Source: Capsulimonas corticalis
Lineage (GTDB): Bacteria; Armatimonadota; Armatimonadia; Armatimonadales; Capsulimonadaceae
DNA length: 64,000 nucleotides
Direction: 5' to 3'
NCBI RefSeq assembly: GCF_003574315.2
Contig: NZ_AP025739.1
Location: 2,356,001-2,420,000 of the forward strand
Every line of letters starts with the position of its first letter. The first letter of the stretch is position 1. The notes under the pieces were generated by a model that saw nothing but the letters and a program-made list of their open reading frames with translations, did no database searches and had not been told where the DNA came from. Below are positions 1 through 64,000 of this stretch, in pieces. The translations under genes and the position numbers were made by a program.

Positions 1-60
1 TGACGGGAGAAGACTCCAAAGACATATTCCAGCGCAGCTCTTGCCATTCCATGGTGAGAA

Positions 61-119
61 TTATCCACAAAAAATGGTTAATTCGGCCAATTGCCCCCGG
101 ATCGGCAATGCCTTATAAT
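61..119 (+). promoter_or_regulatory. Promoter with upstream TTATCCACA box, first pilin-like gene
   Basis: A -35 TTGCCC (91-96) and -10 TATAAT (114-119) are separated by 17 bp. Thirty bases upstream of the -35 lies TTATCCACAAAAAA followed by TGGT (from 61). The same box sits at the same distance from the promoter of the next gene (1183). The box resembles a DnaA box, but the repeated position suggests a regulator site. Bases 1-60 hold nothing recognisable. Confidence 0.7.
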
Positions 120-148
120 GGAACTCAAGCAAACGTCGTCACGGTTTA

Positions 149-162
149 TGTAACCGGTTTCA
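149..162. promoter_or_regulatory. LacI-type (cre-like) operator in the leader of the first pilin-like gene
   Basis: TGTAACCGGTTTCA fits the 14-bp cre-type consensus bound by LacI-family proteins (TGWAANCGNTNWCA). It lies 30 bp downstream of the -10 box and upstream of the start codon, a position suited to repression. A near copy precedes the GH4 gene at 63770. The cognate protein is not in this window. Confidence 0.5.
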
Positions 163-211
163 TTATTCGGCGACGCCATTTGCGTTCGAAGTCATCAAAG
201 GAGTACTATCA

Positions 212-1087
212 ATGTCGCACCATTATTCCGTAAAGTCCACACATAAAGGCTTCACTCTGATCGAGCTGCTCGTTGTTATCGCTATCATTGCGATTCTCGC
301 CGCTATTCTCTTCCCGGTGTTCGCCAAGGCGCGCGAGAAGGCGCGTCAGATCTCCTGTACGTCCAACGAGAAGCAGCTTGGCCTTGGCTTCCTTCAATAT
401 CAGCAGGACAATGACGAGCAGATGCCCTATCCCCCGGCGTCCGCGGGCGGTTTCGGGCAGGGCTGGGCAGGATTGATCTACCCGTATGTCAAGAGCGCCG
501 GCGTCTTCGCCTGCCCGGATGATCCCACGCAGCCCGTCGCCGGCCGCTATAAAGAGTCGTACGCCATGAACGCCAACATGTGGCCGAAGGGCTCTACGTA
601 TCATGGGACCGGAACCAGCGCGATCGCTTCGCAGAGCAGCCCGGCGGCCACGGTTCTGCTGTTTGAAGTCCAGAATATCTCGTCCACGGGCGACGGCGCC
701 TTTGGGGTCGATGTCACGAACCCAATCGAAGGGCAGTCGCCCGCCGGCACTGGCAGCATCAGCGGTTCGTCCGGCTCCACGGACGATGCGCGCCCGAACA
801 GCAACTACAACCATGGCGTCTACGCCACCGGGAACATCGGCGGCTACACGCTGATCAACGCCACCGGCAATGGCCTGGGCATCCACACCGACGGCGCGAA
901 CTACCTGGCGTCGGACGGCCATGTTAAGTGGCTGCGTCCAAGCGCGGTGAGCGGCGGCATGCCGGCGGCAAGCGAAAGCGCGGTGGAAGTCCACGACGCC
1001 GGGGACAATGTCGGTACGGCGGCCGGCACCGGAAGCTTGACCCAGCAGAGCGGCGCCAAGGTCGCGATGACCTTCAGCCCGATCTAG
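212..1087 (+). CDS. DUF1559 pilin-like protein (prepilin leader, H-x9-DG)
   Basis: A 291-residue protein. Residues 1-12 are a short basic leader ending in G, followed by [19 protein letters not shown], the type IV pilin/type II pseudopilin signature. A prepilin peptidase would cut after the Gly and methylate the Phe. The rest is a DUF1559-like domain with paired cysteines ([14 protein letters not shown]) and the late motif [16 protein letters not shown] (H-x9-DG). It ends in MTFSPI, close to the ATFS tail of three sister proteins here. The start is fixed by AAAGGAG 7 bp before ATG. The secreted fucosidase gene follows and shares a promoter box. The function of this family is not established; surface display or glycan binding is an inference. 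Confidence 0.9.
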
Positions 1088-1126
1088 CGCCGGGCAGGCG
1101 CGCTGAGCGCCGATGTTCGACGAAGG

Positions 1127-1161
1127 CCTTGCGAATCCGAGATGGCGTCTCATTCGCAAGG
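1127..1161 (+). terminator. Hairpin after the pilin-like gene
   Basis: CCTTGCGAAT and ATTCGCAAGG form a 10-bp stem, with GAGA/TCTC pairing further inside. Only a weak T run (TCTTT) follows. It probably separates the pilin-like gene from the fucosidase, which has its own promoter. Confidence 0.55.
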
Positions 1162-1182
1162 TCTTTGGCGGGACGGTGAGAT

Positions 1183-1240
1183 TTATCCACAAAAACGGTG
1201 AGTCTCGTCAATTGCGGTTTTTCGTGGGCGCCCTTATAAT
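1183..1240 (+). promoter_or_regulatory. Promoter with TTATCCACA box for the fucosidase gene
   Basis: TTGCGG (1212-1217) and TATAAT (1235-1240) are 17 bp apart. TTATCCACAAAAACGGT begins at 1183, 29 bp upstream of the -35, repeating the arrangement at 61-96 almost base for base and ending in the same CAATTGC. The two neighbouring genes are therefore probably co-regulated by the same factor. Confidence 0.7.
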
Positions 1241-1327
1241 AGAGACATCAAAACAGTACTGGCGGACAGTGTGATCGTCGTGTCTTTTGCGATCATTGCG
1301 ATTTTTCTGTCCCAGGCGAAAAGGCAA

Positions 1328-3007
1328 GTGGATCCATTGTTAACGAAGCATTTTTGGAATACGGCGGCGGCGAGCCTGCTGCTGATGGGCGCCGCGCTGG
1401 CTGGACCCGCGCAGGCGCAGGGACCGGCCCAGACCGATCCGCACATGCAGTGGTGGCGCGACGCCAGGTTCGGCATGTTCATCCATTGGGGGCCGATCAG
1501 CGTGATGGGGCAGGAGATCAGCTGGAGCCGGTCCCCAGGCCCTGGCGGCGCGAACCCTGGCGGTATTCCGGCGGCCACGTACGACAACCTCTACAAGCAG
1601 TTTAATCCGACGAAGTTTGACGCCAAGGCGATTGTCGCGATGGCGAAGGCGGCGGGGATGAAGTATATCGTCTTCACCTGCAAGCACCACGACGGCTTCT
1701 GCGAATTCGATAGCAAGCTCACGGATTACAAGATCACGAATCCCGAGTCGCCGTACGACAAAGACATCGTCAAGCAGCTCGCCGACGCCACTCACGCGGC
1801 CGGCCTGCACTGGTGCGTTTACTACTCGCAGCCGGACTATCACAATCCCGACTTTCATGTGAACCAGGCAGCGTACGACCAATACTTCCACCGCCAGGTT
1901 CACGAGCTTTTGACGGATTACGGCAAAGTCGACCTGATCTGGTTCGATGGTCTGGGCGGAACGGCGCAGGATTGGGACGCCGAGAATCTCTTCCGCGAGA
2001 TGCGGGCCGATAACCCCAATTTGATCATCAACAACCGGTGCGGGCTGCCGGGCGATTACTATACGCCGGAGCAGACGATTGGATCGTACGACGATCAAAA
2101 GCCATGGGAAACGTGCATGACGATCGGCGATCAGTGGGCGTATAAACCCGGCGACAACTATAAAAGCGCGAAGCAGTGCATTCAGACCCTGGCGCGGTGT
2201 GTCGGCGGCGACGGGAACCTGCTGCTCAATATCGGACCGCAGTCCGATGGCGCCGTCGATCCCACGCAGGCGAATCGGCTGCAAGCAATCGCCGGATGGA
2301 TGAAGACGCACAGCGACGCCGTTGCCGGAACGCGCGGCGGTCCGTACAAGCCGACGGGCGATTACGTTTCGACGCGCAAGGGCGACATGGTTTATATCCA
2401 TGTCCTGAACTGGAACGGCGAGGACATCCAGCTGCCGCCGCTGTCCCGAAAGATCGTCAAGAGCGCGCTGCTGGGCGGCGGTCGCATCGCGGTCCATCAG
2501 AGCGCCGACGGCGTGACGGTCCACATTCCCGCTTCGGCGCATGACGCCGCCGATACGGTGGTCGCGCTGAAGCTCGGCGGTTCGGCGATGGATCTGGCTC
2601 CGATCGCCCCCATGCCCAAAACGCCGCTCGCCACTTTGTCGGCATCGGATGTGTTCCGGAACGACCCGACCTACGCGGCGGGGATGGCGTTCGACGCCGA
2701 CGAAGAGACGCGCTGGGCGACCGACGATGGGACAAAGCAGGCGACGCTGACGGCGACCTTTGAGAAGCCGACGACGGTGCAGGGGATCGCCATCAAAGAG
2801 GCCATCGAGGAGCGGGTTCAGAAGTTCGAGATCCAGTATCAACAGCCGGGCGGCTCCGATTGGATCACCGTGGCGAGCGGCGCCAAGATCGGCAACACCT
2901 ACCAGGCGAGCTTCGCGCCGGTGACGGCGCGGGCGTTCCGCCTGAACATCCTGGACGCAACCGACGGTCCGACGATCTCCGAAATCACTTTCGTGACGGC
3001 GAAATAA
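1328..3007 (+). CDS. Secreted alpha-L-fucosidase (GH29) with F5/8 type C domain
   Basis: Hydrolyses terminal alpha-L-fucose from glycans; predicted to be exported. A signal peptide (hydrophobic run ASLLLMGAALAGPAQA) precedes the GH29 barrel, which starts at MQWWRDARFGMFIHWGPIS and carries the nucleophile region DLIWFDG. Conserved GH29 blocks HHDGFC and NIGPQSDG are present. The last 130 residues (from LSASDVF) look like a galactose-binding/discoidin domain, often a carbohydrate-binding appendage. The start is uncertain: the frame is open back to a GTG at 1271, but GTG 1328 or TTG 1337 gives a normal signal peptide. The dioxygenase gene follows 25 bp downstream. Confidence 0.88.
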   Translation: MDPLLTKHFWNTAAASLLLMGAALAGPAQAQGPAQTDPHMQWWRDARFGMFIHWGPISVMGQEISWSRSPGPGGANPGGIPAATYDNLYKQFNPTKFDAKAIVAMAKAAGMKYIVFTCKHHDGFCEFDSKLTDYKITNPESPYDKDIVKQLADATHAAGLHWCVYYSQPDYHNPDFHVNQAAYDQYFHRQVHELLTDYGKVDLIWFDGLGGTAQDWDAENLFREMRADNPNLIINNRCGLPGDYYTPEQTIGSYDDQKPWETCMTIGDQWAYKPGDNYKSAKQCIQTLARCVGGDGNLLLNIGPQSDGAVDPTQANRLQAIAGWMKTHSDAVAGTRGGPYKPTGDYVSTRKGDMVYIHVLNWNGEDIQLPPLSRKIVKSALLGGGRIAVHQSADGVTVHIPASAHDAADTVVALKLGGSAMDLAPIAPMPKTPLATLSASDVFRNDPTYAAGMAFDADEETRWATDDGTKQATLTATFEKPTTVQGIAIKEAIEERVQKFEIQYQQPGGSDWITVASGAKIGNTYQASFAPVTARAFRLNILDATDGPTISEITFVTAK

Positions 3008-3032
3008 ACCACTGACGATTGAGGGGAAACGC

Positions 3033-3995
3033 ATGAGCACATTGGCGATGAACACAAAGCTCTCGCAGGAACAGATCGCCCAGTTCCATCGCGAGGGGTA
3101 TCTGATGGTGGGGGATGTCTTCACCGAAGCCGACCTCCAGCCCGTGATCGATGAAGTCAGCGAAGAGATCGATATCCGCGCGCGCGAGCTAGTCGCAAGC
3201 GGCGAGCTCTCTCAGACTTACGAAGGCGAAGATTTCGAGTATCGGCTGGCGAAGATCAGCGCGGAGACCGACAAGGTCGCTCTGGGGATCTGGAACGGCC
3301 AGCTTGCCGGTCCCGCCTTCTTCGGCCTGATCACCAATCCCAGCCTGCTGGATGTCGCCGAGCAGATCTGCGGCGAAGAACTGATCGCGAGCAGCGTCTA
3401 CCGCCTGCGCCCGAAGATCCCCGGCCACCGCAACTCGGCGGTCCCGTGGCACCAGGATTCGGGTTACTTCGAGCCGTACTGCGACAAGGCGCTCGTTCTG
3501 ACCGTCTGGCTTCCGCTGGTGAACGCCGACGCCTCCAACGGCTGCATGTGGGTTCTCCCCAAGACGCATCTGGGCGAAGTCGTCCCGCATATCCAGGCAA
3601 ACGGCAAGCCTTATCTGGAAATCCCTGACACGCATCTGCCCGAAGGCGAGCCGCTGTGCGTCCCGGTCAAAAAGGGCGGCGTGCTGCTCATGACCAACAA
3701 AACCGCGCACGCGAGCTTTGAAAACTCGACCGACCGCGTCCGCTGGAGCATGGACCTGCGCTACCAGAGCGCCGCCCTGCCCACGAACGCAAATATCACC
3801 CGCCTGCCCGGCGAATCCGTCCCGTCGCCCGAGGACGGTGTCCCAATCGCCTGCTACCCGCCCGAAGCCGACTTCCTGGTGCGCAGCAAAGCGCGTCCGA
3901 ACGAGATCGTGACCTCGGCGGCGGAGTTCCACCGCCTGCGTAACGAACATCTCGCGCAGCCGATGACGAACCGGTTCGCGGGGACCTGGGCTTAG
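3033..3995 (+). CDS. Phytanoyl-CoA dioxygenase (PhyH) family protein
   Basis: A 320-residue Fe(II)/2-oxoglutarate oxygenase of the PhyH family, predicted cytoplasmic because no signal is seen. FHREGYLMVGDVF is the usual N-terminal block. The iron ligands can be placed as the HQD of VPWHQDSGY and the distal His of TAHASFEN, with RVRWSMDLRYQ as the likely 2-oxoglutarate-binding region. GAGGGG precedes ATG. Family members hydroxylate many small substrates, so the substrate cannot be named. Its place between a fucosidase and a sugar importer suggests action on a sugar-derived or osmolyte-like molecule, which is inference. Confidence 0.82.
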   Translation: MSTLAMNTKLSQEQIAQFHREGYLMVGDVFTEADLQPVIDEVSEEIDIRARELVASGELSQTYEGEDFEYRLAKISAETDKVALGIWNGQLAGPAFFGLITNPSLLDVAEQICGEELIASSVYRLRPKIPGHRNSAVPWHQDSGYFEPYCDKALVLTVWLPLVNADASNGCMWVLPKTHLGEVVPHIQANGKPYLEIPDTHLPEGEPLCVPVKKGGVLLMTNKTAHASFENSTDRVRWSMDLRYQSAALPTNANITRLPGESVPSPEDGVPIACYPPEADFLVRSKARPNEIVTSAAEFHRLRNEHLAQPMTNRFAGTWA

Positions 3996-4033
3996 AGAGG
4001 AAAATGCCCCTGGCCTCACTGGCTCGTCGGGTA

Positions 4034-4222
4034 GTTTTCACGTCGGCGTTTTACCCGAGTATAAAACTCGGGCCTTGGGAGTCGCTTCGCGACTAGGCGT
4101 CCGTGCCGGACGCAAATGCCGACTATCGAACGCTTGGCTCTTCGTCCGGGACGGACGATTAGCGGCTTTTGCCGCTCCCAAGGCCCGGCTTTTATAGCCG
4201 GGTAAAACGCTGACGTGAAAAC
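4034..4222. repeat. 189-bp nested palindromic element with six hairpins
   Basis: Arms 4034-4080 and 4176-4222 are inverted repeats identical at 42 of 47 positions. Each arm also folds alone: CCCGAGT/ACTCGGG on the left and CCCGGCT/AGCCGGG on the right. Four of the five differences between arms are paired changes that keep these local stems. Four more hairpins lie between: 4080-4094, 4097-4113 (GCGTCCG/CGGACGC), 4142-4158 (TCGTCC/GGACGA) and 4161-4176. There is no ORF. It could be a REP/MITE-like element or a structured RNA between the dioxygenase and ABC genes. Confidence 0.85.
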
Positions 4223-4271
4223 CTACTCTGATGAACCGATGGGGACCCGGGGGCATCCTGAGAAGCACACT

Positions 4272-5774
4272 ATGCCACCACTCGCCCTCCAGCTTCGCGG
4301 CGTCAGTAAACGCTATCCCGGCATGCTGGCCGTGGACGCCGTGGATTTCGACGTCCGGCCCGGCGAGGTCCACGCCTTGCTCGGAGAGAACGGCGCGGGG
4401 AAGTCGACGCTGGTCAGTTTGATCGCCGGGTCGTTTTCGGATTACACGGGCGACGCGTGGATCGACGGCGAGCGGGTGACGCTGCATACGCCGGCGGCGG
4501 CGAAGGCGCTGGGGATTGAGATGATCCATCAGGAGCTTAGCCTGGCGCCGCCGCTGAGTTTGGCCGAGAATTTACTCGCGGGCCAACTGCCCGCGAAGCG
4601 AGGAATTGTCGATCGGCGCGCGCTTCGGGAGGAGGCGGCGCGGCTGCTGCGGTGGGTGGGCGTCGATCTGGACCCGGATACGCGGGTGGAGGAGATCAGC
4701 CAGCCGCAGGCGCAGCTGGTGGAGATCGCGAAGGCGCTGGGCGCCAATCCCAAAATTTTGATCATGGACGAGCCGACGTCTTCGCTGAGCCGTGAGGAAG
4801 TCGCGCGGCTGTTTCGACTGGTGAAAGAGTTACGCGCCACGGGGCTCGCCGTGATCTATATTTCGCACCATTTGCCGGAGCTGGCCGAGATCGCGGACCG
4901 CGTAACGGTGATGCGGGACGGCAAAAAAGTCGATACGCTGGAGATGGGCGAGGCTACTCCGGAGCGGCTGGTGGAGATGATGGTTGGGGGCGTGGCGGCG
5001 GCGCTGTATCCGAAGCGCGCGAGCGCTCCCGGCGCGGAGCGTCTGCGGGTGGATGATCTGAGCCGGGCCGGCTTCTTCCACAACGTGTCGTTTGCCATGC
5101 GCGCTGGCGAGATCGTCGGAATCGGCGGGCTGTCGGGGGCGGGGCGCAGTGAACTCGCGCGCTCGATTTGCCGGATCGATCCCGTGACGCGCGGCCGGAT
5201 CGCGATCGACGGCGAGCCGTCGCGGGCGAAGAGTTACGGGCAGGCGATCCGGGAAGGCTTCGCGTATTTGACAGAGGACCGCAAGAGCCAGGGATTGGCG
5301 CTGCGGCTGAGCGTCTCGGACAATATTTTGGGCGGCGTGATCGGGCGCCAATCGCGTTTTGGGGTTTATTCCTCGCGCCGAGGCCAGGGCGTCGTGCGGG
5401 AGATGATCGCCGCGCTGCAAGTGCAGCCGCCGGACGCCGCGCGTGAGGCGGGCGGCCTGAGCGGCGGCAACCAGCAGAAAGTCTTGCTGGCGAAGTGGCT
5501 GGCGACGAAGCCCAAGGTCTTAATCCTGGATGAGCCGACGCGGGGCGTGGATGTCGCGGCCAAGGCCGTGATCCATCAGGCGATTGTGGAGGCGGCCGGC
5601 CAGGGCGTCGCTGTCCTGCTGATCTCTTCGGACCTTCCCGAACTGGTCGGACTGTCGGACCAGGTGCTGATTTTACGCAAAGGCCGCTTGATCGGACGTT
5701 TGGACAAAACCGACTGTTCGGAGCAAGCGGCGCTGCTGGCCGCGAACGGTCAGGGAGCGCTGTCGCCGATATGA
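4272..5774 (+). CDS. Sugar ABC importer ATPase, two ATP-binding domains (RbsA/MglA type)
   Basis: About 500 residues with two fused nucleotide-binding domains, the arrangement of carbohydrate importer ATPases of the ribose/galactose class. The first domain has GENGAGKST (Walker A) and ILIMDEPTSSL (Walker B). The second has a degenerate Walker A (GGLSGAGRSEL), signature LSGGNQQKV and LILDEPTRGVD, as is usual in this class. ATG 4272 (MPPLALQL) is preferred over the in-frame ATG at 4215, which lies inside the palindromic element. Its stop overlaps the next start (ATGA at 5771), showing translational coupling to the permeases. Confidence 0.9.
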   Translation: MPPLALQLRGVSKRYPGMLAVDAVDFDVRPGEVHALLGENGAGKSTLVSLIAGSFSDYTGDAWIDGERVTLHTPAAAKALGIEMIHQELSLAPPLSLAENLLAGQLPAKRGIVDRRALREEAARLLRWVGVDLDPDTRVEEISQPQAQLVEIAKALGANPKILIMDEPTSSLSREEVARLFRLVKELRATGLAVIYISHHLPELAEIADRVTVMRDGKKVDTLEMGEATPERLVEMMVGGVAAALYPKRASAPGAERLRVDDLSRAGFFHNVSFAMRAGEIVGIGGLSGAGRSELARSICRIDPVTRGRIAIDGEPSRAKSYGQAIREGFAYLTEDRKSQGLALRLSVSDNILGGVIGRQSRFGVYSSRRGQGVVREMIAALQVQPPDAAREAGGLSGGNQQKVLLAKWLATKPKVLILDEPTRGVDVAAKAVIHQAIVEAAGQGVAVLLISSDLPELVGLSDQVLILRKGRLIGRLDKTDCSEQAALLAANGQGALSPI

Positions 5775-6817
5775 GCCAACCGATGAGTTCTCCCATTGTT
5801 TCCGAGCCGCATCACGATCGGGCCGCCGCTCGAGCCGCCCGGCTGCGCGGCGGCCGAACGGCCCCGCGATGGGTGAGCGCCGGCGGCGTCTTTCTGCTGG
5901 TCGCGGCGCTCGCCGTGCTCGGACGGATCCTCTCCCCCGATTTTCTCACGGCGGGCAATCTGCTCAATATGCTGCGCGCGGTGACGCTGCTTGGTATCGT
6001 CGCGATCGGTGCGACCTTTGTCACATATAGCGGACATTATGTCGATCTCTCCACACCTGCGATCATGGCGAGCGCCGGGATCGTGACCGTGGCGGCGCTG
6101 CCGCTGGGGATTGCCCCGGCGCTCGCATGCGGCCTGCTTGCCGGAGTTGCGGTCGGCGCGATCAACGGCGCCGTCGTCGGATACCTGCGCCTCAACCCGA
6201 TTATCTGGACGCTGGCGATGGCCTCCATGATCGACGGCGCCATTCGCTGGGGATTCCATGGCCAGCAAGTGTATCCCAATGAAGGAACGGCGGCGGGGCG
6301 GATCATGGTCTCGATGTACGCCGCGCAGCTTCCCGGCGGCGTTCCGGTGATTGTCGCGGTCTTAGGCGCGCTGGCGATCTTAGGGTGGTTTCTGATGAAC
6401 AGTACGGCGTTCGGCGCGCGCGTGCGCTTGGTCGGCGCGGCTTATGAAGCGGCGCGCATGACGGGCCTCGACGTTCGGGCGCTGGTCGCGCTGGCGTTTG
6501 TTGTGTCGTCGGCGACGGCCGCTGTCGGAGGGATCCTGCTCACATCGCTCAATAAAGTCGGCGCGGCCTATATCGGATCGGGATACGATTTCATGGCGGT
6601 CACGGCCGTCGTCATCGGCGGGGTGACCCTGAACGGGGGGCGCGGCTCGATCCCGGGCGCGCTGGGCGGCGTGCTCGTCATCGGCCTGCTGCGCAATATC
6701 ATGACGCTAATTGGGATCGGGTCGTTCGGCCAATTGATCGTTCAGGGGATCGTGTTCATCGCCGCCGTCGGCGCCAGCGCCTATTCTCTGCGAAAGGCGG
6801 GCCGCGATGATTCGTGA
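5771..6817 (+). CDS. Sugar ABC importer permease (RbsC-like)
   Basis: A 348-residue polytopic inner-membrane permease of the BPD_transp_2 family, with roughly eight to ten hydrophobic segments. Typical blocks are LLGIVAIGATFVTYSGHYVDLS, cut here to its recognisable core GHYVDLS, and the late GGVTLNGGRGSIPGALGG. It overlaps the ATPase gene by 4 bp and the next gene by 11 bp. With the permease domain of the next gene it should form a heterodimeric channel. The substrate is unknown; fucose or another hexose would fit the neighbouring fucosidase. Confidence 0.88.
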   Translation: MSQPMSSPIVSEPHHDRAAARAARLRGGRTAPRWVSAGGVFLLVAALAVLGRILSPDFLTAGNLLNMLRAVTLLGIVAIGATFVTYSGHYVDLSTPAIMASAGIVTVAALPLGIAPALACGLLAGVAVGAINGAVVGYLRLNPIIWTLAMASMIDGAIRWGFHGQQVYPNEGTAAGRIMVSMYAAQLPGGVPVIVAVLGALAILGWFLMNSTAFGARVRLVGAAYEAARMTGLDVRALVALAFVVSSATAAVGGILLTSLNKVGAAYIGSGYDFMAVTAVVIGGVTLNGGRGSIPGALGGVLVIGLLRNIMTLIGIGSFGQLIVQGIVFIAAVGASAYSLRKAGRDDS

Positions 6818-9167
6818 TCCTCTCTCGCCAATTTCCCCAAAGGTCCCAGCGCCAGCGATGAAGCGAGAGCCCATGGCGCCGTCCGGCGATCTTGCCGCCG
6901 CCTGGGCGTATCGGGCGCGTATCTATTTGCTGTGCGCGGCGATCTTTGCCGCCATGGCCGCCGTCGCGCCCGGCTTCCTGACGCCTGGCAACCTCTCTTC
7001 AATCCTGAAAGGGACGAGCGCCAATCTTTACGCGGCCATCGGCCTGACGATCGTGCTGATCGCCGGACAGCTCGACCTCTCGATTGGCGCGCTCATGACG
7101 GTTGGCGGGATGGCGGCGATCGGGCTGGAGCCCAAACTGGGCTGGCCTGGCGCATTCGCCGTCGCCGCGCTCTGCGGCCTCCTTGTCGGGGCGATCAATG
7201 GCCTGCTGGTGACGAAGGCGAAGATCAGCTCATTTATCGTGACTCTCGGAACGATGACGATCCTCGGCGGCGCCGCGAATCTGTACAGCAAGGGCGGGAC
7301 GCTCTTTGTCAGCGACTTCTCCTTCGCCGACCGGCTCGACCCCGCCGGCCTCCTCTTCACCCCGCGCGTGCTGCTGTCGCTGGCCGCTCTTGTGCTGTTC
7401 GCTCTTCTGCTGCGGCGGACATCCGTGGGGCGCGGTCTCTATCTCATCGGCGGCAGCGCGCGCATGGCCTGGTACTCCGGACTGCCCGTGGACAGTTATG
7501 TCCTCGGCGCTTTTATGATCTCCGGGCTGCTTTCGGCGCTGGGCGGCGCGCTCTTCGCCGCCAGCCTCAACTCGGCGAACCCGAGCATGGGCGACCGTTC
7601 GCTGATGCCGGTGATCGCGGCCGTGATCATCGGCGGAACCAGCATGAAGGGCGGCAAGGGCAGCGTGATCGAGAGCGCGGTCGCGGTGCTGACTCTGGTG
7701 GCGCTGATCAACGGCCTTTCGTGCCTGGGCGCCGGCTTCGAAGTGCAGCAGATCGCGAGCGGCGCGGTGCTCGCGAGCGTGGTCGCCTACGACGCCTGGC
7801 GGGCGGTCCGCGCCGCCGCCGTGCGCGGCCGGCGCAAGGAGCTTCTGGCGGAGTTTCGCGACAACGATCTCACGTTGGTCAATGAGGACGACAGTATTAC
7901 GGAGGAGAATAACTCAGTGGAGCAGCGCAAGGACCGAACTTTCGCGATGGCGTGCGTGGCGATGGTCGCCTGCGTCGCCATTGTCGCCATCTACGCCCTG
8001 TCCATCCGGAGGCCGCTGGGGCCGTTGCCGGAGACCGAGCCGCGCACAGCCTCGGCGTCAGGCTCCGCGACAAGCGGCGCGGCGGCGGCCGCGCAGGCGG
8101 ACGCCGCCGTGATGGCGCTCAAAGCCATCGACGGCCAGCCGCTGATCTCCGTGGACGACGCGCCGCTGAACGCCCCGCCCCGCCCCGCCAATCCCGACGC
8201 CCTGCCGCTGGAAGACCCGATGCACTGGTACGACCAGGAGTACGCCGGCTGGAATGTCGTCCGTCAGAACATGCCCAAGTCCCCCGGCGGCCCGCTCGCC
8301 GGGAGAAAAGTGGTGTGTTTGCGCTTCATGGACCATCCCTATCTCACAGCGTACACGCGCGGCATGCAGAAAGTCGCCGATGCCTACGGGATCCAGCTGA
8401 CAACATTGGTCGCCAACAACGATATCAATGTCCAATCCCAGCAGGTCGATCAAGCGATCAACGAGCGCCCCGACCTGGTCATCATCACGCCGGTGGACGC
8501 TACTGCCGTCGTGCCGCTGCTGCGCAAGCTCAATCAGGCCGGCATTCCCGTGATCGCCAGTAATCTGATGCCCATTGCGCAGGGAACGCCTTACGAACTG
8601 ACCTGGACCGGCCCCGACGACTGGGGCAACACGCGCATGCTCGCCCGCGAATTCGCCAAGCGCATGCACTACCAGGGCGGCTACTGTATCGTGCGCCACA
8701 TGCCCGGCTCCGCCCCGTTCTTCTCCCGCACCTACGGCATGGTCACGGAGCTCAAGAAGATCGCGCCGAAGATGGTTTGCCTGGACATGCAGTCGACGGG
8801 CCTGGAAGCCGAAAAAACGATGCAGGTCGTCAGCGACTGGATCACGCGCTACGGCTCCAAACTCAACGGGATCACCAGCGCCGACGACTCCGGCGCGCAG
8901 ATCGGCGTCGATCAGGCCATTGCGAACGCGCATCGCCCCGACATCATCCGCATGGCCGCCGGATGCAGCAAGGTCGGCATGGACGCCGTCAAGGCCGGAG
9001 ACCTCGCCGCCGTCACCTCCCAGCCCGCCGAATCCGACGGCGCCGTCCCGATGAAACTGGCCGCCGACTGGCTTTCGGGGAAACCGATCGAGCGCCCGGT
9101 GTACTATTTGAAGAAACAGCTGATCACGAAGGAAAACGTCGCCCAGTTCCAGCCGGCGCAGTGGTAA
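6807..9167 (+). CDS. ABC permease fused to its sugar-binding protein, with internal start site
   Basis: 786 residues in one open frame. Residues about 25-330 are a second RbsC-like permease (VLIAGQLDLSIGAL, GGTSMKGGKGSVIESA). A charged linker (about 335-370) leads to one transmembrane helix (about 380-395), an Ala/Ser-rich spacer and a type I periplasmic binding domain from about residue 495 (GRKVVCLRFMDHPY, VDQAINERPDLVIITPVDA). Permeases of this class end in the cytoplasm, so the extra helix would place the binding domain outside. GGAGGAG at 7901 lies 10 bp before an in-frame GTG (7917), so a separate 416-residue tethered binding protein could also be made. Confidence 0.85.
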   Translation: MIRDPLSPISPKVPAPAMKREPMAPSGDLAAAWAYRARIYLLCAAIFAAMAAVAPGFLTPGNLSSILKGTSANLYAAIGLTIVLIAGQLDLSIGALMTVGGMAAIGLEPKLGWPGAFAVAALCGLLVGAINGLLVTKAKISSFIVTLGTMTILGGAANLYSKGGTLFVSDFSFADRLDPAGLLFTPRVLLSLAALVLFALLLRRTSVGRGLYLIGGSARMAWYSGLPVDSYVLGAFMISGLLSALGGALFAASLNSANPSMGDRSLMPVIAAVIIGGTSMKGGKGSVIESAVAVLTLVALINGLSCLGAGFEVQQIASGAVLASVVAYDAWRAVRAAAVRGRRKELLAEFRDNDLTLVNEDDSITEENNSVEQRKDRTFAMACVAMVACVAIVAIYALSIRRPLGPLPETEPRTASASGSATSGAAAAAQADAAVMALKAIDGQPLISVDDAPLNAPPRPANPDALPLEDPMHWYDQEYAGWNVVRQNMPKSPGGPLAGRKVVCLRFMDHPYLTAYTRGMQKVADAYGIQLTTLVANNDINVQSQQVDQAINERPDLVIITPVDATAVVPLLRKLNQAGIPVIASNLMPIAQGTPYELTWTGPDDWGNTRMLAREFAKRMHYQGGYCIVRHMPGSAPFFSRTYGMVTELKKIAPKMVCLDMQSTGLEAEKTMQVVSDWITRYGSKLNGITSADDSGAQIGVDQAIANAHRPDIIRMAAGCSKVGMDAVKAGDLAAVTSQPAESDGAVPMKLAADWLSGKPIERPVYYLKKQLITKENVAQFQPAQW
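7901..7919 (+). promoter_or_regulatory. Internal ribosome-binding site and GTG start within the fusion gene
   Basis: GGAGGAG (7901-7907) is nearly perfect, and GTG at 7917-7919 is in frame with the binding-protein part. This looks like the original start of a separate binding-protein gene whose upstream stop codon was lost. It allows both the fused and the free form to be produced. Confidence 0.6.
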
Positions 9168-9201
9168 TTGGCCGCGACGCTCTGGTAATTGGGAACGGCG
9201 T

Positions 9202-10077
9202 TCATTTGACGATCAGCACCGAGCCGCGGGCGCTGTGGGCGACGCGGTCGGAGACGCAGCCCAGCAGGAACGCTTTGAGGCCGGCGAGACCGCGGCTGCC
9301 CATCACGATGAGATCGCAGCCTTCCTCGCACGCCACGCGCACAATATCAGAGCCGGGGAATCCCGTCTCTTTGCGGCAGCAGTACGGCGTGCCCTGGCCG
9401 TCCAGAGCGAGCGCTGCGCTGCGCACCGCGCTCTCCTGAAGCTGGTCCACCAGCGGGTCGCCCGCTCCGCAGAACGCCACCGCGCCATACGGGTCGGCGT
9501 AGAGCGGGGTTTGAAACACGTTGACAATGGTGACCCGCGAGGCGAATTTCTTGGCGATGCCCGCCGCGGTTTGCGACGCCTTGATGGCGCACTGGGAGCC
9601 GTCCGCCGCGACCAAGATATTTTGGAACATCTCGCCGGCGCGCTGCGGCCCCCGGACAATCAATACCGGGCAGGGCGCGTGATGCAGAATTCCGTCCGCC
9701 ACTCCTCCGCCCCGAAGCAGCGATTTGAAGCCCCCCGCGCCGCACCCGCCAATGACGATCAGATCGGCCCCCGTCGTCTTGGCGGCGTGAACGATCTTCT
9801 CCATCGGGTGTCCGCTCGCGGCGACGGTCCGGTAAGCGATCTGCGTTCCCTCCGCGAGATGAGTGAATTCACAGAGAGCGTTCTTTCCCTGCTGCTCTTT
9901 GAGTTCCCGCTGGCGCCCATCGTGCGGCTCTACCCAGCTTTCCAGCAAAGAAGCGCAAGGGGTGACATGGATCACTGTCAGGCAAGAGTCAAATTCCTTG
10001 GCGATTTCGATGGCGCTGACGCCGGCCCAGCGCGCCTTTTCCGATCCATCCGTGGCTAGCAGAATATGGTTAAACAT
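9202..10077 (-). CDS. Universal stress protein with two UspA domains
   Basis: 291 residues in two tandem Usp domains. The first begins FNHILLATDGSEKARWAG and ends near CPVLIVRG. The second begins FQNILVAADGSQCA and ends in SVLIVK. Glycine-rich ATP-loop motifs are visible in both (VIGGCGAGGF; VMGSRGLAGLK). The start is ATG 10077, with GGAGGA 7 bp upstream; the longer open frame has no ribosome site. It converges on the ABC operon with a 34-bp gap. TATAAT on this strand (near 10172) may be its -10 box. Role: cytoplasmic stress protein, ligand unknown. Confidence 0.88.
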   Translation of the reverse strand: MFNHILLATDGSEKARWAGVSAIEIAKEFDSCLTVIHVTPCASLLESWVEPHDGRQRELKEQQGKNALCEFTHLAEGTQIAYRTVAASGHPMEKIVHAAKTTGADLIVIGGCGAGGFKSLLRGGGVADGILHHAPCPVLIVRGPQRAGEMFQNILVAADGSQCAIKASQTAAGIAKKFASRVTIVNVFQTPLYADPYGAVAFCGAGDPLVDQLQESAVRSAALALDGQGTPYCCRKETGFPGSDIVRVACEEGCDLIVMGSRGLAGLKAFLLGCVSDRVAHSARGSVLIVK

Positions 10078-10335
10078 GAAGTGTTCCTCCATTATCGCGC
10101 GAGATCGGCGTCCTGGCGATGGACCGGACGCGGGAAGCGCCGCCGGAAATTCGGCGGAGATGACTGATCTTATTATAATACGTTTATGACAAATAAAACA
10201 TGCTTCTTTTGTTCCATGAGAGAAAGATAATCTCCCGGAATTTTTCAGCGCCGCGCATGCGAATCCTGGTATCATAAAGGGAACGGCGGCCCGATGGGCT
10301 CCGGCGTTTCTTTACGCCCCTCAGGAAGTAAATTC

Positions 10336-10770
10336 ATGTCCGAATGCACGCTTTGTCATCTCACGCGCGGCGTCGTCACCTCCAATGAGTATTGGACGGC
10401 GGCGATCAATCAGAACCAGGCGACTCTGGGGCGCGTTTTCTTCGCGCTGCGCCGTCACGAGACCGATGTCGCCGCGCTGTCCGCGGAGGAGCGCGACGCG
10501 CTTTGGGAGATCGCCGGGCAGTTCAAGCGCGCGTTGGCGTCCTTGTTCGCGCCCGACCACTTCAACTTTATGTTCCTGATGAATCAGGACGCCCACGTGC
10601 ATATGCATATCTATCCCCGATATGCGTCGACGCGCGAGTTCGCGGAGCAGGTCTTCTCCGACAGCCATTACGGCGGCCACTACGATCCATCTGAAGCGCG
10701 CGCTCTCACCGACGAGCAGCAGGCGCTCCTGGTCTCCTGCTTCCGCCGTTCGCTCGCCATCGGCGACTAA
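10336..10770 (+). CDS. HIT family nucleotide-binding protein
   Basis: 144 residues of the histidine-triad family of nucleotide hydrolases/transferases. The triad is HVHMHIYPR near residue 96, and CTLCH near the start is a likely zinc pair as in Fhit/HinT relatives. ATG 10336 follows CAGGAAG. ruvA begins 17 bp downstream, suggesting one transcript. The exact substrate is not predictable. Confidence 0.87.
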   Translation: MSECTLCHLTRGVVTSNEYWTAAINQNQATLGRVFFALRRHETDVAALSAEERDALWEIAGQFKRALASLFAPDHFNFMFLMNQDAHVHMHIYPRYASTREFAEQVFSDSHYGGHYDPSEARALTDEQQALLVSCFRRSLAIGD

Positions 10771-10787
10771 AGGACCTTGCTCAGTTT

Positions 10788-11411
10788 ATGATTGCACATC
10801 TCAACGGCGTCGTCGCGCGCGTCGAAGCCACCTATATCGTTCTGGACGTCGGCGGGGTGGGGTACAAAGTCGCCGTTCCGGTCAGCGTGCTCACGGCCCT
10901 GCCGCCGGTCGGCGATAAAACGCTGCTCCATATCCATACGATTGTCCGCGAAGACGACATCGCGCTTTACGGCTTCGCCCAGCCCGGCGACCAGCGCGTC
11001 TTCGAGCTCCTGATCGGCGTCACCGGCGTCGGCCCCAAAGTCGCCCTGTCCGTCCTCTCCGCCATGGACGCCGACACGCTCGCCCGCGCCATCGCGAACG
11101 AAGACACCAAAACCCTGATCCGCATTCCCGGTCTCGGCCTCAAAACCGCGCAGCGCTTGATTCTGGAGCTCAAAGAAAAGATCAGCGCCCTGGTCTGGGA
11201 GCGCAAATCCGAGCGCATGACCGCCATCAGCCAGCAGACGACCGAACAGGACATCTTCGAAGACGTCGTCGAAGGCCTCGTCAACCTCGGCTACAACCGC
11301 AACGACGCCCGCAAGGCCGCCGACCGCGCGATGAAAGAGATCGTGGACAAAACCAACATGGGAGAAGCGCTGCGCGCCGCGCTGAATATTATGACGGGGA
11401 GCGGGAAGTAG
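10788..11411 (+). CDS. ruvA: Holliday junction branch migration protein RuvA
   Basis: 207 residues, typical for RuvA. The OB-fold start MIAHLNGVVARVE and the helix-hairpin-helix motifs GVTGVGPKVAL and RIPGLGLKTAQRLILELK are clear. The C-terminal domain (NLGYNRNDARKA) contacts RuvB. RuvA tetramers bind Holliday junctions and recruit the RuvB motor. The partner ruvB lies 1.45 kb downstream, separated by an unrelated lower-GC segment. Confidence 0.96.
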   Translation: MIAHLNGVVARVEATYIVLDVGGVGYKVAVPVSVLTALPPVGDKTLLHIHTIVREDDIALYGFAQPGDQRVFELLIGVTGVGPKVALSVLSAMDADTLARAIANEDTKTLIRIPGLGLKTAQRLILELKEKISALVWERKSERMTAISQQTTEQDIFEDVVEGLVNLGYNRNDARKAADRAMKEIVDKTNMGEALRAALNIMTGSGK

Positions 11412-11449
11412 GGGGCGGCTCTGTTGGTTTTCGCCAAGGGGAACTGTTC

Positions 11450-11998
11450 ATGCCACAGCAGCACGCATCGTTTTGTTTGGGAGAAGTTATCTCCATTGAG
11501 AGCCGGGATGTTCTGGAGCGAATTCAGGGAGAAACGCGCCTTCACGCCGACTTAACGGAAGATCAATTCCGATTCGCTGATTGCGTATGTCACGTTAAAA
11601 ATATCAATTATTTTCATGGAGGCTTGTGCCTCTATAAGCTTTCAACGTACGTTCGAAATAGCGAGCAGTCACCCTTTTCCCATGAAGAGCCGGTTCCTGG
11701 TATTTGGGAAGAAGTATGTCTGCGAGACAGTCCGAATTCGACGCTGCCATTTTCCTTTCCGCCGGCAAATGAGATTTATGTCGTCACGCACGAGACAAGA
11801 AACTCGCAGCCCGTGGTTGTTGTGAAATCCAAAGAGGACATCGAGTATTTGGTGTTTCGTGAATATTCCAATCGTGCGCTTTCAGAACTGATGACGGAAG
11901 TTAGTTTGAAACGCACCAGTTATGGTTTTGAGAAGCGCTACAGTTTCAGTGGCACAGCGCATGATACGGTGCGAGACTGGGTGCTTCAAAAAAGATAA
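11450..11998 (+). CDS. Hypothetical protein between ruvA and ruvB
   Basis: 182 residues, with no family I recognise. No signal or membrane segment is seen, and the sequence is mixed with several aromatic and Cys residues (ADCVCHVKN, YFHGGLCLY). Base composition is clearly lower in GC than ruvA or ruvB, suggesting acquired DNA together with the following toxin-antitoxin pair. ATG 11450 follows AGGGGAACTGTTC. It could be cargo of the insert; no function is assigned. Confidence 0.6.
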   Translation: MPQQHASFCLGEVISIESRDVLERIQGETRLHADLTEDQFRFADCVCHVKNINYFHGGLCLYKLSTYVRNSEQSPFSHEEPVPGIWEEVCLRDSPNSTLPFSFPPANEIYVVTHETRNSQPVVVVKSKEDIEYLVFREYSNRALSELMTEVSLKRTSYGFEKRYSFSGTAHDTVRDWVLQKR

Positions 11999-12097
11999 CG
12001 GAAAAGGGCAAAAACGCAGGGAGCGATTTAAGGCGGCTTACGATCAACTTGGTCTCAACGGGATTGATTTTGTACCCATGAACGCTGTGTAGCATTG

Positions 12098-12141
12098 TTG
12101 ACACAATTGTATGATTCGTGTTAAACTAGTCTTAGTCTAGT
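12098..12141 (+). promoter_or_regulatory. Toxin-antitoxin promoter with ACTAG/CTAGT operator
   Basis: TTGACA (12098-12103) and TTAAAC (12121-12126) are 17 bp apart. ACTAG (12125-12129) and CTAGT (12137-12141) form an inverted repeat with a 7-bp spacer at the expected start of transcription. Antitoxins of this type usually autorepress at such palindromes, so this is the likely operator. Confidence 0.6.
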
Positions 12142-12157
12142 CTGACCGGGGTGAGTT

Positions 12158-12397
12158 ATGGCGTCTGTAGGATCTTACGAAGCAAAAACTTATCTGCCAA
12201 GCCTCTTAGAGCGTGTCGCAAAAGGCGAGCAGATTACGATTACAAAGCACGGTGTGCCCATCGCGCGTATCGTTCCCATCGCTGAAAAGGACAGCCTTTC
12301 ACGAGCCGATGCGATTCAAAGGCTGCGCTTGTTTTCCAAAGGAAAGACGCTTGGCGGGTTGTCTGTTCGTGAAATGATGGAAGAAGGGCGGCGCTAG
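12158..12397 (+). CDS. Antitoxin, Phd/YefM family (VapB-like)
   Basis: 79 residues. VGSYEAKTYLPSLLERVAKGEQITITKHGVPIARIVP, shown here only by its core EAKTYLPSLLERV, matches the DNA-binding half of Phd/YefM antitoxins. The C-terminal part would wrap the toxin. The toxin gene begins 2 bp after its stop, a classic operon order with the antitoxin first. Confidence 0.87.
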   Translation: MASVGSYEAKTYLPSLLERVAKGEQITITKHGVPIARIVPIAEKDSLSRADAIQRLRLFSKGKTLGGLSVREMMEEGRR

Positions 12398-12399
12398 GA

Positions 12400-12831
12400 A
12401 TGCCTGATGCGGAAGAAGCGCCGAAGCAATTCATCATCGATTGCTCTTTGACCATGGCCTGGTGTTTTGAGGACGAAGCCACTCCGGAGAGTCGTGCGCT
12501 GCAAGATCGCCTGGAAAGTGAAGACGCCGTTGTTCCGTCCATATGGCCTTTAGAAGTTGCGAATGTCCTTTTGGTTGGGGAGCGGCGCGGCCGGCTGACA
12601 CAAGCGGACGTCACACAGTTCATCACAATTCTACAGTCATTGCCTATTAACGTGGATCATGCGGCAGAGGGCGTCGTTTTTGGGCAAGTCTTAGCGTTGG
12701 CGAGGGCGCATCGTCTTTCTGTCTACGATGCGTCGTATTTGGAGTTGGCGCTTCGGCGGAATTTAGCGTTGGCGACGTTTGATAGAGAACTTCGACAGGC
12801 CGCGCAAACGCTCGGCGTCGTTCTTTTATAG
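12400..12831 (+). CDS. PIN-domain ribonuclease toxin (VapC-like)
   Basis: 143 residues of the PIN family. Acidic metal-site residues can be placed at D14 (FIIDCSLTMAW), E52 (PLEVANVL), the Asp of VYDASYLELA and the Asp of LATFDRELRQAA. VapC toxins cut specific RNAs, commonly tRNA. It is paired with the antitoxin upstream and followed 32 bp later by ruvB, so the module sits inside an otherwise standard ruvAB pair. Confidence 0.88.
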   Translation: MPDAEEAPKQFIIDCSLTMAWCFEDEATPESRALQDRLESEDAVVPSIWPLEVANVLLVGERRGRLTQADVTQFITILQSLPINVDHAAEGVVFGQVLALARAHRLSVYDASYLELALRRNLALATFDRELRQAAQTLGVVLL

Positions 12832-12863
12832 TGTTGTTTTGTTTGGGTGTTTAGGATAGAATT

Positions 12864-13886
12864 ATGACCGAACGGATGATCTCCTCAGACCTTGCGGATG
12901 AGGATCGCGATGAATATTCGCTGCGGCCCCGGTGGCTGCGGGAGTTTATCGGGCAGGCGAAAATCAAGGAGAACCTGTCGATCTTTCTTCAGGCCGCGAA
13001 GGGCCGGGGGGAGGCGCTGGATCATGTGCTGCTCCATGGGCCGCCGGGACTGGGGAAGACGAGCCTTTCGCTGATTATCGCCAATGAGATGAATGCGACG
13101 CTGCGGGCGACGTCCGGGCCGGCGATCGAGCGGCCGGGGGATCTGGTTGCGATCCTGACGAACCTGGAGCCGGGCAGCGTGCTCTTTGTCGATGAGATTC
13201 ACCGATTGTCGCGGACGGTCGAGGAGATTTTGTACTCGGCGATGGAGGACTACCAGGTCGATATCGTGATCGGGCAGGGGCCTTCGGCGCGGACGGTGAA
13301 GCTGGATGTCAACCCATTTACGCTGGTGGGGGCGACGACGCGGGCGGGACTGCTGACGTCTCCGCTGCGCGATCGTTTCGGCATTCAGCAGAACTTTACG
13401 TTTTATGAGACGGACGATCTGGTCGAGATCATCGTGCGTTCGGCGGCGATCCTGGGCGTGAGTTTGGATTTGACCGGGGCGGTGGAGCTGGCGAAGCGGT
13501 CGCGCGGCACGCCGCGCATCGCTAACCGGCTGCTCAAGCGCGTGCGCGATTTCGCGCAGGTGCGGGCGGACGGGCATATCAGCAAGGAAGTGGCGGCGGC
13601 GGCGCTTTCGATGCTGGAGGTGGACGCGCTGGGGCTGGATGAGTTCGACCGGAAGCTGCTGCGCACGCTGATCGAGAAGTTCGGCGGCGGCCCCGTGGGC
13701 GTCGAAACTATTGCGGCGGCGATCAGCGAGGAGCGGGAGACCATTGAAGATGTCTATGAGCCTTACTTGATGCAGCACGGCTTTTTGCAGCGCACCCCGC
13801 GCGGCCGCATGGCGACGCGCGCCGCGTACGAACATTTAGGTTTGACTCCGCCGCCGCGCGCGCCGATGCAAGGCGAGCTCTTGTAG
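12864..13886 (+). CDS. ruvB: Holliday junction DNA helicase RuvB
   Basis: 340 residues, full length. N-terminal block [12 protein letters not shown], Walker [11 protein letters not shown], Walker [10 protein letters not shown], sensor [18 protein letters not shown] and the winged-helix end ([14 protein letters not shown]) are all present. This AAA+ ring drives branch migration with RuvA. No ruvC is in the window. An own promoter or transcription from the toxin-antitoxin promoter is needed because of the insert. Confidence 0.96.
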
Positions 13887-13940
13887 GGTATCCTAAGTGC
13901 AAAGATACGGCGAAATCCAAATACAATCCAGGCGTTTTTC

Positions 13941-16544
13941 ATGACTTTTAATCCTCTTCTCCTTGTCAACCCATTGCAGGGCGCAAATTCGCAGGGCGAG
14001 TTCTCGCGGGGCAACACGCTGCCGCTGGTCTCGGCGCCCTGGGGAATGACCCAATGGACGCTCCAGAATGGATCGGGACGCTGGTTCTTCGATCCCAATA
14101 CGCCGACGATCAGCTCGCTGCGCGCGACGCGCCAGCCCTCGCCCTGGATGGCGGATTATGGCGTGTTCGGGATCTTTGCCCAGACCGGCGATCTTGTCGC
14201 CTCCCGCGCGGCGCGCGCCGTCCGCTACAATCCTGAGGATCTGTCCGTGCATCCGGACTATCTGTCGGTGGTGCTCGCGGACGATGGGACGCGGATGGAG
14301 ATGTCGGCTACGGAGCGGTGCGGGATCTTCCGCTTTACCTACGCCGCGGATGTGACGGCGCGCGTGCTGATCGACGCGAATCATGGCGCTCGGATCCATG
14401 CGGGCGAGAATCTCATCACGGGACTGTCGCGGACGAACCATGGCGGCGTTCCGGAGAACTTCGCCTGCTACTTCGCCGTCCGTTTTGACCGGCCCTTCAC
14501 GAACGCCTTCGTCACGCAGGGCGGGGCCGCCACTGGACAAACGGAGCTGGAAGGCGAGGAGATCGGGGTCGTCGCGGAGTTCGAGGCGGGCGCGCCCGTC
14601 GTGGTGAAGATCGGCGCCTCGTTTATCAGCGTCGAGCAGGCGATCCGCAATATCGATCTGGAGATCGGAAATAAGGACTTCGACGCCGTTCGCGGGGAGC
14701 TTTCCGCAACGTGGAGCGATCTGCTGGGCCGGATCGAAGTGGAAGGCGGGACGACGGATCAAAATCGCACCTTCTACAGCTGCCTGTACCGGGCGCATCT
14801 CTTCCCGCATATGTTCCATGAGACCGACGCTGCCGGGCAAACGGTCCACTACAGCGCCTATACCGGCGAGGTTCTGCCGGGCGTGGCGTATACGGACAGC
14901 GGCTTCTGGGACACCTACCGGACTCTGTTCCCGCTACTCTCCATTCTCCAGCCCAAGCGCTACGGGGAGATCCTGCAAGGGTTTGTGAACGCCTACAAAG
15001 AGGGCGGCTGGCTTCCGCAGTGGCCGAGCCCCGGTTACCGCGCCGTCATGATCGGCACCCATATCGACGCGGTCTTCGCCGACGCCTTTGTCAAGGGCGT
15101 GACGGGATTCGATCGCGAGATGGCGTATGAGGGACTGCTCAAGGACGCCAACATCCCCGGCGATCCCCACGACCTGTATGGTCGTGTCGGCCTGGACGAT
15201 TATCTGAAGCTGGGTTACGTGGCCGCCGAGACCGCCAACAAATCGGCGTCGCGGTCGCTCGATTACCATTACGACGATTTCTGTATCTCGCAGGTTGCCG
15301 GCGTTCTCGGGCGGACGACCGACCAGGACCGGCTGCGCGCGCGGGCGCGGAACTATACGAAGCTCTATGACGCCGAATCCGGGTTTGTGCGCGGCCGGAA
15401 CGCCGATGGATCCTGGCCGGCGAACTTCAATCCTTACTCCTGGGGCGGGCCGTATGTCGAAGGCAGCGCGTGGCAGTCGACCTGGGCGGTCCCGCACGAT
15501 CCCGCCGGTCTGATGGCCGTCATGGGCGGGCAGGAGGCGCTGGTGCGCAAGTTAGATCGGATGATGTACCAGTCACCCAAGTTCGAGGTCGGATCGTATG
15601 GGCAGGAGATCCACGAGATGAGCGAAATGGCCGCCGTGCAGTTCGGCCAGTACGCGCAGAGCAATCAGCCGGTCCACCTCGCGCTCTTTTTGTACGCGGC
15701 GGCGGGCAGTCCGGCCCGCACCCAGTACTGGGTGCGGCGCACCATGAACGAGCTCTATACTCCCGACGACTTCCCCGGCGACGAAGACAACGGCGAGATG
15801 GCCTCCTGGTATCTTTTCAATGCGCTGGGCTTATACCCCCTATGTCCCGGCCATCCGTCCTACGTCTTGAGCTCGCCCCTGTTCCCGAAGGCGACCGTCA
15901 CGCTGGAAGACGGCAAGAAGCTGGTGATCGAAGCGCTGGCGAACTCGGCCCAGAACTGCTACGTGACCGGCGTCGCCGTGAACGGCGCCGCGCATCCCTC
16001 GCTTTCGATCTCGCACGACGACATCGCGGCGGGCGGTTCGCTCACGTTCACGATGGCGGCTGCCCCGTCGCCGCGCGCTCTGTCCGCGTCGGACCTGCCG
16101 TATTCGCTTTCGGCGTACCCCGAGATGGCGCCGGCGACAGATCCTTTCGGGGCATCGCTGAAAATTAGCTGCGGCGGAAGCGACGCCGGCGGAGAGTTTG
16201 CCGACGATTGCTATGTTACGGGCGGCGAAGTTGTGAGCTTGGGCGGCCCCGGTGTTTACGCCTCCGCGCGGCGCGGCGCGTTCCAGTATGCGCTGCCGCT
16301 GCCCGCACTGCCCGAAGGCCAATCCTACACCGTCCGCCTCCGCTTCGCGGCTTCTGATGCCTCCGAGTTCAACGGCCGGGTGATCGGCGCTGGGCAAACG
16401 TCAGGAGAGCGATCCGTGGATCCGAATTACGCCGACGGCGTTCGGGAGGATTTCTCCGGAGTGGCTCCCAGCGGCGACGGCCTGATTCGAATCGAGACGG
16501 CTCAGGGGGCGCTGAGCGCGATCGAGATCTTCGCGGCCGGGTAA
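13941..16544 (+). CDS. GH92 family alpha-mannosidase, probably cytoplasmic
   Basis: 867 residues. The GH92 signature blocks are DSGFWDTYRTLFPL and, near the C-terminus, DEDNGEMASWYLFNALG followed by LGLYPLCPGHPSYVLSSP. GH92 enzymes are calcium-dependent exo-alpha-mannosidases, mostly alpha-1,2. Unlike many family members there is no signal peptide (MTFNPLLLVNPLQGANSQGEF), so cytoplasmic action on imported oligosaccharide is likely. The usual catalytic GNEPSHH stretch is replaced by a divergent GQEIHEMSEMA region, which makes the precise specificity uncertain. It begins 54 bp after ruvB. Confidence 0.83.
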   Translation: MTFNPLLLVNPLQGANSQGEFSRGNTLPLVSAPWGMTQWTLQNGSGRWFFDPNTPTISSLRATRQPSPWMADYGVFGIFAQTGDLVASRAARAVRYNPEDLSVHPDYLSVVLADDGTRMEMSATERCGIFRFTYAADVTARVLIDANHGARIHAGENLITGLSRTNHGGVPENFACYFAVRFDRPFTNAFVTQGGAATGQTELEGEEIGVVAEFEAGAPVVVKIGASFISVEQAIRNIDLEIGNKDFDAVRGELSATWSDLLGRIEVEGGTTDQNRTFYSCLYRAHLFPHMFHETDAAGQTVHYSAYTGEVLPGVAYTDSGFWDTYRTLFPLLSILQPKRYGEILQGFVNAYKEGGWLPQWPSPGYRAVMIGTHIDAVFADAFVKGVTGFDREMAYEGLLKDANIPGDPHDLYGRVGLDDYLKLGYVAAETANKSASRSLDYHYDDFCISQVAGVLGRTTDQDRLRARARNYTKLYDAESGFVRGRNADGSWPANFNPYSWGGPYVEGSAWQSTWAVPHDPAGLMAVMGGQEALVRKLDRMMYQSPKFEVGSYGQEIHEMSEMAAVQFGQYAQSNQPVHLALFLYAAAGSPARTQYWVRRTMNELYTPDDFPGDEDNGEMASWYLFNALGLYPLCPGHPSYVLSSPLFPKATVTLEDGKKLVIEALANSAQNCYVTGVAVNGAAHPSLSISHDDIAAGGSLTFTMAAAPSPRALSASDLPYSLSAYPEMAPATDPFGASLKISCGGSDAGGEFADDCYVTGGEVVSLGGPGVYASARRGAFQYALPLPALPEGQSYTVRLRFAASDASEFNGRVIGAGQTSGERSVDPNYADGVREDFSGVAPSGDGLIRIETAQGALSAIEIFAAG

Positions 16545-16545
16545 C

Positions 16546-16602
16546 CTCCTCCGAGTGATCGCCCCCCGGCCCGAAGGCCGAGGGTCGGTCACCGGGGGAG
16601 AT
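16546..16602. terminator. Imperfect hairpin downstream of the GH92 gene
   Basis: CTCCTCCGAGTGATCGCCCC pairs imperfectly with the complement around GTCGGTCACCGGGGGAG, with GGCCCGAAGGCC at the tip. There is no strong T tract. It may act as a terminator or be another palindromic intergenic repeat. Confidence 0.45.
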
Positions 16603-16711
16603 TTGCCACGCTCTGATAGGTCTGCGCGGATTTCTGTGATATAATAAAAGCTGTCGCCGATCGCAGACGGCGGTTATTATCAATGGATAATTGTTCCAAG
16701 GGAGAACGTAC

Positions 16712-16888
16712 GTGCCCAAAGACCATTTAAAAGAAGCCAAAGCGCTCGCAGACGTTTCCAAGGCCATGACCGAGGAAGCGCGCACGCTTGCCAAAGAGGC
16801 CGAATCGCTGACCAAAGAGGCGAAGTTTTTGACGCAGGAAGCTAAGAACCTGGCCGAAACCGTCGACACGCTCCAGCAGAAATCCTAG
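16712..16888 (+). CDS. Small coiled-coil protein
   Basis: 58 residues from GTG 16712, with AAGGGAG 7-8 bp upstream. After a short start the protein is an almost pure heptad repeat: LAKEAES-LTKEAKF-LTQEAKN-LAETVDT, with Leu and Ala at core positions. It should form one long amphipathic helix or coiled coil. TATAAT at 16640-16645 gives a promoter. It stands alone between GH92 and the ABC-F gene. I do not recognise a family; LEA-like or apolipoprotein-like helices are alternatives. Confidence 0.65.
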   Translation: MPKDHLKEAKALADVSKAMTEEARTLAKEAESLTKEAKFLTQEAKNLAETVDTLQQKS

Positions 16889-17225
16889 CCGCCGAGACAC
16901 GCATCGCTCCTCGTTTTTCGAGGCGGACGTCTTGTTTTCAGCGGCTTTGTCTCTCTTTACTCCTTCTCAAGCGCCTTCGCAATGGCCGCTTCCCCTGGTC
17001 ATGGCGCGCCCTTTCGCAAAGGCGAGGGCGTTTGGCGCGAAGCCATGCGCGTCGCATGAATTTTAGATATCCCTCTTCTCCAAGAGAGGGAGTGAAGGCG
17101 AAGGCCGCATCTTTTCCCCCGTCCTCCGTCTCGCCTCCGCGCCAAACCAGGTATAATAAGAGGTCAATCGGGCGCCTTCGCGCCTGTAATCTTGTCCAAA
17201 TTCTCTTTGGGAACCTGCCTTAGCT
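16889..17225. other. Hairpin-rich intergenic region before the ABC-F gene
   Basis: 337 bp without a convincing gene. It holds CCTCG-TTTTT-CGAGG (about 16914-16928, a possible terminator for the small coiled-coil gene), CATGCG-CGT-CGCATG near 17045, TCCCTC/GAGGGA near 17072-17094, and a -10-like TATAAT at 17152-17157 that probably serves the ABC-F gene. Confidence 0.5.
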
Positions 17226-18836
17226 ATGATCATCGTCAATGAAATTTCCAAATCCTACGGGACGCGAACGCTGTTCGACAATGTCAGCGTCAAGTTCACT
17301 CCGGGGAACCGATACGGCCTGACCGGCCCGAACGGCGCCGGCAAGTCGACCTTTATGAAGATCCTGTCGGGGGAGATCGAGGCCTCGAACCGGGGAACGA
17401 TCACCCGGCCGTCGCGCCTCGGCGTCCTCAAACAGAACCAGTTCGAGTATGACAACGAGCGCATCATCGACACCGTCATGATGGGCAAGGCGTCGCTCTG
17501 GAACGCCCTGAAAGAGCGCAACGAGCTCTGCGAGGCCGAAGAGTTCACCGACGAGATGATGAACCGTCTCGGCGATTTGGAAACGATCATTGCCGACGAG
17601 AACGGTTACGAGGCGGAGATCGAAGTCGCGGAGATCCTGCGCGGTATCGGTCTGCCCAACGAGCGGCATATGGACCTGATGAGCACGCTGCCGAACGACT
17701 TCAAGTTCCGCGTGCTGCTCGCCCAGGCGCTGTTCGCCGGACCGGACGCGCTGATGCTCGACGAACCGACCAACCACATGGATCTGGAATCGATCCACTG
17801 GCTGGAGGACTTCCTCTACGAGTACAAGGGAACGCTGCTGGTCATCTCGCACGACCGTCACTTCCTGAACGCCGTCTGCACCCATGTCGCCGACATCGAC
17901 TACGACACCATCATCGTTTATCCCGGTAACTACGACGATATGGTGGAGCACAAGATGCAGGCGCGCGACCGGGTCGAGTCCGACAACCGCGACAAGGCGA
18001 AGAAGATCGCCCAGCTTCAGGAATTCGTTTCGCGCTTCGCCGCCGGCCAGCGCTCCTCGCAGGTGCAGTCGCGGCGCAAGGAAATGGCGCGGCTCGCGCC
18101 GGCCGAAATGAAGCGGTCGAATATTCAGCGCCCGTTCATTCGCTTCGAGCAGACCAAGCCCTCCAGCCGCGAAATTCTGGAAGTGACGGGACTGACCAAG
18201 TCCTTTGACGGCCGTAAGATTCTGGACAACGTCAATCTGGAGATCGTGCGCGGCGACAAGGTCGCCATCATCGGCGGCAACGGCGTCGGCAAGACCACGC
18301 TGATCCGCTGCCTGATCGGCGAGCTGGAGCCAGACTCGGGGTCGGCCAAGTGGGGCTTTGGCGCGAGCTGGGGCTACTATCCGCAGGATTATCGGGTCTT
18401 GATGCCCAACGACAGCTCCACGGCGCTGGATTGGATCATGCAGTATGTGACCGACGAAGGCCCGCAGGTCGTGCGCGGCATGCTCGGCCGGATGCTGTTT
18501 GCCGGCGACGATGCGCTCAAGCCCACCTCGGCGCTGTCCGGCGGCGAGGCCGCCCGCCTGCTGCTCGCCAAGCTCATGCTGATGAAAGATCCGATCCTGA
18601 TCTTCGATGAGCCGACGAACCACCTGGACCTGGAAGCCGTCTCCGCGCTCGCCGAGGGCCTGTCGACCTTCCCTGGAACGGTGCTTGTCGTCTCGCACGA
18701 CCGCGATTTGATCTCCGAAGTCTCCACACGCGTGCTGTCGTTCACTCCCGAGGGCCTGATCGACTTCCGCGGAACGTACGACGAGTATCTGGAAGAGCAC
18801 CCGCTGCCGGTCGCCGAGCGCCGCGCCAAATGGTAG
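17226..18836 (+). CDS. ABC-F family ATPase, YbiT-like
   Basis: 536 residues with two ATP-binding domains and no membrane part, so an ABC-F protein that acts on ribosomes. Walker A sites are GPNGAGKSTFMK and GGNGVGKTTLI; Walker B sites are LMLDEPTNHMD and LIFDEPTNHLD. The first signature is degenerate (TLPNDFKFRVLLAQALF), as in YbiT, while the second is LSGGEAARLLL. The inter-domain linker (RRKEMARLAP) is the region that reaches toward the peptidyl-transferase centre. Housekeeping or antibiotic-protective roles cannot be told apart from sequence. Confidence 0.92.
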   Translation: MIIVNEISKSYGTRTLFDNVSVKFTPGNRYGLTGPNGAGKSTFMKILSGEIEASNRGTITRPSRLGVLKQNQFEYDNERIIDTVMMGKASLWNALKERNELCEAEEFTDEMMNRLGDLETIIADENGYEAEIEVAEILRGIGLPNERHMDLMSTLPNDFKFRVLLAQALFAGPDALMLDEPTNHMDLESIHWLEDFLYEYKGTLLVISHDRHFLNAVCTHVADIDYDTIIVYPGNYDDMVEHKMQARDRVESDNRDKAKKIAQLQEFVSRFAAGQRSSQVQSRRKEMARLAPAEMKRSNIQRPFIRFEQTKPSSREILEVTGLTKSFDGRKILDNVNLEIVRGDKVAIIGGNGVGKTTLIRCLIGELEPDSGSAKWGFGASWGYYPQDYRVLMPNDSSTALDWIMQYVTDEGPQVVRGMLGRMLFAGDDALKPTSALSGGEAARLLLAKLMLMKDPILIFDEPTNHLDLEAVSALAEGLSTFPGTVLVVSHDRDLISEVSTRVLSFTPEGLIDFRGTYDEYLEEHPLPVAERRAKW

Positions 18837-18925
18837 TGCGGGGCCCCGGCTGACCTGTCTGTTTCGATGAATTTGCGTCCCTTGTACTACACTTCTAGAG
18901 ATCGTCAGAGGAGTCCTACAGAAAT

Positions 18926-20038
18926 ATGAGAATTGCTCTTGCCGCGAGTGTTTACCTCAATAAAAACGCGGGCATGGCCGGGGTGACTTGGCGATTGGGG
19001 AACGCGATGCGCGACCAGGGCGCGGAAGTCGACTTTTATTTTTTGGATGAGCTGGCGTCCTTTCGCCAGCAAATCCCCAATGACGAAATCTTTCCCTGGC
19101 GCCTGGCCTTCGCTCCCAAGATCCGCACCTACGATGTCGTCGACTCGACCGCCGAAAACACAATCCTCTCCGTATTCCCAAAACGGCCCCTGCTGGTCTC
19201 GCGAAGCCATGGCTTAGAGAATGTCGCGCACATCGAACGGCTCAAGGACGCGAAACTCGGTGGAAAACAACTGTCGCGAGTGTATCCGCTGTATCGCGGC
19301 AGCGTGCGTCTTTGGGAAGAGAAACTCGCGTTTCAGCGTGCGGACCTCGCCTTCTTTCTCAATGAATACGATCGTGGTTTCGCCGTGGACCACTTTGGGG
19401 TGACTCCAGCAAAAGCTCATGTCGTTCCAAACGGTTTGGCGACGCAGTTTCTCGGGCTGCCGTTCGACCCGAACCCCGATGTCGATGGAAAGATCAAGAT
19501 CGCCTGGATCGGCGGCTACATTCCTCGCAAAGGCATCCGCTATGCCGAGCCGGCGTTTGCGGCAGTCCTTCGCAAGCATCCTCATGTCTCCATCAGCCTG
19601 TTCGGAACTGGGGAGGATGCGGCCGCAACGCTTCAGCATTACCCCACGGACCTGCACGACCGAATTCATATTCTTCCGCGATACAATCAAGAAGAGCTGG
19701 TGGTTCTGCTGAAGGGCCATAGTATCTACCTGCTTCCCAGTCTGAGCGAAGGCTTCCCCGGGTCCGTTCTGGAGGCGATGGCGAATGGGCTCGCTTCGGT
19801 CCTTACCGATATCCCCGGTCCTACCGAATTCGCCAAAGATGAGAAGAACGCGCTGCTGGTTCCTCCCCGCAGCAGCGTCGATATTGAAACGGCGCTGAAC
19901 CGGCTGATCGAGGACGCATCCTTGCGAAATCGCATCCGCGCCGCCGGCTACGAATCGGTGCAGCGCTATTCGTGGAAGCAGATTGCGTCGGACACGCTTG
20001 CCCTCTATGAGAGCGGTTTGAGCCAGCGAAAAGGCTGA
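18926..20038 (+). CDS. Glycosyltransferase, GT4 family
   Basis: 370 residues of a GT-B fold transferase. The N-terminal acceptor domain opens MRIALAASVYLNKNAGMAGV. The C-terminal donor domain has IAWIGGYIPRKGI, the SLFGTGED region and the GT4 hallmark LPSLSEGFPGSVLEAMANGL with its E-x7-E pair. GAGGAG precedes the start. It stands alone, ahead of a strong terminator, so acceptor and product (lipopolysaccharide, exopolysaccharide or glycolipid) are unknown. Confidence 0.88.
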   Translation: MRIALAASVYLNKNAGMAGVTWRLGNAMRDQGAEVDFYFLDELASFRQQIPNDEIFPWRLAFAPKIRTYDVVDSTAENTILSVFPKRPLLVSRSHGLENVAHIERLKDAKLGGKQLSRVYPLYRGSVRLWEEKLAFQRADLAFFLNEYDRGFAVDHFGVTPAKAHVVPNGLATQFLGLPFDPNPDVDGKIKIAWIGGYIPRKGIRYAEPAFAAVLRKHPHVSISLFGTGEDAAATLQHYPTDLHDRIHILPRYNQEELVVLLKGHSIYLLPSLSEGFPGSVLEAMANGLASVLTDIPGPTEFAKDEKNALLVPPRSSVDIETALNRLIEDASLRNRIRAAGYESVQRYSWKQIASDTLALYESGLSQRKG

Positions 20039-20114
20039 TCCGGCGAACCGGGTTTCGAGCGCAAAATGATCGGTCGTCCGGTCCGTTTTTCTTTCACACA
20101 AAAATAAATTCACG

Positions 20115-20152
20115 AAAACACCCCATTCCCTTCCGGAATGGGGTGTTTTTTT
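20115..20152 (+). terminator. Rho-independent terminator after the glycosyltransferase gene
   Basis: AAAACACCCCATTCC and GGAATGGGGTGTTTT form a 15-bp stem around a short CTTCC-type loop, followed by T7. It is symmetric enough to work in both directions. Confidence 0.92.
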
Positions 20153-20330
20153 GCGAGTAACTGAAAAACCAGTAAAAATACTTTAGAACATTTGAATGAA
20201 TTCACGGTACAAAGGGAATTCGAGATTTGTTTGCTTGCTATACTGCCAATTTACTGCGCATCTTACACTGTCTTCGAAATCCCAGGAGAGGCCGCTTACC
20301 GTCAATTACTTTGATGACAGTGATTATTTT

Positions 20331-21542
20331 ATGAAATCGTCCGATCCTTACCATTCGCGTCGCCACTCCGCCGCACGGACCGACGATTATCTTTACTCGC
20401 AATTGATTCCGTATCTCGGCAACAAACGTAAGTTGATTCCGCTGATCGCGGCGGCTGTCGCGAGCACGGGCGCCGTGCAGGGGGTGTTCGCGGACCTCTT
20501 CGCGGGAAGCGGCGTTGTTTCCCGATGGGCGAAGCGCCAGGGGTACCAGGTGGTCGCAAACGACTGGGAGCCTTACACCGAAGCGATCAACGGCTGTTAT
20601 GTCGGTTTGAACGAGCCGCCGGACGGCGCCGCCGAATTACTGGAAACGCTCAATGCGCTGCCGCCCGCGCCGCACGGCTACATCACGGACAATTACTGTC
20701 CCGTGGACGACGAGAATCCCGATCCGGACCATGAGCGCTGTTTTTTCACGCATGCGAACGGGGCGCGGATCGACGCGATCCGGCAGACGATCGCCGATTG
20801 GAGCGAACATGGACAACTGACGCCCGAAGCGCACGCCTATCTGATCGCTCCTCTGCTCTACGCCGCTTCGTACGTGAGCAACACCAGCGGAATCTTCAAG
20901 GCCTACCATCGGGGGTGGGGAGGAAGCACGGGCGACGCCCTGTATCGGATTATGAGCGTGCTGCGCGTGCCGACCCCCGTCCTCCGCCACAGCGCTGAGT
21001 CGCATCGGGTGACGTGCATGGACGCCGGGCGCCTCGCGAAGAACTGGGGCGCCCTGGTCGATCGCCCGATGACGATCGCCTATCTCGATCCGCCGTATAA
21101 CCAGCACCCCTACGGCAGCAACTATCATCTGCTCAACACCCTGGCGCTCTGGGATAAACCCGAAGTCGGGCCGGTGGCGCGCGGCACGAAATCCGCGATC
21201 CGTCAGGACTGGCGCATGGAGCGCCGGTCGCTGTTCAATCATAAGGACACGGCGCTGAATGCGCTCACGAACCTCGTGGAGGCGCTCCCCGCGCGCTGGG
21301 TGCTCATCAGCTACAGCACGCACGGCAATATCCCCGCCGACACCATGCTGGAGGCGATGGCTGAGCGCGGCGCCGCAACCCTGCTGCCGCGCCGCTACAA
21401 CCGTTACCGGGTCAGCACGCCCCGGATGCCGGTTGCGCCCCACACCGTCGAATTCGTACTGACCATCGACCGCGATGCGCCCGCCGATCGGCGCGCCGTC
21501 GATGTCATGCGCGGCCAGCTCGCCGAGGCGGCGACCGCATGA
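20331..21542 (+). CDS. DNA adenine N6-methyltransferase, D12 class
   Basis: About 403 residues. QLIPYLGNKRKLIP is the D12-class N-terminal motif, FADLFAGSGVVSRWAK the AdoMet-binding FxGxG motif and YLDPPYNQHPYG the catalytic DPPY motif. It methylates adenine in a sequence that cannot be predicted; no restriction enzyme is adjacent. The start is uncertain: the frame is open to ATG 20196, AGGAGAGG lies at 20284 without a following start in frame, and ATG 20331 begins the conserved part. The 170 bp upstream are AT-rich, with TATACT at 20239. Its TGA overlaps the ATG of the next gene. Confidence 0.87.
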   Translation: MKSSDPYHSRRHSAARTDDYLYSQLIPYLGNKRKLIPLIAAAVASTGAVQGVFADLFAGSGVVSRWAKRQGYQVVANDWEPYTEAINGCYVGLNEPPDGAAELLETLNALPPAPHGYITDNYCPVDDENPDPDHERCFFTHANGARIDAIRQTIADWSEHGQLTPEAHAYLIAPLLYAASYVSNTSGIFKAYHRGWGGSTGDALYRIMSVLRVPTPVLRHSAESHRVTCMDAGRLAKNWGALVDRPMTIAYLDPPYNQHPYGSNYHLLNTLALWDKPEVGPVARGTKSAIRQDWRMERRSLFNHKDTALNALTNLVEALPARWVLISYSTHGNIPADTMLEAMAERGAATLLPRRYNRYRVSTPRMPVAPHTVEFVLTIDRDAPADRRAVDVMRGQLAEAATA

Positions 21543-22198
21543 GCGCCGCGCCGGCCGCGCTTTACCACGCCGCGCCTCTGCATTATCTTCCCCATATTCT
21601 CCAATGCGGGATGCTGCGCTGCGCGAGCGTGCTGGCCGCCGATGGGATTGCGGCGCGCCCCGGCGCCCGGCGCCGCGACCGGATGCTGGGGCTGAGCGAC
21701 TGGGTGCATCTTGCGCCGCGCGCCCGGACGCCGCTCCTCGCGGACAAAGTCCGGCGCGGTTATCCCCATGCGCTCCTGATCTTCGATGGTCCGGCGACGC
21801 TGTCCCTGCCGGGCGTCGCTTTGCTGCCCCAGAACACCAAGGCCTGGCGCGCCCGCGCCGCATTCGAGCCCGTGGTCGATCCCGCCTCTCGTGCGCGTCT
21901 CATGGACGATCATCTGTCCCATGGCCGCCATCCAAGCATGGAAATCCTGGTACAATACGCCTTGGGTTTGGAGACGCTGGTGCGTGTGGCGCTGATCGAT
22001 TCGACGGAGGCCGAGATGGCGCGCGATTTGACTGTCCGCCTGGGCCTTGCGCGGACGGCTCCTTTGTCGATCGAGCCGGAACTGTTTCCCGGCGCATCGT
22101 CGTATTATCCTCAAACCCTGACGTCCATCGCCGACTATTTTCACGCCTGCCGGGCCGCCGGACGTCTTACCGCGCCGCCTTCGATTCCGTTCGATTGA
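21539..22198 (+). CDS. DarT-like ADP-ribosyltransferase (DUF4433-like)
   Basis: 219 residues. LYHAAPLHYLPHILQCGML resembles the YHIT...NLPSIL start of DarT toxins, SDWVHLAPRARTPLL resembles their DYVPFYFxPRxPML block, and HPSMEILVQYALGL resembles the AEFLV block that holds the catalytic Glu (here the E of MEILV). DarT enzymes add ADP-ribose to thymine or guanine in single-stranded DNA. The usual DarG macrodomain antitoxin is absent; instead the gene overlaps an adenine methylase by 4 bp. The family call rests on motif resemblance, so another ART-fold enzyme is possible. Confidence 0.6.
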   Translation: MSAAPAALYHAAPLHYLPHILQCGMLRCASVLAADGIAARPGARRRDRMLGLSDWVHLAPRARTPLLADKVRRGYPHALLIFDGPATLSLPGVALLPQNTKAWRARAAFEPVVDPASRARLMDDHLSHGRHPSMEILVQYALGLETLVRVALIDSTEAEMARDLTVRLGLARTAPLSIEPELFPGASSYYPQTLTSIADYFHACRAAGRLTAPPSIPFD

Positions 22199-22208
22199 TC
22201 CATCCACC

Positions 22209-22580
22209 ATGCTGACACACCTTTGGGAGCACGTCCACACGCTGAGCGTCCGTTACGGTGTCGATCCCGTTGTCTTCGGCGTGCTTTATATCGCGCACCA
22301 TCCGTTGTTCTGGGGCACGATGGCCTGGCTCGCCGCGCGCGTCCGCCAGCGCCGCCGCGTGGTCCTGCAGATCGTGCTGGGCGTGTTCTTCTGGGTGATG
22401 CCCTACGCCTATATCCTGCTCTTTAGCCGTCACCTCCCGGTCTGGGTCTATCCCATTGTGGGTGTCGTTCTGGTGATCGGCGGACGCCATGCGATTGGCG
22501 AGATCCGCAAGAACCTGGCCCGCCGCGTCGCCTCCAAAACCCCCGCTCCCGCCTCCGACGAACCGGCGATTTTTTTATAA
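22209..22580 (+). CDS. Small membrane protein, third gene of the methylase/DarT-like operon
   Basis: 123 residues with three hydrophobic segments (about 19-40, 49-70 and 77-93) and a basic, cytoplasmic-looking C-terminal tail. It starts 10 bp after the DarT-like gene and so is probably co-transcribed. No family is recognised. HTLSVRYGVDPVVFGVLYIAHHP is a distinctive start, cited here by HTLSVRYGVDPVVF. It may be a membrane anchor or effector for the operon, or merely a neighbour. Confidence 0.65.
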   Translation: MLTHLWEHVHTLSVRYGVDPVVFGVLYIAHHPLFWGTMAWLAARVRQRRRVVLQIVLGVFFWVMPYAYILLFSRHLPVWVYPIVGVVLVIGGRHAIGEIRKNLARRVASKTPAPASDEPAIFL

Positions 22581-22719
22581 ATATTCGTCAAAAAGTTGGT
22601 CAAATTTGTTTCGTCAGGTACCCGGCGGAATCGGCCAAACCTGTGGTATTGTGAAAATAGCAGTATCTTTGCCTGCCTGCCGAGAGTGTGGGTAAGGCGC
22701 GAAAGTTTGGATTTGGACA

Positions 22720-23313
22720 ATGTTGACGAACGTACTCAAAGGATGGAGACGTCAGCGGACTGCGCCATCGGCTTCTTGGACTTCCGAGCCGCAGCTGATG
22801 ATGGATCTCTGTGAGCGTTACTGGGCGAGCCCATGGGAGACGATCTCCGCGGACACCGGCGAGGACGGACTGCAAGCGCAGTACGATCGGGCGCGCCGGG
22901 ATCTGCTGCTGCGCCCCGCCGAATGTGTCGCGTGGGCGCTGGGGCTGTCGGCGGTGGACGAGTCGCAGCCGCGCTCTCTGGGGATTGAGCTGCTCGCGCA
23001 GGCCGTGTATGGCGAGTGCCTCGGCGCCTATGAAGACAGCGCCCTCCACGCGTTCATTGAGGTTCTGGAGCGCCCGTTGCGCAGCCGCTGGGATCAAATA
23101 GCGCTGGACACCGCGATCGGCGCTCTGGGCGCTCTGGGCTATTCCTCCGCCGTGCCGGCTCTGACGCGTATTTTGCAGTCCGAGGACCGCGAGTACCAGG
23201 GCGACACGCACTGGAATATCGCCGCCGCGCTGGAGCGAATCTCGGGGCAATCCTTCCTCCACAAGCCGGATCCGGTCGAAGCGGCCCGCCTCTGGGCGCT
23301 GCAGTCGTCCTAA
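22720..23313 (+). CDS. HEAT-repeat-like hypothetical protein
   Basis: 197 residues, all-helical in appearance. IALDTAIGALGALGYSSAVPALTRIL is a HEAT/armadillo-type unit (core GALGYSSAVPALTRIL), followed by a second one starting at HWNIAAALERISG. No signal peptide is seen. Such repeats serve as protein-binding scaffolds. Neighbours give no clue to its partner. Confidence 0.65.
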   Translation: MLTNVLKGWRRQRTAPSASWTSEPQLMMDLCERYWASPWETISADTGEDGLQAQYDRARRDLLLRPAECVAWALGLSAVDESQPRSLGIELLAQAVYGECLGAYEDSALHAFIEVLERPLRSRWDQIALDTAIGALGALGYSSAVPALTRILQSEDREYQGDTHWNIAAALERISGQSFLHKPDPVEAARLWALQSS

Positions 23314-23463
23314 ATTTTCAATATTCGGAGAATTGGTGGTAATCCAGAAGGAATCCTAAGGCGATTCTTGCAATATGGTATGTATGCTCGTTTGCTACCA
23401 AAATCCTGCCGCAGTATCTGGGCAGAATCGTTCGCCTAGGTTTCCGGTCGAGGACCATCATTC

Positions 23464-23976
23464 ATGAACGAAAAGAATATCCGCTGGACGATCCTTGCTC
23501 TTATCGCCATTCCGATCCTCGCCGCCGTATGGTTTTGCGACAGTCTTTATTCCTCGCGCGACCAGGCCAAGCTCGATCAATGCACATTTCAGCTGAAGTC
23601 GATCCACGCCGGATATGTCAAATATAAGGCCGATCACGGCGGCGCCGCGCCCAAGACTCTGGACGACGTCAAGTCTTACATCTTCGGACAGGAGCAGACC
23701 TTCCGCTGCCCCTCCGGCCTGCCCAGCGCCAACTACGACCCTCCCTTTGGCGGCGCCCCGTCGAAGTACATCTACGATTACCACTACCTCACCTCTTCGG
23801 GGAGCGACCAGATCGTATGCAGCGACGCCGAGCCGCACGTCATCCGTCACATCGTCCTGAAGTTCCTCAACCACGAAGTCCGCAACGTCCTCTACGCCGA
23901 CGGCCGCATCGTCGCAATGCCCGAGAACGAATTCGAAGCGCTTCCCCCCCAAGCAAAGACCGTCGCCCACAAATAG
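23464..23976 (+). CDS. Membrane-anchored protein resembling a DUF1559/pseudopilin body without a prepilin leader
   Basis: 170 residues. A helix at 9-26 (TILALIAIPILAAVWF) replaces the FTLIEL leader. After it come CTFQLKSIHAGYVKYKADHG, TLDDVKSYI, FRCPSG and VLYADGRIVAMPE, a layout like the body of the pilin-like proteins elsewhere in the window (helix, CxxD/CP pair, DG motif). It may be a leaderless descendant fixed in the membrane. No sugar enzyme is adjacent. The relation is by pattern only. Confidence 0.6.
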   Translation: MNEKNIRWTILALIAIPILAAVWFCDSLYSSRDQAKLDQCTFQLKSIHAGYVKYKADHGGAAPKTLDDVKSYIFGQEQTFRCPSGLPSANYDPPFGGAPSKYIYDYHYLTSSGSDQIVCSDAEPHVIRHIVLKFLNHEVRNVLYADGRIVAMPENEFEALPPQAKTVAHK

Positions 23977-24064
23977 ATCGACCGCGATCGCTTGAAATTC
24001 GGAACGGATTGCGCCATCATCATGTCATGATGATGGCTCGCTTTGTTTAAGGAAAATCCGCCGA

Positions 24065-25321
24065 ATGCAGATGAATAAAAAATGGGGAGCTCCGCTGGCG
24101 GCTCTGGGCGTGATTTTGGTTGTGCTGTGCATCATCGCCGCGTTCCGGAAGACATTCGCGACCTGGGCCGTCTCCTCTGCGCGGGCGCACGCGCATCGTC
24201 ACGAAGACACACTCGCCGCGCGTGATTTCAAACTCGCCACGATGCTTGATCCTAGCGACTATGCCGCGCATGACGATTATGCAATTGTGCTGATGCGCCA
24301 GAAGAAGTACGCTCTGGCAATTCAAGAATTGCACTCCGCATTGCGTTTGCGCCCCTACGATACCGATCTGCATTTTGATCTCGCCAACGTTCTCGATAAG
24401 GCAGGCAAACGCGACGAAGCGATATCGGAATGGCGACTTGCAATTCAGTATGACGCACAGAACGCTCCCGCTTGCGTGGATCTTGCGATGGAGCTAATCA
24501 GAAAGAAAGAATATCCCGAGGCAGTCTCACTGGCTCGCCAGGCAATACAGAATGCTCCTGATGATTACATTGCCCAAGAGACGCTGGGCAGCGCGCTGAT
24601 GCGCCAGGGCGATTTCGCTGATGGCGTCGCCGCCTATCGAGAAGCTGTAAGGATCGAACCGGACAATGCAAGCATACACGCTCGGTTCGGAATTGATCTA
24701 AGAAAGTCGCACCAATTCGACGGAGCCATAGCGGAATATAGGGAAGCAATTAAACTCGATCCGACGAGAGCGCAATACCATGTCCAGTTGTCCTATGGGC
24801 TTAGTCGTCGAGGCGAAAACGAAGAGGCGCTGGCGGAATCTCAGGAAGCCGTCAAATGCGATCCGAAAGACTCCATTGCGCATAACGATCTCGGATACGA
24901 TCTGCTTATGTTGCATCATCCACAAGAGGCTGTTGATGAATTTCACCGCTCTCTAGCGCTCGACCCAAACCGCGCAGCTGCACTCGATAACTTGGGGTAT
25001 GTCTGCTATCGGCAGGGGAAGAGCGATGACGCTCGTCAAGAATATGAAGCCGCACTGAAAATTGCCCCGGATGATCCGGTGATTCGGGCGGACTACGCGG
25101 AGCTGTTGGCGAGCCAGGGAGATACAAAATCTGCTTTGGCGGAATCTCAGAAAACCTTGAACCCTACGCCCGACGATCCGATTATTTATAAGTGCTACGG
25201 CTATGTGCTTTACAAATCTGGCCAAAAGGCGCATGCGCGCCAAATGTGGAGTAAGGTGCTGACAATGGACAGCGCGGACGCGGCGCAGCAGGCGAGGGAG
25301 TATTTGGCGAAGTATCCATGA
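24065..25321 (+). CDS. Membrane-anchored TPR protein 1
   Basis: 418 residues: one N-terminal membrane helix (about 9-28), then about ten tetratricopeptide repeats recognisable by units such as ALAIQELHSALRLRPYDTDLH and EAVSLARQAIQNAPDD. It overlaps the next gene by 4 bp (ATGA), which encodes a second protein of the same design. TPR arrays mediate protein assembly; partners are unknown. Confidence 0.85.
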   Translation: MQMNKKWGAPLAALGVILVVLCIIAAFRKTFATWAVSSARAHAHRHEDTLAARDFKLATMLDPSDYAAHDDYAIVLMRQKKYALAIQELHSALRLRPYDTDLHFDLANVLDKAGKRDEAISEWRLAIQYDAQNAPACVDLAMELIRKKEYPEAVSLARQAIQNAPDDYIAQETLGSALMRQGDFADGVAAYREAVRIEPDNASIHARFGIDLRKSHQFDGAIAEYREAIKLDPTRAQYHVQLSYGLSRRGENEEALAESQEAVKCDPKDSIAHNDLGYDLLMLHHPQEAVDEFHRSLALDPNRAAALDNLGYVCYRQGKSDDARQEYEAALKIAPDDPVIRADYAELLASQGDTKSALAESQKTLNPTPDDPIIYKCYGYVLYKSGQKAHARQMWSKVLTMDSADAAQQAREYLAKYP

Positions 25322-26514
25322 GCAATGCATTTCAAGAGCGGTCCGCCAGGGGGCGCAATCAAACTTTACGGGGAGTGCTGCTTGCGACGGCCTGTGTTTT
25401 TGTTGCGGGAGTGGCCCTGGCCTCCCGTCATGTGATTGGAGAGCGATTCTATCGGGCCGCGCTTTGGCAGTCCCATCATCAGAATTACTCACACGCTGAA
25501 GCGGATTTCCATACCGCGATGCGTTTTGACCCAAAAGACAGCAGGATCTTACGTGGATATGGTGTTATGCTCGCCCAGGAGAAGAAGACGCCACTGGCGA
25601 TGGCGGCGTTTCGTGAAGCTGTGCGTATCGATCCGGCCGATTACAAATCGCACTTTGATCTGGGCCTGAACCTGCTGAGTACGGGACAAACCGCCTCCGC
25701 GATTCCCGAGCTAGAAACCGCAATTCGAATTCATCCTGACTACGCACGCGCTTATCGTACGCTGGGGCTGGCGCTCGTCGCTGGCGGTGACAGGGAGGCT
25801 GCGAACGCGGCGTATCGCCATGCGATTCAAATCGCGCCGCGCGACCCTATCGCGCATGAATATTTGGGAAACAGTCTGGCGGCTGCGGGCAATATCAGCG
25901 CCGCGATTGAGGAAGAGCAGCAGGCCGTGCGTCTCGCTCCGGCGGACGCCCATGCTTATGTGTATCTGAGTGAAGCGCTCTTTGCAGATCATCAATACGA
26001 GCGCGCCGCTAACGAAGCGCAGGAAGCGGTCGCCGTTGATCCCCGGAACGCTCGCGCTCACTCCATCCTGGGGAAGAACCTCTTTATCCTGCATCGATGG
26101 GATCAAGCTGTCAATGAATGCTTAAGCGCCGAGCGCCTGGATCGCAATCTCGTATCGCCGCATATCAATCTCGCACTGATCTACTTTGCGCGTGAAGACT
26201 GGGATCACGCCCTGGTGGAGAATCAGGCTCTCGTACAGCTTCAGCCGTCTGACGCAAGAGCGCACGCCCGGTTCGGCGCGCTGCTGGCCCGCGCCGGCGA
26301 CCAGAAAGCCGCCGCCGCCGAGTGCGGCCAGGCGATGGCGATGGCGCCGCACGATCCCTCCGTTCTTAACAGTGAGGGCTATGTGCTGTTGATGTCGGGG
26401 CAAAAGGCGCTTGCCGTAAAGCAATGGAAAGCCGTCCTGCAGAGGGGCGATTCCGGGGCCGTCACTGAAGCGCGAAAATACCTCACACAGTATCAAAGCG
26501 ATCAAACCCTTTAG
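25318..26514 (+). CDS. Membrane-anchored TPR protein 2
   Basis: 398 residues, a paralogue of the upstream gene: basic start, one membrane helix (about 21-40; ACVFVAGVALASRHVIG), then about ten TPR units (AMAAFREAVRIDPADYKSHF, AIPELETAIRIHPDY). Both proteins end with a similar unit, YVLYKSGQKAHARQMW versus YVLLMSGQKALAVKQW, so they arose by tandem duplication. They probably act as a pair in the membrane. Confidence 0.85.
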   Translation: MSNAFQERSARGRNQTLRGVLLATACVFVAGVALASRHVIGERFYRAALWQSHHQNYSHAEADFHTAMRFDPKDSRILRGYGVMLAQEKKTPLAMAAFREAVRIDPADYKSHFDLGLNLLSTGQTASAIPELETAIRIHPDYARAYRTLGLALVAGGDREAANAAYRHAIQIAPRDPIAHEYLGNSLAAAGNISAAIEEEQQAVRLAPADAHAYVYLSEALFADHQYERAANEAQEAVAVDPRNARAHSILGKNLFILHRWDQAVNECLSAERLDRNLVSPHINLALIYFAREDWDHALVENQALVQLQPSDARAHARFGALLARAGDQKAAAAECGQAMAMAPHDPSVLNSEGYVLLMSGQKALAVKQWKAVLQRGDSGAVTEARKYLTQYQSDQTL

Positions 26515-26545
26515 CAGCCTCATCGGGCGCGCCGATAGTGGGAAT

Positions 26546-27481
26546 ATGATCATCCCCATCACCACGGACGACTACGACCAGCACTCTCAAGATTTTCGAC
26601 GCGCCGTTCGCGAGGTCTTCCCGATGCTCGCGATCAGCCCGGATTGGATGGAAGCCTTTCTCGCTCATTGGGAAGTAATGGGCGAGGGCCAAGCTGTGTT
26701 TCAAACACAGACTCGCAGCGGTCGGGCGTTCGGCCGCCGCACCGGGTGGAAGGTCCATCATTTGATCCCCTCGGACTGGCGCCGGCGATACGACATCCTC
26801 GCGGAGGCGCTCACGGAAATCCAGGCGGAGTTTCTGGCTTCGGAGGCCGATGAGCTCACGCTCGATATTCACGAAACCCTTCCCTCCCATACTCTGTACT
26901 TCGCGGGGCTGATGCCGGGACTGGGCTTCGAGATGGGATCCGGTGAGATCCTGTTGCAGGCGGGCGAGGATTTCCTGAGCCATGTTCGTCTGCCCGATTT
27001 ACCACCCGGAATCCGGGAAGTAAGGCTTGAGGACGCGCGCTTGTCCGATTACGCTTTACTCTATGCACGGGCGCACGCGGCGCGGATCCACCACCGTCCT
27101 TCGTTTTTTCGGGAGCAGAATTGGCGGGAGACGATCGTCGACGCCGCCGCGCACGACGATCTGCGCCGTACGTGGATTGGGCTGGAGGCCGAAGGCCAGA
27201 TCGTCGCGTCCTGCTACGGCGGCTGCCGCCCGGAGCGCTGGGGCGAGATCATGTCGGTGGAAGAGCTGGCCGTCCTGCCCGAGTTTTCCGGCCGGGGTCT
27301 CGGGCGATACACGCTGATCCGCTGCCTGCAAGAGCTTCAGCGCCACTACGGCGCGCCCGGCCGCGTTTTCCAAATCGGCACATGGCGTCACCTCGGCCCG
27401 CGCCCGATCCGCATGTATCTCGGCCTTGGCTTTCAAGTCACGCAGGCAAAAACATACGCCGCTTACCGGAGAAATCGATGA
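26546..27481 (+). CDS. GNAT-type N-acetyltransferase, two domains
   Basis: 311 residues. The C-terminal half shows the acetyl-CoA site: MSVEELAVLPEFSGRGLGRYTL, whose core EFSGRGLGRY is the R/Q-x-x-G-x-G/A loop, and MYLGLGFQ, the final strand motif. The N-terminal half looks like a degenerate second GNAT fold. The substrate is unknown. The start follows GGGAATATG. Its stop overlaps the next gene's start (ATGA at 27478), so both are likely translated together. Confidence 0.78.
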   Translation: MIIPITTDDYDQHSQDFRRAVREVFPMLAISPDWMEAFLAHWEVMGEGQAVFQTQTRSGRAFGRRTGWKVHHLIPSDWRRRYDILAEALTEIQAEFLASEADELTLDIHETLPSHTLYFAGLMPGLGFEMGSGEILLQAGEDFLSHVRLPDLPPGIREVRLEDARLSDYALLYARAHAARIHHRPSFFREQNWRETIVDAAAHDDLRRTWIGLEAEGQIVASCYGGCRPERWGEIMSVEELAVLPEFSGRGLGRYTLIRCLQELQRHYGAPGRVFQIGTWRHLGPRPIRMYLGLGFQVTQAKTYAAYRRNR

Positions 27482-28431
27482 CCCCCTTTTTATGGCGACC
27501 CGGCCATGGCCCGGACCCCCCCGCTCTGGAGCGTATGCAGGAAGCGTTCCCTAAACCGATGCGCCTGATGGGCGAGCCATGGTTCATGACGGAAAACCGC
27601 AAAATGTATCCGGAATTGATGACCACGCTTCCGAAAGATCTTTCGCCTCGTGACCTCATCAAGTATCTGGACGATATCACCAGTGGCGCAACCTCCTTTG
27701 GCTCGCTCGACGGTGAATGGGCTGAGTGGTTTCACTACTTGCTTCCACGCTCCATCCTGCGGCATCGCCTGCATGGCGTCTTTTCCGACGGGCTGGAGGA
27801 AGTGCTTATTACTGCGCTTGTCACGCAATATCCCGGCCATATCGATGGGAAATATCCTGGCTTTGACAGAGACATTCTGACAACGCTGGGGCAATGGATC
27901 ATGGCGCCCGACTTGTGGGAGGGAAGCAACATTCGTGTGGGCGCTTTCTTACATGAAATTCCCTACGAGAATTATCCATGGAAATGGTATGAAGCTAGCA
28001 GTGACCTATCGGCGACGCTGTTTTTCTGCTGGAAATATCTGTCGCCGCAGGAGATTGACGGCTGGCTGGAATCCGTCTTCGCTATCAAAGACGCTCACTG
28101 GTGCGCGCAGATTCTTGTCTGGCTACTGGGAGCGCAAAAGGTGCTTTCGGGGGAAATCACGCAGCCGGTTCAGTTTGAAGAGATTGAACCGAACATCGAC
28201 TGGTTTGGATCATTTTATTTGAAAGGACATTACGAAGGCGATCATCGGGACCCCGTCATTATTCCGTTTCTGCCGCAAGCGAACATCGACGCGTTTCAGA
28301 CAGCCCTGCGGAAACATGTCACGGAAGCGCTGTTCTTCGAGTGGCTGGACGCGATCGCCAAAGTCGATTATCTTCAAAGCGAACTCTCCACCCTGCCGGA
28401 TTCCTTCGCAGCGGCATATCTCATGCGCTGA
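27478..28431 (+). CDS. Hypothetical protein coupled to the acetyltransferase
   Basis: 317 residues, rich in Trp and aromatic residues (WFHYLLPRSI, YPWKWYEASSD, HWCAQILVWLLG); soluble, without a signal. The true start is ATG 27478; the frame stays open upstream only because it shadows the acetyltransferase gene. I do not recognise the family. Translational coupling suggests it may be a partner or substrate of the GNAT protein. Confidence 0.7.
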   Translation: MTPFLWRPGHGPDPPALERMQEAFPKPMRLMGEPWFMTENRKMYPELMTTLPKDLSPRDLIKYLDDITSGATSFGSLDGEWAEWFHYLLPRSILRHRLHGVFSDGLEEVLITALVTQYPGHIDGKYPGFDRDILTTLGQWIMAPDLWEGSNIRVGAFLHEIPYENYPWKWYEASSDLSATLFFCWKYLSPQEIDGWLESVFAIKDAHWCAQILVWLLGAQKVLSGEITQPVQFEEIEPNIDWFGSFYLKGHYEGDHRDPVIIPFLPQANIDAFQTALRKHVTEALFFEWLDAIAKVDYLQSELSTLPDSFAAAYLMR

Positions 28432-28492
28432 TATTTCCCCTGACGCCGTTCGTATTCTCGGAACCAATTTGCGTAAAACTCCGTTAACTATA

Positions 28493-28523
28493 TTGATAGT
28501 CCCACGCTCAAATGGGGTATCAT
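28493..28523. promoter_or_regulatory. Likely HspR (HAIR-like) operator and promoter of the dnaJ operon
   Basis: TTGA (28493) and TCAA (28508) are 11 bp apart, the spacing of the HAIR element CTTGAGT-N7-ACTCAAG bound by HspR; the inner bases differ. TTGATA itself can serve as a -35, with TATCAT (28518-28523) as -10 at a loose 19-bp spacing. The operator would then overlap the promoter, as expected for repression by the hspR product encoded in the operon. Confidence 0.5.
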
Positions 28524-28563
28524 ATCTACAGACAGATAACCTGCGGCAAGAGAAGGCATGAGC

Positions 28564-29697
28564 ATGGCGATCGATTATAAAGATTATTACAAAATTCTGG
28601 GCGTTCCGAAGACGGCGACGGACAAGGATATCAAGGCGGCTTATCGGAAGCTGGCGCGCCAGCACCATCCGGACGTGAACGCGGGCGACAAGAGCGCCGA
28701 GGACAAGTTCAAGGATGTGGGCGAGGCCTATGATGTCCTGGGCGACGCCGATAAGCGCGCGAAGTACGATCAGTTCGGCGACCAGTGGAAGGCGTACGGT
28801 TCGGGCGGGCCGACCGGCGGCGGAGGCGGCGCTTATCAGGGCGACGTCAACTTCGGCGGCTTTGGCGCGGGCGGCATCGACGACTTCCTGTCGTCGCTGT
28901 TCGGCGGCGCGGCGGGCGGGGGAGCCGCCGGCGGCTTCGGCGGCTTCAGCCAGCCTTCGGGACGGACACGGCAGACGCCGCGCCAGGTGCGCGAGGATGT
29001 CGAGTATCCCGTCGAGATCTCACTCGAAGAGGCGTTCGCGGGCACGACCAAGAGCTTCACGCTGAGCGTTCCCGACACGTGCGGACGCTGCGGCGGTTCG
29101 GGCGCGGTGAGTTCGGGCAAGAACAAGCCCTGCTCCATGTGCGCCGGTACGGGGAAGGTCAAGGGCAATCGCGGGCTGTTCGCCAATAATGTCTGCCCCC
29201 AGTGCGGCGGAACCGGACAGGAAGTGGAAGTCTGTCCGGAGTGCCACGGCGATGGAACCGTGATCAAGAAGCGCCGTTTGACCGACATCAAGATCCCGGC
29301 GGGCGTTCCGGACGGTCAGCGGATCCGATTGGCGGGGCAGGGGGCCAATGGCGGCGACCTGTATTTGAAGGTCATCGTGCGCGCGCATCCCCAGTATGAG
29401 CGTCAGGGGATCGACCTGTACACCGACTTCGTTGTGCCCTACACCGTGGCCGCCCTCGGCGGCGAGGCTCCGGTGGAGACGCTCTCGGGCCGCAAGGTGC
29501 TCAATGTCCCGGCGGGAACGCAGACCGGCCAGACGTTCCGCATGGGCGGCCTTGGGATGCCGGACATCAAGAAAAAGGGAACGTCGGGCGTGCTGTTTGC
29601 CCGGGCCAAGATCAGCGTGCCCAAGGAACTGAGCGTCCGCGAGCGCGATCTACTGACGGAGCTGGCGAAGATCCGCAAGGATTCGGTGAAGGCGTAA
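28564..29697 (+). CDS. dnaJ: Chaperone DnaJ, type I
   Basis: About 377 residues. The J domain has DYKDYYKILGV and the HPD motif (QHHPDVNAG). Next is a Gly/Phe-rich region, then four zinc motifs: CGRCGGSG, CSMCAGTG, CPQCGGTG and CPECHGDG. C-terminal substrate-binding domains follow. It stimulates DnaK ATPase and holds unfolded clients. ATG 28564 is preferred over 28558 because AGAAGG then lies 7 bp upstream. No dnaK or grpE is in the window, so this is a DnaJ/CbpA-type copy tied to hspR and clpC. Confidence 0.93.
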   Translation: MAIDYKDYYKILGVPKTATDKDIKAAYRKLARQHHPDVNAGDKSAEDKFKDVGEAYDVLGDADKRAKYDQFGDQWKAYGSGGPTGGGGGAYQGDVNFGGFGAGGIDDFLSSLFGGAAGGGAAGGFGGFSQPSGRTRQTPRQVREDVEYPVEISLEEAFAGTTKSFTLSVPDTCGRCGGSGAVSSGKNKPCSMCAGTGKVKGNRGLFANNVCPQCGGTGQEVEVCPECHGDGTVIKKRRLTDIKIPAGVPDGQRIRLAGQGANGGDLYLKVIVRAHPQYERQGIDLYTDFVVPYTVAALGGEAPVETLSGRKVLNVPAGTQTGQTFRMGGLGMPDIKKKGTSGVLFARAKISVPKELSVRERDLLTELAKIRKDSVKA

Positions 29698-29759
29698 GAT
29701 CGTGAGGCCGATGCCCGTGATGCGGAGCGCGCGGCCATCGATGGTGAGGAAGTGATGAA

Positions 29760-30137
29760 ATGGCGTTCGTAAAAGACCGAAATCAGCCTATCTATACGAT
29801 CAGCATCGCGGCGAAGCTGGTGCGGCCGATGGGCGGGCGAGGCGGCGACGATGTCAAGCCGATCCATGCGCAGACGCTGCGTATGTACGATCGGCTGGGG
29901 CTCGTCAAGCCGCAAAAAGTCGGGAAGAATCGATTCTATTCGGATCGGGATATTGAGCGACTACAGAAGATCCAGCACTTCACGCAGGACATCGGCATCA
30001 ATCTGGCCGGTGTGGCGTATATTTTCGCTCTGATGGACCAGGTCCAGCAGGCGGGGGCGGGCGCGGAGGCGATGGAGACCATGCTGCGCGACGCCGAGGA
30101 GACGCTGCGGGAGTGGATCAATAACGGGGAGGAATGA
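29760..30137 (+). CDS. hspR: MerR-family heat-shock repressor HspR
   Basis: 125 residues. PIYTISIAAKLV and HAQTLRMYDRLGLVKP form the MerR-type winged helix, with RFYSDRDIERLQ completing it, then QDIGINLAGVAYIF and a short coiled coil. The HxQTLRxYxRxGLxxP pattern is characteristic of HspR. HspR represses chaperone and Clp genes and commonly uses DnaK as co-repressor. GAGGAAG precedes the start. Position between dnaJ and clpC supports autoregulation of the operon. Confidence 0.88.
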   Translation: MAFVKDRNQPIYTISIAAKLVRPMGGRGGDDVKPIHAQTLRMYDRLGLVKPQKVGKNRFYSDRDIERLQKIQHFTQDIGINLAGVAYIFALMDQVQQAGAGAEAMETMLRDAEETLREWINNGEE

Positions 30138-30142
30138 AACCC

Positions 30143-32596
30143 ATGTTTGAAAAATTCACGGAACGCGCGCGGGAGCTGGTCCAGCTGGCCCAGGACATCC
30201 TGACGCGCTACAAGCACACGCAACTCGATACCGAGCACCTGCTGCTGGCGATGCTCGAACAAAACGACGGGCTGGTCACGCAGGTGATCCGGCAGCTGGG
30301 CGCGGAGCCGCGCGAGCTAATCCGGGCGACCGAGAACGCCCTGGCGCGCGCCCCGAAGGTGCAGTACAACGATCCATCGGCGCAGATCTATATCACGCCG
30401 CGCATCAAGCGCGTCTTCGACCTCGCATCCGAGGAAGCGCAGCGATTGCAGGATACGCACATCGGCGTCGAGCATCTGCTGCTAGGGCTGATCAAGGAGG
30501 GCGAGGGCGGCGCGGCGCGCATTCTGGCTCAGTTCGCCATCGACGAAGAAAAGACCTATAAGGCGCTGCAATCCATCCGGGGCACCAATCGGGTCACCGA
30601 CGAGAAGCCTGAAGAGAAGTATAAAGTTCTGGAGCGCTTCTCTCGCGATTTGACGCAGCTGGCGCGGGAAGACAAGATCGATCCGGTCATTGGGCGCGAT
30701 GAAGAGATCAAGCGCACGATCCAAATTCTGTCCCGCCGCACCAAGAATAACCCGGTGCTGATCGGCGAGCCGGGCGTTGGCAAAACGGCGATCGCCGAGG
30801 GTCTCGCCCGCAAGATGGCGAAGAACGACGTGCCGGAGAACCTGCGGGATCGCCGCCTGCTCGCGCTCGATATGGGCGCGCTGGTCGCCGGCTCCAAGTT
30901 CCGGGGCGAGTTCGAGGAGCGCCTCAAGGGCGTCATGGACGAGGTTCGCAAGGCCGCCGGTTCGATCGTGCTGTTCATCGACGAGCTGCACACCGTGGTC
31001 GGCGCCGGCGCGGCCGAGGGGGCGATGGACGCGAGCAATATGCTCAAGCCCGCGCTCGCTCGCGGCGAATTGCAGTGCATCGGCGCGACGACGCTCGACG
31101 AGTATCGCAAGAACATCGAAAAGGACCCGGCTCTGGAGCGGCGCTTCCAGCCCATCGTGGTCGGCGAGCCGTCCGTGGAGGACACCATCACAATCCTGAC
31201 CGGTCTGCGCGACAAGTACGAGGCGCACCACAAGGTCAAGATCGACGACAGCGCTTTGGTGGCGGCGGCCGAGCTTTCGAGCCGCTATATCACCGATCGG
31301 TTCCTGCCGGACAAGGCGATCGACCTGATCGACGAAGCTGCGTCCAAGATCCGCATCGAGAAGTCGTCGATGCCGCCGGAGATCATCGAAAAAGAAGAGC
31401 GGCTGGGCCAGCTGCTCCACGAAGGCCGCGCGGCGGCCGACGCCCGCGACTACGAGCGGGCGGCGCGCCTGCGCGATGAAGAGGTCGCCCTGCGCGCCGA
31501 GTTCACAAAGGAGCGCGACGCCTGGTTCGCTCAGTCGGGCATGAACAGCGTCGTGGACGAGCAGGACATCGCCGAGCTGATCGCCAAGGCCACCGGCATC
31601 CCGGTCTCCCGGATGTTCCAGGAGGAGGCCGAAAAGCTGCTCGCGATGGAATCCAAGCTGCATGAGCGCGTCATCGGGCAGCAGGTCGCCATCGAAGCGG
31701 TTTCCGAGGCGATTCGGCGCGCCCGCGCCGGACTCAAAGATCCGCAGCGTCCGATCGGCTCGTTCCTGTTCCTGGGACCGACCGGCGTCGGCAAAACCGA
31801 GCTCGCCCGCGCGCTCGCGCAGTTCCTGTTCGACGATCAGGACGCCATCCTGCGCATCGACATGTCCGAGTACATGGAGAAGCACAGCGTCGCTCGCCTG
31901 ATCGGCGCGCCGCCGGGATATGTCGGCTACGATGAAGGCGGACAGCTCACCGAAGCCGTGCGCCGCCGCCCGTATCGCGTGGTGCTTTTGGACGAGATCG
32001 AGAAGGCGCATCCCGACGTCTTCAACATCCTGCTCCAGCTGCTCGACGCCGGCCGCCTGACCGACAGCACCGGCCGCGTCGTCGACTTCAAGAATACCGT
32101 GGTGATCATGACGAGCAACATCGGCAGCCACCATATTGAGGCGATTCCGACCGGGGCGACCCAGATCGAGATCGACGATCAGTACGAGCGGATGAAGGAC
32201 AAAGTCACGATGGAGCTGCGCAATCACTTCCGTCCCGAGCTCCTGAACCGAATCGACGAGATCATCGTGTTCCACGCGCTGAACAAAGAGCAGATCACCA
32301 GCATTGTGGACCTGCTGCTCCAGGGCACCGAGCGCCAGCTCAGCGCCCGCAAGCTGCACCTGGAAGTGACCGACGCCGCCAAAGAGCTCATCGCCAACGT
32401 CGGCTTCGACCCACTCTACGGCGCCCGTCCGCTCAAACGCACGATCCAGAGGATGGTGGAAAACCCCATCTCCTCCGGCATCCTCCGCCGCGAGTTCACC
32501 GACGGCGACACCATCATCGTCGACAGCGACGGCGACAAGATCGTGACGAGGCTTAAAGTCCCGACCATCGGGGGGCGCGAGACGGCTAGCGTTTAA
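30143..32596 (+). CDS. clpC: ATP-dependent Clp protease ATPase subunit ClpC
   Basis: About 817 residues. Order: two Clp N-repeats ([30 protein letters not shown]), AAA1 ([15 protein letters not shown]), a short middle region with a UVR-like motif ([16 protein letters not shown]), AAA2 ([15 protein letters not shown]) and the C-terminal D2-small domain ([15 protein letters not shown]). The middle domain is too short for ClpB, and the UVR motif points to ClpC, which feeds substrates to ClpP. ATG 30143 (MFEKF) is the family start, with GGGGAGG 10 bp upstream; an upstream ATG 30134 overlaps hspR. Confidence 0.92.
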
Positions 32597-32610
32597 TTAC
32601 GGGGAGTGGA

Positions 32611-32650
32611 AACGCCTGCGTCTGTAAATTTACAGACGTGGGCGTTTTTT
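32611..32650 (+). terminator. Terminator of the dnaJ-hspR-clpC operon
   Basis: AACGCC and GGCGTT bracket a perfect inner stem CGTCTGTAAA/TTTACAGACG; T6 follows. Confidence 0.9.
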
Positions 32651-32766
32651 CTTTTCCGGGTTTTGCTACGTCGCGCGAGTGCCGTTGTGAGATGAAAAAT
32701 CCGTTGTACAATAGTAAGCGTGTTGGCGTAGAGATTGTCGAGCGGCGTGGTAAAGAAGGGAAACTC

Positions 32767-33825
32767 ATGGAGTTCGTAAACCGTTTTTTAGGATTGGTCG
32801 CCGGATGGAATGAAGGTATGAGCCGAAGTCGGATCAACTTCGTTCCGATCAACTGGATCATGATGATTGTTTTGGCGACCGTATTCGTGGGATCTCTCAC
32901 CTCGATTCAGAAAGGGATGACCATGAACCACACGCCGATCCAGACGAGTGTCCAGGCGCTCATCACCGATCCCAGCCTGATGGGGAAGTATGTCACGGTC
33001 ACGGGGGAGCTGAAGCCGGATATCGCTTACCAGTACGGCAACAAGAAGTCGGATGGGAGTTTTGATGTCGACGATACTTGGATGCTGATGGTCACTCCCC
33101 AAACGGTCAACGGGATCTTCGTCAAGGTTCCCAACGCCGATTTTGACGATAAGAAGCCCCGGCAGGTCCTGGTGACTGGAACCTGGGAGTCCATGGACAG
33201 CAATCTCGAGTCGGAGGTCGACAAGGAAAACTTTAAAGCCGACGGTCTCAATGTTAATGTGGTCAATGTGCTGAACGCCGGCGCCGCGCCGCCGCAGCCG
33301 GGAATATGGGTGTTGGTGATGGCGGTCAGCGGCGTACTGCTCGCGGCGTTCATCGTGACGTTTTTGCGCCAGTACGTGATTTTTCAGGCTCAGCCGGCAT
33401 CTGGGTTCTCCTCCTCGAACGTATCACCGGCGGCTCCACCGAGCGTCATCCGTGTGACTGGGGAGTTTGCGATCGAAATGCGTGACCGCAAGCGGTTTTT
33501 GAACGTGCCGACCAATCCCACGACTCTAGAGAACGGCCACTTGGCGCTGCTGTCGAACATCGATGCATCCTCGCGGTTTTTTGGCGTGAAAACAAACAAC
33601 CGATCCGGCGTTTGGCTCGTCGCTATTGTCCCTGCCAGCATCCAAAACGTGACTCGTGGTTCGTTCTATCTGGGCGGTCGCAGTTTTCCCGCGATCCGTT
33701 TCCGTTATGAGGACGGCGTTAATAGCAGTCGGAAAACCGTTGTTCTCAGTCTGCCGACTATCGGCGAACGCGAAGCCGTCCTCACGGAGCTTGAAAGAAT
33801 GACGGCTCCCGCCGTCGCGTTATGA
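32767..33825 (+). CDS. Membrane protein of unknown function, two transmembrane helices
   Basis: About 352 residues. Helices lie near residues 28-46 (NWIMMIVLATVFVGSL) and about 178-198 (WVLVMAVSGVLLAAFIVTF), with a roughly 130-residue extracytoplasmic domain between and a cytoplasmic C-terminal domain. The outer part contains YVTVTGELKPD and VLVTGTWES, reminiscent of an OB-like fold. The start is ATG 32767 after AGAAGGGAA. No family is assigned. Confidence 0.7.
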   Translation: MEFVNRFLGLVAGWNEGMSRSRINFVPINWIMMIVLATVFVGSLTSIQKGMTMNHTPIQTSVQALITDPSLMGKYVTVTGELKPDIAYQYGNKKSDGSFDVDDTWMLMVTPQTVNGIFVKVPNADFDDKKPRQVLVTGTWESMDSNLESEVDKENFKADGLNVNVVNVLNAGAAPPQPGIWVLVMAVSGVLLAAFIVTFLRQYVIFQAQPASGFSSSNVSPAAPPSVIRVTGEFAIEMRDRKRFLNVPTNPTTLENGHLALLSNIDASSRFFGVKTNNRSGVWLVAIVPASIQNVTRGSFYLGGRSFPAIRFRYEDGVNSSRKTVVLSLPTIGEREAVLTELERMTAPAVAL

Positions 33826-33960
33826 TCGTGTCAGGGAATTTTCAAGTGGGAGCTGTGGTGTCGATCTTTTGCCGGGTCTCTTCCTGGAACGCCGTTGCAA
33901 ATATTGATATATTAGATTGGCGGCAGAACTTTTAGTTTTGCCTGCTGGTACAATTGGATA

Positions 33961-34449
33961 ATGCAATGCAATCGATGTGGATGTCCGCTGCACGTGGGAG
34001 CGACTCTCTGCCGCAATTGTGGAAACCGCTTTCCGCCGGTCCCGGCGTATCAGGCGCCGCGAGCGAAATCTAAGGCTCTTACGGTCATTATCCCGATTGT
34101 GATCGTCGTAGCTGTAGTTGTGACTTTCTTCGTGTATGTTCTGTCTGTCGCGGCATCACTGCCAACATACAATCCTGCGAAGATGAAGTCCGGCATGGCG
34201 GCGATCAAGACAGCGTACGCTGCACAAGGGATTCAGGTTGTTTGGCCCTACCGTCAGAATGGCGTCAGGGTGAAGCAGGTCATTCCCGCTGGTTACACCG
34301 ATCAGCAGGCTCATGACGTCAAAATGAAGCTGAGCGATGATTACGAACGTGTAAGGCAAGATGCGGGAGCCGGGCAAGGCGGAAATATCTATCAGTTCGA
34401 CGATGCCGGCAGACCGCGTGGCGATATGATTATGGATCAGGAACCTTGA
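33961..34449 (+). CDS. Zinc-ribbon membrane protein
   Basis: 162 residues. The first 23 form a zinc ribbon, CNRCGCPL...CRNCGNRF (two CxxC pairs). A Pro/Ala linker, one strong membrane helix (about 45-66) and an extracytoplasmic C-terminal domain follow. This zinc_ribbon-TM layout is common in small bacterial proteins of unknown role. A strong terminator follows 10 bp after the stop. Confidence 0.72.
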   Translation: MQCNRCGCPLHVGATLCRNCGNRFPPVPAYQAPRAKSKALTVIIPIVIVVAVVVTFFVYVLSVAASLPTYNPAKMKSGMAAIKTAYAAQGIQVVWPYRQNGVRVKQVIPAGYTDQQAHDVKMKLSDDYERVRQDAGAGQGGNIYQFDDAGRPRGDMIMDQEP

Positions 34450-34456
34450 TATGGTG

Positions 34457-34495
34457 AACGCCGGCGGCCTTTGATTTGGCCGCCGGCGTTTTTTT
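34457..34495 (+). terminator. Strong terminator, copy 1 of a repeated 34-bp palindrome
   Basis: CGCCGGCGGCC and GGCCGCCGGCG form an 11-bp stem around TTTGATTT, followed by T7. A copy in inverse orientation with two mismatches lies at 44237-44270, after the GH3 gene, so the pair brackets the mannan-type locus. Confidence 0.93.
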
Positions 34496-34580
34496 GCTTT
34501 CTGAATTCTGCCCGTGGCCCGCGAGCATTCCATCAATATGATATTAAGGGCGGCGTTCCCGGTAGCATTATTTCCGAACA

Positions 34581-34599
34581 TTTGGTATGATGTACCAAA
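34581..34599. promoter_or_regulatory. Perfect operator TTTGGTA-N5-TACCAAA before the regulator gene
   Basis: A 7-bp perfect inverted repeat with 5-bp spacer, 64 bp before the regulator start. The same operator occurs at 40450 before the decayed regulator copy, and TACCAAA half sites lie just upstream of both downstream pilin-gene promoters. The likely ligand is the adjacent GntR/LacI-type protein. Confidence 0.72.
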
Positions 34600-34662
34600 A
34601 TATGTGTCCATTTGACTTTGCCTGCCGGTCTGGTCAAATCGGTCACGTACGGGGCTTAACAT

Positions 34663-35904
34663 ATGCAATCCGACTCGACTGAAATTCTCGTCTCCGCCGA
34701 TACTGCCCGCCCGCAGCGCGTCTCCGAGCATGTGGCGGATGTCCTCTCCGGCCGTATCCGATCAGGGGTGTATGGCGCCGGGGAGGCGTTGCCTGCGGAG
34801 CGGGCGCTGGCCGCCGATCTTGGCGTCCACCGGCAGTCGGTGCGGGCCGCGATTGAACAACTGGTTCGCGATGGCCTCGTCAGCCAGCGTCCCAATTGCC
34901 GCCCTACGGTTGGACCGGAGCCTCTGGAAACGAAAGAAGAAAGAGGCCGCGGAGTGACGGAGCCTGTCAGTCGCAGGACGGCCCCACGGATCTCGGCGTC
35001 CAACCTTGTCGCCCTGATCATGTGGCACGGCGGCGGGCCGCTGGAGCACGCCGGCACGGCGCAGCAGCGCATTTTCCGGGGGATGAACCAGTCACTGATG
35101 CAGCTGAGGCGCCATGCGGTGTTCCTGGACCTGAGTGATCGGATCGGGTCGGAGGAGGAGAACGCGGCCCGCGAGGCCGAGCACCTGCGTTACATTCGGG
35201 ATGAGGGCTTCGGCGGGGCGCTGTTCTATCCCTACGCCTACCGCCGCAACCAAGAACTGGTGCGCGAAGTCAGCCGCCGTGTCCCGCTTGTCTTGCTCGA
35301 CCGGAAGATGGCCGGCGTCGATACGGACTTCGTGGGCCTTGAGAATCATCGCGCCATCGCCATGGTGGTCGAACACCTTCTCGCGCAGGGGCATCGCCGG
35401 ATCGTTTACATGACGCGCTCCGAGTCGATCCAGACCATCCATGACCGCCTCCAGGGGTACGTTGACACGGTGCGCGGCGCCGGCGATTCCGAGGTGGCCG
35501 AAATGGTCCTGAATCTGCCGCCATACCAAAACGAGCGCTCCTGGGCCTTCTTCGACGCCGCCTTCCGCCTGCCGGAAGATCAGCGCCCGACGGCGGCGGT
35601 CTGCATCAGCGACTATCTTGCGGTGACCGTGGCGGAGCGTCTCCAATATCTCGGCCTTTCCGTCCCGGAAGACGTGGCGCTGACGGGATTCGACAACATT
35701 GTGCCGGTCCTCCCAAGTGGAATCGGCCTGACGACGGTGGCGCAGCCCTACGAAGAAATCGGGATTCAGGCCGTAGACTTGCTGATGCGTCGCATCCGGG
35801 ACCGGCGCGCACCTCTACTCTCCGTGGAATTGCCGGCGGAACTCATCATCCGAGAGAGTTCCGCCCCTGTCGCAGAGCGTACCAAATCACTGGCTAAAAC
35901 ATAA
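34663..35904 (+). CDS. GntR/LacI-hybrid transcriptional regulator
   Basis: 413 residues. A GntR-type winged helix (residues 14-85; [40 protein letters not shown]) is joined to a LacI-type sugar-binding body (about 110-400; [39 protein letters not shown]). This is the layout of the arabinose repressor AraR. It should bind TTTGGTA-N5-TACCAAA sites and respond to a sugar released by the neighbouring GH76 and GH3 enzymes. A paralogue is encoded at 51225-52400 and a deleted copy lies at 40531. Predicted to repress the pilin-GH genes downstream. Confidence 0.88.
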
Positions 35905-35906
35905 GC

Positions 35907-35998
35907 GTACCAAAATAATTCTTGTGATCTGGTTGACATGGTCGCAATTGTGTGATAAACTCTGGTATGTATTCGCTGAGTTGGTCTTATTGATCCAG
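35907..35998 (+). promoter_or_regulatory. Promoter module of the second pilin-like gene
   Basis: GTACCAAAATAATT (35907-35920) lies 12 bp before TTGACA (35933-35938), then 17 bp to TAAACT (35956-35961). A TGGTA half site (35963-35967) lies just after the -10, and TTGATCCAG (35990-35998) is in the leader. Every element recurs in the same order and spacing at 40676-40766. The regulator can thus grip both sides of the promoter. Confidence 0.72.
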
Positions 35999-36061
35999 AA
36001 GCAAATCTTATCAGCTCATGGATCGGCCATGCCTGTGTCATCCAAAGAGAGGACCGGAATT

Positions 36062-36916
36062 ATGTCTAGTAAATTTCGTGGTTTTACCCTGATCGAACTG
36101 CTCGTAGTCATCGCTATCATTGCCATACTTGCGGCAATACTCTTCCCTGTCTTCGCGAAGGCGCGCGAGAAGGCCCGCCAGATCTCCTGCCTTTCCAACC
36201 AGAAGCAGCTCGGCCTGGGCGTCCTGCAGTACATGCAGGACTACGACGAGTGCTTCCCCTGCGGCGACCTTCCTTCGACGTTCGGCGGCGTCTACGGCGG
36301 AGGGGCCGGATGGGCCAACCAAATCTACCCCTACGTAAAAAGCGCCGCCGTCTATACGTGTCCGGATGACGCCGGGTACAAGGGCGTCGCGGTCGAAAGC
36401 TATGGGATCAATGAGAATCTGACCTCCGGCGCCACCGTGGACGGTAACAACACCCCCGAGGGCGGCGCGTTGAAAGTCGCTCAGTGCGGGGCCCCGGCGA
36501 ATACGATCCTGCTGGCCGAGACTACCGAGTGCGGTAATTATACACCGGTGACCACTGTCGGCGAACTGACCAGCCCGGCCATCACCGGCTTCTCCTGGGC
36601 CGGAACTGGCGGCCCAGGCCTGAACGTCGCCTCAAACGTCTGCACCAACTATGCGATGGGGCTTCAGGTCGGCCCGAGGACTTACCCGACCCATCCCGCA
36701 CGGCATACGAACTGGGGCAACTTCCTGCTGGCCGACGGGCATGCGAAATTCCTGAATCCGCTTCTCGTCTCCCCCGGCTTCAACGCCCAAGATTCGACTA
36801 ACGACACAACCGTGAACACGTCCAGCCCTAACCCCTATTTTGCGGCCGGAACCGGCTTCAGCGGCAAGAGCGTCACCACCGGCGCACCGTTCGTCGCCAC
36901 CTTCAGCGCCACCTGA
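36062..36916 (+). CDS. DUF1559 pilin-like protein
   Basis: 284 residues from ATG 36062 (GAGAGGA upstream). Prepilin leader with [28 protein letters not shown] after it, CP-type second cysteine (VYTCPDD), and the H-x9-DG motif as [16 protein letters not shown]. The C-terminus ends in FVATFSAT. It lies between the regulator and two mannanase-type genes. It closely resembles the protein at 40831 (shared [17 protein letters not shown]-like block and [10 protein letters not shown] near the end), so the two arose by duplication of the locus. Predicted to be processed by a prepilin peptidase and displayed at the envelope. Confidence 0.9.
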
Positions 36917-36955
36917 CGCGGGTCACAGGGATTGCTCTCCCAACATACTGAGGGC

Positions 36956-36988
36956 GTCGGCGGCGGCTCTGCTGGGGGCGCCGCCGAC
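36956..36988 (+). terminator. Hairpin after the pilin-like gene
   Basis: GTCGGCGGCG and CGCCGCCGAC form a perfect 10-bp stem with a 13-base loop. There is no clear T tract, so it may only attenuate reading into the mannanase genes. Downstream, TTGGTATAAT (37061-37070) joins a regulator half site to a -10 box. Confidence 0.6.
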
Positions 36989-37197
36989 ACAGGCCCTCGT
37001 GCGACTTCGCCGAGCCGACCATTCTTTTCGTCGCTCACTTCGCTTTCTGCTTAGTTGTTATTGGTATAATCGCTATAAATTGCCTGTAGACATCACGGAA
37101 GCCACGCCATTCAACTTGGGAGGATCGAACGGCGGCGCACATCACGGTTCCATCATCAGCGCGCGATAAAGACAACGCGACGCAAGGAGAGATCACA

Positions 37198-38721
37198 ATG
37201 AAAATTTTCAGCACCATTCGTTCTCGGTTCGTAGCGACGGCGCTGCTGCTGGCCTCGACGGCGTTTCTCGCAGCCCCGGCCGCCAAAGCCCAGAACGCCG
37301 CCAACGCGGACGCTGTTTACAACGGCTACATCAACGCTTACTTGCAGACATCGAACGTCAACGGCCATAACTATCCGTTGCCGTATCTCTGCCAAAGTCT
37401 GAGCAACCGCGACCTGGCGTTCTTTTGGCAGCAAGCCTATATGATCACTGGGTTAGAAGACGCCTATGAAAGAAACTATTCCACCAGCCGCAAGCAGCTC
37501 ATCGACACCATGCTGAGTGGATTCATCACACAAAACCTTACGAATTGGTCCTGGGATGACTGGAACGACGATATTGCCTGGGCTTGTATCGCGATGGTGC
37601 GAGGCTATGTCGAAACCGGCAACACCACTTATCTGAATGAAGCCGTCAACAACTGGAACATGGCCTACAATCGCGGCTGGGACAGCACCTACGGCGGCGG
37701 GATTTGGGAGCAGGAGAGCAATGTCCCCAATGGCGGCAAAGTTGGCCTGAGCAACTGGCCCTTTGTCATTGCCGGTTGTTTCATCTATCAGGCTAACCAT
37801 GACGCCACCATTTTGAGCAAAAGCCAGGCAATTTACGCATGGGGGCGCTCCCATATCTTCAACACGAGCGACGGCTCGGTTTGGGAAGGCTGGTACCCGT
37901 CGGGCGCCGGCGGAGATGACAACGCCTACAATGACGGCCTGATCATCAACGCCGCCAATTCTCTCTACCAGATCACCGGAACCACTCAGTATTTGAATGA
38001 CGCCAAACTGGCCGCCAGCCATGTGATGAATAAATACCCGTCGGTTTTGAATGAAGACCATCCCGCAAACGGTGATTTTGGCGGCGATCAGGTGTATCGG
38101 GGAATCAGCCTGTTGGCGCGCCAGAATAATCTTTGGAGCACATACTGGCCGTGGCTTCAGAGCAATTGCACCGCTTCGTGGAATCACCGGCGCACCGATT
38201 ACAACATCACCTGGAACAACTTTAACGCGAACACCACCACCGGCAACATGGACGCCATGGAAGCTCTGGGCTCGCTCGTCGTGCAGTCCGTCACTCAGAT
38301 GAATCCTCTCACCGGCGTGCACGCCATTACCAATAAGGGAACGGGGTTGGCGATCGACAACGGCAGCACCAACACGCAAGGCGCCAAGATTGTCCAATGG
38401 GCCTTGAATGGCGGAAACGCACAGAAGTGGATCTTCACGCAAAACTCGGACAACTCCTGGAATATCGTGAGTGTGTATAGCGGTCAAGCCCTGGATGATC
38501 CCGGCTCCTCGAAAACCAACGGAACGCAGATGGACCAATGGGGCGTCAACGGCGGCTCCAACCAGAAATGGTGGGTCGATGTGCAGTCGGACGGCAGCTA
38601 CAAGATCTGGAACGTGGCGAGCGGCCTGGCGCTGGATAACGACAATCTTTCCGCCAACGGAACTCCGCTGATCCAGTGGACGTGGACCGGGTCGAACAAT
38701 CAACGCTGGATTTTGAGATAG
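37198..38721 (+). CDS. Secreted GH76-type alpha-mannanase with ricin-type lectin domain, copy 1
   Basis: 507 residues. Signal peptide 1-32 (cut after AAKAQ). The (alpha/alpha)6 catalytic domain has the GH76 Asp pair at 124-125 in WNDDIAWACIAMVRGY, and WDSTYGGGIWE and YNDGLIINAA as further conserved blocks. GH76 enzymes cut alpha-1,6-mannan backbones such as yeast mannan. A C-terminal ricin B-type beta-trefoil (about 373-507) has repeated QxW motifs (IVQWALNGGNAQKWIF, MDQWGVNGGSNQKWW, LIQWTWTGSNNQRW). Followed after 66 bp by its tandem paralogue. Confidence 0.87.
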   Translation: MKIFSTIRSRFVATALLLASTAFLAAPAAKAQNAANADAVYNGYINAYLQTSNVNGHNYPLPYLCQSLSNRDLAFFWQQAYMITGLEDAYERNYSTSRKQLIDTMLSGFITQNLTNWSWDDWNDDIAWACIAMVRGYVETGNTTYLNEAVNNWNMAYNRGWDSTYGGGIWEQESNVPNGGKVGLSNWPFVIAGCFIYQANHDATILSKSQAIYAWGRSHIFNTSDGSVWEGWYPSGAGGDDNAYNDGLIINAANSLYQITGTTQYLNDAKLAASHVMNKYPSVLNEDHPANGDFGGDQVYRGISLLARQNNLWSTYWPWLQSNCTASWNHRRTDYNITWNNFNANTTTGNMDAMEALGSLVVQSVTQMNPLTGVHAITNKGTGLAIDNGSTNTQGAKIVQWALNGGNAQKWIFTQNSDNSWNIVSVYSGQALDDPGSSKTNGTQMDQWGVNGGSNQKWWVDVQSDGSYKIWNVASGLALDNDNLSANGTPLIQWTWTGSNNQRWILR

Positions 38722-38728
38722 AGTGCGT

Positions 38729-38770
38729 CCGAACTGGGATATCCCTTCGCAGCTGGGATATCCCGTTCGG
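38729..38770. repeat. Palindrome between the tandem mannanase genes
   Basis: GGGATATCCC occurs twice (38736-38745 and 38755-38764), 19 bp apart, and outer CCGAAC/GTTCGG extend this to a hairpin. No T tract follows. It could attenuate transcription into copy 2 or be an operator. Confidence 0.6.
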
Positions 38771-38787
38771 CGCTAGGACACATCACC

Positions 38788-40314
38788 ATGAAGAATTTCA
38801 GCACCATGCGTTCTTGGTTCGTAACGACAGCGTTACTGCTGGCCTTGACCGGGTTTCTCGTCGCTCCGGCCGCCAAAGCCCAGAACGCGGCCAACGCGGA
38901 CGCTGCTTATAACGGCTTCATCAGCGCTTACTTGCAGACATCGAACGTCAGCCCCTATAACTTTCCGGTGCCGTACATCACCCAGAGTATCAGCAACCGC
39001 GACATGGCGTTCTTTTGGCAGCAGGCTTATATGATCACTGGCGTCGAAGACGCCTATGAGAGAAATTATGCGACAAGCCGCAAACAACAGATCAGTAATT
39101 TGCTGGATGGCTTCATCACACAAAATCTTACGAATTGGTCGTGGGATGCTTGGAACGACGATGTCGCCTGGGCTTGTATCGCGATGGTTCGCGGCTATGT
39201 TGAAACGGGCAACACGACCTATTTGAACGAAGCCGTCACAAACTGGAATATGGCCTACAATCGGGGGTGGGACAGCACCTACGGCGGCGGGATTTGGGAG
39301 CGAATGGACGAAGTTCCCAATGGCGGGAAATGCGGCCTGAGCAACTGGCCGTTCGTCATCGCCGGCTGCTTCATCTATCAGGCCAATCATGACGCCACCA
39401 TCTTAAGCAAGAGTCAGGCGATCTATGCGTGGGGGCGTTCCCATATCTTCAACACAAGCAATGGGTCGGTTTGGGAAGGCTGGTACCCGTCGGGCGCCGG
39501 CGGGGACGACAACGCCTACAATGACGGCCTGATCATCAACGCCGCCAATGCTCTGTACAAGATCACGGGAACAACCCAGTATTTCAATGACGCGCAGCTA
39601 GCCGTCAATCATATTATGAGTAAATATCCATCGATTTTGGATACAGACAAGCCCGCCAACGGCGGCTTTGGCGGCGATCAGGTTTATCGAGGGATCAGTC
39701 TTTTCGCTCGCCAAAATAACCTCTGGAATACGTATTGGCCGTGGCTCCAAAATAACTGCGCCGCCGCCTGGAATAATCGGCGCACCGATTACAACATCTC
39801 TTGTGACGTCTATACAGATCCTACCCCTCAGACTGGCGATCTCTTATCGATGTCCGCCTTAACCTCGGTCGTCGTGCAGGCCGTCACTCAGATGAATCCT
39901 CTCACCGGCGTGCACGCCATTACCAATCAGTCCACGGGATTGGCGATTGATAACGGCAGCACTAGCACTCAAGGAGCGAAGGTCGTCCAATGGGGCTTGA
40001 ATGGGGGGAACTCACAGAAATGGATCTTCACGCAAAACTCGGACAACTCTTGGAACATCGTCAGTGTCTATAGCGGTCAGGCTCTAGACGACCCCGGCGC
40101 CTCCAAAACAAACGGAACTCAGATGGACCAGTGGGGCGTCAACGGCGGCTCCAACCAGAAGTGGTGGGTCGATGTGCAGTCGGACGGCAGCTACAAGATC
40201 TGGAACGTAGCGAGCGGCCTGGCGCTGGATAACGACAATCTTTCCGCCAACGGAACTCCGCTGATCCAGTGGACGTGGACCGGGTCGAACAATCAACGCT
40301 GGATTTTGAGATAA
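38788..40314 (+). CDS. Secreted GH76-type alpha-mannanase with ricin-type lectin domain, copy 2
   Basis: 508 residues, a tandem paralogue of the preceding gene with the same order: signal peptide (cut after AAKAQ), GH76 domain with WNDDVAWACIAMVRGY, ricin-type trefoil. The catalytic halves differ at many codons, but the last 190 bp of the genes differ at only about two positions, suggesting recent gene conversion of the lectin end. Between the two domains the sequence differs most (CDVYTDPTPQTGD here, WNNFNANTTTGN in copy 1). Different side-chain preference on the same mannan is possible. Confidence 0.87.
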   Translation: MKNFSTMRSWFVTTALLLALTGFLVAPAAKAQNAANADAAYNGFISAYLQTSNVSPYNFPVPYITQSISNRDMAFFWQQAYMITGVEDAYERNYATSRKQQISNLLDGFITQNLTNWSWDAWNDDVAWACIAMVRGYVETGNTTYLNEAVTNWNMAYNRGWDSTYGGGIWERMDEVPNGGKCGLSNWPFVIAGCFIYQANHDATILSKSQAIYAWGRSHIFNTSNGSVWEGWYPSGAGGDDNAYNDGLIINAANALYKITGTTQYFNDAQLAVNHIMSKYPSILDTDKPANGGFGGDQVYRGISLFARQNNLWNTYWPWLQNNCAAAWNNRRTDYNISCDVYTDPTPQTGDLLSMSALTSVVVQAVTQMNPLTGVHAITNQSTGLAIDNGSTSTQGAKVVQWGLNGGNSQKWIFTQNSDNSWNIVSVYSGQALDDPGASKTNGTQMDQWGVNGGSNQKWWVDVQSDGSYKIWNVASGLALDNDNLSANGTPLIQWTWTGSNNQRWILR

Positions 40315-40344
40315 AGTGGCGTGTGACGGAGAATGCGCCAATTT

Positions 40345-40391
40345 AACTGGCGTCCTGGGTTGGTTCTCGCCGGCCCAGGACGCCAGTTTTT
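40345..40391 (+). terminator. Terminator after the mannanase pair
   Basis: AACTGGCGTCCTGGG and CCCAGGACGCCAGTT form a 15-bp perfect stem, followed by a T run. Confidence 0.92.
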
Positions 40392-40449
40392 GCAATATTG
40401 ATCCCCGCTTTTCAGATCCTCAATCCTCATAAAACTGTGAAATTATTCA

Positions 40450-40468
40450 TTTGGTATGTTGTACCAAA
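40450..40468. promoter_or_regulatory. Second TTTGGTA-N5-TACCAAA operator, before the regulator pseudogene
   Basis: A perfect inverted repeat identical in half sites to 34581-34599 (spacer TGTTG instead of TGATG). The flanking leader is also homologous (GGTCTGGTCAAATC versus GGATCTGGTCAAATC), so the whole upstream region was duplicated with the regulator gene. Confidence 0.72.
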
Positions 40469-40530
40469 TTGCGTTCGTCTTGGATGCTGCCTACGGATCT
40501 GGTCAAATCATCCCAGATGCGGATTAACGT

Positions 40531-40671
40531 ATGCAATCCGATGCGACGAGAAATTCTCGCCTTCGCCGACCCTGCCTGAACTTCTGCTCTTCATGGAGTT
40601 GCCGCCTGAGCTAATCGTCCGAGAAAGCTCCCTCTCTCATTCGTATCATACCAAAATTCAGACCATTGATT
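40531..40671 (+). pseudogene. Internally deleted copy of the GntR/LacI-type regulator
   Basis: It starts ATGCAATCCGA like the intact gene at 34663 and keeps the next 30 or so bases (GAAATTCTCG block) with one inserted base that shifts the frame. It then jumps to the last 100 bases of the gene (GGAGTTGCCGCCTGAGC against GGAATTGCCGGCGGAAC; CCGAGAAAGCTCC against CCGAGAGAGTTCC), ending in the same TACCAAAATAATT. About 1.1 kb of the 1.24-kb gene is missing. The remnant cannot encode a regulator, but the flanking operator and promoter survive. Confidence 0.85.
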
Positions 40672-40675
40672 GTGT

Positions 40676-40766
40676 GTACCAAAATAATTTCATAATATGG
40701 TTGACAGGCTGATTGTTGTGTGATACACTCTGGTATGCATTCGCTGAAATGGTCTTATTGATCCAG
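40676..40766 (+). promoter_or_regulatory. Promoter module of the third pilin-like gene
   Basis: GTACCAAAATAATT (40676-40689), TTGACA (40701-40706), 17-bp spacer, TACACT (40724-40729), TGGTATG just after it and TTGATCCAG (40758-40766). It repeats the arrangement at 35907-35998. The intact regulator at 34663 probably serves this promoter in trans, since the local copy is broken. Confidence 0.72.
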
Positions 40767-40830
40767 AAGCAAAATCTTATCGGCTTCTCGATCGGCCGCG
40801 AATGTGTCATCCACAGAGAGGATCTGAATC

Positions 40831-41697
40831 ATGTCTCGTAAATTCCGCGGTTTCACTTTGATTGAATTGCTCGTCGTTATTGCTATCATCGCTATCCTTG
40901 CGGCAATACTCTTCCCTGTCTTCGCCAAAGCTCGCGAGAAGGCCCGCCAGACCGCATGTCTTTCCAACGAGAAGCAGCTTGGCCTGGGGATCCTGCAGTA
41001 CGTTCAGGATAACGACGAGGTCTTTCCCTGCGGCGCCGTGCCGACCGTCGGCGGCGTACCGACGCCAGGCAGCGGCTACGGCGGCGGGGCAGGATGGGGC
41101 GGTCAAATCTATCCCTATGTGAAGAGCGCCGCCGTATACTCCTGTCCGGATGACTCCGGCTCCGGCAGCGGCCCGGTCGTCAGCTACGGAATGAATGAGA
41201 ATCTGACTTCCGGCGCGGCCGTGGACGGCAACAACACGCCGATGGGCGGCGGGGTAAAGGTCGCTCAGACCGGCTCGCCCGCTCAGACCGTCCTTCTCGG
41301 CGAGACGCACGGATGCCGCGCTTACACATCCCCCGCCACTCCCGGAGAGCAGACCAGCCCGGCCATCACCGGCTTCAACTATTCCGGCGGCGGAACCAAT
41401 AGCGACGGCCTGAATATTTCCGGGACCGCCTGCACTGCCTACGCGATGGGAGTACAGATCGGCTCGCGGCCCTACCCGAGCAACCCGGGACGGCACACGG
41501 ACGCCAGTAACTTCCTGCTCGCCGACGGCCACGCGAAGTACATTAATGCGACCCGCGTTTCTCCTGGCTTCAGCAACTCCAGCGCCACCGCCGACACGAC
41601 GGTGACGACGGGAGGCTATTTTGCGGCTGGCACTGGCTTTAGCGGCAACAGCGTCGCGACAGGCGGCCCGTTCGCCGCGACCTTCAGCGCCAACTGA
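40831..41697 (+). CDS. DUF1559 pilin-like protein
   Basis: 288 residues. [20 protein letters not shown] leader, [23 protein letters not shown]-x9-DG as [16 protein letters not shown] and the C-terminal FAATFSAN. It is a sister of the protein at 36062 by sequence and promoter. It lies upstream of the secreted GH3 gene, in the same relation as the other pilin-enzyme pairs here. Confidence 0.9.
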
Positions 41698-41755
41698 GCC
41701 CGATCAAAGGGGCTGCGCCGCCAATATCCGGCAGCGCAGTCCTACACTCGCGTAA

Positions 41756-41803
41756 TTGTGGATAATGAAGTGATAGACTGGACCCGCTGACGCCAGCGGG
41801 TCC
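41756..41803. promoter_or_regulatory. Inverted TTATCCACAA box and hairpin before the GH3 gene
   Basis: TTGTGGATAA (41756-41765) is the reverse complement of the box at 61 and 1183. Fifteen bases on, GGACCCGCTG-ACGC-CAGCGGGTCC (41780-41803) is a perfect 10-bp hairpin in the leader of the GH3 gene, possibly a terminator or attenuator. Confidence 0.5.
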
Positions 41804-41861
41804 TGTCTCGTTATGTGCCTCTATGGGATTCCTAGCGATGCGGCGGCGAAAAGGTACTACT

Positions 41862-44222
41862 ATGCTTCGATTACTAACTCTTGCTTCCCTGCGCGGCTTA
41901 TTTGTAGCCTCGGGTATTGTTCTTGCCGGCGCGTCGGCTCCGGCGGCGCCGCACTCCTCGCCGCGTCCCATCCACCCAAACGCGCAGCTTGCGTCACCGC
42001 AGATCGAGCGCCGGGTCAACGAGCTGCTCAAGAAGATGACGCTCCCGGAAAAACTCGGCCAGCTTGTGCAGTACAACACCTCCGGCACGACATCGGCTGC
42101 CACCACAGCCGGTCCTAACGGTCAAGCGGCTCCGCAAGGCGAGCAGCTCAACGCCATGCAGCTTGCCGAGCGGGGCCTCATCGGCTCGCTGCTCAACGTC
42201 GGCGGACAGGCGCAAGTCACCGCGTATCAGCACGCCGCCGTCGACAAGAGCCGCCTGCATATCCCTCTGCTGACCGGCGCGGACGTCCTGCATGGATACC
42301 GCACCGGCTATCCGATCCCGCTCGGAGTCGCCGCCAGCTTCGATCCCGATCTTGGGGCTTCGCTCGCTCGTATGGCCGCCGAGGAGGCGACGCCCTCCGG
42401 AATCCGCTGGTTCTACGCGCCCATGGTCGATATCTCCCGCGACGCCCGCTGGGGACGCACGGCCGAGGGCTCCGGCGAAGATGCTTATCTCGGCTCAGCC
42501 ATGGCCCGCGCCTATGTTCACGGATTCCAGGGCGATCGGCTCGACGATCCTCAGTCTGTGGCCGCCTCCGTCAAACACTTCGCCGCCTATGGCGCCGCCG
42601 AGGCCGGCCGCGAGTACAACACCACCGATATGAGCGACAGCCGCCTCCGCCAGGACTACCTCCCGCCCTACAAAGCCGCCGTGGACGCCGGCGCCGTCAC
42701 CCTGATGTCTGCCTTCAATGCGCTGAACGGCGTACCGGCCACGGCGAACCCCTATCTGCTCGATACTATTCTGCGCAAGGAGTGGGGCTTCGACGGCTTC
42801 GTCGTGAGCGACGATCGCGCGATCGTCGAGCTGATCAACCACGGCGTCGCGCTCGACCCCGCAACCGCGGCGCAAAAGGCGATCAACGCCGGCGTTGAGG
42901 TCGACATGCGCGGGCATGTCTACGACGCCGAGCTGCCCGCTCTCGTCCGCTCCGGCCGCGTTTCTCTGTCCACCATCGACGAGGCCGTTCGTCGGGTCCT
43001 GCGCGTCAAGTTCGCTCTGGGCCTTTTTGAGCATCCCTATCCCACCGGCGCCGAGGTCACTGCCGCCGTGCCGGAACACCGCGTACTCGTGCGTAAAGCC
43101 GCCGAGGAGTCGTTCGTCCTGCTCCAGAACAAGCCGGCCAATGGAATTCCCGCCCTGCCGCTGCGCGCAAATGCGAAGATTGCGCTCATCGGCCCCATGG
43201 CGGATACCCGCGATGTGCAGGGAGCGTGGGGCGGGGGCAGAGGAGAGGATTCGATCACGATTCGGAAGGGGCTTGAAGAATGGGCCGCCGGTCACGGCGG
43301 CTCAGTCGTATATGCTCGCGGAACCGAGGTCGAGTCCGTATCCGATGCGGGTTTTGCGGAGGCGGAAGAGGCGGCGCGGCAGGCCGATGTCGTCGTGCTT
43401 GTCCTTGGCGAGTCGGGCGGCCTTAGCGGAGAAGCGGCGGCGCGCGCCCACATCGATCTGCCTGGCAATCAGCAGCAGCTGATCGATCGGATTTCTTCGC
43501 TTGGCAAACCCGTCGTTATGGTGCTCTTCTCCGGTCGCCCTCTCGTTCTCACGCCCGTCGTGAACAAGGTGGACGCCATCCTTGAGGTCTGGTTCCCTGG
43601 AACCGAGGCAGGCCACGCTGTCGCGCGCGTCCTATACGGCGAAGTTTCGCCCAGTGGGAAACTTCCCATGAGCTTCCCGCAGACCGAGGGGCAGGAGCCG
43701 CTCTACTACAACCAATTGCCCACAGGCCGGCCGGCCAGGGACGCCAACCTCAACGTCCGGGGCGATGGCGCCGCACACTGGCTCTCCCGCTACATTGACG
43801 CCCCCAACGCCGCGCTCTTTCCCTTCGGCTTCGGCCTTTCCTACACTCAGTTCGGATATTCGGATGTGACGCTCTCGCGTCAGAGCCTCCCCATGCGCGA
43901 AGCTGTCGCCGGCGCGAAGAGTCTTGTCATCGCCAAAGTCACCGTCACGAATACCGGAAAGGCGCCCGCCACCGAAGTCACGCAATGTTATGTCGGCAAC
44001 GTCGGCGCAAGCCTCGAACAGCCTATCCGCAGTCTGAAGGGCTTCGTGCGCGTCACGCTGGCTCCCGGCGAATCGAAGGAGATTAGCTTTCCTCTCGGCT
44101 TTGAAGAGCTGTCGTTCTTCGACAACGCCGGCCATCAGCTCGTCGAGCCGAGTATGTACAACGTGTGGATCGGCGGCGATTCGCTGGCGGCAAGCCACGG
44201 AGAATTTCAGATCACCCGGTAG
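41862..44222 (+). CDS. Secreted GH3 family beta-glycosidase (BglX-like)
   Basis: About 786 residues from ATG 41862 (AAAAGG upstream; an in-frame ATG at 41823 is less likely). A signal peptide ends near ASAPAAPH. The GH3 barrel has YAPMVDISRDARWGRTAEG and the nucleophile Asp in DGFVVSDDRAIVEL. The second domain carries KIALIGPMADTRDVQGAW and SGKLPMSFPQTEGQ. A fibronectin III-like end (VTVTNTGKAPATEVTQCYV) completes the BglX layout. Probably periplasmic or secreted, cleaving beta-linked glucose, xylose or similar ends. Confidence 0.93.
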   Translation: MLRLLTLASLRGLFVASGIVLAGASAPAAPHSSPRPIHPNAQLASPQIERRVNELLKKMTLPEKLGQLVQYNTSGTTSAATTAGPNGQAAPQGEQLNAMQLAERGLIGSLLNVGGQAQVTAYQHAAVDKSRLHIPLLTGADVLHGYRTGYPIPLGVAASFDPDLGASLARMAAEEATPSGIRWFYAPMVDISRDARWGRTAEGSGEDAYLGSAMARAYVHGFQGDRLDDPQSVAASVKHFAAYGAAEAGREYNTTDMSDSRLRQDYLPPYKAAVDAGAVTLMSAFNALNGVPATANPYLLDTILRKEWGFDGFVVSDDRAIVELINHGVALDPATAAQKAINAGVEVDMRGHVYDAELPALVRSGRVSLSTIDEAVRRVLRVKFALGLFEHPYPTGAEVTAAVPEHRVLVRKAAEESFVLLQNKPANGIPALPLRANAKIALIGPMADTRDVQGAWGGGRGEDSITIRKGLEEWAAGHGGSVVYARGTEVESVSDAGFAEAEEAARQADVVVLVLGESGGLSGEAAARAHIDLPGNQQQLIDRISSLGKPVVMVLFSGRPLVLTPVVNKVDAILEVWFPGTEAGHAVARVLYGEVSPSGKLPMSFPQTEGQEPLYYNQLPTGRPARDANLNVRGDGAAHWLSRYIDAPNAALFPFGFGLSYTQFGYSDVTLSRQSLPMREAVAGAKSLVIAKVTVTNTGKAPATEVTQCYVGNVGASLEQPIRSLKGFVRVTLAPGESKEISFPLGFEELSFFDNAGHQLVEPSMYNVWIGGDSLAASHGEFQITR

Positions 44223-44236
44223 TGATAACGAAGAGA

Positions 44237-44275
44237 AACGCCAGCGGCCGAATCAAAGGCCGCCGGCGTTGTTTA
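44237..44275. terminator. Terminator between GH3 and the patatin-like gene, copy 2 of the 34-bp palindrome
   Basis: CGCCAGCGGCC and GGCCGCCGGCG around GAATCAAA form a stem with one mismatch, near-identical to the reverse complement of 34457-34490. The two genes converge here, and the hairpin could serve both. Confidence 0.82.
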
Positions 44276-44302
44276 GGTTTTTGCCTCTCCTGAGGCCCGA
44301 GA

Positions 44303-46087
44303 CTATTTGGGCTCCTTGGTCCAGCGATTGTTGAACAGGTGGGCGAGGATGTAGGCGGCCGGATGGACGACCAAGCTGGGCAGATTCAGCCATGCCTCCA
44401 GCAGGGTTTCACCACGTTCTTCCGCAAGGTTGAGGATCTCCGAGCGCTCATCCTCCGTCAGCGCCGCCAGGCGAGCGACGCCAGAGATTTTTCCATTCGC
44501 GCCCGGCTGCGGGAACCAGCCGGAGCCGGCGAGCTCCAGCGGAGTGAGGCCGGTCGGCGCGATCGGCTCCGTAGCCGGATCGGCGGGAGCGGCTCCCAGC
44601 AGGCTCAGCGTATATTCCTTTGTGATCGGACGATCGTCGCCGAAGATGGCCGCGCCATGCTCTTGCAGCCAGAGTGTCAGCCATTCCGCGAACCATTGGC
44701 GAGATTCGTGCTTGCCGGTGATAAAGTCCGCTTGGCGGAAGTCTTCCCGAAAGAAACCGCCGAAATGACCGCCGAAGGCGCACGCGAGGCGCTTGGAGGT
44801 GGGGAGCTCGTGCGGAATGCGCTGGAGCGTGATTTCCGTCTTGTCCTCTAAGTCGACCGCCTTTAAGATCTGCTGCTTGAGCGGCGCGGTCACATCGTGC
44901 GGCAAGCCCAGCGTGTCCAGCTTCTGGAGCGCTTCATTGAGCGCATGGATCTTTTTGTTGGTGTCGGCGGCGGTTTGGAAGTCGCCGTAGAGCGCCGTAT
45001 TGAAATAGGATCCGAGAATCTTGGGCAGCAGCGGAAGCGGCGGGCCGGCCTGCGCGCTGGCCGAGTTTGTGAGTGCGCGCTCGACGTCGGACGGAAGCTG
45101 AGGCTCGGGCTCGATGATGACGAAGCTGCGCCCCGCTCTTTTTTGATTTTCTTCTCGGTCCGGATCCCGTTCCGGAAACCTGCTGTTCAGATACGCGACC
45201 GCGTCGATGCACTTTCCGACCGGCTGGTTGTGGAACAGGCCGCCGTCCACGAATTGAAAACACGCCTTGTCCGGCAGTCCCACGGTGGTATGCAGATCTT
45301 GCTCCCCGGCCGCCTTCGCCAGCGTGTTGGATTCCACGGCCTCCCGGAACTTCAAATACTCGGGGTACGCCGTTAAGTCGCGGGTCTGAAAATGGCTGGG
45401 GAAGGCAAAAGGGAAGGCGCCGGAGGTCTTCGCGGCCTCCACGGCGTCTTTCCAGGTCTCATCGGAGCCGGCGTCCGGGCCCGCGCCGCTGACCATGCGC
45501 TTTTCGATCATCTCGATCTGATCGCCGGAGATCAGAAACGGGACATAATCGCGGTAGTCCAGCGCGTAAAGCGCTGTGGTTGCCTGCGCGTGTCCTTCGC
45601 GGTTGAAGTCGATCACGAACGGCACGCCGTCGAGGTTCGTCATCGTGATCCAAAACGCGATGGGTTCTTCCGGATCTTCGGGCTTGCTCGGGGGAATTGT
45701 CAGCGTGCCATTTACGACATCGTCAAAGATCGCGCTCGTGAACAGGGATTCCACCGATTCCGCACCCTGCGAGGATTTGAGCAGGTTGTGGATCTCCAGC
45801 AGCTCCACCCAGCACAGCCGCATCGCCGCCTCCAGTTTATCTGGCGGAACCTTCAGAGCGATCCCCTGACTGAGAATCAACCCCGTTACCGAACCGGCGG
45901 ACGCGCCCGCGACGGCGTCGATCGCCACACGCGCCCGCCCGGCAATGTCGGCGTTCCGATTGAAATCGTAGAGGTCGCGGTAAAGCTGGGTCAGAACGCC
46001 GGCTTCATATGAGCCCAGGGAAATTCCCCCGGAAATGGAAAGGGCAAAACGGTGGGTCCGCGCCACCGTGGTATCCATGCGCGCCAT
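44303..46087 (-). CDS. Patatin-like phospholipase
   Basis: 594 residues. Oxyanion motif SGGISLGSYEAG (18-30), nucleophile Ser63 in the G-x-S-x-G motif GASAGS, and the Asp of the dyad in FVDGGLFHNQP. It should hydrolyse acyl esters of lipids. No signal peptide is seen. It is longer than simple patatins, with a C-terminal half of unknown role (FGGFFREDFRQADFI). GAAGGAG lies before ATG 46087. The gene faces the GH3 gene and shares its upstream region with the divergent pilin-like gene. Confidence 0.88.
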   Translation of the reverse strand: MARMDTTVARTHRFALSISGGISLGSYEAGVLTQLYRDLYDFNRNADIAGRARVAIDAVAGASAGSVTGLILSQGIALKVPPDKLEAAMRLCWVELLEIHNLLKSSQGAESVESLFTSAIFDDVVNGTLTIPPSKPEDPEEPIAFWITMTNLDGVPFVIDFNREGHAQATTALYALDYRDYVPFLISGDQIEMIEKRMVSGAGPDAGSDETWKDAVEAAKTSGAFPFAFPSHFQTRDLTAYPEYLKFREAVESNTLAKAAGEQDLHTTVGLPDKACFQFVDGGLFHNQPVGKCIDAVAYLNSRFPERDPDREENQKRAGRSFVIIEPEPQLPSDVERALTNSASAQAGPPLPLLPKILGSYFNTALYGDFQTAADTNKKIHALNEALQKLDTLGLPHDVTAPLKQQILKAVDLEDKTEITLQRIPHELPTSKRLACAFGGHFGGFFREDFRQADFITGKHESRQWFAEWLTLWLQEHGAAIFGDDRPITKEYTLSLLGAAPADPATEPIAPTGLTPLELAGSGWFPQPGANGKISGVARLAALTEDERSEILNLAEERGETLLEAWLNLPSLVVHPAAYILAHLFNNRWTKEPK

Positions 46088-46293
46088 GTTTGTCTCCTTC
46101 GATGGATGTGAGTAATTGGGATGTGACCGAAAGAACTGGCCGCTTGCTGCTTTCTCGATTTCATTCTTTCGAAAGAACTGTAATTCCTCTTTGGCCGGGA
46201 GATTATTTCCTGTCGGAACCGTCAGGAGCGAGAATCAAGCAGAAGAGCTCTGAGATAGTTTGGCGGCGTACAATTGCCTGGTGTATATACTTG

Positions 46294-46392
46294 TACCAAA
46301 TGTATTGTTCGCGGTCATTTCAAATAACAATTTATTTTGTCCGTTCTTTTGTTCAAATAATGCTTGACAATTCTCCCGACTGGTCTTATAAT
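46294..46392 (+). promoter_or_regulatory. Promoter region of the fourth pilin-like gene
   Basis: TTGACA (46364-46369) and TATAAT (46387-46392), 17 bp apart. A GTACCAAA half site lies at 46293-46300, and a TTGTCC...TTTTGTTC stretch precedes the -35. The latter is repeated before the next pilin-like gene. The rest of the 382-bp gap to the lipase gene holds nothing I recognise. Confidence 0.7.
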
Positions 46393-46469
46393 ATGAAAGT
46401 GAGAAGCGCAAGACACAACATTCTCATTCTACTTTAACGCCAAGGCGTCGTACAAAGGTTTATAAAATT

Positions 46470-47279
46470 ATGCGAAGAACTGATAAAGCCGGTTTTACTT
46501 TGATTGAATTGCTAGTCGTCATCGCCATTATCGCGATTCTTGCCGCGATTCTCTTCCCCGTTTTCGCCAAAGCGCGCGAAAAAGCGCGTCAGGCCAGCTG
46601 TTTGAGCAACGAAAAGCAGATCGGTCTGGGGATTCTGCAGTACGTGCAAGACAGCGATGAAACCTACCCGCTATCGGACCGAACCGGATGCTGGGAGCAG
46701 TCGACTTATCCGTATGTGAAGTCGGTCAATGTGTACAAGTGTCCGTCCAATCCGGACTCCAGCCTGAACATTCCCCGCAATGAAGTGCAAGATCCCGCCT
46801 TCTATGGCGGTAATGTTCCCGCGACGTTCCCTGTCAGCTATGGTATGAACAACTTCCTTGGCGAGTCTCCTTCTGGAGCCGGCGGCAAGGCGCAAACACT
46901 GGCTTTCATCCGCGAGCCAGCATCCCGCATCATGATTGCAGAGCGGCATGTGGACACCGGCGGCGATCCTAACAACGATGGCGACAATCAGAATGCCGTC
47001 GGCTGGACAGACTGGGATGCCGGTAAGTGGTCGCGAGCGCTTTTCGCGGGTCACACGGGCCGCATGAATGTTCTTTTCTGTGACGGTCACGTCAAGGGAA
47101 TGAAGCCTACGCAGACCGCGACGCCCGTCAACATGTGGGGAGACGTCAACAACGCTGGCTCAGGCACGGGGCCGTGCGATGTTGCGCCGTATGATGGTGA
47201 CAACAACACGATCAACTGCGATCAGCCGTCCACGGGTCTGACCCAAGGAATGCAGTTGCTGGAATCCAAGTATCAGTAA
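46470..47279 (+). CDS. DUF1559 pilin-like protein
   Basis: 269 residues. [20 protein letters not shown] leader, [22 protein letters not shown], and H-x9-DG as [16 protein letters not shown]. Unlike four of the others it lacks the ATFS-type tail and ends MQLLESKYQ, so it belongs with the next gene in a second subgroup. Strong promoter and terminator make it monocistronic. Confidence 0.88.
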
Positions 47280-47306
47280 ATTCTTGGTCGTACATTAACA
47301 AAGACG

Positions 47307-47342
47307 AAAGGGGCGCGTCCTGCAAAGGAGGCGCCCCTTTTT
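47307..47342 (+). terminator. Terminator after the fourth pilin-like gene
   Basis: AAAGGGGCGC and GCGCCCCTTT enclose a short TCCT/AGGA inner stem; T5 follows. Confidence 0.9.
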
Positions 47343-47379
47343 GGCGAGGGCCTCTGGTATTATTTTGCGATACTGGTTT

Positions 47380-47407
47380 ATAAACAATTGATTAGTCAAT
47401 TGTTTAT
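47380..47407. promoter_or_regulatory. AT-rich perfect palindrome upstream of the fifth pilin-like gene
   Basis: ATAAACAATTGA (47380-47391) and TCAATTGTTTAT (47396-47407), a 12-bp perfect inverted repeat with a 4-bp spacer. It lies 60 bp upstream of the -35 and is a good candidate operator or activator site. Confidence 0.6.
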
Positions 47408-47467
47408 TATGGATTGGACGATCTTGCCATCAAAGAATTTTTGTCCAATTTTTTTGTTCCGTGATCC

Positions 47468-47496
47468 TTGACAATTTTGCGAAAACGCCATATAAT
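47468..47496 (+). promoter_or_regulatory. Promoter of the fifth pilin-like gene
   Basis: TTGACA (47468-47473) and TATAAT (47491-47496) with 17 bp between. The flanks TTGTCC...TTTTTGTTC, TTGACAATT and TATAATATGAA match the promoter of the preceding pilin-like gene, so the two share control. Confidence 0.8.
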
Positions 47497-47572
47497 ATGA
47501 ATTGAAACTAGCGCAAGCCAATGCGCCTTTTGATCCATCTTATTGTAATCTATCGTATCGGAGATTTAAAAA

Positions 47573-48391
47573 ATGCGGAAAACTGTGAAATTAGGTTTTA
47601 CTCTTATTGAACTCCTCGTCGTGATCGCCATTATCGCGATTCTCGCCGCAATCCTGTTCCCCGTTTTCGCCAAGGCGCGCGAAAAGGCCCGGCAGATCAG
47701 CTGTCTTTCGAATGAGAAGCAGTTGGGACTGGGATTGTTGCAATATAGCCAGGACAACGACGAAGTCCTGGGCCAAGCCTGGCATGGCAACGGCGGCTAC
47801 CAAGCTTCCGATCCGACGCCTGGTAATGTCAAGTATAAGTGGATGGACGCGATTTACCCGTATGTGAAGAGCACCCAGGTGTTCCACTGCCCCGACTTTA
47901 ATAATGACCTGTCCACCCCGACCGCGCCGACCGGTAACTATGTACCCTATCAGCAGCTCACGGGACCCGATGACACTCACTATGGCAGCTACTCCATGAA
48001 CGCGTCTTATTGGGACAGCAACACTGTCGGCGGCGGCTGCAAATCGCCCGGCGACTCCAGCGGTCTCGGATTGGCGACGCTGTCTCACCCCGCGACAACG
48101 GCGTGGATCATGGACGGCGAAGGCAGCTACCAGGTGGACTGGCCTGTTACCCCGAATTATGTCACCAAGGGCGATCTTCAGATTGTTGGCGCGGGAACCA
48201 TGAACGGAACCGGTAACAATGGGGATGGCTCCATGGTCAATCGCCACACGGGTGTCGTGAACATCATCTGGTGTGATGGACATGCGAAGGCGATGCGAAT
48301 GGAAGCATTGATGCAGACAAAGAGCGTCGATTGCGGCAACGGCGCGCAAACCATCGCTCCCTACCTGATCGTCCAAGACTTCGGCATCTAA
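47573..48391 (+). CDS. DUF1559 pilin-like protein
   Basis: 272 residues, same leader and [15 protein letters not shown]. Second cysteine in VFHCPDF and H-x9-DG as [17 protein letters not shown]. It ends [11 protein letters not shown] without the ATFS tail and groups with the preceding gene. The following (alpha/alpha)6 glycosidase gene continues the pilin-enzyme pairing. Confidence 0.88.
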
Positions 48392-48421
48392 GCTGTAACC
48401 CTCTTCCGCAGAACAGAAGAA

Positions 48422-48462
48422 AACAACGGCGGTGAAGATTTATTCTTCACCGCCGTTGTTTT
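48422..48462 (+). terminator. Terminator after the fifth pilin-like gene
   Basis: AACAACGGCGGTGAAGA and TCTTCACCGCCGTTGTT form a 17-bp perfect stem with a 5-base loop, followed by TTG. Confidence 0.92.
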
Positions 48463-48534
48463 GTGTTGGGTATCGTCTAGGATGGCGGGATTGTTTTACA
48501 CCGATCGAGTGTAGGCTGAGAGGTGGAAAAGTTT

Positions 48535-51159
48535 ATGAAAGCGCGTTATGCTTTGATTTGCGTCTTGCTGCTCTGCGCCGGCGCGTGCGGCAGGACCGAT
48601 GTTACGAAGGCGGCGCCGGCGCCGTCCGCTATTACGCTGGAGGGGGCGAAGCCGGCGGCGCAGGTCGGGTCCACGGGGGAGGACCGTAAGGCGGGCTCGC
48701 TTTATGGGCATGTCCTGGGCAAGGATTGGGGAACGAAGGCGGGGGATTACGCGGAGTATCAGTTTGATGAGGCGGCGGCGGTTTCGCCGGCGCGGCTGAC
48801 CGTGCGCTATGCGCGCGAGATTCCCGGCGCTGCGCGGTTTGATGTGACCCTGGATGGGAAGAACATCGGCGCCGTATTGCTGCCGAGCACGGGTGGGTGG
48901 GGCGATACGGCGGCGAACTTCCAAACGCGTGATCTGCTGCTGCCGAATCTGAGCGCGGGCGCGCACACGCTGCGGCTTACGGCGGCGGCGCCGCATGCCG
49001 GGCCGGGCGAAGAACTGTCTGCGTCGCCGATTCTGGACAAGATCGGCGGGCGCGACGATAAGAACAGCGTCGGGCATGGCCGCAACGTCGCGATCTATAC
49101 CGGCGGGCCATCACGGTTTTTCTACGCGACCCAGGAGATGGGCGATGTATTTAACGCCGCCGACGGCGCGCCGGTCGCGTGGTATCCCGACCACGTGCTG
49201 GCCGATCCTGGCCTTGCGCCCGGCAACGCCAACCTGGATCAATTGACGATCGACGCCAAACCCGTCACGCCGGCCGCCCAGGCCGATGCGCCGGTGAGCG
49301 GAGTGACGGAGCGCCGCCAGATTTGCGTCACCGCCGACGATGTCGCCGTCTCGCGGGTGATCCTGACTAATACGACCGGCGCCGCGATCACGCAGTCGCT
49401 GGAGATCGCCGGCGACTGCCGGAATTCTGCGGATTATCGCGGCGGACCTGGCGGCCATAAAGAAACGCGGCGGGATGGCGACGCCGTAATTCTCACCGAC
49501 TCCCATGTTTTCCCCAGCGTGCTTCCCCATGGGCTGTCCCTGGCGATTGGCGGATCGATCGCGCCGGCGTCCGTCGAGACAAACACGCCCGGCGCGTATC
49601 GTCTGCGCTACGAGGTCGCCGTTCCGGCGGGGGGAAGCAAAATCGTGACCCTCGCCTGCGCGTTCGATCCCGACGCGAACAAGGCGAAGGCGAATCTGGC
49701 GCGGGTGCTTGGGCAGAACAATCCCTTGGAGCAAAACCGCGCGGACTGGGCCGGCTTTTACGAAAAGCAAGTCCCGCGCTTCGAGTGCTCCGATCCGCGC
49801 ATCAATGAGATCTACGGATTGCGCTGGTTTTTGCTGAAGTTCTCGACGGCCGGAGGCAGCCTCGGATACTTCCATTACCCCGTGGACATGGAAGGGCGGG
49901 AGGCGTTCCAGACCTACTGCTGCTACAGCGCTCCGTTCATGGCGTTCGATCTCAACTGGGCGAGCGATCCGTCGGTGGGATTCGGCCAGCTCGCGAACAT
50001 GGGGAGCGTGGCCTACGACGACGGCCGTTTTCCCTGGTACGCGACTCCGGAAACCAACCACGTTCATGTGGATCACGCCTCCGCGAGCGGTCAATCGCTG
50101 CTGCCCTGGACCGCGTGGCGCTTTTATCAGATCCATGGCCGCAAAGACATGATCGCGGCGCTTTATCCCACGATGAAGAAGGATGTCGATTGGTGGATCT
50201 CGGACCGCGATCCCGATCATAACGGCCTGTTCACGATCGACAACCAGCTGGAGACGGGGATGGATGATCTGCATCGCCGCTGGAAGGGAGGAACGCCGAA
50301 ACGATACGAAGCGATTGACGCCAGTTGTTACACCTATCTGAACCTCAAGGCAGTCGCCAATATGGCGCGGCTGATAGGGAAATCGGCGGACGCGTCGTAT
50401 TATGATTCCTATGCCGCTAAGACGGCGAATGCGGTGGAGACCATCCTGTGGGACCCGGCGCTCCAGCGTTACCGCGACCGTAACCCGGACAATGGCGAAC
50501 TTTCCGACTACAACTCGCTGACGATCTTCTACCCGATGTTCGCCGGGATCGCCCGTAAGGAGCACCTGAGCGTCATCACTCGGTATTTGACCAATCCCAA
50601 GGAGTACTGGACCAAATATCCCGTGCCGGCGCTGTCCCAGACCGACCCTGAGTTTGACCCCGAGCATCGCTACTGGGCGGGCCTGACCTGGCCGGCGACC
50701 AATTCCCACGTCTTCGAAGGCTTCGCGGACACCGCCAAGCGTTTAGACCGTACACAGATGGCGAAGGCCGGCGAACTGTTCCAGCGGATGGTGGCCCTGC
50801 ACAGCCAGCCTCGCGCCGACTTCTACGAGCATTACCATCCGCTGACGGGAAAGCCGCTCAGTAATTTCCGCGACTATATGCACTCGTGGTGGATCGAGAC
50901 GATCGTTCGTGAGACGGCGGGATTGGAGCCGCAGGACGATGGGGGATTGAGAATCGATCCGCTGCCGATGGATCTGAAATACTACGCCCTGCGCGGCGCG
51001 CGCTACCGGGGGCATCTGGTCGATGTGCTTTGGAACGACGCGGCGGCGGGGAAGGGATTGACGGTGGCGGTGGACGGCAAGGTTCTGCGGCGAGTCGCCG
51101 CATTCCAGCCGGGCGATGCGCCGATCGTCATTCCGGCGGCGGAGATCCGCCCGAAATAG
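48535..51159 (+). CDS. Lipoprotein (alpha/alpha)6-barrel glycoside hydrolase (GH63/MGH1-like)
   Basis: 874 residues from ATG 48535 (GAGAGGTGG upstream). Residues 1-17 are a lipoprotein signal with lipobox LCAGAC. Residues about 35-165 look like a CBM6/35-type sugar-binding domain (DYAEYQF, GAHTLRLTAAAP). The catalytic part is a six-hairpin barrel with SDRDPDHNGLF, FEGFADTAKRL and LSNFRDYMHSWWIETIVRE, as in GH63/mannosylglycerate hydrolase-type enzymes. The exact family and substrate are uncertain. It is followed by a convergent regulator gene. Confidence 0.75.
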   Translation: MKARYALICVLLLCAGACGRTDVTKAAPAPSAITLEGAKPAAQVGSTGEDRKAGSLYGHVLGKDWGTKAGDYAEYQFDEAAAVSPARLTVRYAREIPGAARFDVTLDGKNIGAVLLPSTGGWGDTAANFQTRDLLLPNLSAGAHTLRLTAAAPHAGPGEELSASPILDKIGGRDDKNSVGHGRNVAIYTGGPSRFFYATQEMGDVFNAADGAPVAWYPDHVLADPGLAPGNANLDQLTIDAKPVTPAAQADAPVSGVTERRQICVTADDVAVSRVILTNTTGAAITQSLEIAGDCRNSADYRGGPGGHKETRRDGDAVILTDSHVFPSVLPHGLSLAIGGSIAPASVETNTPGAYRLRYEVAVPAGGSKIVTLACAFDPDANKAKANLARVLGQNNPLEQNRADWAGFYEKQVPRFECSDPRINEIYGLRWFLLKFSTAGGSLGYFHYPVDMEGREAFQTYCCYSAPFMAFDLNWASDPSVGFGQLANMGSVAYDDGRFPWYATPETNHVHVDHASASGQSLLPWTAWRFYQIHGRKDMIAALYPTMKKDVDWWISDRDPDHNGLFTIDNQLETGMDDLHRRWKGGTPKRYEAIDASCYTYLNLKAVANMARLIGKSADASYYDSYAAKTANAVETILWDPALQRYRDRNPDNGELSDYNSLTIFYPMFAGIARKEHLSVITRYLTNPKEYWTKYPVPALSQTDPEFDPEHRYWAGLTWPATNSHVFEGFADTAKRLDRTQMAKAGELFQRMVALHSQPRADFYEHYHPLTGKPLSNFRDYMHSWWIETIVRETAGLEPQDDGGLRIDPLPMDLKYYALRGARYRGHLVDVLWNDAAAGKGLTVAVDGKVLRRVAAFQPGDAPIVIPAAEIRPK

Positions 51160-51161
51160 TT

Positions 51162-51200
51162 CGGCGCGTCTCCTGCTTTATTGAAGCAGGAGACGCGCCG
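51162..51200. terminator. Bidirectional terminator between glycosidase and regulator genes
   Basis: CGGCGCGTCTCCTGCTT and AAGCAGGAGACGCGCCG form a 17-bp perfect stem, loop TATTG. A second hairpin, TACGACGGCCC/GGGCCGTCGTA (51213-51239), overlaps the stop codon of the regulator gene. Confidence 0.85.
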
Positions 51201-51224
51201 CAGAACCTCAATTACGACGGCCCG

Positions 51225-52400
51225 TTATGGGCCGTCGTATGGGCGGCAGCTATCGCGGAGGATGAGTCGGGTGGGGCACTCGACCTGCGCGATATCGGAC
51301 TTGCGTTCCCCGGCGCGGCGCAGGAACAGCTTGGCGGCCTCGGCGCCGATCTCCTCGAAGGGCTGCGCGGTGGTCGTCAGGCCCACGCCGTTCGGGAGCT
51401 TGGTGATGATGTTATCGCATCCTATGACGGAGATATCTTCCGGAACACGGATGCCGGCTTCCGTCAGACGGCCCGCCACGAAGACGGCTTCGTAGTCGTT
51501 GACGCAAACCAGGGCCGTCGGCCGCTTCTCGGGCGGGGCTTGCAGGATGGCGTCGAACGCCGGCCAGGCGCCGCCTTCGGTCGAAGGCACCGCCAGCACC
51601 ATCTCGTAGTAGCCGGGATCGAATGTTTCGCGCAGCGCGGCGAGGTACCCTTGCAGGCGGTCTTGTACGGTATTGACCGGTTCGCTGCGTGTAATGTACG
51701 CGATTCGCTTGTGTCCCAGCCCGATCAAATAATTGGTCGCTTCATACATGCCGCGGTGATTGGTCACGCCGACATAATCCGCCTCCACGCCGGGCAGATC
51801 GCGGTCGATCAGCACCAGCGGGATCTTGCGGGCGACCTTGCGTAGTAGATCGCGGTTTGAATAGTAGCTGTAGCAATAGAAGACGATTCCGCCAAATCCC
51901 TGGTCCAGCGCATACTGCAAATGCGTGGCTTCCCGGTCCGCGTGCTCGTTCTCCGTCCCGATCATCTCGACCAGATCCAGGAAGACCGTGTGGTATCCCG
52001 CCTGCCCCAGCGTCTGATTCATCCCCCAGAAGATGCGCTGCTGCCCGGTTCCGCCTTCTTCCTGCGGGTTTCCGTGCCACATCATCAGCGCGACAAAGCG
52101 CGACAGCTGAAGCTTCGATCCCAGGTTCTGCATCGGATGGGGCGTATCTTGAGTATCAAGGCTTCGCACCGTCGCGCGGCAGTTCGGCTGGCGATTGATC
52201 AGGCCCTCCCGCTCCAGCACCTGAATGGCGGACCGAACGACGCGCCGGTGCACCTTCAGCTCCTCGCAGAGTTCGCGTTCGGACGGCAGTCGGCCGCCGG
52301 CTTCGTATTTGCCGGATTCAATCCGTTCGCGAATGAGACTTTCCACATCGCGCATCTGAACTTTCGCGGGCGATGTGGCGTGATTAAGGATAGTTGTCAT
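51225..52400 (-). CDS. GntR/LacI-hybrid transcriptional regulator, second copy
   Basis: 391 residues, a paralogue of the protein at 34663. GntR-type helix-turn-helix (SGKYEAGGRLPSERELCEEL, VVRSAIQVLEREGLINRQPN) and a LacI-type sugar-binding body (IPLVLIDRDLPGVEADYVG, HKRIAYITRSEPVNT, SVIGCDNI). Both share the block RFVALMMWHG...GTGQQRIFWGMNQ, which marks them as one subfamily. Its own promoter carries two ACTGGATCAA sites. It probably controls the flanking glycosidase and pilin-like genes. Confidence 0.88.
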   Translation of the reverse strand: MTTILNHATSPAKVQMRDVESLIRERIESGKYEAGGRLPSERELCEELKVHRRVVRSAIQVLEREGLINRQPNCRATVRSLDTQDTPHPMQNLGSKLQLSRFVALMMWHGNPQEEGGTGQQRIFWGMNQTLGQAGYHTVFLDLVEMIGTENEHADREATHLQYALDQGFGGIVFYCYSYYSNRDLLRKVARKIPLVLIDRDLPGVEADYVGVTNHRGMYEATNYLIGLGHKRIAYITRSEPVNTVQDRLQGYLAALRETFDPGYYEMVLAVPSTEGGAWPAFDAILQAPPEKRPTALVCVNDYEAVFVAGRLTEAGIRVPEDISVIGCDNIITKLPNGVGLTTTAQPFEEIGAEAAKLFLRRAGERKSDIAQVECPTRLILRDSCRPYDGP

Positions 52401-52437
52401 GGTGAGCTCGGTTGCGAAACGCGAATTGTGTTACTTT

Positions 52438-52512
52438 TTGATCCAGTTTCTGGACAATCCCGCCTGTTTGGACTCTTTGATCCAGTATATCATTTTGTCA
52501 CACCAACGTCAA
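52438..52512 (-). promoter_or_regulatory. Autoregulated promoter of the second regulator gene
   Basis: On the minus strand, TTGACG (52507-52512) and TATACT (52484-52489), 17 bp apart. TTGATCCAG read on the plus strand occurs at 52438-52446 and 52477-52485; the second overlaps the -10, and the first is extended to the palindrome TCCAG-TTT-CTGGA. The same TTGATCCAG appears in the leaders of the pilin-like genes at 35990 and 40758. Bases 52513-52800 hold only an AGCCGT/ACGGCT pair and no gene I trust. Confidence 0.72.
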
Positions 52513-52805
52513 GGTTTACTCAGGCGTTTGTAATGACATTTACGAGAAAGATATTTTCGAACGCAAAAAGACACAAAAGCCGTTTTCGAAATGCAAAAGA
52601 CGGCTCGGATACGCGCGCGATGACGCGCCGGGCGGCGAACATGGCCGGCGGTTATCCGAGGCGAAACTTATGGCGGCTTTGGATCCGTGGTTTGGATCGA
52701 ATTTATCCCGCTCTGAGACCAAAGGGATGCGGCCGAACGCGACAGGGGAGCTCTAAAAAGGCGATGGCGGAGAGCGCGAAAAAATATTCTGGAAGATAAT
52801 ATCGC

Positions 52806-52887
52806 TTGACATAAGCTCCAAAGGCTGATACAATGCCCATGTTCCGTATACGTTTACGGTCGAGTGATGAGACGATCATGGCTCCAT
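52806..52887 (+). promoter_or_regulatory. Promoter and two operator-like sites of the sixth pilin-like gene
   Basis: TTGACA (52806-52811) and TACAAT (52829-52834) with a 17-bp spacer. CCGTATACGTTTACGG (52844-52859) is an imperfect LacI-type palindrome at the expected start of transcription. ATGGCTCCAT (52878-52887) in the leader recurs within the GH2 gene promoter at 54909. Confidence 0.7.
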
Positions 52888-52924
52888 TTTATCCGATGCG
52901 TTGATGGAAGGAAAGAGATTGAAG

Positions 52925-53746
52925 ATGCGACATAAATCTGGCTTTACTTTGATTGAACTGATCGTGGTTATCGCCATTATCGCGATTTTAGCGGCGATCC
53001 TCTTTCCTGTTTTCGCCAAAGCGCGCGAGAAAGCGCGTCAGATTAGCTGCGCCAGCAATATGAAACAATTGGCGCTGGCGGTTTTGCAATATAACCAGGA
53101 CTACGACGAAAGCTTCCCCATGGGCGGCAACTACGGTCTGGGCGGATGGGGAGGGCGTGTTTACACCTACGTCAAGAGCACCGGCGCCTACAAATGTCCC
53201 GACGATCCGACGGGGGTGGACAACAGCGTCTCTCCGTCGCGTGTGCCGGTTTCCTACGCCATGAACTCGAACCTCGGCCTTGTTCCCGGCATCGCCGCGC
53301 TGAACGCGCCGGCGAGCACCGTGCTGATCTTCGAAACTCAGGGAGCGGTCGCGGACGTAACCGACCCCGTCCGGGATATGCCCTATGATTCGGGCTACAA
53401 TCCCGGCAACCAGAGATCCTCTCCGTCCGGCAACGGCGGCGACGGCGGCGCGGGCTGGATCGACTGGTATTACGGCGCCAAGTACGCCGGATCCGCGCCG
53501 AACAAGACGGGATACGGCAATCCGCCCTGTAATGTCGGCGCTCAGTGGTATACGTCGAATCCTGTCCATACCGACGGCTCCAACTTCGCGCTCGCCGATG
53601 GGCATGTCAAATATCTGCGCGGCAACCAGGTCTCGCCCGGCCAATATGCCCAAAGCTCGACCGACGCGCAGAGCAATGGATGCGGCTACGCCGCCGGCAC
53701 GGATGCGCTTTCGGGCAAATTTGGAGCGACCTTCAGCGGCAAATAG
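52925..53746 (+). CDS. DUF1559 pilin-like protein
   Basis: About 273 residues from ATG 52925 ([28 protein letters not shown] upstream; ATG 52901 is also in frame). Leader variant LIELIVV. YKCPDD, H-x9-DG as [16 protein letters not shown] and C-terminal FGATFSGK. It lies upstream of a lipoprotein gene and a large GH2 gene whose promoter shares its leader operator. Confidence 0.9.
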
Positions 53747-53786
53747 CCGCGCCTTCTCTCTCGTTCGACATTTTTTCTCACGCTCC

Positions 53787-53818
53787 GGACGGCCGGCGGT
53801 ATTCACCGCCGGCCGTCC
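53787..53818. terminator. Long hairpin after the sixth pilin-like gene
   Basis: GGACGGCCGGCGGT-ATTC-ACCGCCGGCCGTCC, a 14-bp perfect stem, without a T run on the plus strand. TATAAT at 53825-53830 follows at once and may start transcription of the next gene. Confidence 0.72.
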
Positions 53819-53891
53819 GCACAGGTATAATCACCCCGCCACAACGCAATGGCGCGATCCGTTGGTAAACTCTCAAAGGAACCTTACGCCC

Positions 53892-54872
53892 ATGATCGCC
53901 CGCGCCTTTGCGCCCTCCGCCGCCATTCTTTTACTCGCCGCCTGCGCTCTGCGCGCCGAACCTTACGACAATCCCAACGGTTTCTCACTGGATCCGCCCG
54001 CGCATTGGACGCTCGCGGAATCGAAAGCGCAGGATTACGCCACATGGACCGGGCCTGGGACCAAGGGGACGGCGCCCACGGTGAGCGTTTCCGTCCAGAT
54101 CCTGAGCGGCGTGGTGGTCCCCGCCGAAGCGCTGCCGCGCGTGACGGCGGGCCTGCTGGCGAATTACAAAAAGACAATGAACGGCTTCGCGGTTTCTGGA
54201 GCGGGGAAGGGGACGCTGGGCGGCGCGCCGACGCGTTATCTCAGCGCGACCTATCGCCAAACCGCCAAAAGCCCGCTCTGGAAACTCCGGCAAGTGATCG
54301 CGATCCGGGGGCGTCAGCGTATCGTCGTCACGTGCGCGGCCCCGGCGCTCGTCTTCGCCAAGGACCAGCCGGCGTTCGACCGCGCGCTCGCCAGTTTTCA
54401 CCTGGGAACGATCGAGCCGCCGGCGTATCGCAGCGACGAGGGATATCGGCTGACGCCCGTCCGCGACTGGACGGCGCAGGCGCCCCAGGCTCCGGGCGGA
54501 GACGTGCATTTCGTCGAGCCCGGCCTGCATCCATATCCCGCCAACCTCGGCCTGCACATCTCGCCCGTGCCGCCGGCGATGACGATCGACGATCTGAGCG
54601 CGCATCGCGCCGAGATCGAGGCGGGACTCGCCAAGGAGGCGCAGTACGTTCCCGTGGATCATGGGACCGAGACGGTGGCGGGGGAGAAAGCGATGTTCAT
54701 CACCGCGCAGCTCAAGAATCCGCAGATCGCCACGCCGGTCTGGGTCCGTCTGGCGTTCGTGCTGCACGGCGGCAAGCTTTATCGATTTACCGGACTTTGC
54801 CCCGACGCCGACCACGCCCAGTATGACGCCGCGTTCCAAATGATGATTCAGTCGCTGCGCTGGACGAAATAA
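53892..54872 (+). CDS. Putative lipoprotein with two DcrB/PsbP-like domains
   Basis: 326 residues from ATG 53892; the frame is open further upstream but only as a shadow of the pilin-like gene. The signal ends in the lipobox LLAAC. Two similar domains follow: YDNPNGFSLDPPAHWTLAES (about 24-170) and YRSDEGYRLTPVRDW (about 178-326). This NGFSL-PxxW pattern is that of DcrB/DUF1795-like beta folds. The function is unknown. It may be part of the surface apparatus with the neighbouring pilin-like protein and GH2 enzyme. Confidence 0.68.
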   Translation: MIARAFAPSAAILLLAACALRAEPYDNPNGFSLDPPAHWTLAESKAQDYATWTGPGTKGTAPTVSVSVQILSGVVVPAEALPRVTAGLLANYKKTMNGFAVSGAGKGTLGGAPTRYLSATYRQTAKSPLWKLRQVIAIRGRQRIVVTCAAPALVFAKDQPAFDRALASFHLGTIEPPAYRSDEGYRLTPVRDWTAQAPQAPGGDVHFVEPGLHPYPANLGLHISPVPPAMTIDDLSAHRAEIEAGLAKEAQYVPVDHGTETVAGEKAMFITAQLKNPQIATPVWVRLAFVLHGGKLYRFTGLCPDADHAQYDAAFQMMIQSLRWTK

Positions 54873-54901
54873 GGCGCCGGATCGCATCTTTCATCAACCC
54901 C

Positions 54902-54939
54902 TTGACGCATGGCTCCATTTTTGTTAAAATGGTTCCATT
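54902..54939 (+). promoter_or_regulatory. GH2 gene promoter with tandem ATGGNTCCAT operators
   Basis: TTGACG (54902-54907) and TAAAAT (54925-54930), 17 bp apart. ATGGCTCCAT (54909-54918) fills the spacer and ATGGTTCCAT (54930-54939) overlaps the end of the -10; they are 21 bp apart, two helical turns. A half site ATGGAGCC follows near 54960. Binding here would block the promoter. Confidence 0.72.
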
Positions 54940-55011
54940 ACCCAGATTACTCTCGCGAAATGGAGCCGCTTTGGTAGCCATGAATGTGAGATCTGTCTGC
55001 AAGGACAACCG

Positions 55012-58000
55012 ATGAAGCCTTCCCTGTTACTGCTGGCCGCTCTCGCGGCCAGTCCGCTCGCCGCGCATGCGGCCGACGCCCCGCTGCCGCCGGAGATCGA
55101 AAACGAGCAAATCCTCGGGATCAATAAAGATCCCTGGCATGCGACGCTGATGCCGTATGCGGACCTTCACGAAGCGCTTGCCGCCAATCGCCGCCAGTCG
55201 AGCTACGCCCGGTCGCTGAATGGGCCGTGGAAGTTCCATTGGGTGCGCCGGCCGGAGTTTCGTCCGGTGGATTTCTACAAGACGACATTTGATGACAGCC
55301 AGTGGAAGACCATTTCGGTCCCAACGAGCTGGCAGACGCAGGGGTATGGCACCCCGATCTACACCAACTTCACCTATCCCTTCAAGCCCGACTGGCCGCG
55401 CGTGATGGGCGAACCGCCCAAGGATTGGACGGCGTACAGCGAGCGCAATCCTGTCGGCAGCTACCGCCGAACGTTCACTGTCCCGGCTCAATGGGACGGG
55501 CGCAGAATCTTCCTGACCTTCGATGGGGTGGATTCGGCGTTCTATCTCTGGGTCAACGGCAAGAAGGTCGGCTACTCGCTGAACTCCCGCAACGCGGCGG
55601 AGTTTGATGTCACGCCGTACCTCAATCGCAACGCGTCCAACACCGTGGCGGCGGAGGTCTACCAGTACAGCTCCGGCTCCTATCTGGAAGACCAGGACAT
55701 GTGGCGCCTCTCGGGGATCTTTCGCAATGTGACGCTGTGGTCCGCGCCCGTGGTGCACATGCGCGACTTCAAGATCGTGACCGACCTCGATTCTCACTAC
55801 AAAAACGCGTCCCTCCAGGTCACGGTCAAAGCCCATAACTACGGCGACGCCCCGGCTGCGGCGCGCGCCATGGCGGTGACGCTCTACGACATAACCGGCA
55901 AGCCAGTGGCGGGCGCGCGCAGCGTCGCCTCCGTGCCCGTGCTTCCGGCGCATGGGGAAGCGAATGTCGCCGTCTCCATTCCGGTCGCGAACCCCAAAAA
56001 GTGGACGGCGGAGACGCCCAACCTCTACACCACGGTGATCTCGCTGCAAAACGGCGGGACCACACAGGAGATCATTTCCTCAAGGACCGGATTCCGGAAG
56101 ATCGAGCTGAAGGGGCGTCTGTTCGAGATCAACGGCGTTCCTATCAAGCTCAAGGGCGCGAACCGCCACGAGAACTGGCCGGACACCGGGCACTATGTCT
56201 CCGAAGAGCACATGATCAAGGACATCGAGCTGCTCAAGCAATCCAACTGCAACCACGTTCGCACGTGCCATTACTCGGACGATCCCCACTGGTACGAGCT
56301 CTGCGATCAGTATGGCCTTTATGTGCTGGCCGAGGCGAATGTCGAGTGCCACGGCTATATGCACGTATTGGACCATGAGCCGCGCTACGAAAAAGCGATC
56401 GTGGATCGCAATGTCGCGAACGTCGAGAACATGAAGAACCATCCCTCGATCGTCATCTGGTCGCTCGGCAACGAGTGCGGCGGCGGGTCGAACTTCGTGT
56501 CGGCGCTGGCGGCGGTCAAGGCGATCGATCCGCTGCGCCCGGTCCACTACGAACCCTTCGATATCGGCGCGAAGAACCCCGCCGATATCGACAGCCACAT
56601 GTACACGAACCCGGAATCCACGGCGCAGATCGCGCAGGACCCCGCCTACACCAAGCCGTTCTATCTCTGCGAGTACGCCCACTCGATGTTCAACTCCATG
56701 GGTTCGCTTGGCGATTACAACGATGTCTTCGACAAGTACCCCGCGCTGCTCGGCGGCGCGATCTGGGAGTGGGAGGATCAGGGCCTGTGGAACCGGCGCG
56801 ATCCCAAGCATCAGTACATGGCCTACGGCGGCGGATTCGGCGACAAGCCGAACGACCAGTACTTTATCCACAAGGGCGTCGTTTTCTCGGACCGCAGCCA
56901 TAAGCCGCAGTTCCCGGAAGTTAAGCGCGCTTACCAGTGGATCGGCATGGAGGCCGGTGATCTCTCCGCCGGCAAGGTGAAGATCAAGAACAAGTACGCC
57001 TTCACCAACCTCAGCAAGTTTGCGCCGACCTGGACGATTACGGAAGACGGGAAGCGCATCGCCGGCGGCAAGCTGCCGAAGGTCAGCCTCGCGCCCGGCG
57101 CCGAAACCACTTTGCAGCTGCCGCTGGTGAAGTTCGCCCCCAAGCCCGGCGCGCTTTATCTGGTGAATGTCGCCTTCGCGCTGACGAAAGATGAGCTGTG
57201 GGCCAAGGCGGGTTACGAGATCGCGAACGGACAGTTCCCGATCGCCACTGCCCAGACCCCGGCGGCGCCGATCGCCGCACGCGCTTCGGAGCCCGTTAAG
57301 CTGGCGGAACTGCCGGATCGGTTCGAGGTGAACGGGAATGGATTCGCCGTCCAATTCCGGCGGGATACGGGGACGATCTCCAGCTTCAAGAGGGCTGGAG
57401 TCGAGATGCTCCAGCCCGGCGGCGGGCCGGCGCTGCATCTGTGGCGCTCGCAGCATCGCAACGACGATAACTGGGCCGCGCGCGGCTGGGATTCGGCGGG
57501 CCTTAAGAATCTGCAAGCCAAAGTATTGAGCATGACCGCGCGGCAAGCCGCCCCCGGCGCCGTGCGCATCGTCTCGACCATTCACTACACGGGCAATGAT
57601 TTCTCCGTCACGCACACCGCCAGCTACACGGTGTACGGCAATGGGGCGATCGCCGTGGACAACGCGGTCTCGCCGCAGGGACGCAAGATCACCCTGGCCC
57701 GAATCGGCGTGCGGATGCTGCTGAACAAGGGCATGGGATCTCTGGAGTATCTGGCGCGCGGCCCGATGGAGAACTACTCCGACCGCAAGCGCGGCTCGGA
57801 TATCGGCCGGTACGCAAGCACTGTCGCCGAACAGATGACCCCGTACAGCAAGCCCATGGACTGCGGCAACCACGAGGACGCCCGCTGGCTGGCCCTCGGT
57901 GGGTCGGGCTTTCCGACACTGATGGCGATCGCCGACGGCGGACCGCTTCAGTTCTCCGCCCTGCCGTATACGGACGAAGAGATGACCCCGGCGCCGTACC

Positions 58001-58836
58001 GCGTGGACCTGCCCGTCTCCAGCGCGACGGTCCTATGCCTCGCGACGAAGACCCTGGGTGTCGGCTCCAATAGCTGCGGACCGACCCCGCTGCCGCAGTA
58101 CCGTGTTGTGTCCGACCCGGCGACATTCTCCTATGTCCTGCGCCTGCTGCCCGGCCAGGGCGACCCGGGCGCCGTCGCGCGCATGGGCGTTCCGCAGGAT
58201 CGTCCCAAGCCCGTCGCCGCATCGATTGCTCCAAACGGCGATGTCGTTCTCACCGGCGACGGAAAAAACATCGAATACTCGCTGGACGGCGCGACCTGGA
58301 ACCCCTACACCGCGCCGTTTTCCGTGAGCGCCTCAACGGTGCTGCAAATCCGAAGCTCGGAGGCCGGGGGGCAGTCCGTGACCGGCGAGTTCCCGGTGGC
58401 GGCGATGGTGGTCCGCACCCGCTGGACCGCGACCGCCAGCGACTTCGAGCCCGGCGAGGGTGACCTGGGCCACCTGTTCGACGGCGACGCCGGGACGTTC
58501 TGGCACAGCCGTTACAGCCCCACGAAGGCGTCTCTGCCGCACTGGGTCGTGATCGATTTCCATGACGCCCTGAAGATCGGCGCCGTTCAGATCACGCCGC
58601 GCGCGGACGGCAGCAATGGCCGGCCCCGGGAATACGAACTCTATCTGAGCGATAACGGAACCGACTGGGGAGAACCGGTCTCCAAGGGCGATCTGCCCGA
58701 CACGGCCGACCGTCAGACCTTGAAGCTCTCGACGCCGCGCACCGCCCGGTATCTCAAGTTCGTCATCCTCTCCGAGCACTCGGGCCAGGATTTAGGATCG
58801 CTGGCCGAGATCGGCGTTCAGGCGCCGGGGCAGTAA
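55012..58836 (+). CDS. Secreted GH2 family beta-galactosidase with C-terminal F5/8 type C domain
   Basis: 1274 residues. Signal peptide ends near AAHAADAP. LacZ-type order: jelly-roll (NGPWKFHW, SVPTSWQTQGYGTPIYTNF), Ig-like domain, barrel with acid/base Glu488 in WSLGNECGGG and nucleophile Glu554 in YLCEYAHSMFNSMG, then the small-chain domain (FAVQFRRDTGTISSFK; YLARGPMENYSDRK). About 250 extra C-terminal residues carry an Ig-like region and a discoidin-type domain (LFDGDAGTFWHSRYSPT). Probably removes beta-linked galactose or a related sugar outside the cell. It has its own promoter with tandem operators. Confidence 0.93.
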   Translation: MKPSLLLLAALAASPLAAHAADAPLPPEIENEQILGINKDPWHATLMPYADLHEALAANRRQSSYARSLNGPWKFHWVRRPEFRPVDFYKTTFDDSQWKTISVPTSWQTQGYGTPIYTNFTYPFKPDWPRVMGEPPKDWTAYSERNPVGSYRRTFTVPAQWDGRRIFLTFDGVDSAFYLWVNGKKVGYSLNSRNAAEFDVTPYLNRNASNTVAAEVYQYSSGSYLEDQDMWRLSGIFRNVTLWSAPVVHMRDFKIVTDLDSHYKNASLQVTVKAHNYGDAPAAARAMAVTLYDITGKPVAGARSVASVPVLPAHGEANVAVSIPVANPKKWTAETPNLYTTVISLQNGGTTQEIISSRTGFRKIELKGRLFEINGVPIKLKGANRHENWPDTGHYVSEEHMIKDIELLKQSNCNHVRTCHYSDDPHWYELCDQYGLYVLAEANVECHGYMHVLDHEPRYEKAIVDRNVANVENMKNHPSIVIWSLGNECGGGSNFVSALAAVKAIDPLRPVHYEPFDIGAKNPADIDSHMYTNPESTAQIAQDPAYTKPFYLCEYAHSMFNSMGSLGDYNDVFDKYPALLGGAIWEWEDQGLWNRRDPKHQYMAYGGGFGDKPNDQYFIHKGVVFSDRSHKPQFPEVKRAYQWIGMEAGDLSAGKVKIKNKYAFTNLSKFAPTWTITEDGKRIAGGKLPKVSLAPGAETTLQLPLVKFAPKPGALYLVNVAFALTKDELWAKAGYEIANGQFPIATAQTPAAPIAARASEPVKLAELPDRFEVNGNGFAVQFRRDTGTISSFKRAGVEMLQPGGGPALHLWRSQHRNDDNWAARGWDSAGLKNLQAKVLSMTARQAAPGAVRIVSTIHYTGNDFSVTHTASYTVYGNGAIAVDNAVSPQGRKITLARIGVRMLLNKGMGSLEYLARGPMENYSDRKRGSDIGRYASTVAEQMTPYSKPMDCGNHEDARWLALGGSGFPTLMAIADGGPLQFSALPYTDEEMTPAPYRVDLPVSSATVLCLATKTLGVGSNSCGPTPLPQYRVVSDPATFSYVLRLLPGQGDPGAVARMGVPQDRPKPVAASIAPNGDVVLTGDGKNIEYSLDGATWNPYTAPFSVSASTVLQIRSSEAGGQSVTGEFPVAAMVVRTRWTATASDFEPGEGDLGHLFDGDAGTFWHSRYSPTKASLPHWVVIDFHDALKIGAVQITPRADGSNGRPREYELYLSDNGTDWGEPVSKGDLPDTADRQTLKLSTPRTARYLKFVILSEHSGQDLGSLAEIGVQAPGQ

Positions 58837-58844
58837 TTTCTATT

Positions 58845-58868
58845 CCCACCGAGCGTTCGCTCGGTGGG
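58845..58868 (+). terminator. Hairpin directly after the GH2 gene
   Basis: CCCACCGAGC-GTTC-GCTCGGTGGG, a 10-bp perfect stem 8 bp after the stop. There is no T run; the strong palindrome at 58891 follows. Confidence 0.65.
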
Positions 58869-58890
58869 CGAAAAGTTCCGAACACGACAC

Positions 58891-58932
58891 AATCAAAAGG
58901 CCGCCTCGCGATCGCGAGGCGGCCTTTTGATT
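58891..58932. terminator. 42-bp perfect palindrome, bidirectional terminator
   Basis: Symmetric about 58911.5: AATCAAAAGGCCGCCTCGCG and its exact complement. It gives a GC-rich stem flanked by A and T runs on either side, ideal for terminating both the GH2 gene and the convergent icd gene. Confidence 0.92.
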
Positions 58933-58947
58933 GTTTTGAAATCGGCC

Positions 58948-60396
58948 TTACTTGAGGCCGATGTTCGGGAAGCCGGGCTGGCCGTCGAAGGTGTAGAGGT
59001 TCTCGGTCTTGATGACGTCGAGACCGCCGCCGGTGACGCTGGTCAGCAGGGCGATGATTGCCGCGTGGTCGATCGCGGCGCCTTCGGCCGCGAGGAAGCG
59101 GGCGCGGTAGTGGTCCACGACGAACGTCTCGGAGACGCCGCCGGGATACACGCGGGCGCCGCGGTTGGTGATGACGCTGAGCTTCAGCGCATCGGTGCCG
59201 AGGGCGGCGAGCTGGTCGCCCAGTTCATTCGGCGTTCCGGCGCGGTAGTCCAGGAATACATCGACGCCGACAGCCTTCTTTTCTTCGATCTTCGAGGGGC
59301 TGGCGACCGGGATCTTGAAGGGCTCGGCGGCGGCGTTGTACGAAACGGCCTTCAGCGTCTCGGGCTTCTGGCCGAGGCGTGCGACGACGGCTTCCGCGAA
59401 CTCGCGGGTGCCGACCTTCTCCTTGGAGACGCCTTCCTTGAAGATGTCGTAGGTGTGGACGCCGTCCTCCACCGTGCGCAGCCAGGCGTTGTGGACCTTA
59501 TCGGCGACGTCGGCCTGGCCGATGTGCACCAGCATAAGGATCGCGCCGAGCAGCAGGCCCGACGGGTTGGCGAGGTTCTGGCCGGCGCGGCGCGGCGCGG
59601 ATCCGTGGATCGCTTCGAACATGGCGCCCTGCGCGCCGATGTTCGCCGATCCGGCGAGGCCGACGGAGCCGGCGATCTGCGCGGCGACGTCGGAGAGGAT
59701 ATCGCCGTAGAGGTTCGGCATGACGATCACGTCGAAGTTCTCGGGCGTGTCCGCCATCTTCGCGGCGCCGATGTCGACGATCCAGTGCTCGTTTTCGATC
59801 TCGGGATACTCGGCCGCGATCTCGTCGAAGACCTTATGGAAGAGACCATCGGTCATCTTCATAATGTTGTCTTTGGAGAAGCAAGTGACCTTCTTGCGGC
59901 CGTTAAATTTGGCGTACTCGAAGGCGTAGCGCACGATCTTCTCGCAGCCGGGGCGGGAGATCAGCTTGAGGCACTGCACGACATCGTTGGTCTGGCGGTG
60001 CTCGATGCCCGTGTAGGTGTCCTCTTCGTTCTCGCGGACGATGACGACATCCATGACCGGATGCTTGGTCTTGATGAACGGCGCGTAGGAGACGCAGGGA
60101 CGCACGTTGGCGAACAGCCCCAGCATGGTGCGCGCGGTGACGTTCAGGCTCTTGTAGCCGCCGCCCTGCGGCGTGGTGATCGGGGCCTTCAGGAAGACTT
60201 TGGTGCGGCGCAGAGATTCCCACGCGCTCGGCTCGATACCGGCCGGATTGCCGCGCAGGTAAACCTGTTCGCCGATCTCGACTTCCTCGATCTCCAGACG
60301 CGCGCCGGCCGCTTCCAGGATGTGCAGGGTCGCGTCCATAATCTCAGGACCAATCCCGTCGCCTTTGGCGACCGTTATCGGAGTTTTCTCAGACAT
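58948..60396 (-). CDS. icd: NADP-dependent isocitrate dehydrogenase, long form
   Basis: 482 residues. PITVAKGDGIGPEIM is the start of the decarboxylating dehydrogenase family. GGYKSLNVTARTMLGLFANVRP holds the substrate site (core SLNVTARTMLGLFANVR), VRENEEDTYTGIEH the next block, and NLYGDILSDVAAQIAGSVGL the metal-binding Asp region; IHGSAPRRAGQNLANPSG precedes the cofactor site. An extra C-terminal domain of about 140 residues is as in the Rickettsia/Thermus-type enzyme. TCA-cycle step, isocitrate to 2-oxoglutarate. Confidence 0.92.
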   Translation of the reverse strand: MSEKTPITVAKGDGIGPEIMDATLHILEAAGARLEIEEVEIGEQVYLRGNPAGIEPSAWESLRRTKVFLKAPITTPQGGGYKSLNVTARTMLGLFANVRPCVSYAPFIKTKHPVMDVVIVRENEEDTYTGIEHRQTNDVVQCLKLISRPGCEKIVRYAFEYAKFNGRKKVTCFSKDNIMKMTDGLFHKVFDEIAAEYPEIENEHWIVDIGAAKMADTPENFDVIVMPNLYGDILSDVAAQIAGSVGLAGSANIGAQGAMFEAIHGSAPRRAGQNLANPSGLLLGAILMLVHIGQADVADKVHNAWLRTVEDGVHTYDIFKEGVSKEKVGTREFAEAVVARLGQKPETLKAVSYNAAAEPFKIPVASPSKIEEKKAVGVDVFLDYRAGTPNELGDQLAALGTDALKLSVITNRGARVYPGGVSETFVVDHYRARFLAAEGAAIDHAAIIALLTSVTGGGLDVIKTENLYTFDGQPGFPNIGLK

Positions 60397-60466
60397 TGAT
60401 TGATTATCCTCGGGTAGAAAATTAGATGGTGGGGGCGGCTTCGCAGCGCCATATTCAGCTCCCCTC

Positions 60467-60496
60467 AGTATAGCAAGAGGGGCAAGGGGTTGTCAA
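60467..60496 (-). promoter_or_regulatory. Promoter of icd
   Basis: On the minus strand, TTGACA (60491-60496) and TATACT (60467-60472) are 18 bp apart, about 70 bp before the start codon. Confidence 0.75.
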
Positions 60497-60521
60497 GCGA
60501 GCGGGGCGAGAGGGGGGGCAT

Positions 60522-60773
60522 CCCTATTCCCCCGGCGCTAAAGCGCTTTCCCCCTTTTTCCCAACAAGCTGCTTCGCAGGGGAAAAGGGGTGCTTGTAAT
60601 TCTCGTCCATTCACTCGTCACATGACCGTGAGGAGTTGGTATTGCGAACGCCAAACACTCTTTCCACCGACTTGTCGAGAGTGAATGGCAATTAATGAGT
60701 GGCTCCCCTTTTCCCCCGCGAAGCGGCTTGCTGGGAAAAAGGGGGAAAGCGCTTTAGCGCCGGGGGAATAGGG
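60522..60773. repeat. 252-bp imperfect palindromic element
   Basis: Arms 60522-60590 and 60705-60773 match over 69 bp with four mismatches (both contain CCCCCGGCGCTAAAGCGCTT and a CCCCTTTTTCCC stretch). A further inner pair, CCATTCACTC (60607-60616) and GAGTGAATGG (60679-60688), is exactly concentric with them (centre 60647.5). Each arm can also fold alone (GCGCTAAAGCGC; CCCCTTTTTCCC with GGGGAAAAGGGG). There is no ORF of note. It lies between icd and the beta-helix gene. Design, not sequence, resembles the element at 4034-4222. Confidence 0.85.
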
Positions 60774-60774
60774 C

Positions 60775-62790
60775 CTATTTCGGCCCAATCCTCTCAAACG
60801 CGATCTTCTGGAACCCCAGCGCAAACGCCGGCGAATTTGCCTTGAGGCGGTAATCCCCATGCTTCTCGTCCACGAACAGCGGGTCGGCGTCGGCGAGATT
60901 GGATTCGACGGCGACGCCGGGTTTCGCCTTTTCGGAGACATCGAGCCAGTTGGGGCAGCGGACGGCGATGTTGTGGCGGATGGTGTCGTACTTCGGCGCG
61001 GCGGGGTTGTCTTGCAGGAGGTTGGCGAGGTGCGGGTAGCGGGTGCTGTAGGGCGGCTGATTGTAGGGAACGGCGGCGAGGTTTTCCTGCATGTTCCAGC
61101 CGCCGCCCGGCTCCAGATACTTGGCGGCCCAGCCGAGGCCGCGGTCGTCGAGCGAGATGGCCGGCCGGCAGTCGACGAAGATGTTGTTATCGACGATGTT
61201 GTCGCGGCCGCCGCCGACCAGTACGCCGCGCCCGGCGCGGACGCAGATGTTGCCGAAGATCGTGGCGCCGGCGGCGGTGTCGTCCAGGTAAATCGCCTGC
61301 ACGTCGTTCACCCCGCCGACCTGCAAGCCCTTGGCGCCGCCGATGTCATGGAAGTAGTTGAACCGGACGATATCGCCGCGCATGGTCCAGTCGCGGCCCA
61401 TATAGAATGCGCCGGAATCGCCGGTTTCCTGACAGACATGGTGGATCTCGTTGTACTCGATCACGTGATCGTTGCCGCTGAGCAGGATCGCGTTGTGCGG
61501 CGCGTCGGAGATCAAACAGTGCGCGACACGGTTGCCGACGCCGCTCACGACCACGCCGGCGCGGTAGGTGCGCGACCAGCGGCTGTAGCGCGAAATGCGG
61601 CAGTTTTCAACGAAGTTGCGGCCGGGAGCGAGCGTCTTGCGGTCGCCGCCGCTCAGAACCACGCCGCCGTCTCCGGTCTCGGTGATCCGGCAGCCGCGCA
61701 CGCCGCTGTCCACGGCGTCCGAAATTTCCGCGCCATGGTTCCCGCAGTCGCGGATCACGCAGTCCTCGGCCACGTTGCGCGCGCCGCCGCTGATGGTGAC
61801 GGCGCTGCCCCGGCAATCCTCCAGCGTCAGACCGCGCAGGGTAACGTTCGAGACCTGGTTCAAGGAGATCAGGTCGCCCGCGAGGGAGACGACCGCGCGC
61901 CCGTGAGGCGTATCCCCTTTAGGTGTCCAAAAGTACAGAATTCCAGTTTTGCGATCCAGGTACCATTCGCCGGGCGCGTCCAACTCCTCCAGCAGGTTGA
62001 GCGCATACCAGCGGCGTCCGCCGGAGTAGCCGAAGGCGCCCTTACCGACCGTCGTGATCTCCTTCTTCTGGGTATCGATCGTTTGGATCTGTTCGTAAGT
62101 ATCGGCCCAGTCGAAGGTCCAGTAGCCGTGCACCCAGGCGTCCTCGGCCTTCGCCCAGCGCGCCGGACGATCGTCCGTGTAGCGGAAATGATCCTCCGCG
62201 TTTTCACTTTCCTTGCCGCCCGTCATCGCCCACGAGCCTTCGTTGGGCCAGCGCGCGAGCGTCATCGGGGCGTCGTCGTAGAACAGCTCCAGGCCGGCGT
62301 GTGTTTCCGCCCGGCCAAATCCGCGCGTGGTGAGCGCGCCGAAGTCGGTAATTCCCTGGGCTTTCAGATCGGCTTGCCAGATGTGGGGCCGGGCGGCGGG
62401 ATCGATTCGGCTGAGGATGGCGGCGTCCGTCACGCGTGTCCAATGGGCGACGCGCTGCCCGCCCGTCACGCGCACTGTTTTGCCTTGATACGCGGCGTAG
62501 GTAATGGGGATCGCCCCGGCGTCGTCCTCCGCGCCCAGCTTCCAGGTCTCCTTGAGCGGATATTCGCCCCCCTTGAGCCAGACCGTGACTCCCTCTTTGG
62601 GCAGCTGCTTGGCGAGCTTGAGAGCCCGCAAACGGTTCTGCGCGCCAGCCAGCGTCGCCAGCGGCGCTTTCACATTGCCTGTCGCAGAATCGTTTCCTTG
62701 TTGTGGGGACACATAAAGCGCCAGCGGCGCGCCGTGCGCGGCGGCGCAAAGGGCGAAAGCGGCGAGGGACAGCAGAGACGGCAGTTTCAT
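60775..62790 (-). CDS. Secreted right-handed beta-helix protein, likely polysaccharide-active
   Basis: About 671 residues from ATG 62790 (GGAAGG upstream); the longer frame has no ribosome site. Signal peptide ends in AAAHGAP. VSPQQGNDSATGNVKAPLATL is the usual start of GH141/PL-like helix enzymes (core GNDSATGNVKAPLATL). Parallel beta-helix coils follow (VTLRGLTLEDCRGSAVTISGG, YCN-type AHCLISDAPHNAILLSGND) and the typical end DYRLKANSPAFALGF. It could be a GH141-like fucosidase/xylanase, a lyase or an unrelated helix; no catalytic residues can be assigned. Confidence 0.72.
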   Translation of the reverse strand: MKLPSLLSLAAFALCAAAHGAPLALYVSPQQGNDSATGNVKAPLATLAGAQNRLRALKLAKQLPKEGVTVWLKGGEYPLKETWKLGAEDDAGAIPITYAAYQGKTVRVTGGQRVAHWTRVTDAAILSRIDPAARPHIWQADLKAQGITDFGALTTRGFGRAETHAGLELFYDDAPMTLARWPNEGSWAMTGGKESENAEDHFRYTDDRPARWAKAEDAWVHGYWTFDWADTYEQIQTIDTQKKEITTVGKGAFGYSGGRRWYALNLLEELDAPGEWYLDRKTGILYFWTPKGDTPHGRAVVSLAGDLISLNQVSNVTLRGLTLEDCRGSAVTISGGARNVAEDCVIRDCGNHGAEISDAVDSGVRGCRITETGDGGVVLSGGDRKTLAPGRNFVENCRISRYSRWSRTYRAGVVVSGVGNRVAHCLISDAPHNAILLSGNDHVIEYNEIHHVCQETGDSGAFYMGRDWTMRGDIVRFNYFHDIGGAKGLQVGGVNDVQAIYLDDTAAGATIFGNICVRAGRGVLVGGGRDNIVDNNIFVDCRPAISLDDRGLGWAAKYLEPGGGWNMQENLAAVPYNQPPYSTRYPHLANLLQDNPAAPKYDTIRHNIAVRCPNWLDVSEKAKPGVAVESNLADADPLFVDEKHGDYRLKANSPAFALGFQKIAFERIGPK

Positions 62791-62970
62791 AGGAAGCCTT
62801 CCAAAGTGCGTGTCCCGCAATATTCGCTGTTGATACTCTGTTTTCCTCACAAAACATTCAATGGGTCGATTTTACGCCGTGATGGAAAACAGGACAGTTC
62901 TATCGTTCGCGATTTGCCGCGGCTTCAGTCGGCGTGACTACCCTCAAGCACGAAAGAATGGAGCTACCTT

Positions 62971-63690
62971 ATGTCAATCATTCACGAATCGGCCGGACAG
63001 AAACCGCGAACGGGAGTGGGCAAGGCGCGTCGGGCGGCGCCGTTCGCGGCGTTGACCGTGATCGCGATCGGCGTCATTGCGGCCGCCGGATGCGGCGGAT
63101 CCGACGATTCGAGCGGTCCATCGGGACTGCCGTCATCCACGGCGACGATGGCCCAGGTGCAGCACGGACGCGCGTTGGTTACCTCGATGGGCTGTACCGA
63201 CTGCCACTCCCACGGCGTGAACGATCCCAGCGCGGCGAACTGGCTGTGCGGCTACTCCGCGGCGGTCCCGCACGATCCGGGAACCTTCGCGATCGGACCG
63301 TTCACGACCTACGCCGCTAACTTGACGCCTTCCGCGACCGGGCTTGGCCCGGTGTCGGACCGGCAGGTCTTCAATGCGCTGAAGCATGGCCTCGATCCCG
63401 GAGCGTCTCCGAACGCCGTGATTACCGGCGATACGCCCGGACAAGGCGGCTTCCCCGCCACGCCGCACTATCTCGCCCCGCCGATGCCGTGGACGGCCAC
63501 GCGCCACCTGTCCGACAGCGATCTCTGGGATATCGTCGCCTACCTGAAGCATGGGATCAAGGGCGTCACCAACGCGCCGCCGGCCAGCTCCGGACCGCCG
63601 GACTTCTGGGCAAGCAGCTACACGCCGGACAAAGTCGGCCCGGTCATTCTGCCGACCTATCCAGCCACCAGCGAGCAGTTCGCACCGTAA
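62971..63690 (+). CDS. Lipoprotein cytochrome c
   Basis: 239 residues. A hydrophobic segment ends in a lipobox-like AAAGC. One haem site, CTDCH, follows GRALVTSMG, and a likely axial Met lies in LAPPMPW; HLSDSDLWDIVAYLKHG is the usual helix of class I cytochromes. It is predicted to be anchored outside the membrane and to transfer electrons. GGAGC precedes ATG. The partner oxidoreductase is not in the window. Confidence 0.85.
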   Translation: MSIIHESAGQKPRTGVGKARRAAPFAALTVIAIGVIAAAGCGGSDDSSGPSGLPSSTATMAQVQHGRALVTSMGCTDCHSHGVNDPSAANWLCGYSAAVPHDPGTFAIGPFTTYAANLTPSATGLGPVSDRQVFNALKHGLDPGASPNAVITGDTPGQGGFPATPHYLAPPMPWTATRHLSDSDLWDIVAYLKHGIKGVTNAPPASSGPPDFWASSYTPDKVGPVILPTYPATSEQFAP

Positions 63691-63720
63691 CAACTCTCCG
63701 AGAAGTCTTGTCTCCGAAAA

Positions 63721-63750
63721 GTCTTGCGGGCGGCGGGCCGCCCGCAAGAC
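63721..63750 (+). terminator. Hairpin after the cytochrome c gene
   Basis: GTCTTGCGGGCGGC-GG-GCCGCCCGCAAGAC, a 14-bp perfect stem with a two-base tip; only a weak T stretch follows. Confidence 0.78.
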
Positions 63751-63769
63751 TTCATGAATGAATATTTTA

Positions 63770-63818
63770 TGTAACCGGTTACTTTTTCGTTGACAGCATG
63801 GCTTGAGCGTTTTATAAT
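63770..63818 (+). promoter_or_regulatory. Promoter and LacI-type operator of the GH4 gene
   Basis: TTGACA (63790-63795) and TATAAT (63813-63818), 17 bp apart. The perfect palindrome GTAACCGGTTAC (63771-63782) sits just upstream of the -35. It shares TTATGTAACCGGTT with the operator at 149 in the leader of the first pilin-like gene. Confidence 0.78.
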
Positions 63819-63856
63819 AGCGCCATGCATCGTCAACGCAAACCACGGAGAACGTT

Positions 63857-64000
63857 ATGAAAGTCGTCATCGTCGGCGCGGGCAGTCACTTCGGAGCCAA
63901 GCTCTCCCGAGATATCCTCTCATTTCCCGAATTTCAACAGGACACGACGATCGCGCTCTGCGATATCGATCCGGTCAAGCTGGAGCGCGTCACGCGTCAC
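63857..64000 (+). CDS. GH4 family alpha-glycosidase, N-terminal fragment cut by the window end
   Basis: Only 48 codons are visible, from ATG 63857 after ACGGAGAACGTT. MKVVIVGAGSHFGAKLSRDI is the NAD-binding start of GH4 enzymes (GxGS with a downstream D-I-D: LCDIDPVKLERV). GH4 enzymes (alpha-galactosidase or 6-phospho-glucosidase types) use NAD and Mn for an oxidation-elimination mechanism in the cytoplasm. The rest of the gene lies beyond 64000, so the specificity is open. Confidence 0.75.
   Translation, partial: MKVVIVGAGSHFGAKLSRDILSFPEFQQDTTIALCDIDPVKLERVTRH

Follow-up and report, generated by a model that had tools for sequence, protein, structure and literature searches.

Regulator pseudogenes of a general kind follow segmental duplication: the duplicate regulator is lost and its target promoter is kept. 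If a locus has this history, which regulator then reads the promoter that was left behind? We examined a stretch of the Capsulimonas corticalis genome (hereafter the window; 64,000 nucleotides, genome positions 2356001-2420000), in which the first-pass annotation had described the remains of a regulator gene near 40.5 kb. Positions refer to the window unless given as genome positions.

The regulator relic and the copied block

The genes of the locus and the hairpins beside them are as follows.

34456-34491: terminator-like hairpin upstream of operator 1
34663..35904, plus strand: intact regulator, here called R, with a GntR winged helix and a LacI-type sugar-binding domain (PF00392 and PF13377 above cut-off)
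36062..36913, plus strand: pilin-like gene 1 (N_methyl, DUF1559; PF07963 and PF07596 above cut-off in the translation)
37198..38721, plus strand: GH76a with a ricin-type lectin domain (PF03663, PF14200), outside the duplicated block
38788..40314, plus strand: GH76b, a tandem copy of GH76a, 84% identical (PF03663, PF14200)
40345..40392, plus strand: terminator-like hairpin and T run between GH76b and cassette 2 (20-pair stem, -39.8 kcal/mol, z -8.0)
40531..40630, plus strand: regulator pseudogene (5' fragment 40531-40576, 3' fragment 40580-40630)
40831..41697, plus strand: pilin-like gene 2, sister of pilin 1 (PF07963 and PF07596 above cut-off)
41823..44222, plus strand: GH3 glycoside hydrolase downstream of cassette 2 (PF00933, PF01915, PF14310)

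When the region 40430-40840 was compared by blastn with the whole 7.65 Mb single-contig genome, it matched, besides itself, only 34579-34707 (76%, E=4.9e-16) and 35811-36071 (74%, E=1.3e-40). Pairwise alignment, the check proposed by the first-pass annotation, showed that the relic is significantly similar to the 34663 regulator gene at its two ends, the scores of 98 and 48 lying far above the maxima of 25 and 24 reached in 200 shuffles. About 45 bp at the 5' end and 51 bp at the 3' end could be aligned: the 5' fragment shares 38 of 45 positions with 34663-34707 and carries one inserted base, and the 3' fragment (39/51 identical) corresponds to 35811-35861. The intervening 1.1 kb or so of the regulator gene, 34708-35810, is absent from the second copy. 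Read from the start codon, the frame stops after 27 codons, and the tail of the LacI-type domain, ELPPELIVRESS, is still legible in a different frame. That is, the relic is homologous to both ends of R and its reading frame is broken, with the deletion and the frameshift both as first described. The relic of a regulator gene at 40.5 kb is real, and the earlier description was right wherever we measured it.

Significant homology extends beyond the relic in the pairwise alignment: it begins at the operator (34579/40448) and continues for some 30 bp beyond the stop codon of the pilin (36947/41728). Within it, 42 of the 60 positions of the leader between operator and regulator are identical in the two cassettes, as are 77 of 91 in the pilin leader and 642 of 839 in the pilin gene. 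The promoter regions are 77% identical to each other (versus 55% to a third cassette, described below) and the two pilins share 71% of their amino acids and form sisters in the tree (support 99/98), which bears out the claim that the promoter and the pilin-like gene following the relic are copies too. Blastn, alignments and genome-wide site searches agree with the proposed course of events, in which a block from operator to pilin was duplicated, the second regulator was lost and its cis sites were kept.

The enzyme does not belong to this unit, contrary to the proposed regulator-pilin-enzyme module. GH76a and GH76b are tandem copies that adjoin each other between cassettes 1 and 2, and the GH3 gene is the next one after pilin 2. 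A single tandem duplication of regulator, pilin and enzyme was rejected, since it does not fit the observed gene order; duplication of an operator-regulator-pilin block without the enzyme is well supported by the sequence. Synonymous divergence is 0.73 +/- 0.09 for the pilins and 0.64 for the catalytic parts of GH76, and with values so alike the two duplications may have occurred at similar times. Within the GH76 lectin domain, the stretch 38545-38644 is 98% identical to its GH76b counterpart (the remainder mostly 71-93%), which suggests gene conversion.

Regulator R and the candidate sites

The N-terminal part of R is a GntR winged helix (PF00392, E=1.5e-15, residues 21-77) and the C-terminal part a LacI/periplasmic-binding-type sensor (PF13377, E=1.2e-30, residues 236-400); residues 206-401 match the AraR sensor domain structure 3tb6. 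Eleven close paralogues were found. R thus shares with AraR and the GntR/LacI chimeric repressors the fusion of a winged helix to a sugar-binding domain. When arabinose is absent, AraR of Bacillus subtilis acts as a repressor on palindromes in its own promoter and in its target promoters, and AraR-type repressors make use of cooperative site pairs (PMC4218819). Here, likewise, a palindrome lies at R's own promoter and further candidate sites lie at target promoters. R is nevertheless not AraR proper, which is recognized by the operator ATTTGTACGTACAAAT and arabinose genes nearby: its operator is TTTGGTATGATGTACCAAA (TTTGGTA-N5-TACCAAA), its neighbours are GH76, GH3 and pilin-like genes, and its predicted target promoters carry paired direct half-sites. 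NanR of Escherichia coli also has a GntR-type winged helix and binds repeated GGTATA sites (PMC8012715), comparable to the GGTA(C/T) within the half-sites of this locus. However, NanR has no LacI-type domain and its repeats stand close together, whereas the half-sites here are 28 bases apart.

The cis sites of the two cassettes are arranged in parallel.

34581..34599: operator 1, the palindrome TTTGGTATGATGTACCAAA, which overlaps the -10-like TATGAT in the promoter of R itself
35880..35914, plus strand: paired half-sites TACCAAA-N21-TACCAAA of cassette 1 (starts 35880 and 35908), upstream of the pilin promoter, the first of them within the end of the R gene
35933..35968, plus strand: first pilin promoter in the sequence, TTGACA-17-TAAACT, then CTGGTAT
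40450..40468: operator 2, TTTGGTATGTTGTACCAAA, 18/19 identical to operator 1
40649..40683, plus strand: paired half-sites TACCAAA-N21-TACCAAA of cassette 2 (starts 40649 and 40677)
40701..40736, plus strand: second pilin promoter in the sequence, TTGACA-17-TACACT, then CTGGTAT

These sites are rare. Just two places in the genome match TTGGTA-N5-TACCAA without mismatch, one before R and one before the relic. For the pair TACCAWA-N21-TACCAWA the genome has exactly three occurrences (zero in the reversed control): one before each of the two pilin promoters, where in both cases the half-site starts are 28 bases apart, and one directly behind a regulator 76% identical to R (genome 5389122-5389156, minus strand). 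The CTGGTAT after each pilin -10 box is inverted relative to the two upstream half-sites.

Two further sites in the window deserve mention. Between 46290 and 46400, ahead of a pilin gene at 46470, there are a TTGTACCAAA site and a TTGACA box; this pilin is possibly a further target of the same regulator. A GGTAT-type site in the GH76a promoter, TTGGTATAAT near 37064, was discarded, being indistinguishable from an extended -10 box.

The sequence shows the duplication and the loss of the second regulator, along with the conservation and genome-wide rarity of the sites; we consider it probable that R now controls both pilins. An operator-regulator-promoter-pilin cassette was copied locally, the copies now flanking the two GH76 genes, with GH3 after the second. 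With DNA specificity unchanged in both copies, the regulators would have been redundant. The second one probably remained coding for long before an internal 1.1 kb deletion and a one-base insertion destroyed it, leaving operator 2 and the paired half-sites of the second pilin promoter behind. By its layout R should be a repressor that lets go of DNA on sugar binding, and it would also repress itself, as operator 1 covers the -10-like TATGAT. Binding, repression, the sugar signal and control in trans are all inferred; going by the GH76 and GH3 neighbours, we guess at a mannose- or glucose-type sugar as a possible signal.

Are the sites of cassette 2 instead dead leftovers of a recently deleted regulator, with pilin 2 unregulated or otherwise controlled? 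Of the third codon positions in the relic 3' end, 7 out of 17 differ from R, versus 5 of 34 other positions (p=0.04). According to this coding-type pattern, weak as it is, the second regulator probably still worked during the greater part of the period after the duplication and disappeared late, so that the cis sites may simply have lacked time to decay. The -10-like box at operator 2 is moreover altered (TATGTT versus TATGAT at operator 1). Late loss weakens the case that the sites were kept for the sake of R; R's expected ability to use them is unaffected. The half-sites, however, are fully conserved between cassettes 1 and 2 (14/14) and the DNA around the first of them is not (14/39; p=1.7e-5). 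R itself is intact and would meet near-identical sites. We regard leftover sites as improbable.

A perfect palindrome with no regulator gene behind it might also have acquired a new role, operator 2 serving as a decoy or as a remote looping site together with the half-sites, in the manner of the cooperative pairs of AraR-type repressors (PMC4218819). Such a role would explain why the relic region was retained. A single extra site would titrate little, though, and we hold this idea to be very improbable.

Sister cassettes in the genome and in a congener

A second intact regulator lies 3 Mb away at genome 5389256-5390440. It is 76% identical to R, with a similar winged helix, and the two are sisters in the tree (100/99), next to the C612 regulator of a congener (100/99). 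Behind it (genome 5388800-5389160, minus strand) we found a pilin remnant whose open frame, about 67 codons long, retains IVIAIIAIHMAILFPVF and has lost the GFTLIE motif and almost all else. The pilin promoter and the paired half-sites are kept, making this cassette the mirror image of the one with the relic. One of the three cassettes is thus complete, one lacks the regulator and one lacks the pilin; such complementary losses among three sister cassettes of one genome set this case apart from the general kind of regulator pseudogene.

The claim that a single surviving regulator now governs both units is not sustained in its strict form, as behind the intact sister the paired half-sites are the same, and this regulator may recognize the same DNA as R. 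Cassette 2 has at least two intact candidate regulators, and could be run mainly by this sister, or by several paralogues of overlapping specificity, rather than by R. The shared TACCAWA-N21-TACCAWA pair, the similar winged helix and the eleven close paralogues speak for it; on the other side, the perfect palindrome stands only at R and at the relic, and the search for a TTGGTA-N5-TACCAA-type palindrome before the sister regulator found none. We consider control by the sister or by paralogues unlikely, although it is the strongest of the competing readings. Since the second intact sister shares the half-site code, control of both units by one surviving regulator is no more than likely. To return to control by R: both pilins would be repressed by R or its sister, which may share its job, and the neighbouring glycoside hydrolases are perhaps under R too.

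Another relic of a regulator of this family (genome 2789270-2789660, residues about 192-259) lies upstream of a pilin and a GH2 gene and is preceded by ATTTGGTATGAT, the left half of the operator. A candidate relic at genome 283293-283610 was set aside as an in-frame fusion of zinc-finger-like and LacI-type parts; the open frame there (genome 283305-283860, minus strand) joins a zinc-finger-like part of UBP-type appearance to the final portion of a LacI-type sensor domain.

For comparison with a congener we used one MAG, Capsulimonas sp. RYN_270 (69% complete). One of its contigs carries a regulator and, behind it, a pilin that is not close to pilins 1 and 2. The first-pass annotation had suggested a search of relatives for an intact version of the second regulator; none was found in RYN_270, which leaves the loss undated by this MAG. 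On C612 of the congener (reverse strand 1215-1320), where the pilin follows the regulator, GGTGC takes the place of GGTA(C/T) in the sites, a difference that would fit a joint change of site and regulator.

Regulator-pilin cassettes in Capsulimonas

Both pilins resemble other DUF1559 pilin-like proteins of Planctomycetes, Armatimonadota and their relatives in having a prepilin methylation motif and the DUF1559 domain (PF07963, PF07596). They differ in belonging to one cassette with a co-copied sugar-type regulator. This genome has at least 151 DUF1559 pilin-like matches, many of which adjoin regulators or glycoside hydrolases. The literature that we searched offered no function for DUF1559, nor a precedent for sugar regulons built in this way around pilin-like proteins.

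Newly seen here are the exactly two perfect palindromes, the three half-site pairs and the further regulator relic upstream of a pilin. It seems that such cassettes of regulator and pilin increased in number and later decayed part by part, the cis sites being retained. Tentatively, and with more doubt than confidence, we propose that in Capsulimonas a regulator-pilin cassette is spread to places beside varied glycoside hydrolases, its promoter code (TACCAWA-N21-TACCAWA, TTGACA, GGTAY) staying fixed, and that copies then lose the regulator or the pilin, which would wire dispersed enzyme loci to a few surviving regulators. With three sister cassettes in one genome and promoter sites common to all, the locus is a natural experiment in rewiring after duplication, and a modest but clear example of how gene control is rewired in this way. 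It also links the numerous DUF1559 pilin-like proteins with glycoside hydrolases and sugar-type regulators, a hint that some of these pilin-like proteins are switched on with polysaccharide use.
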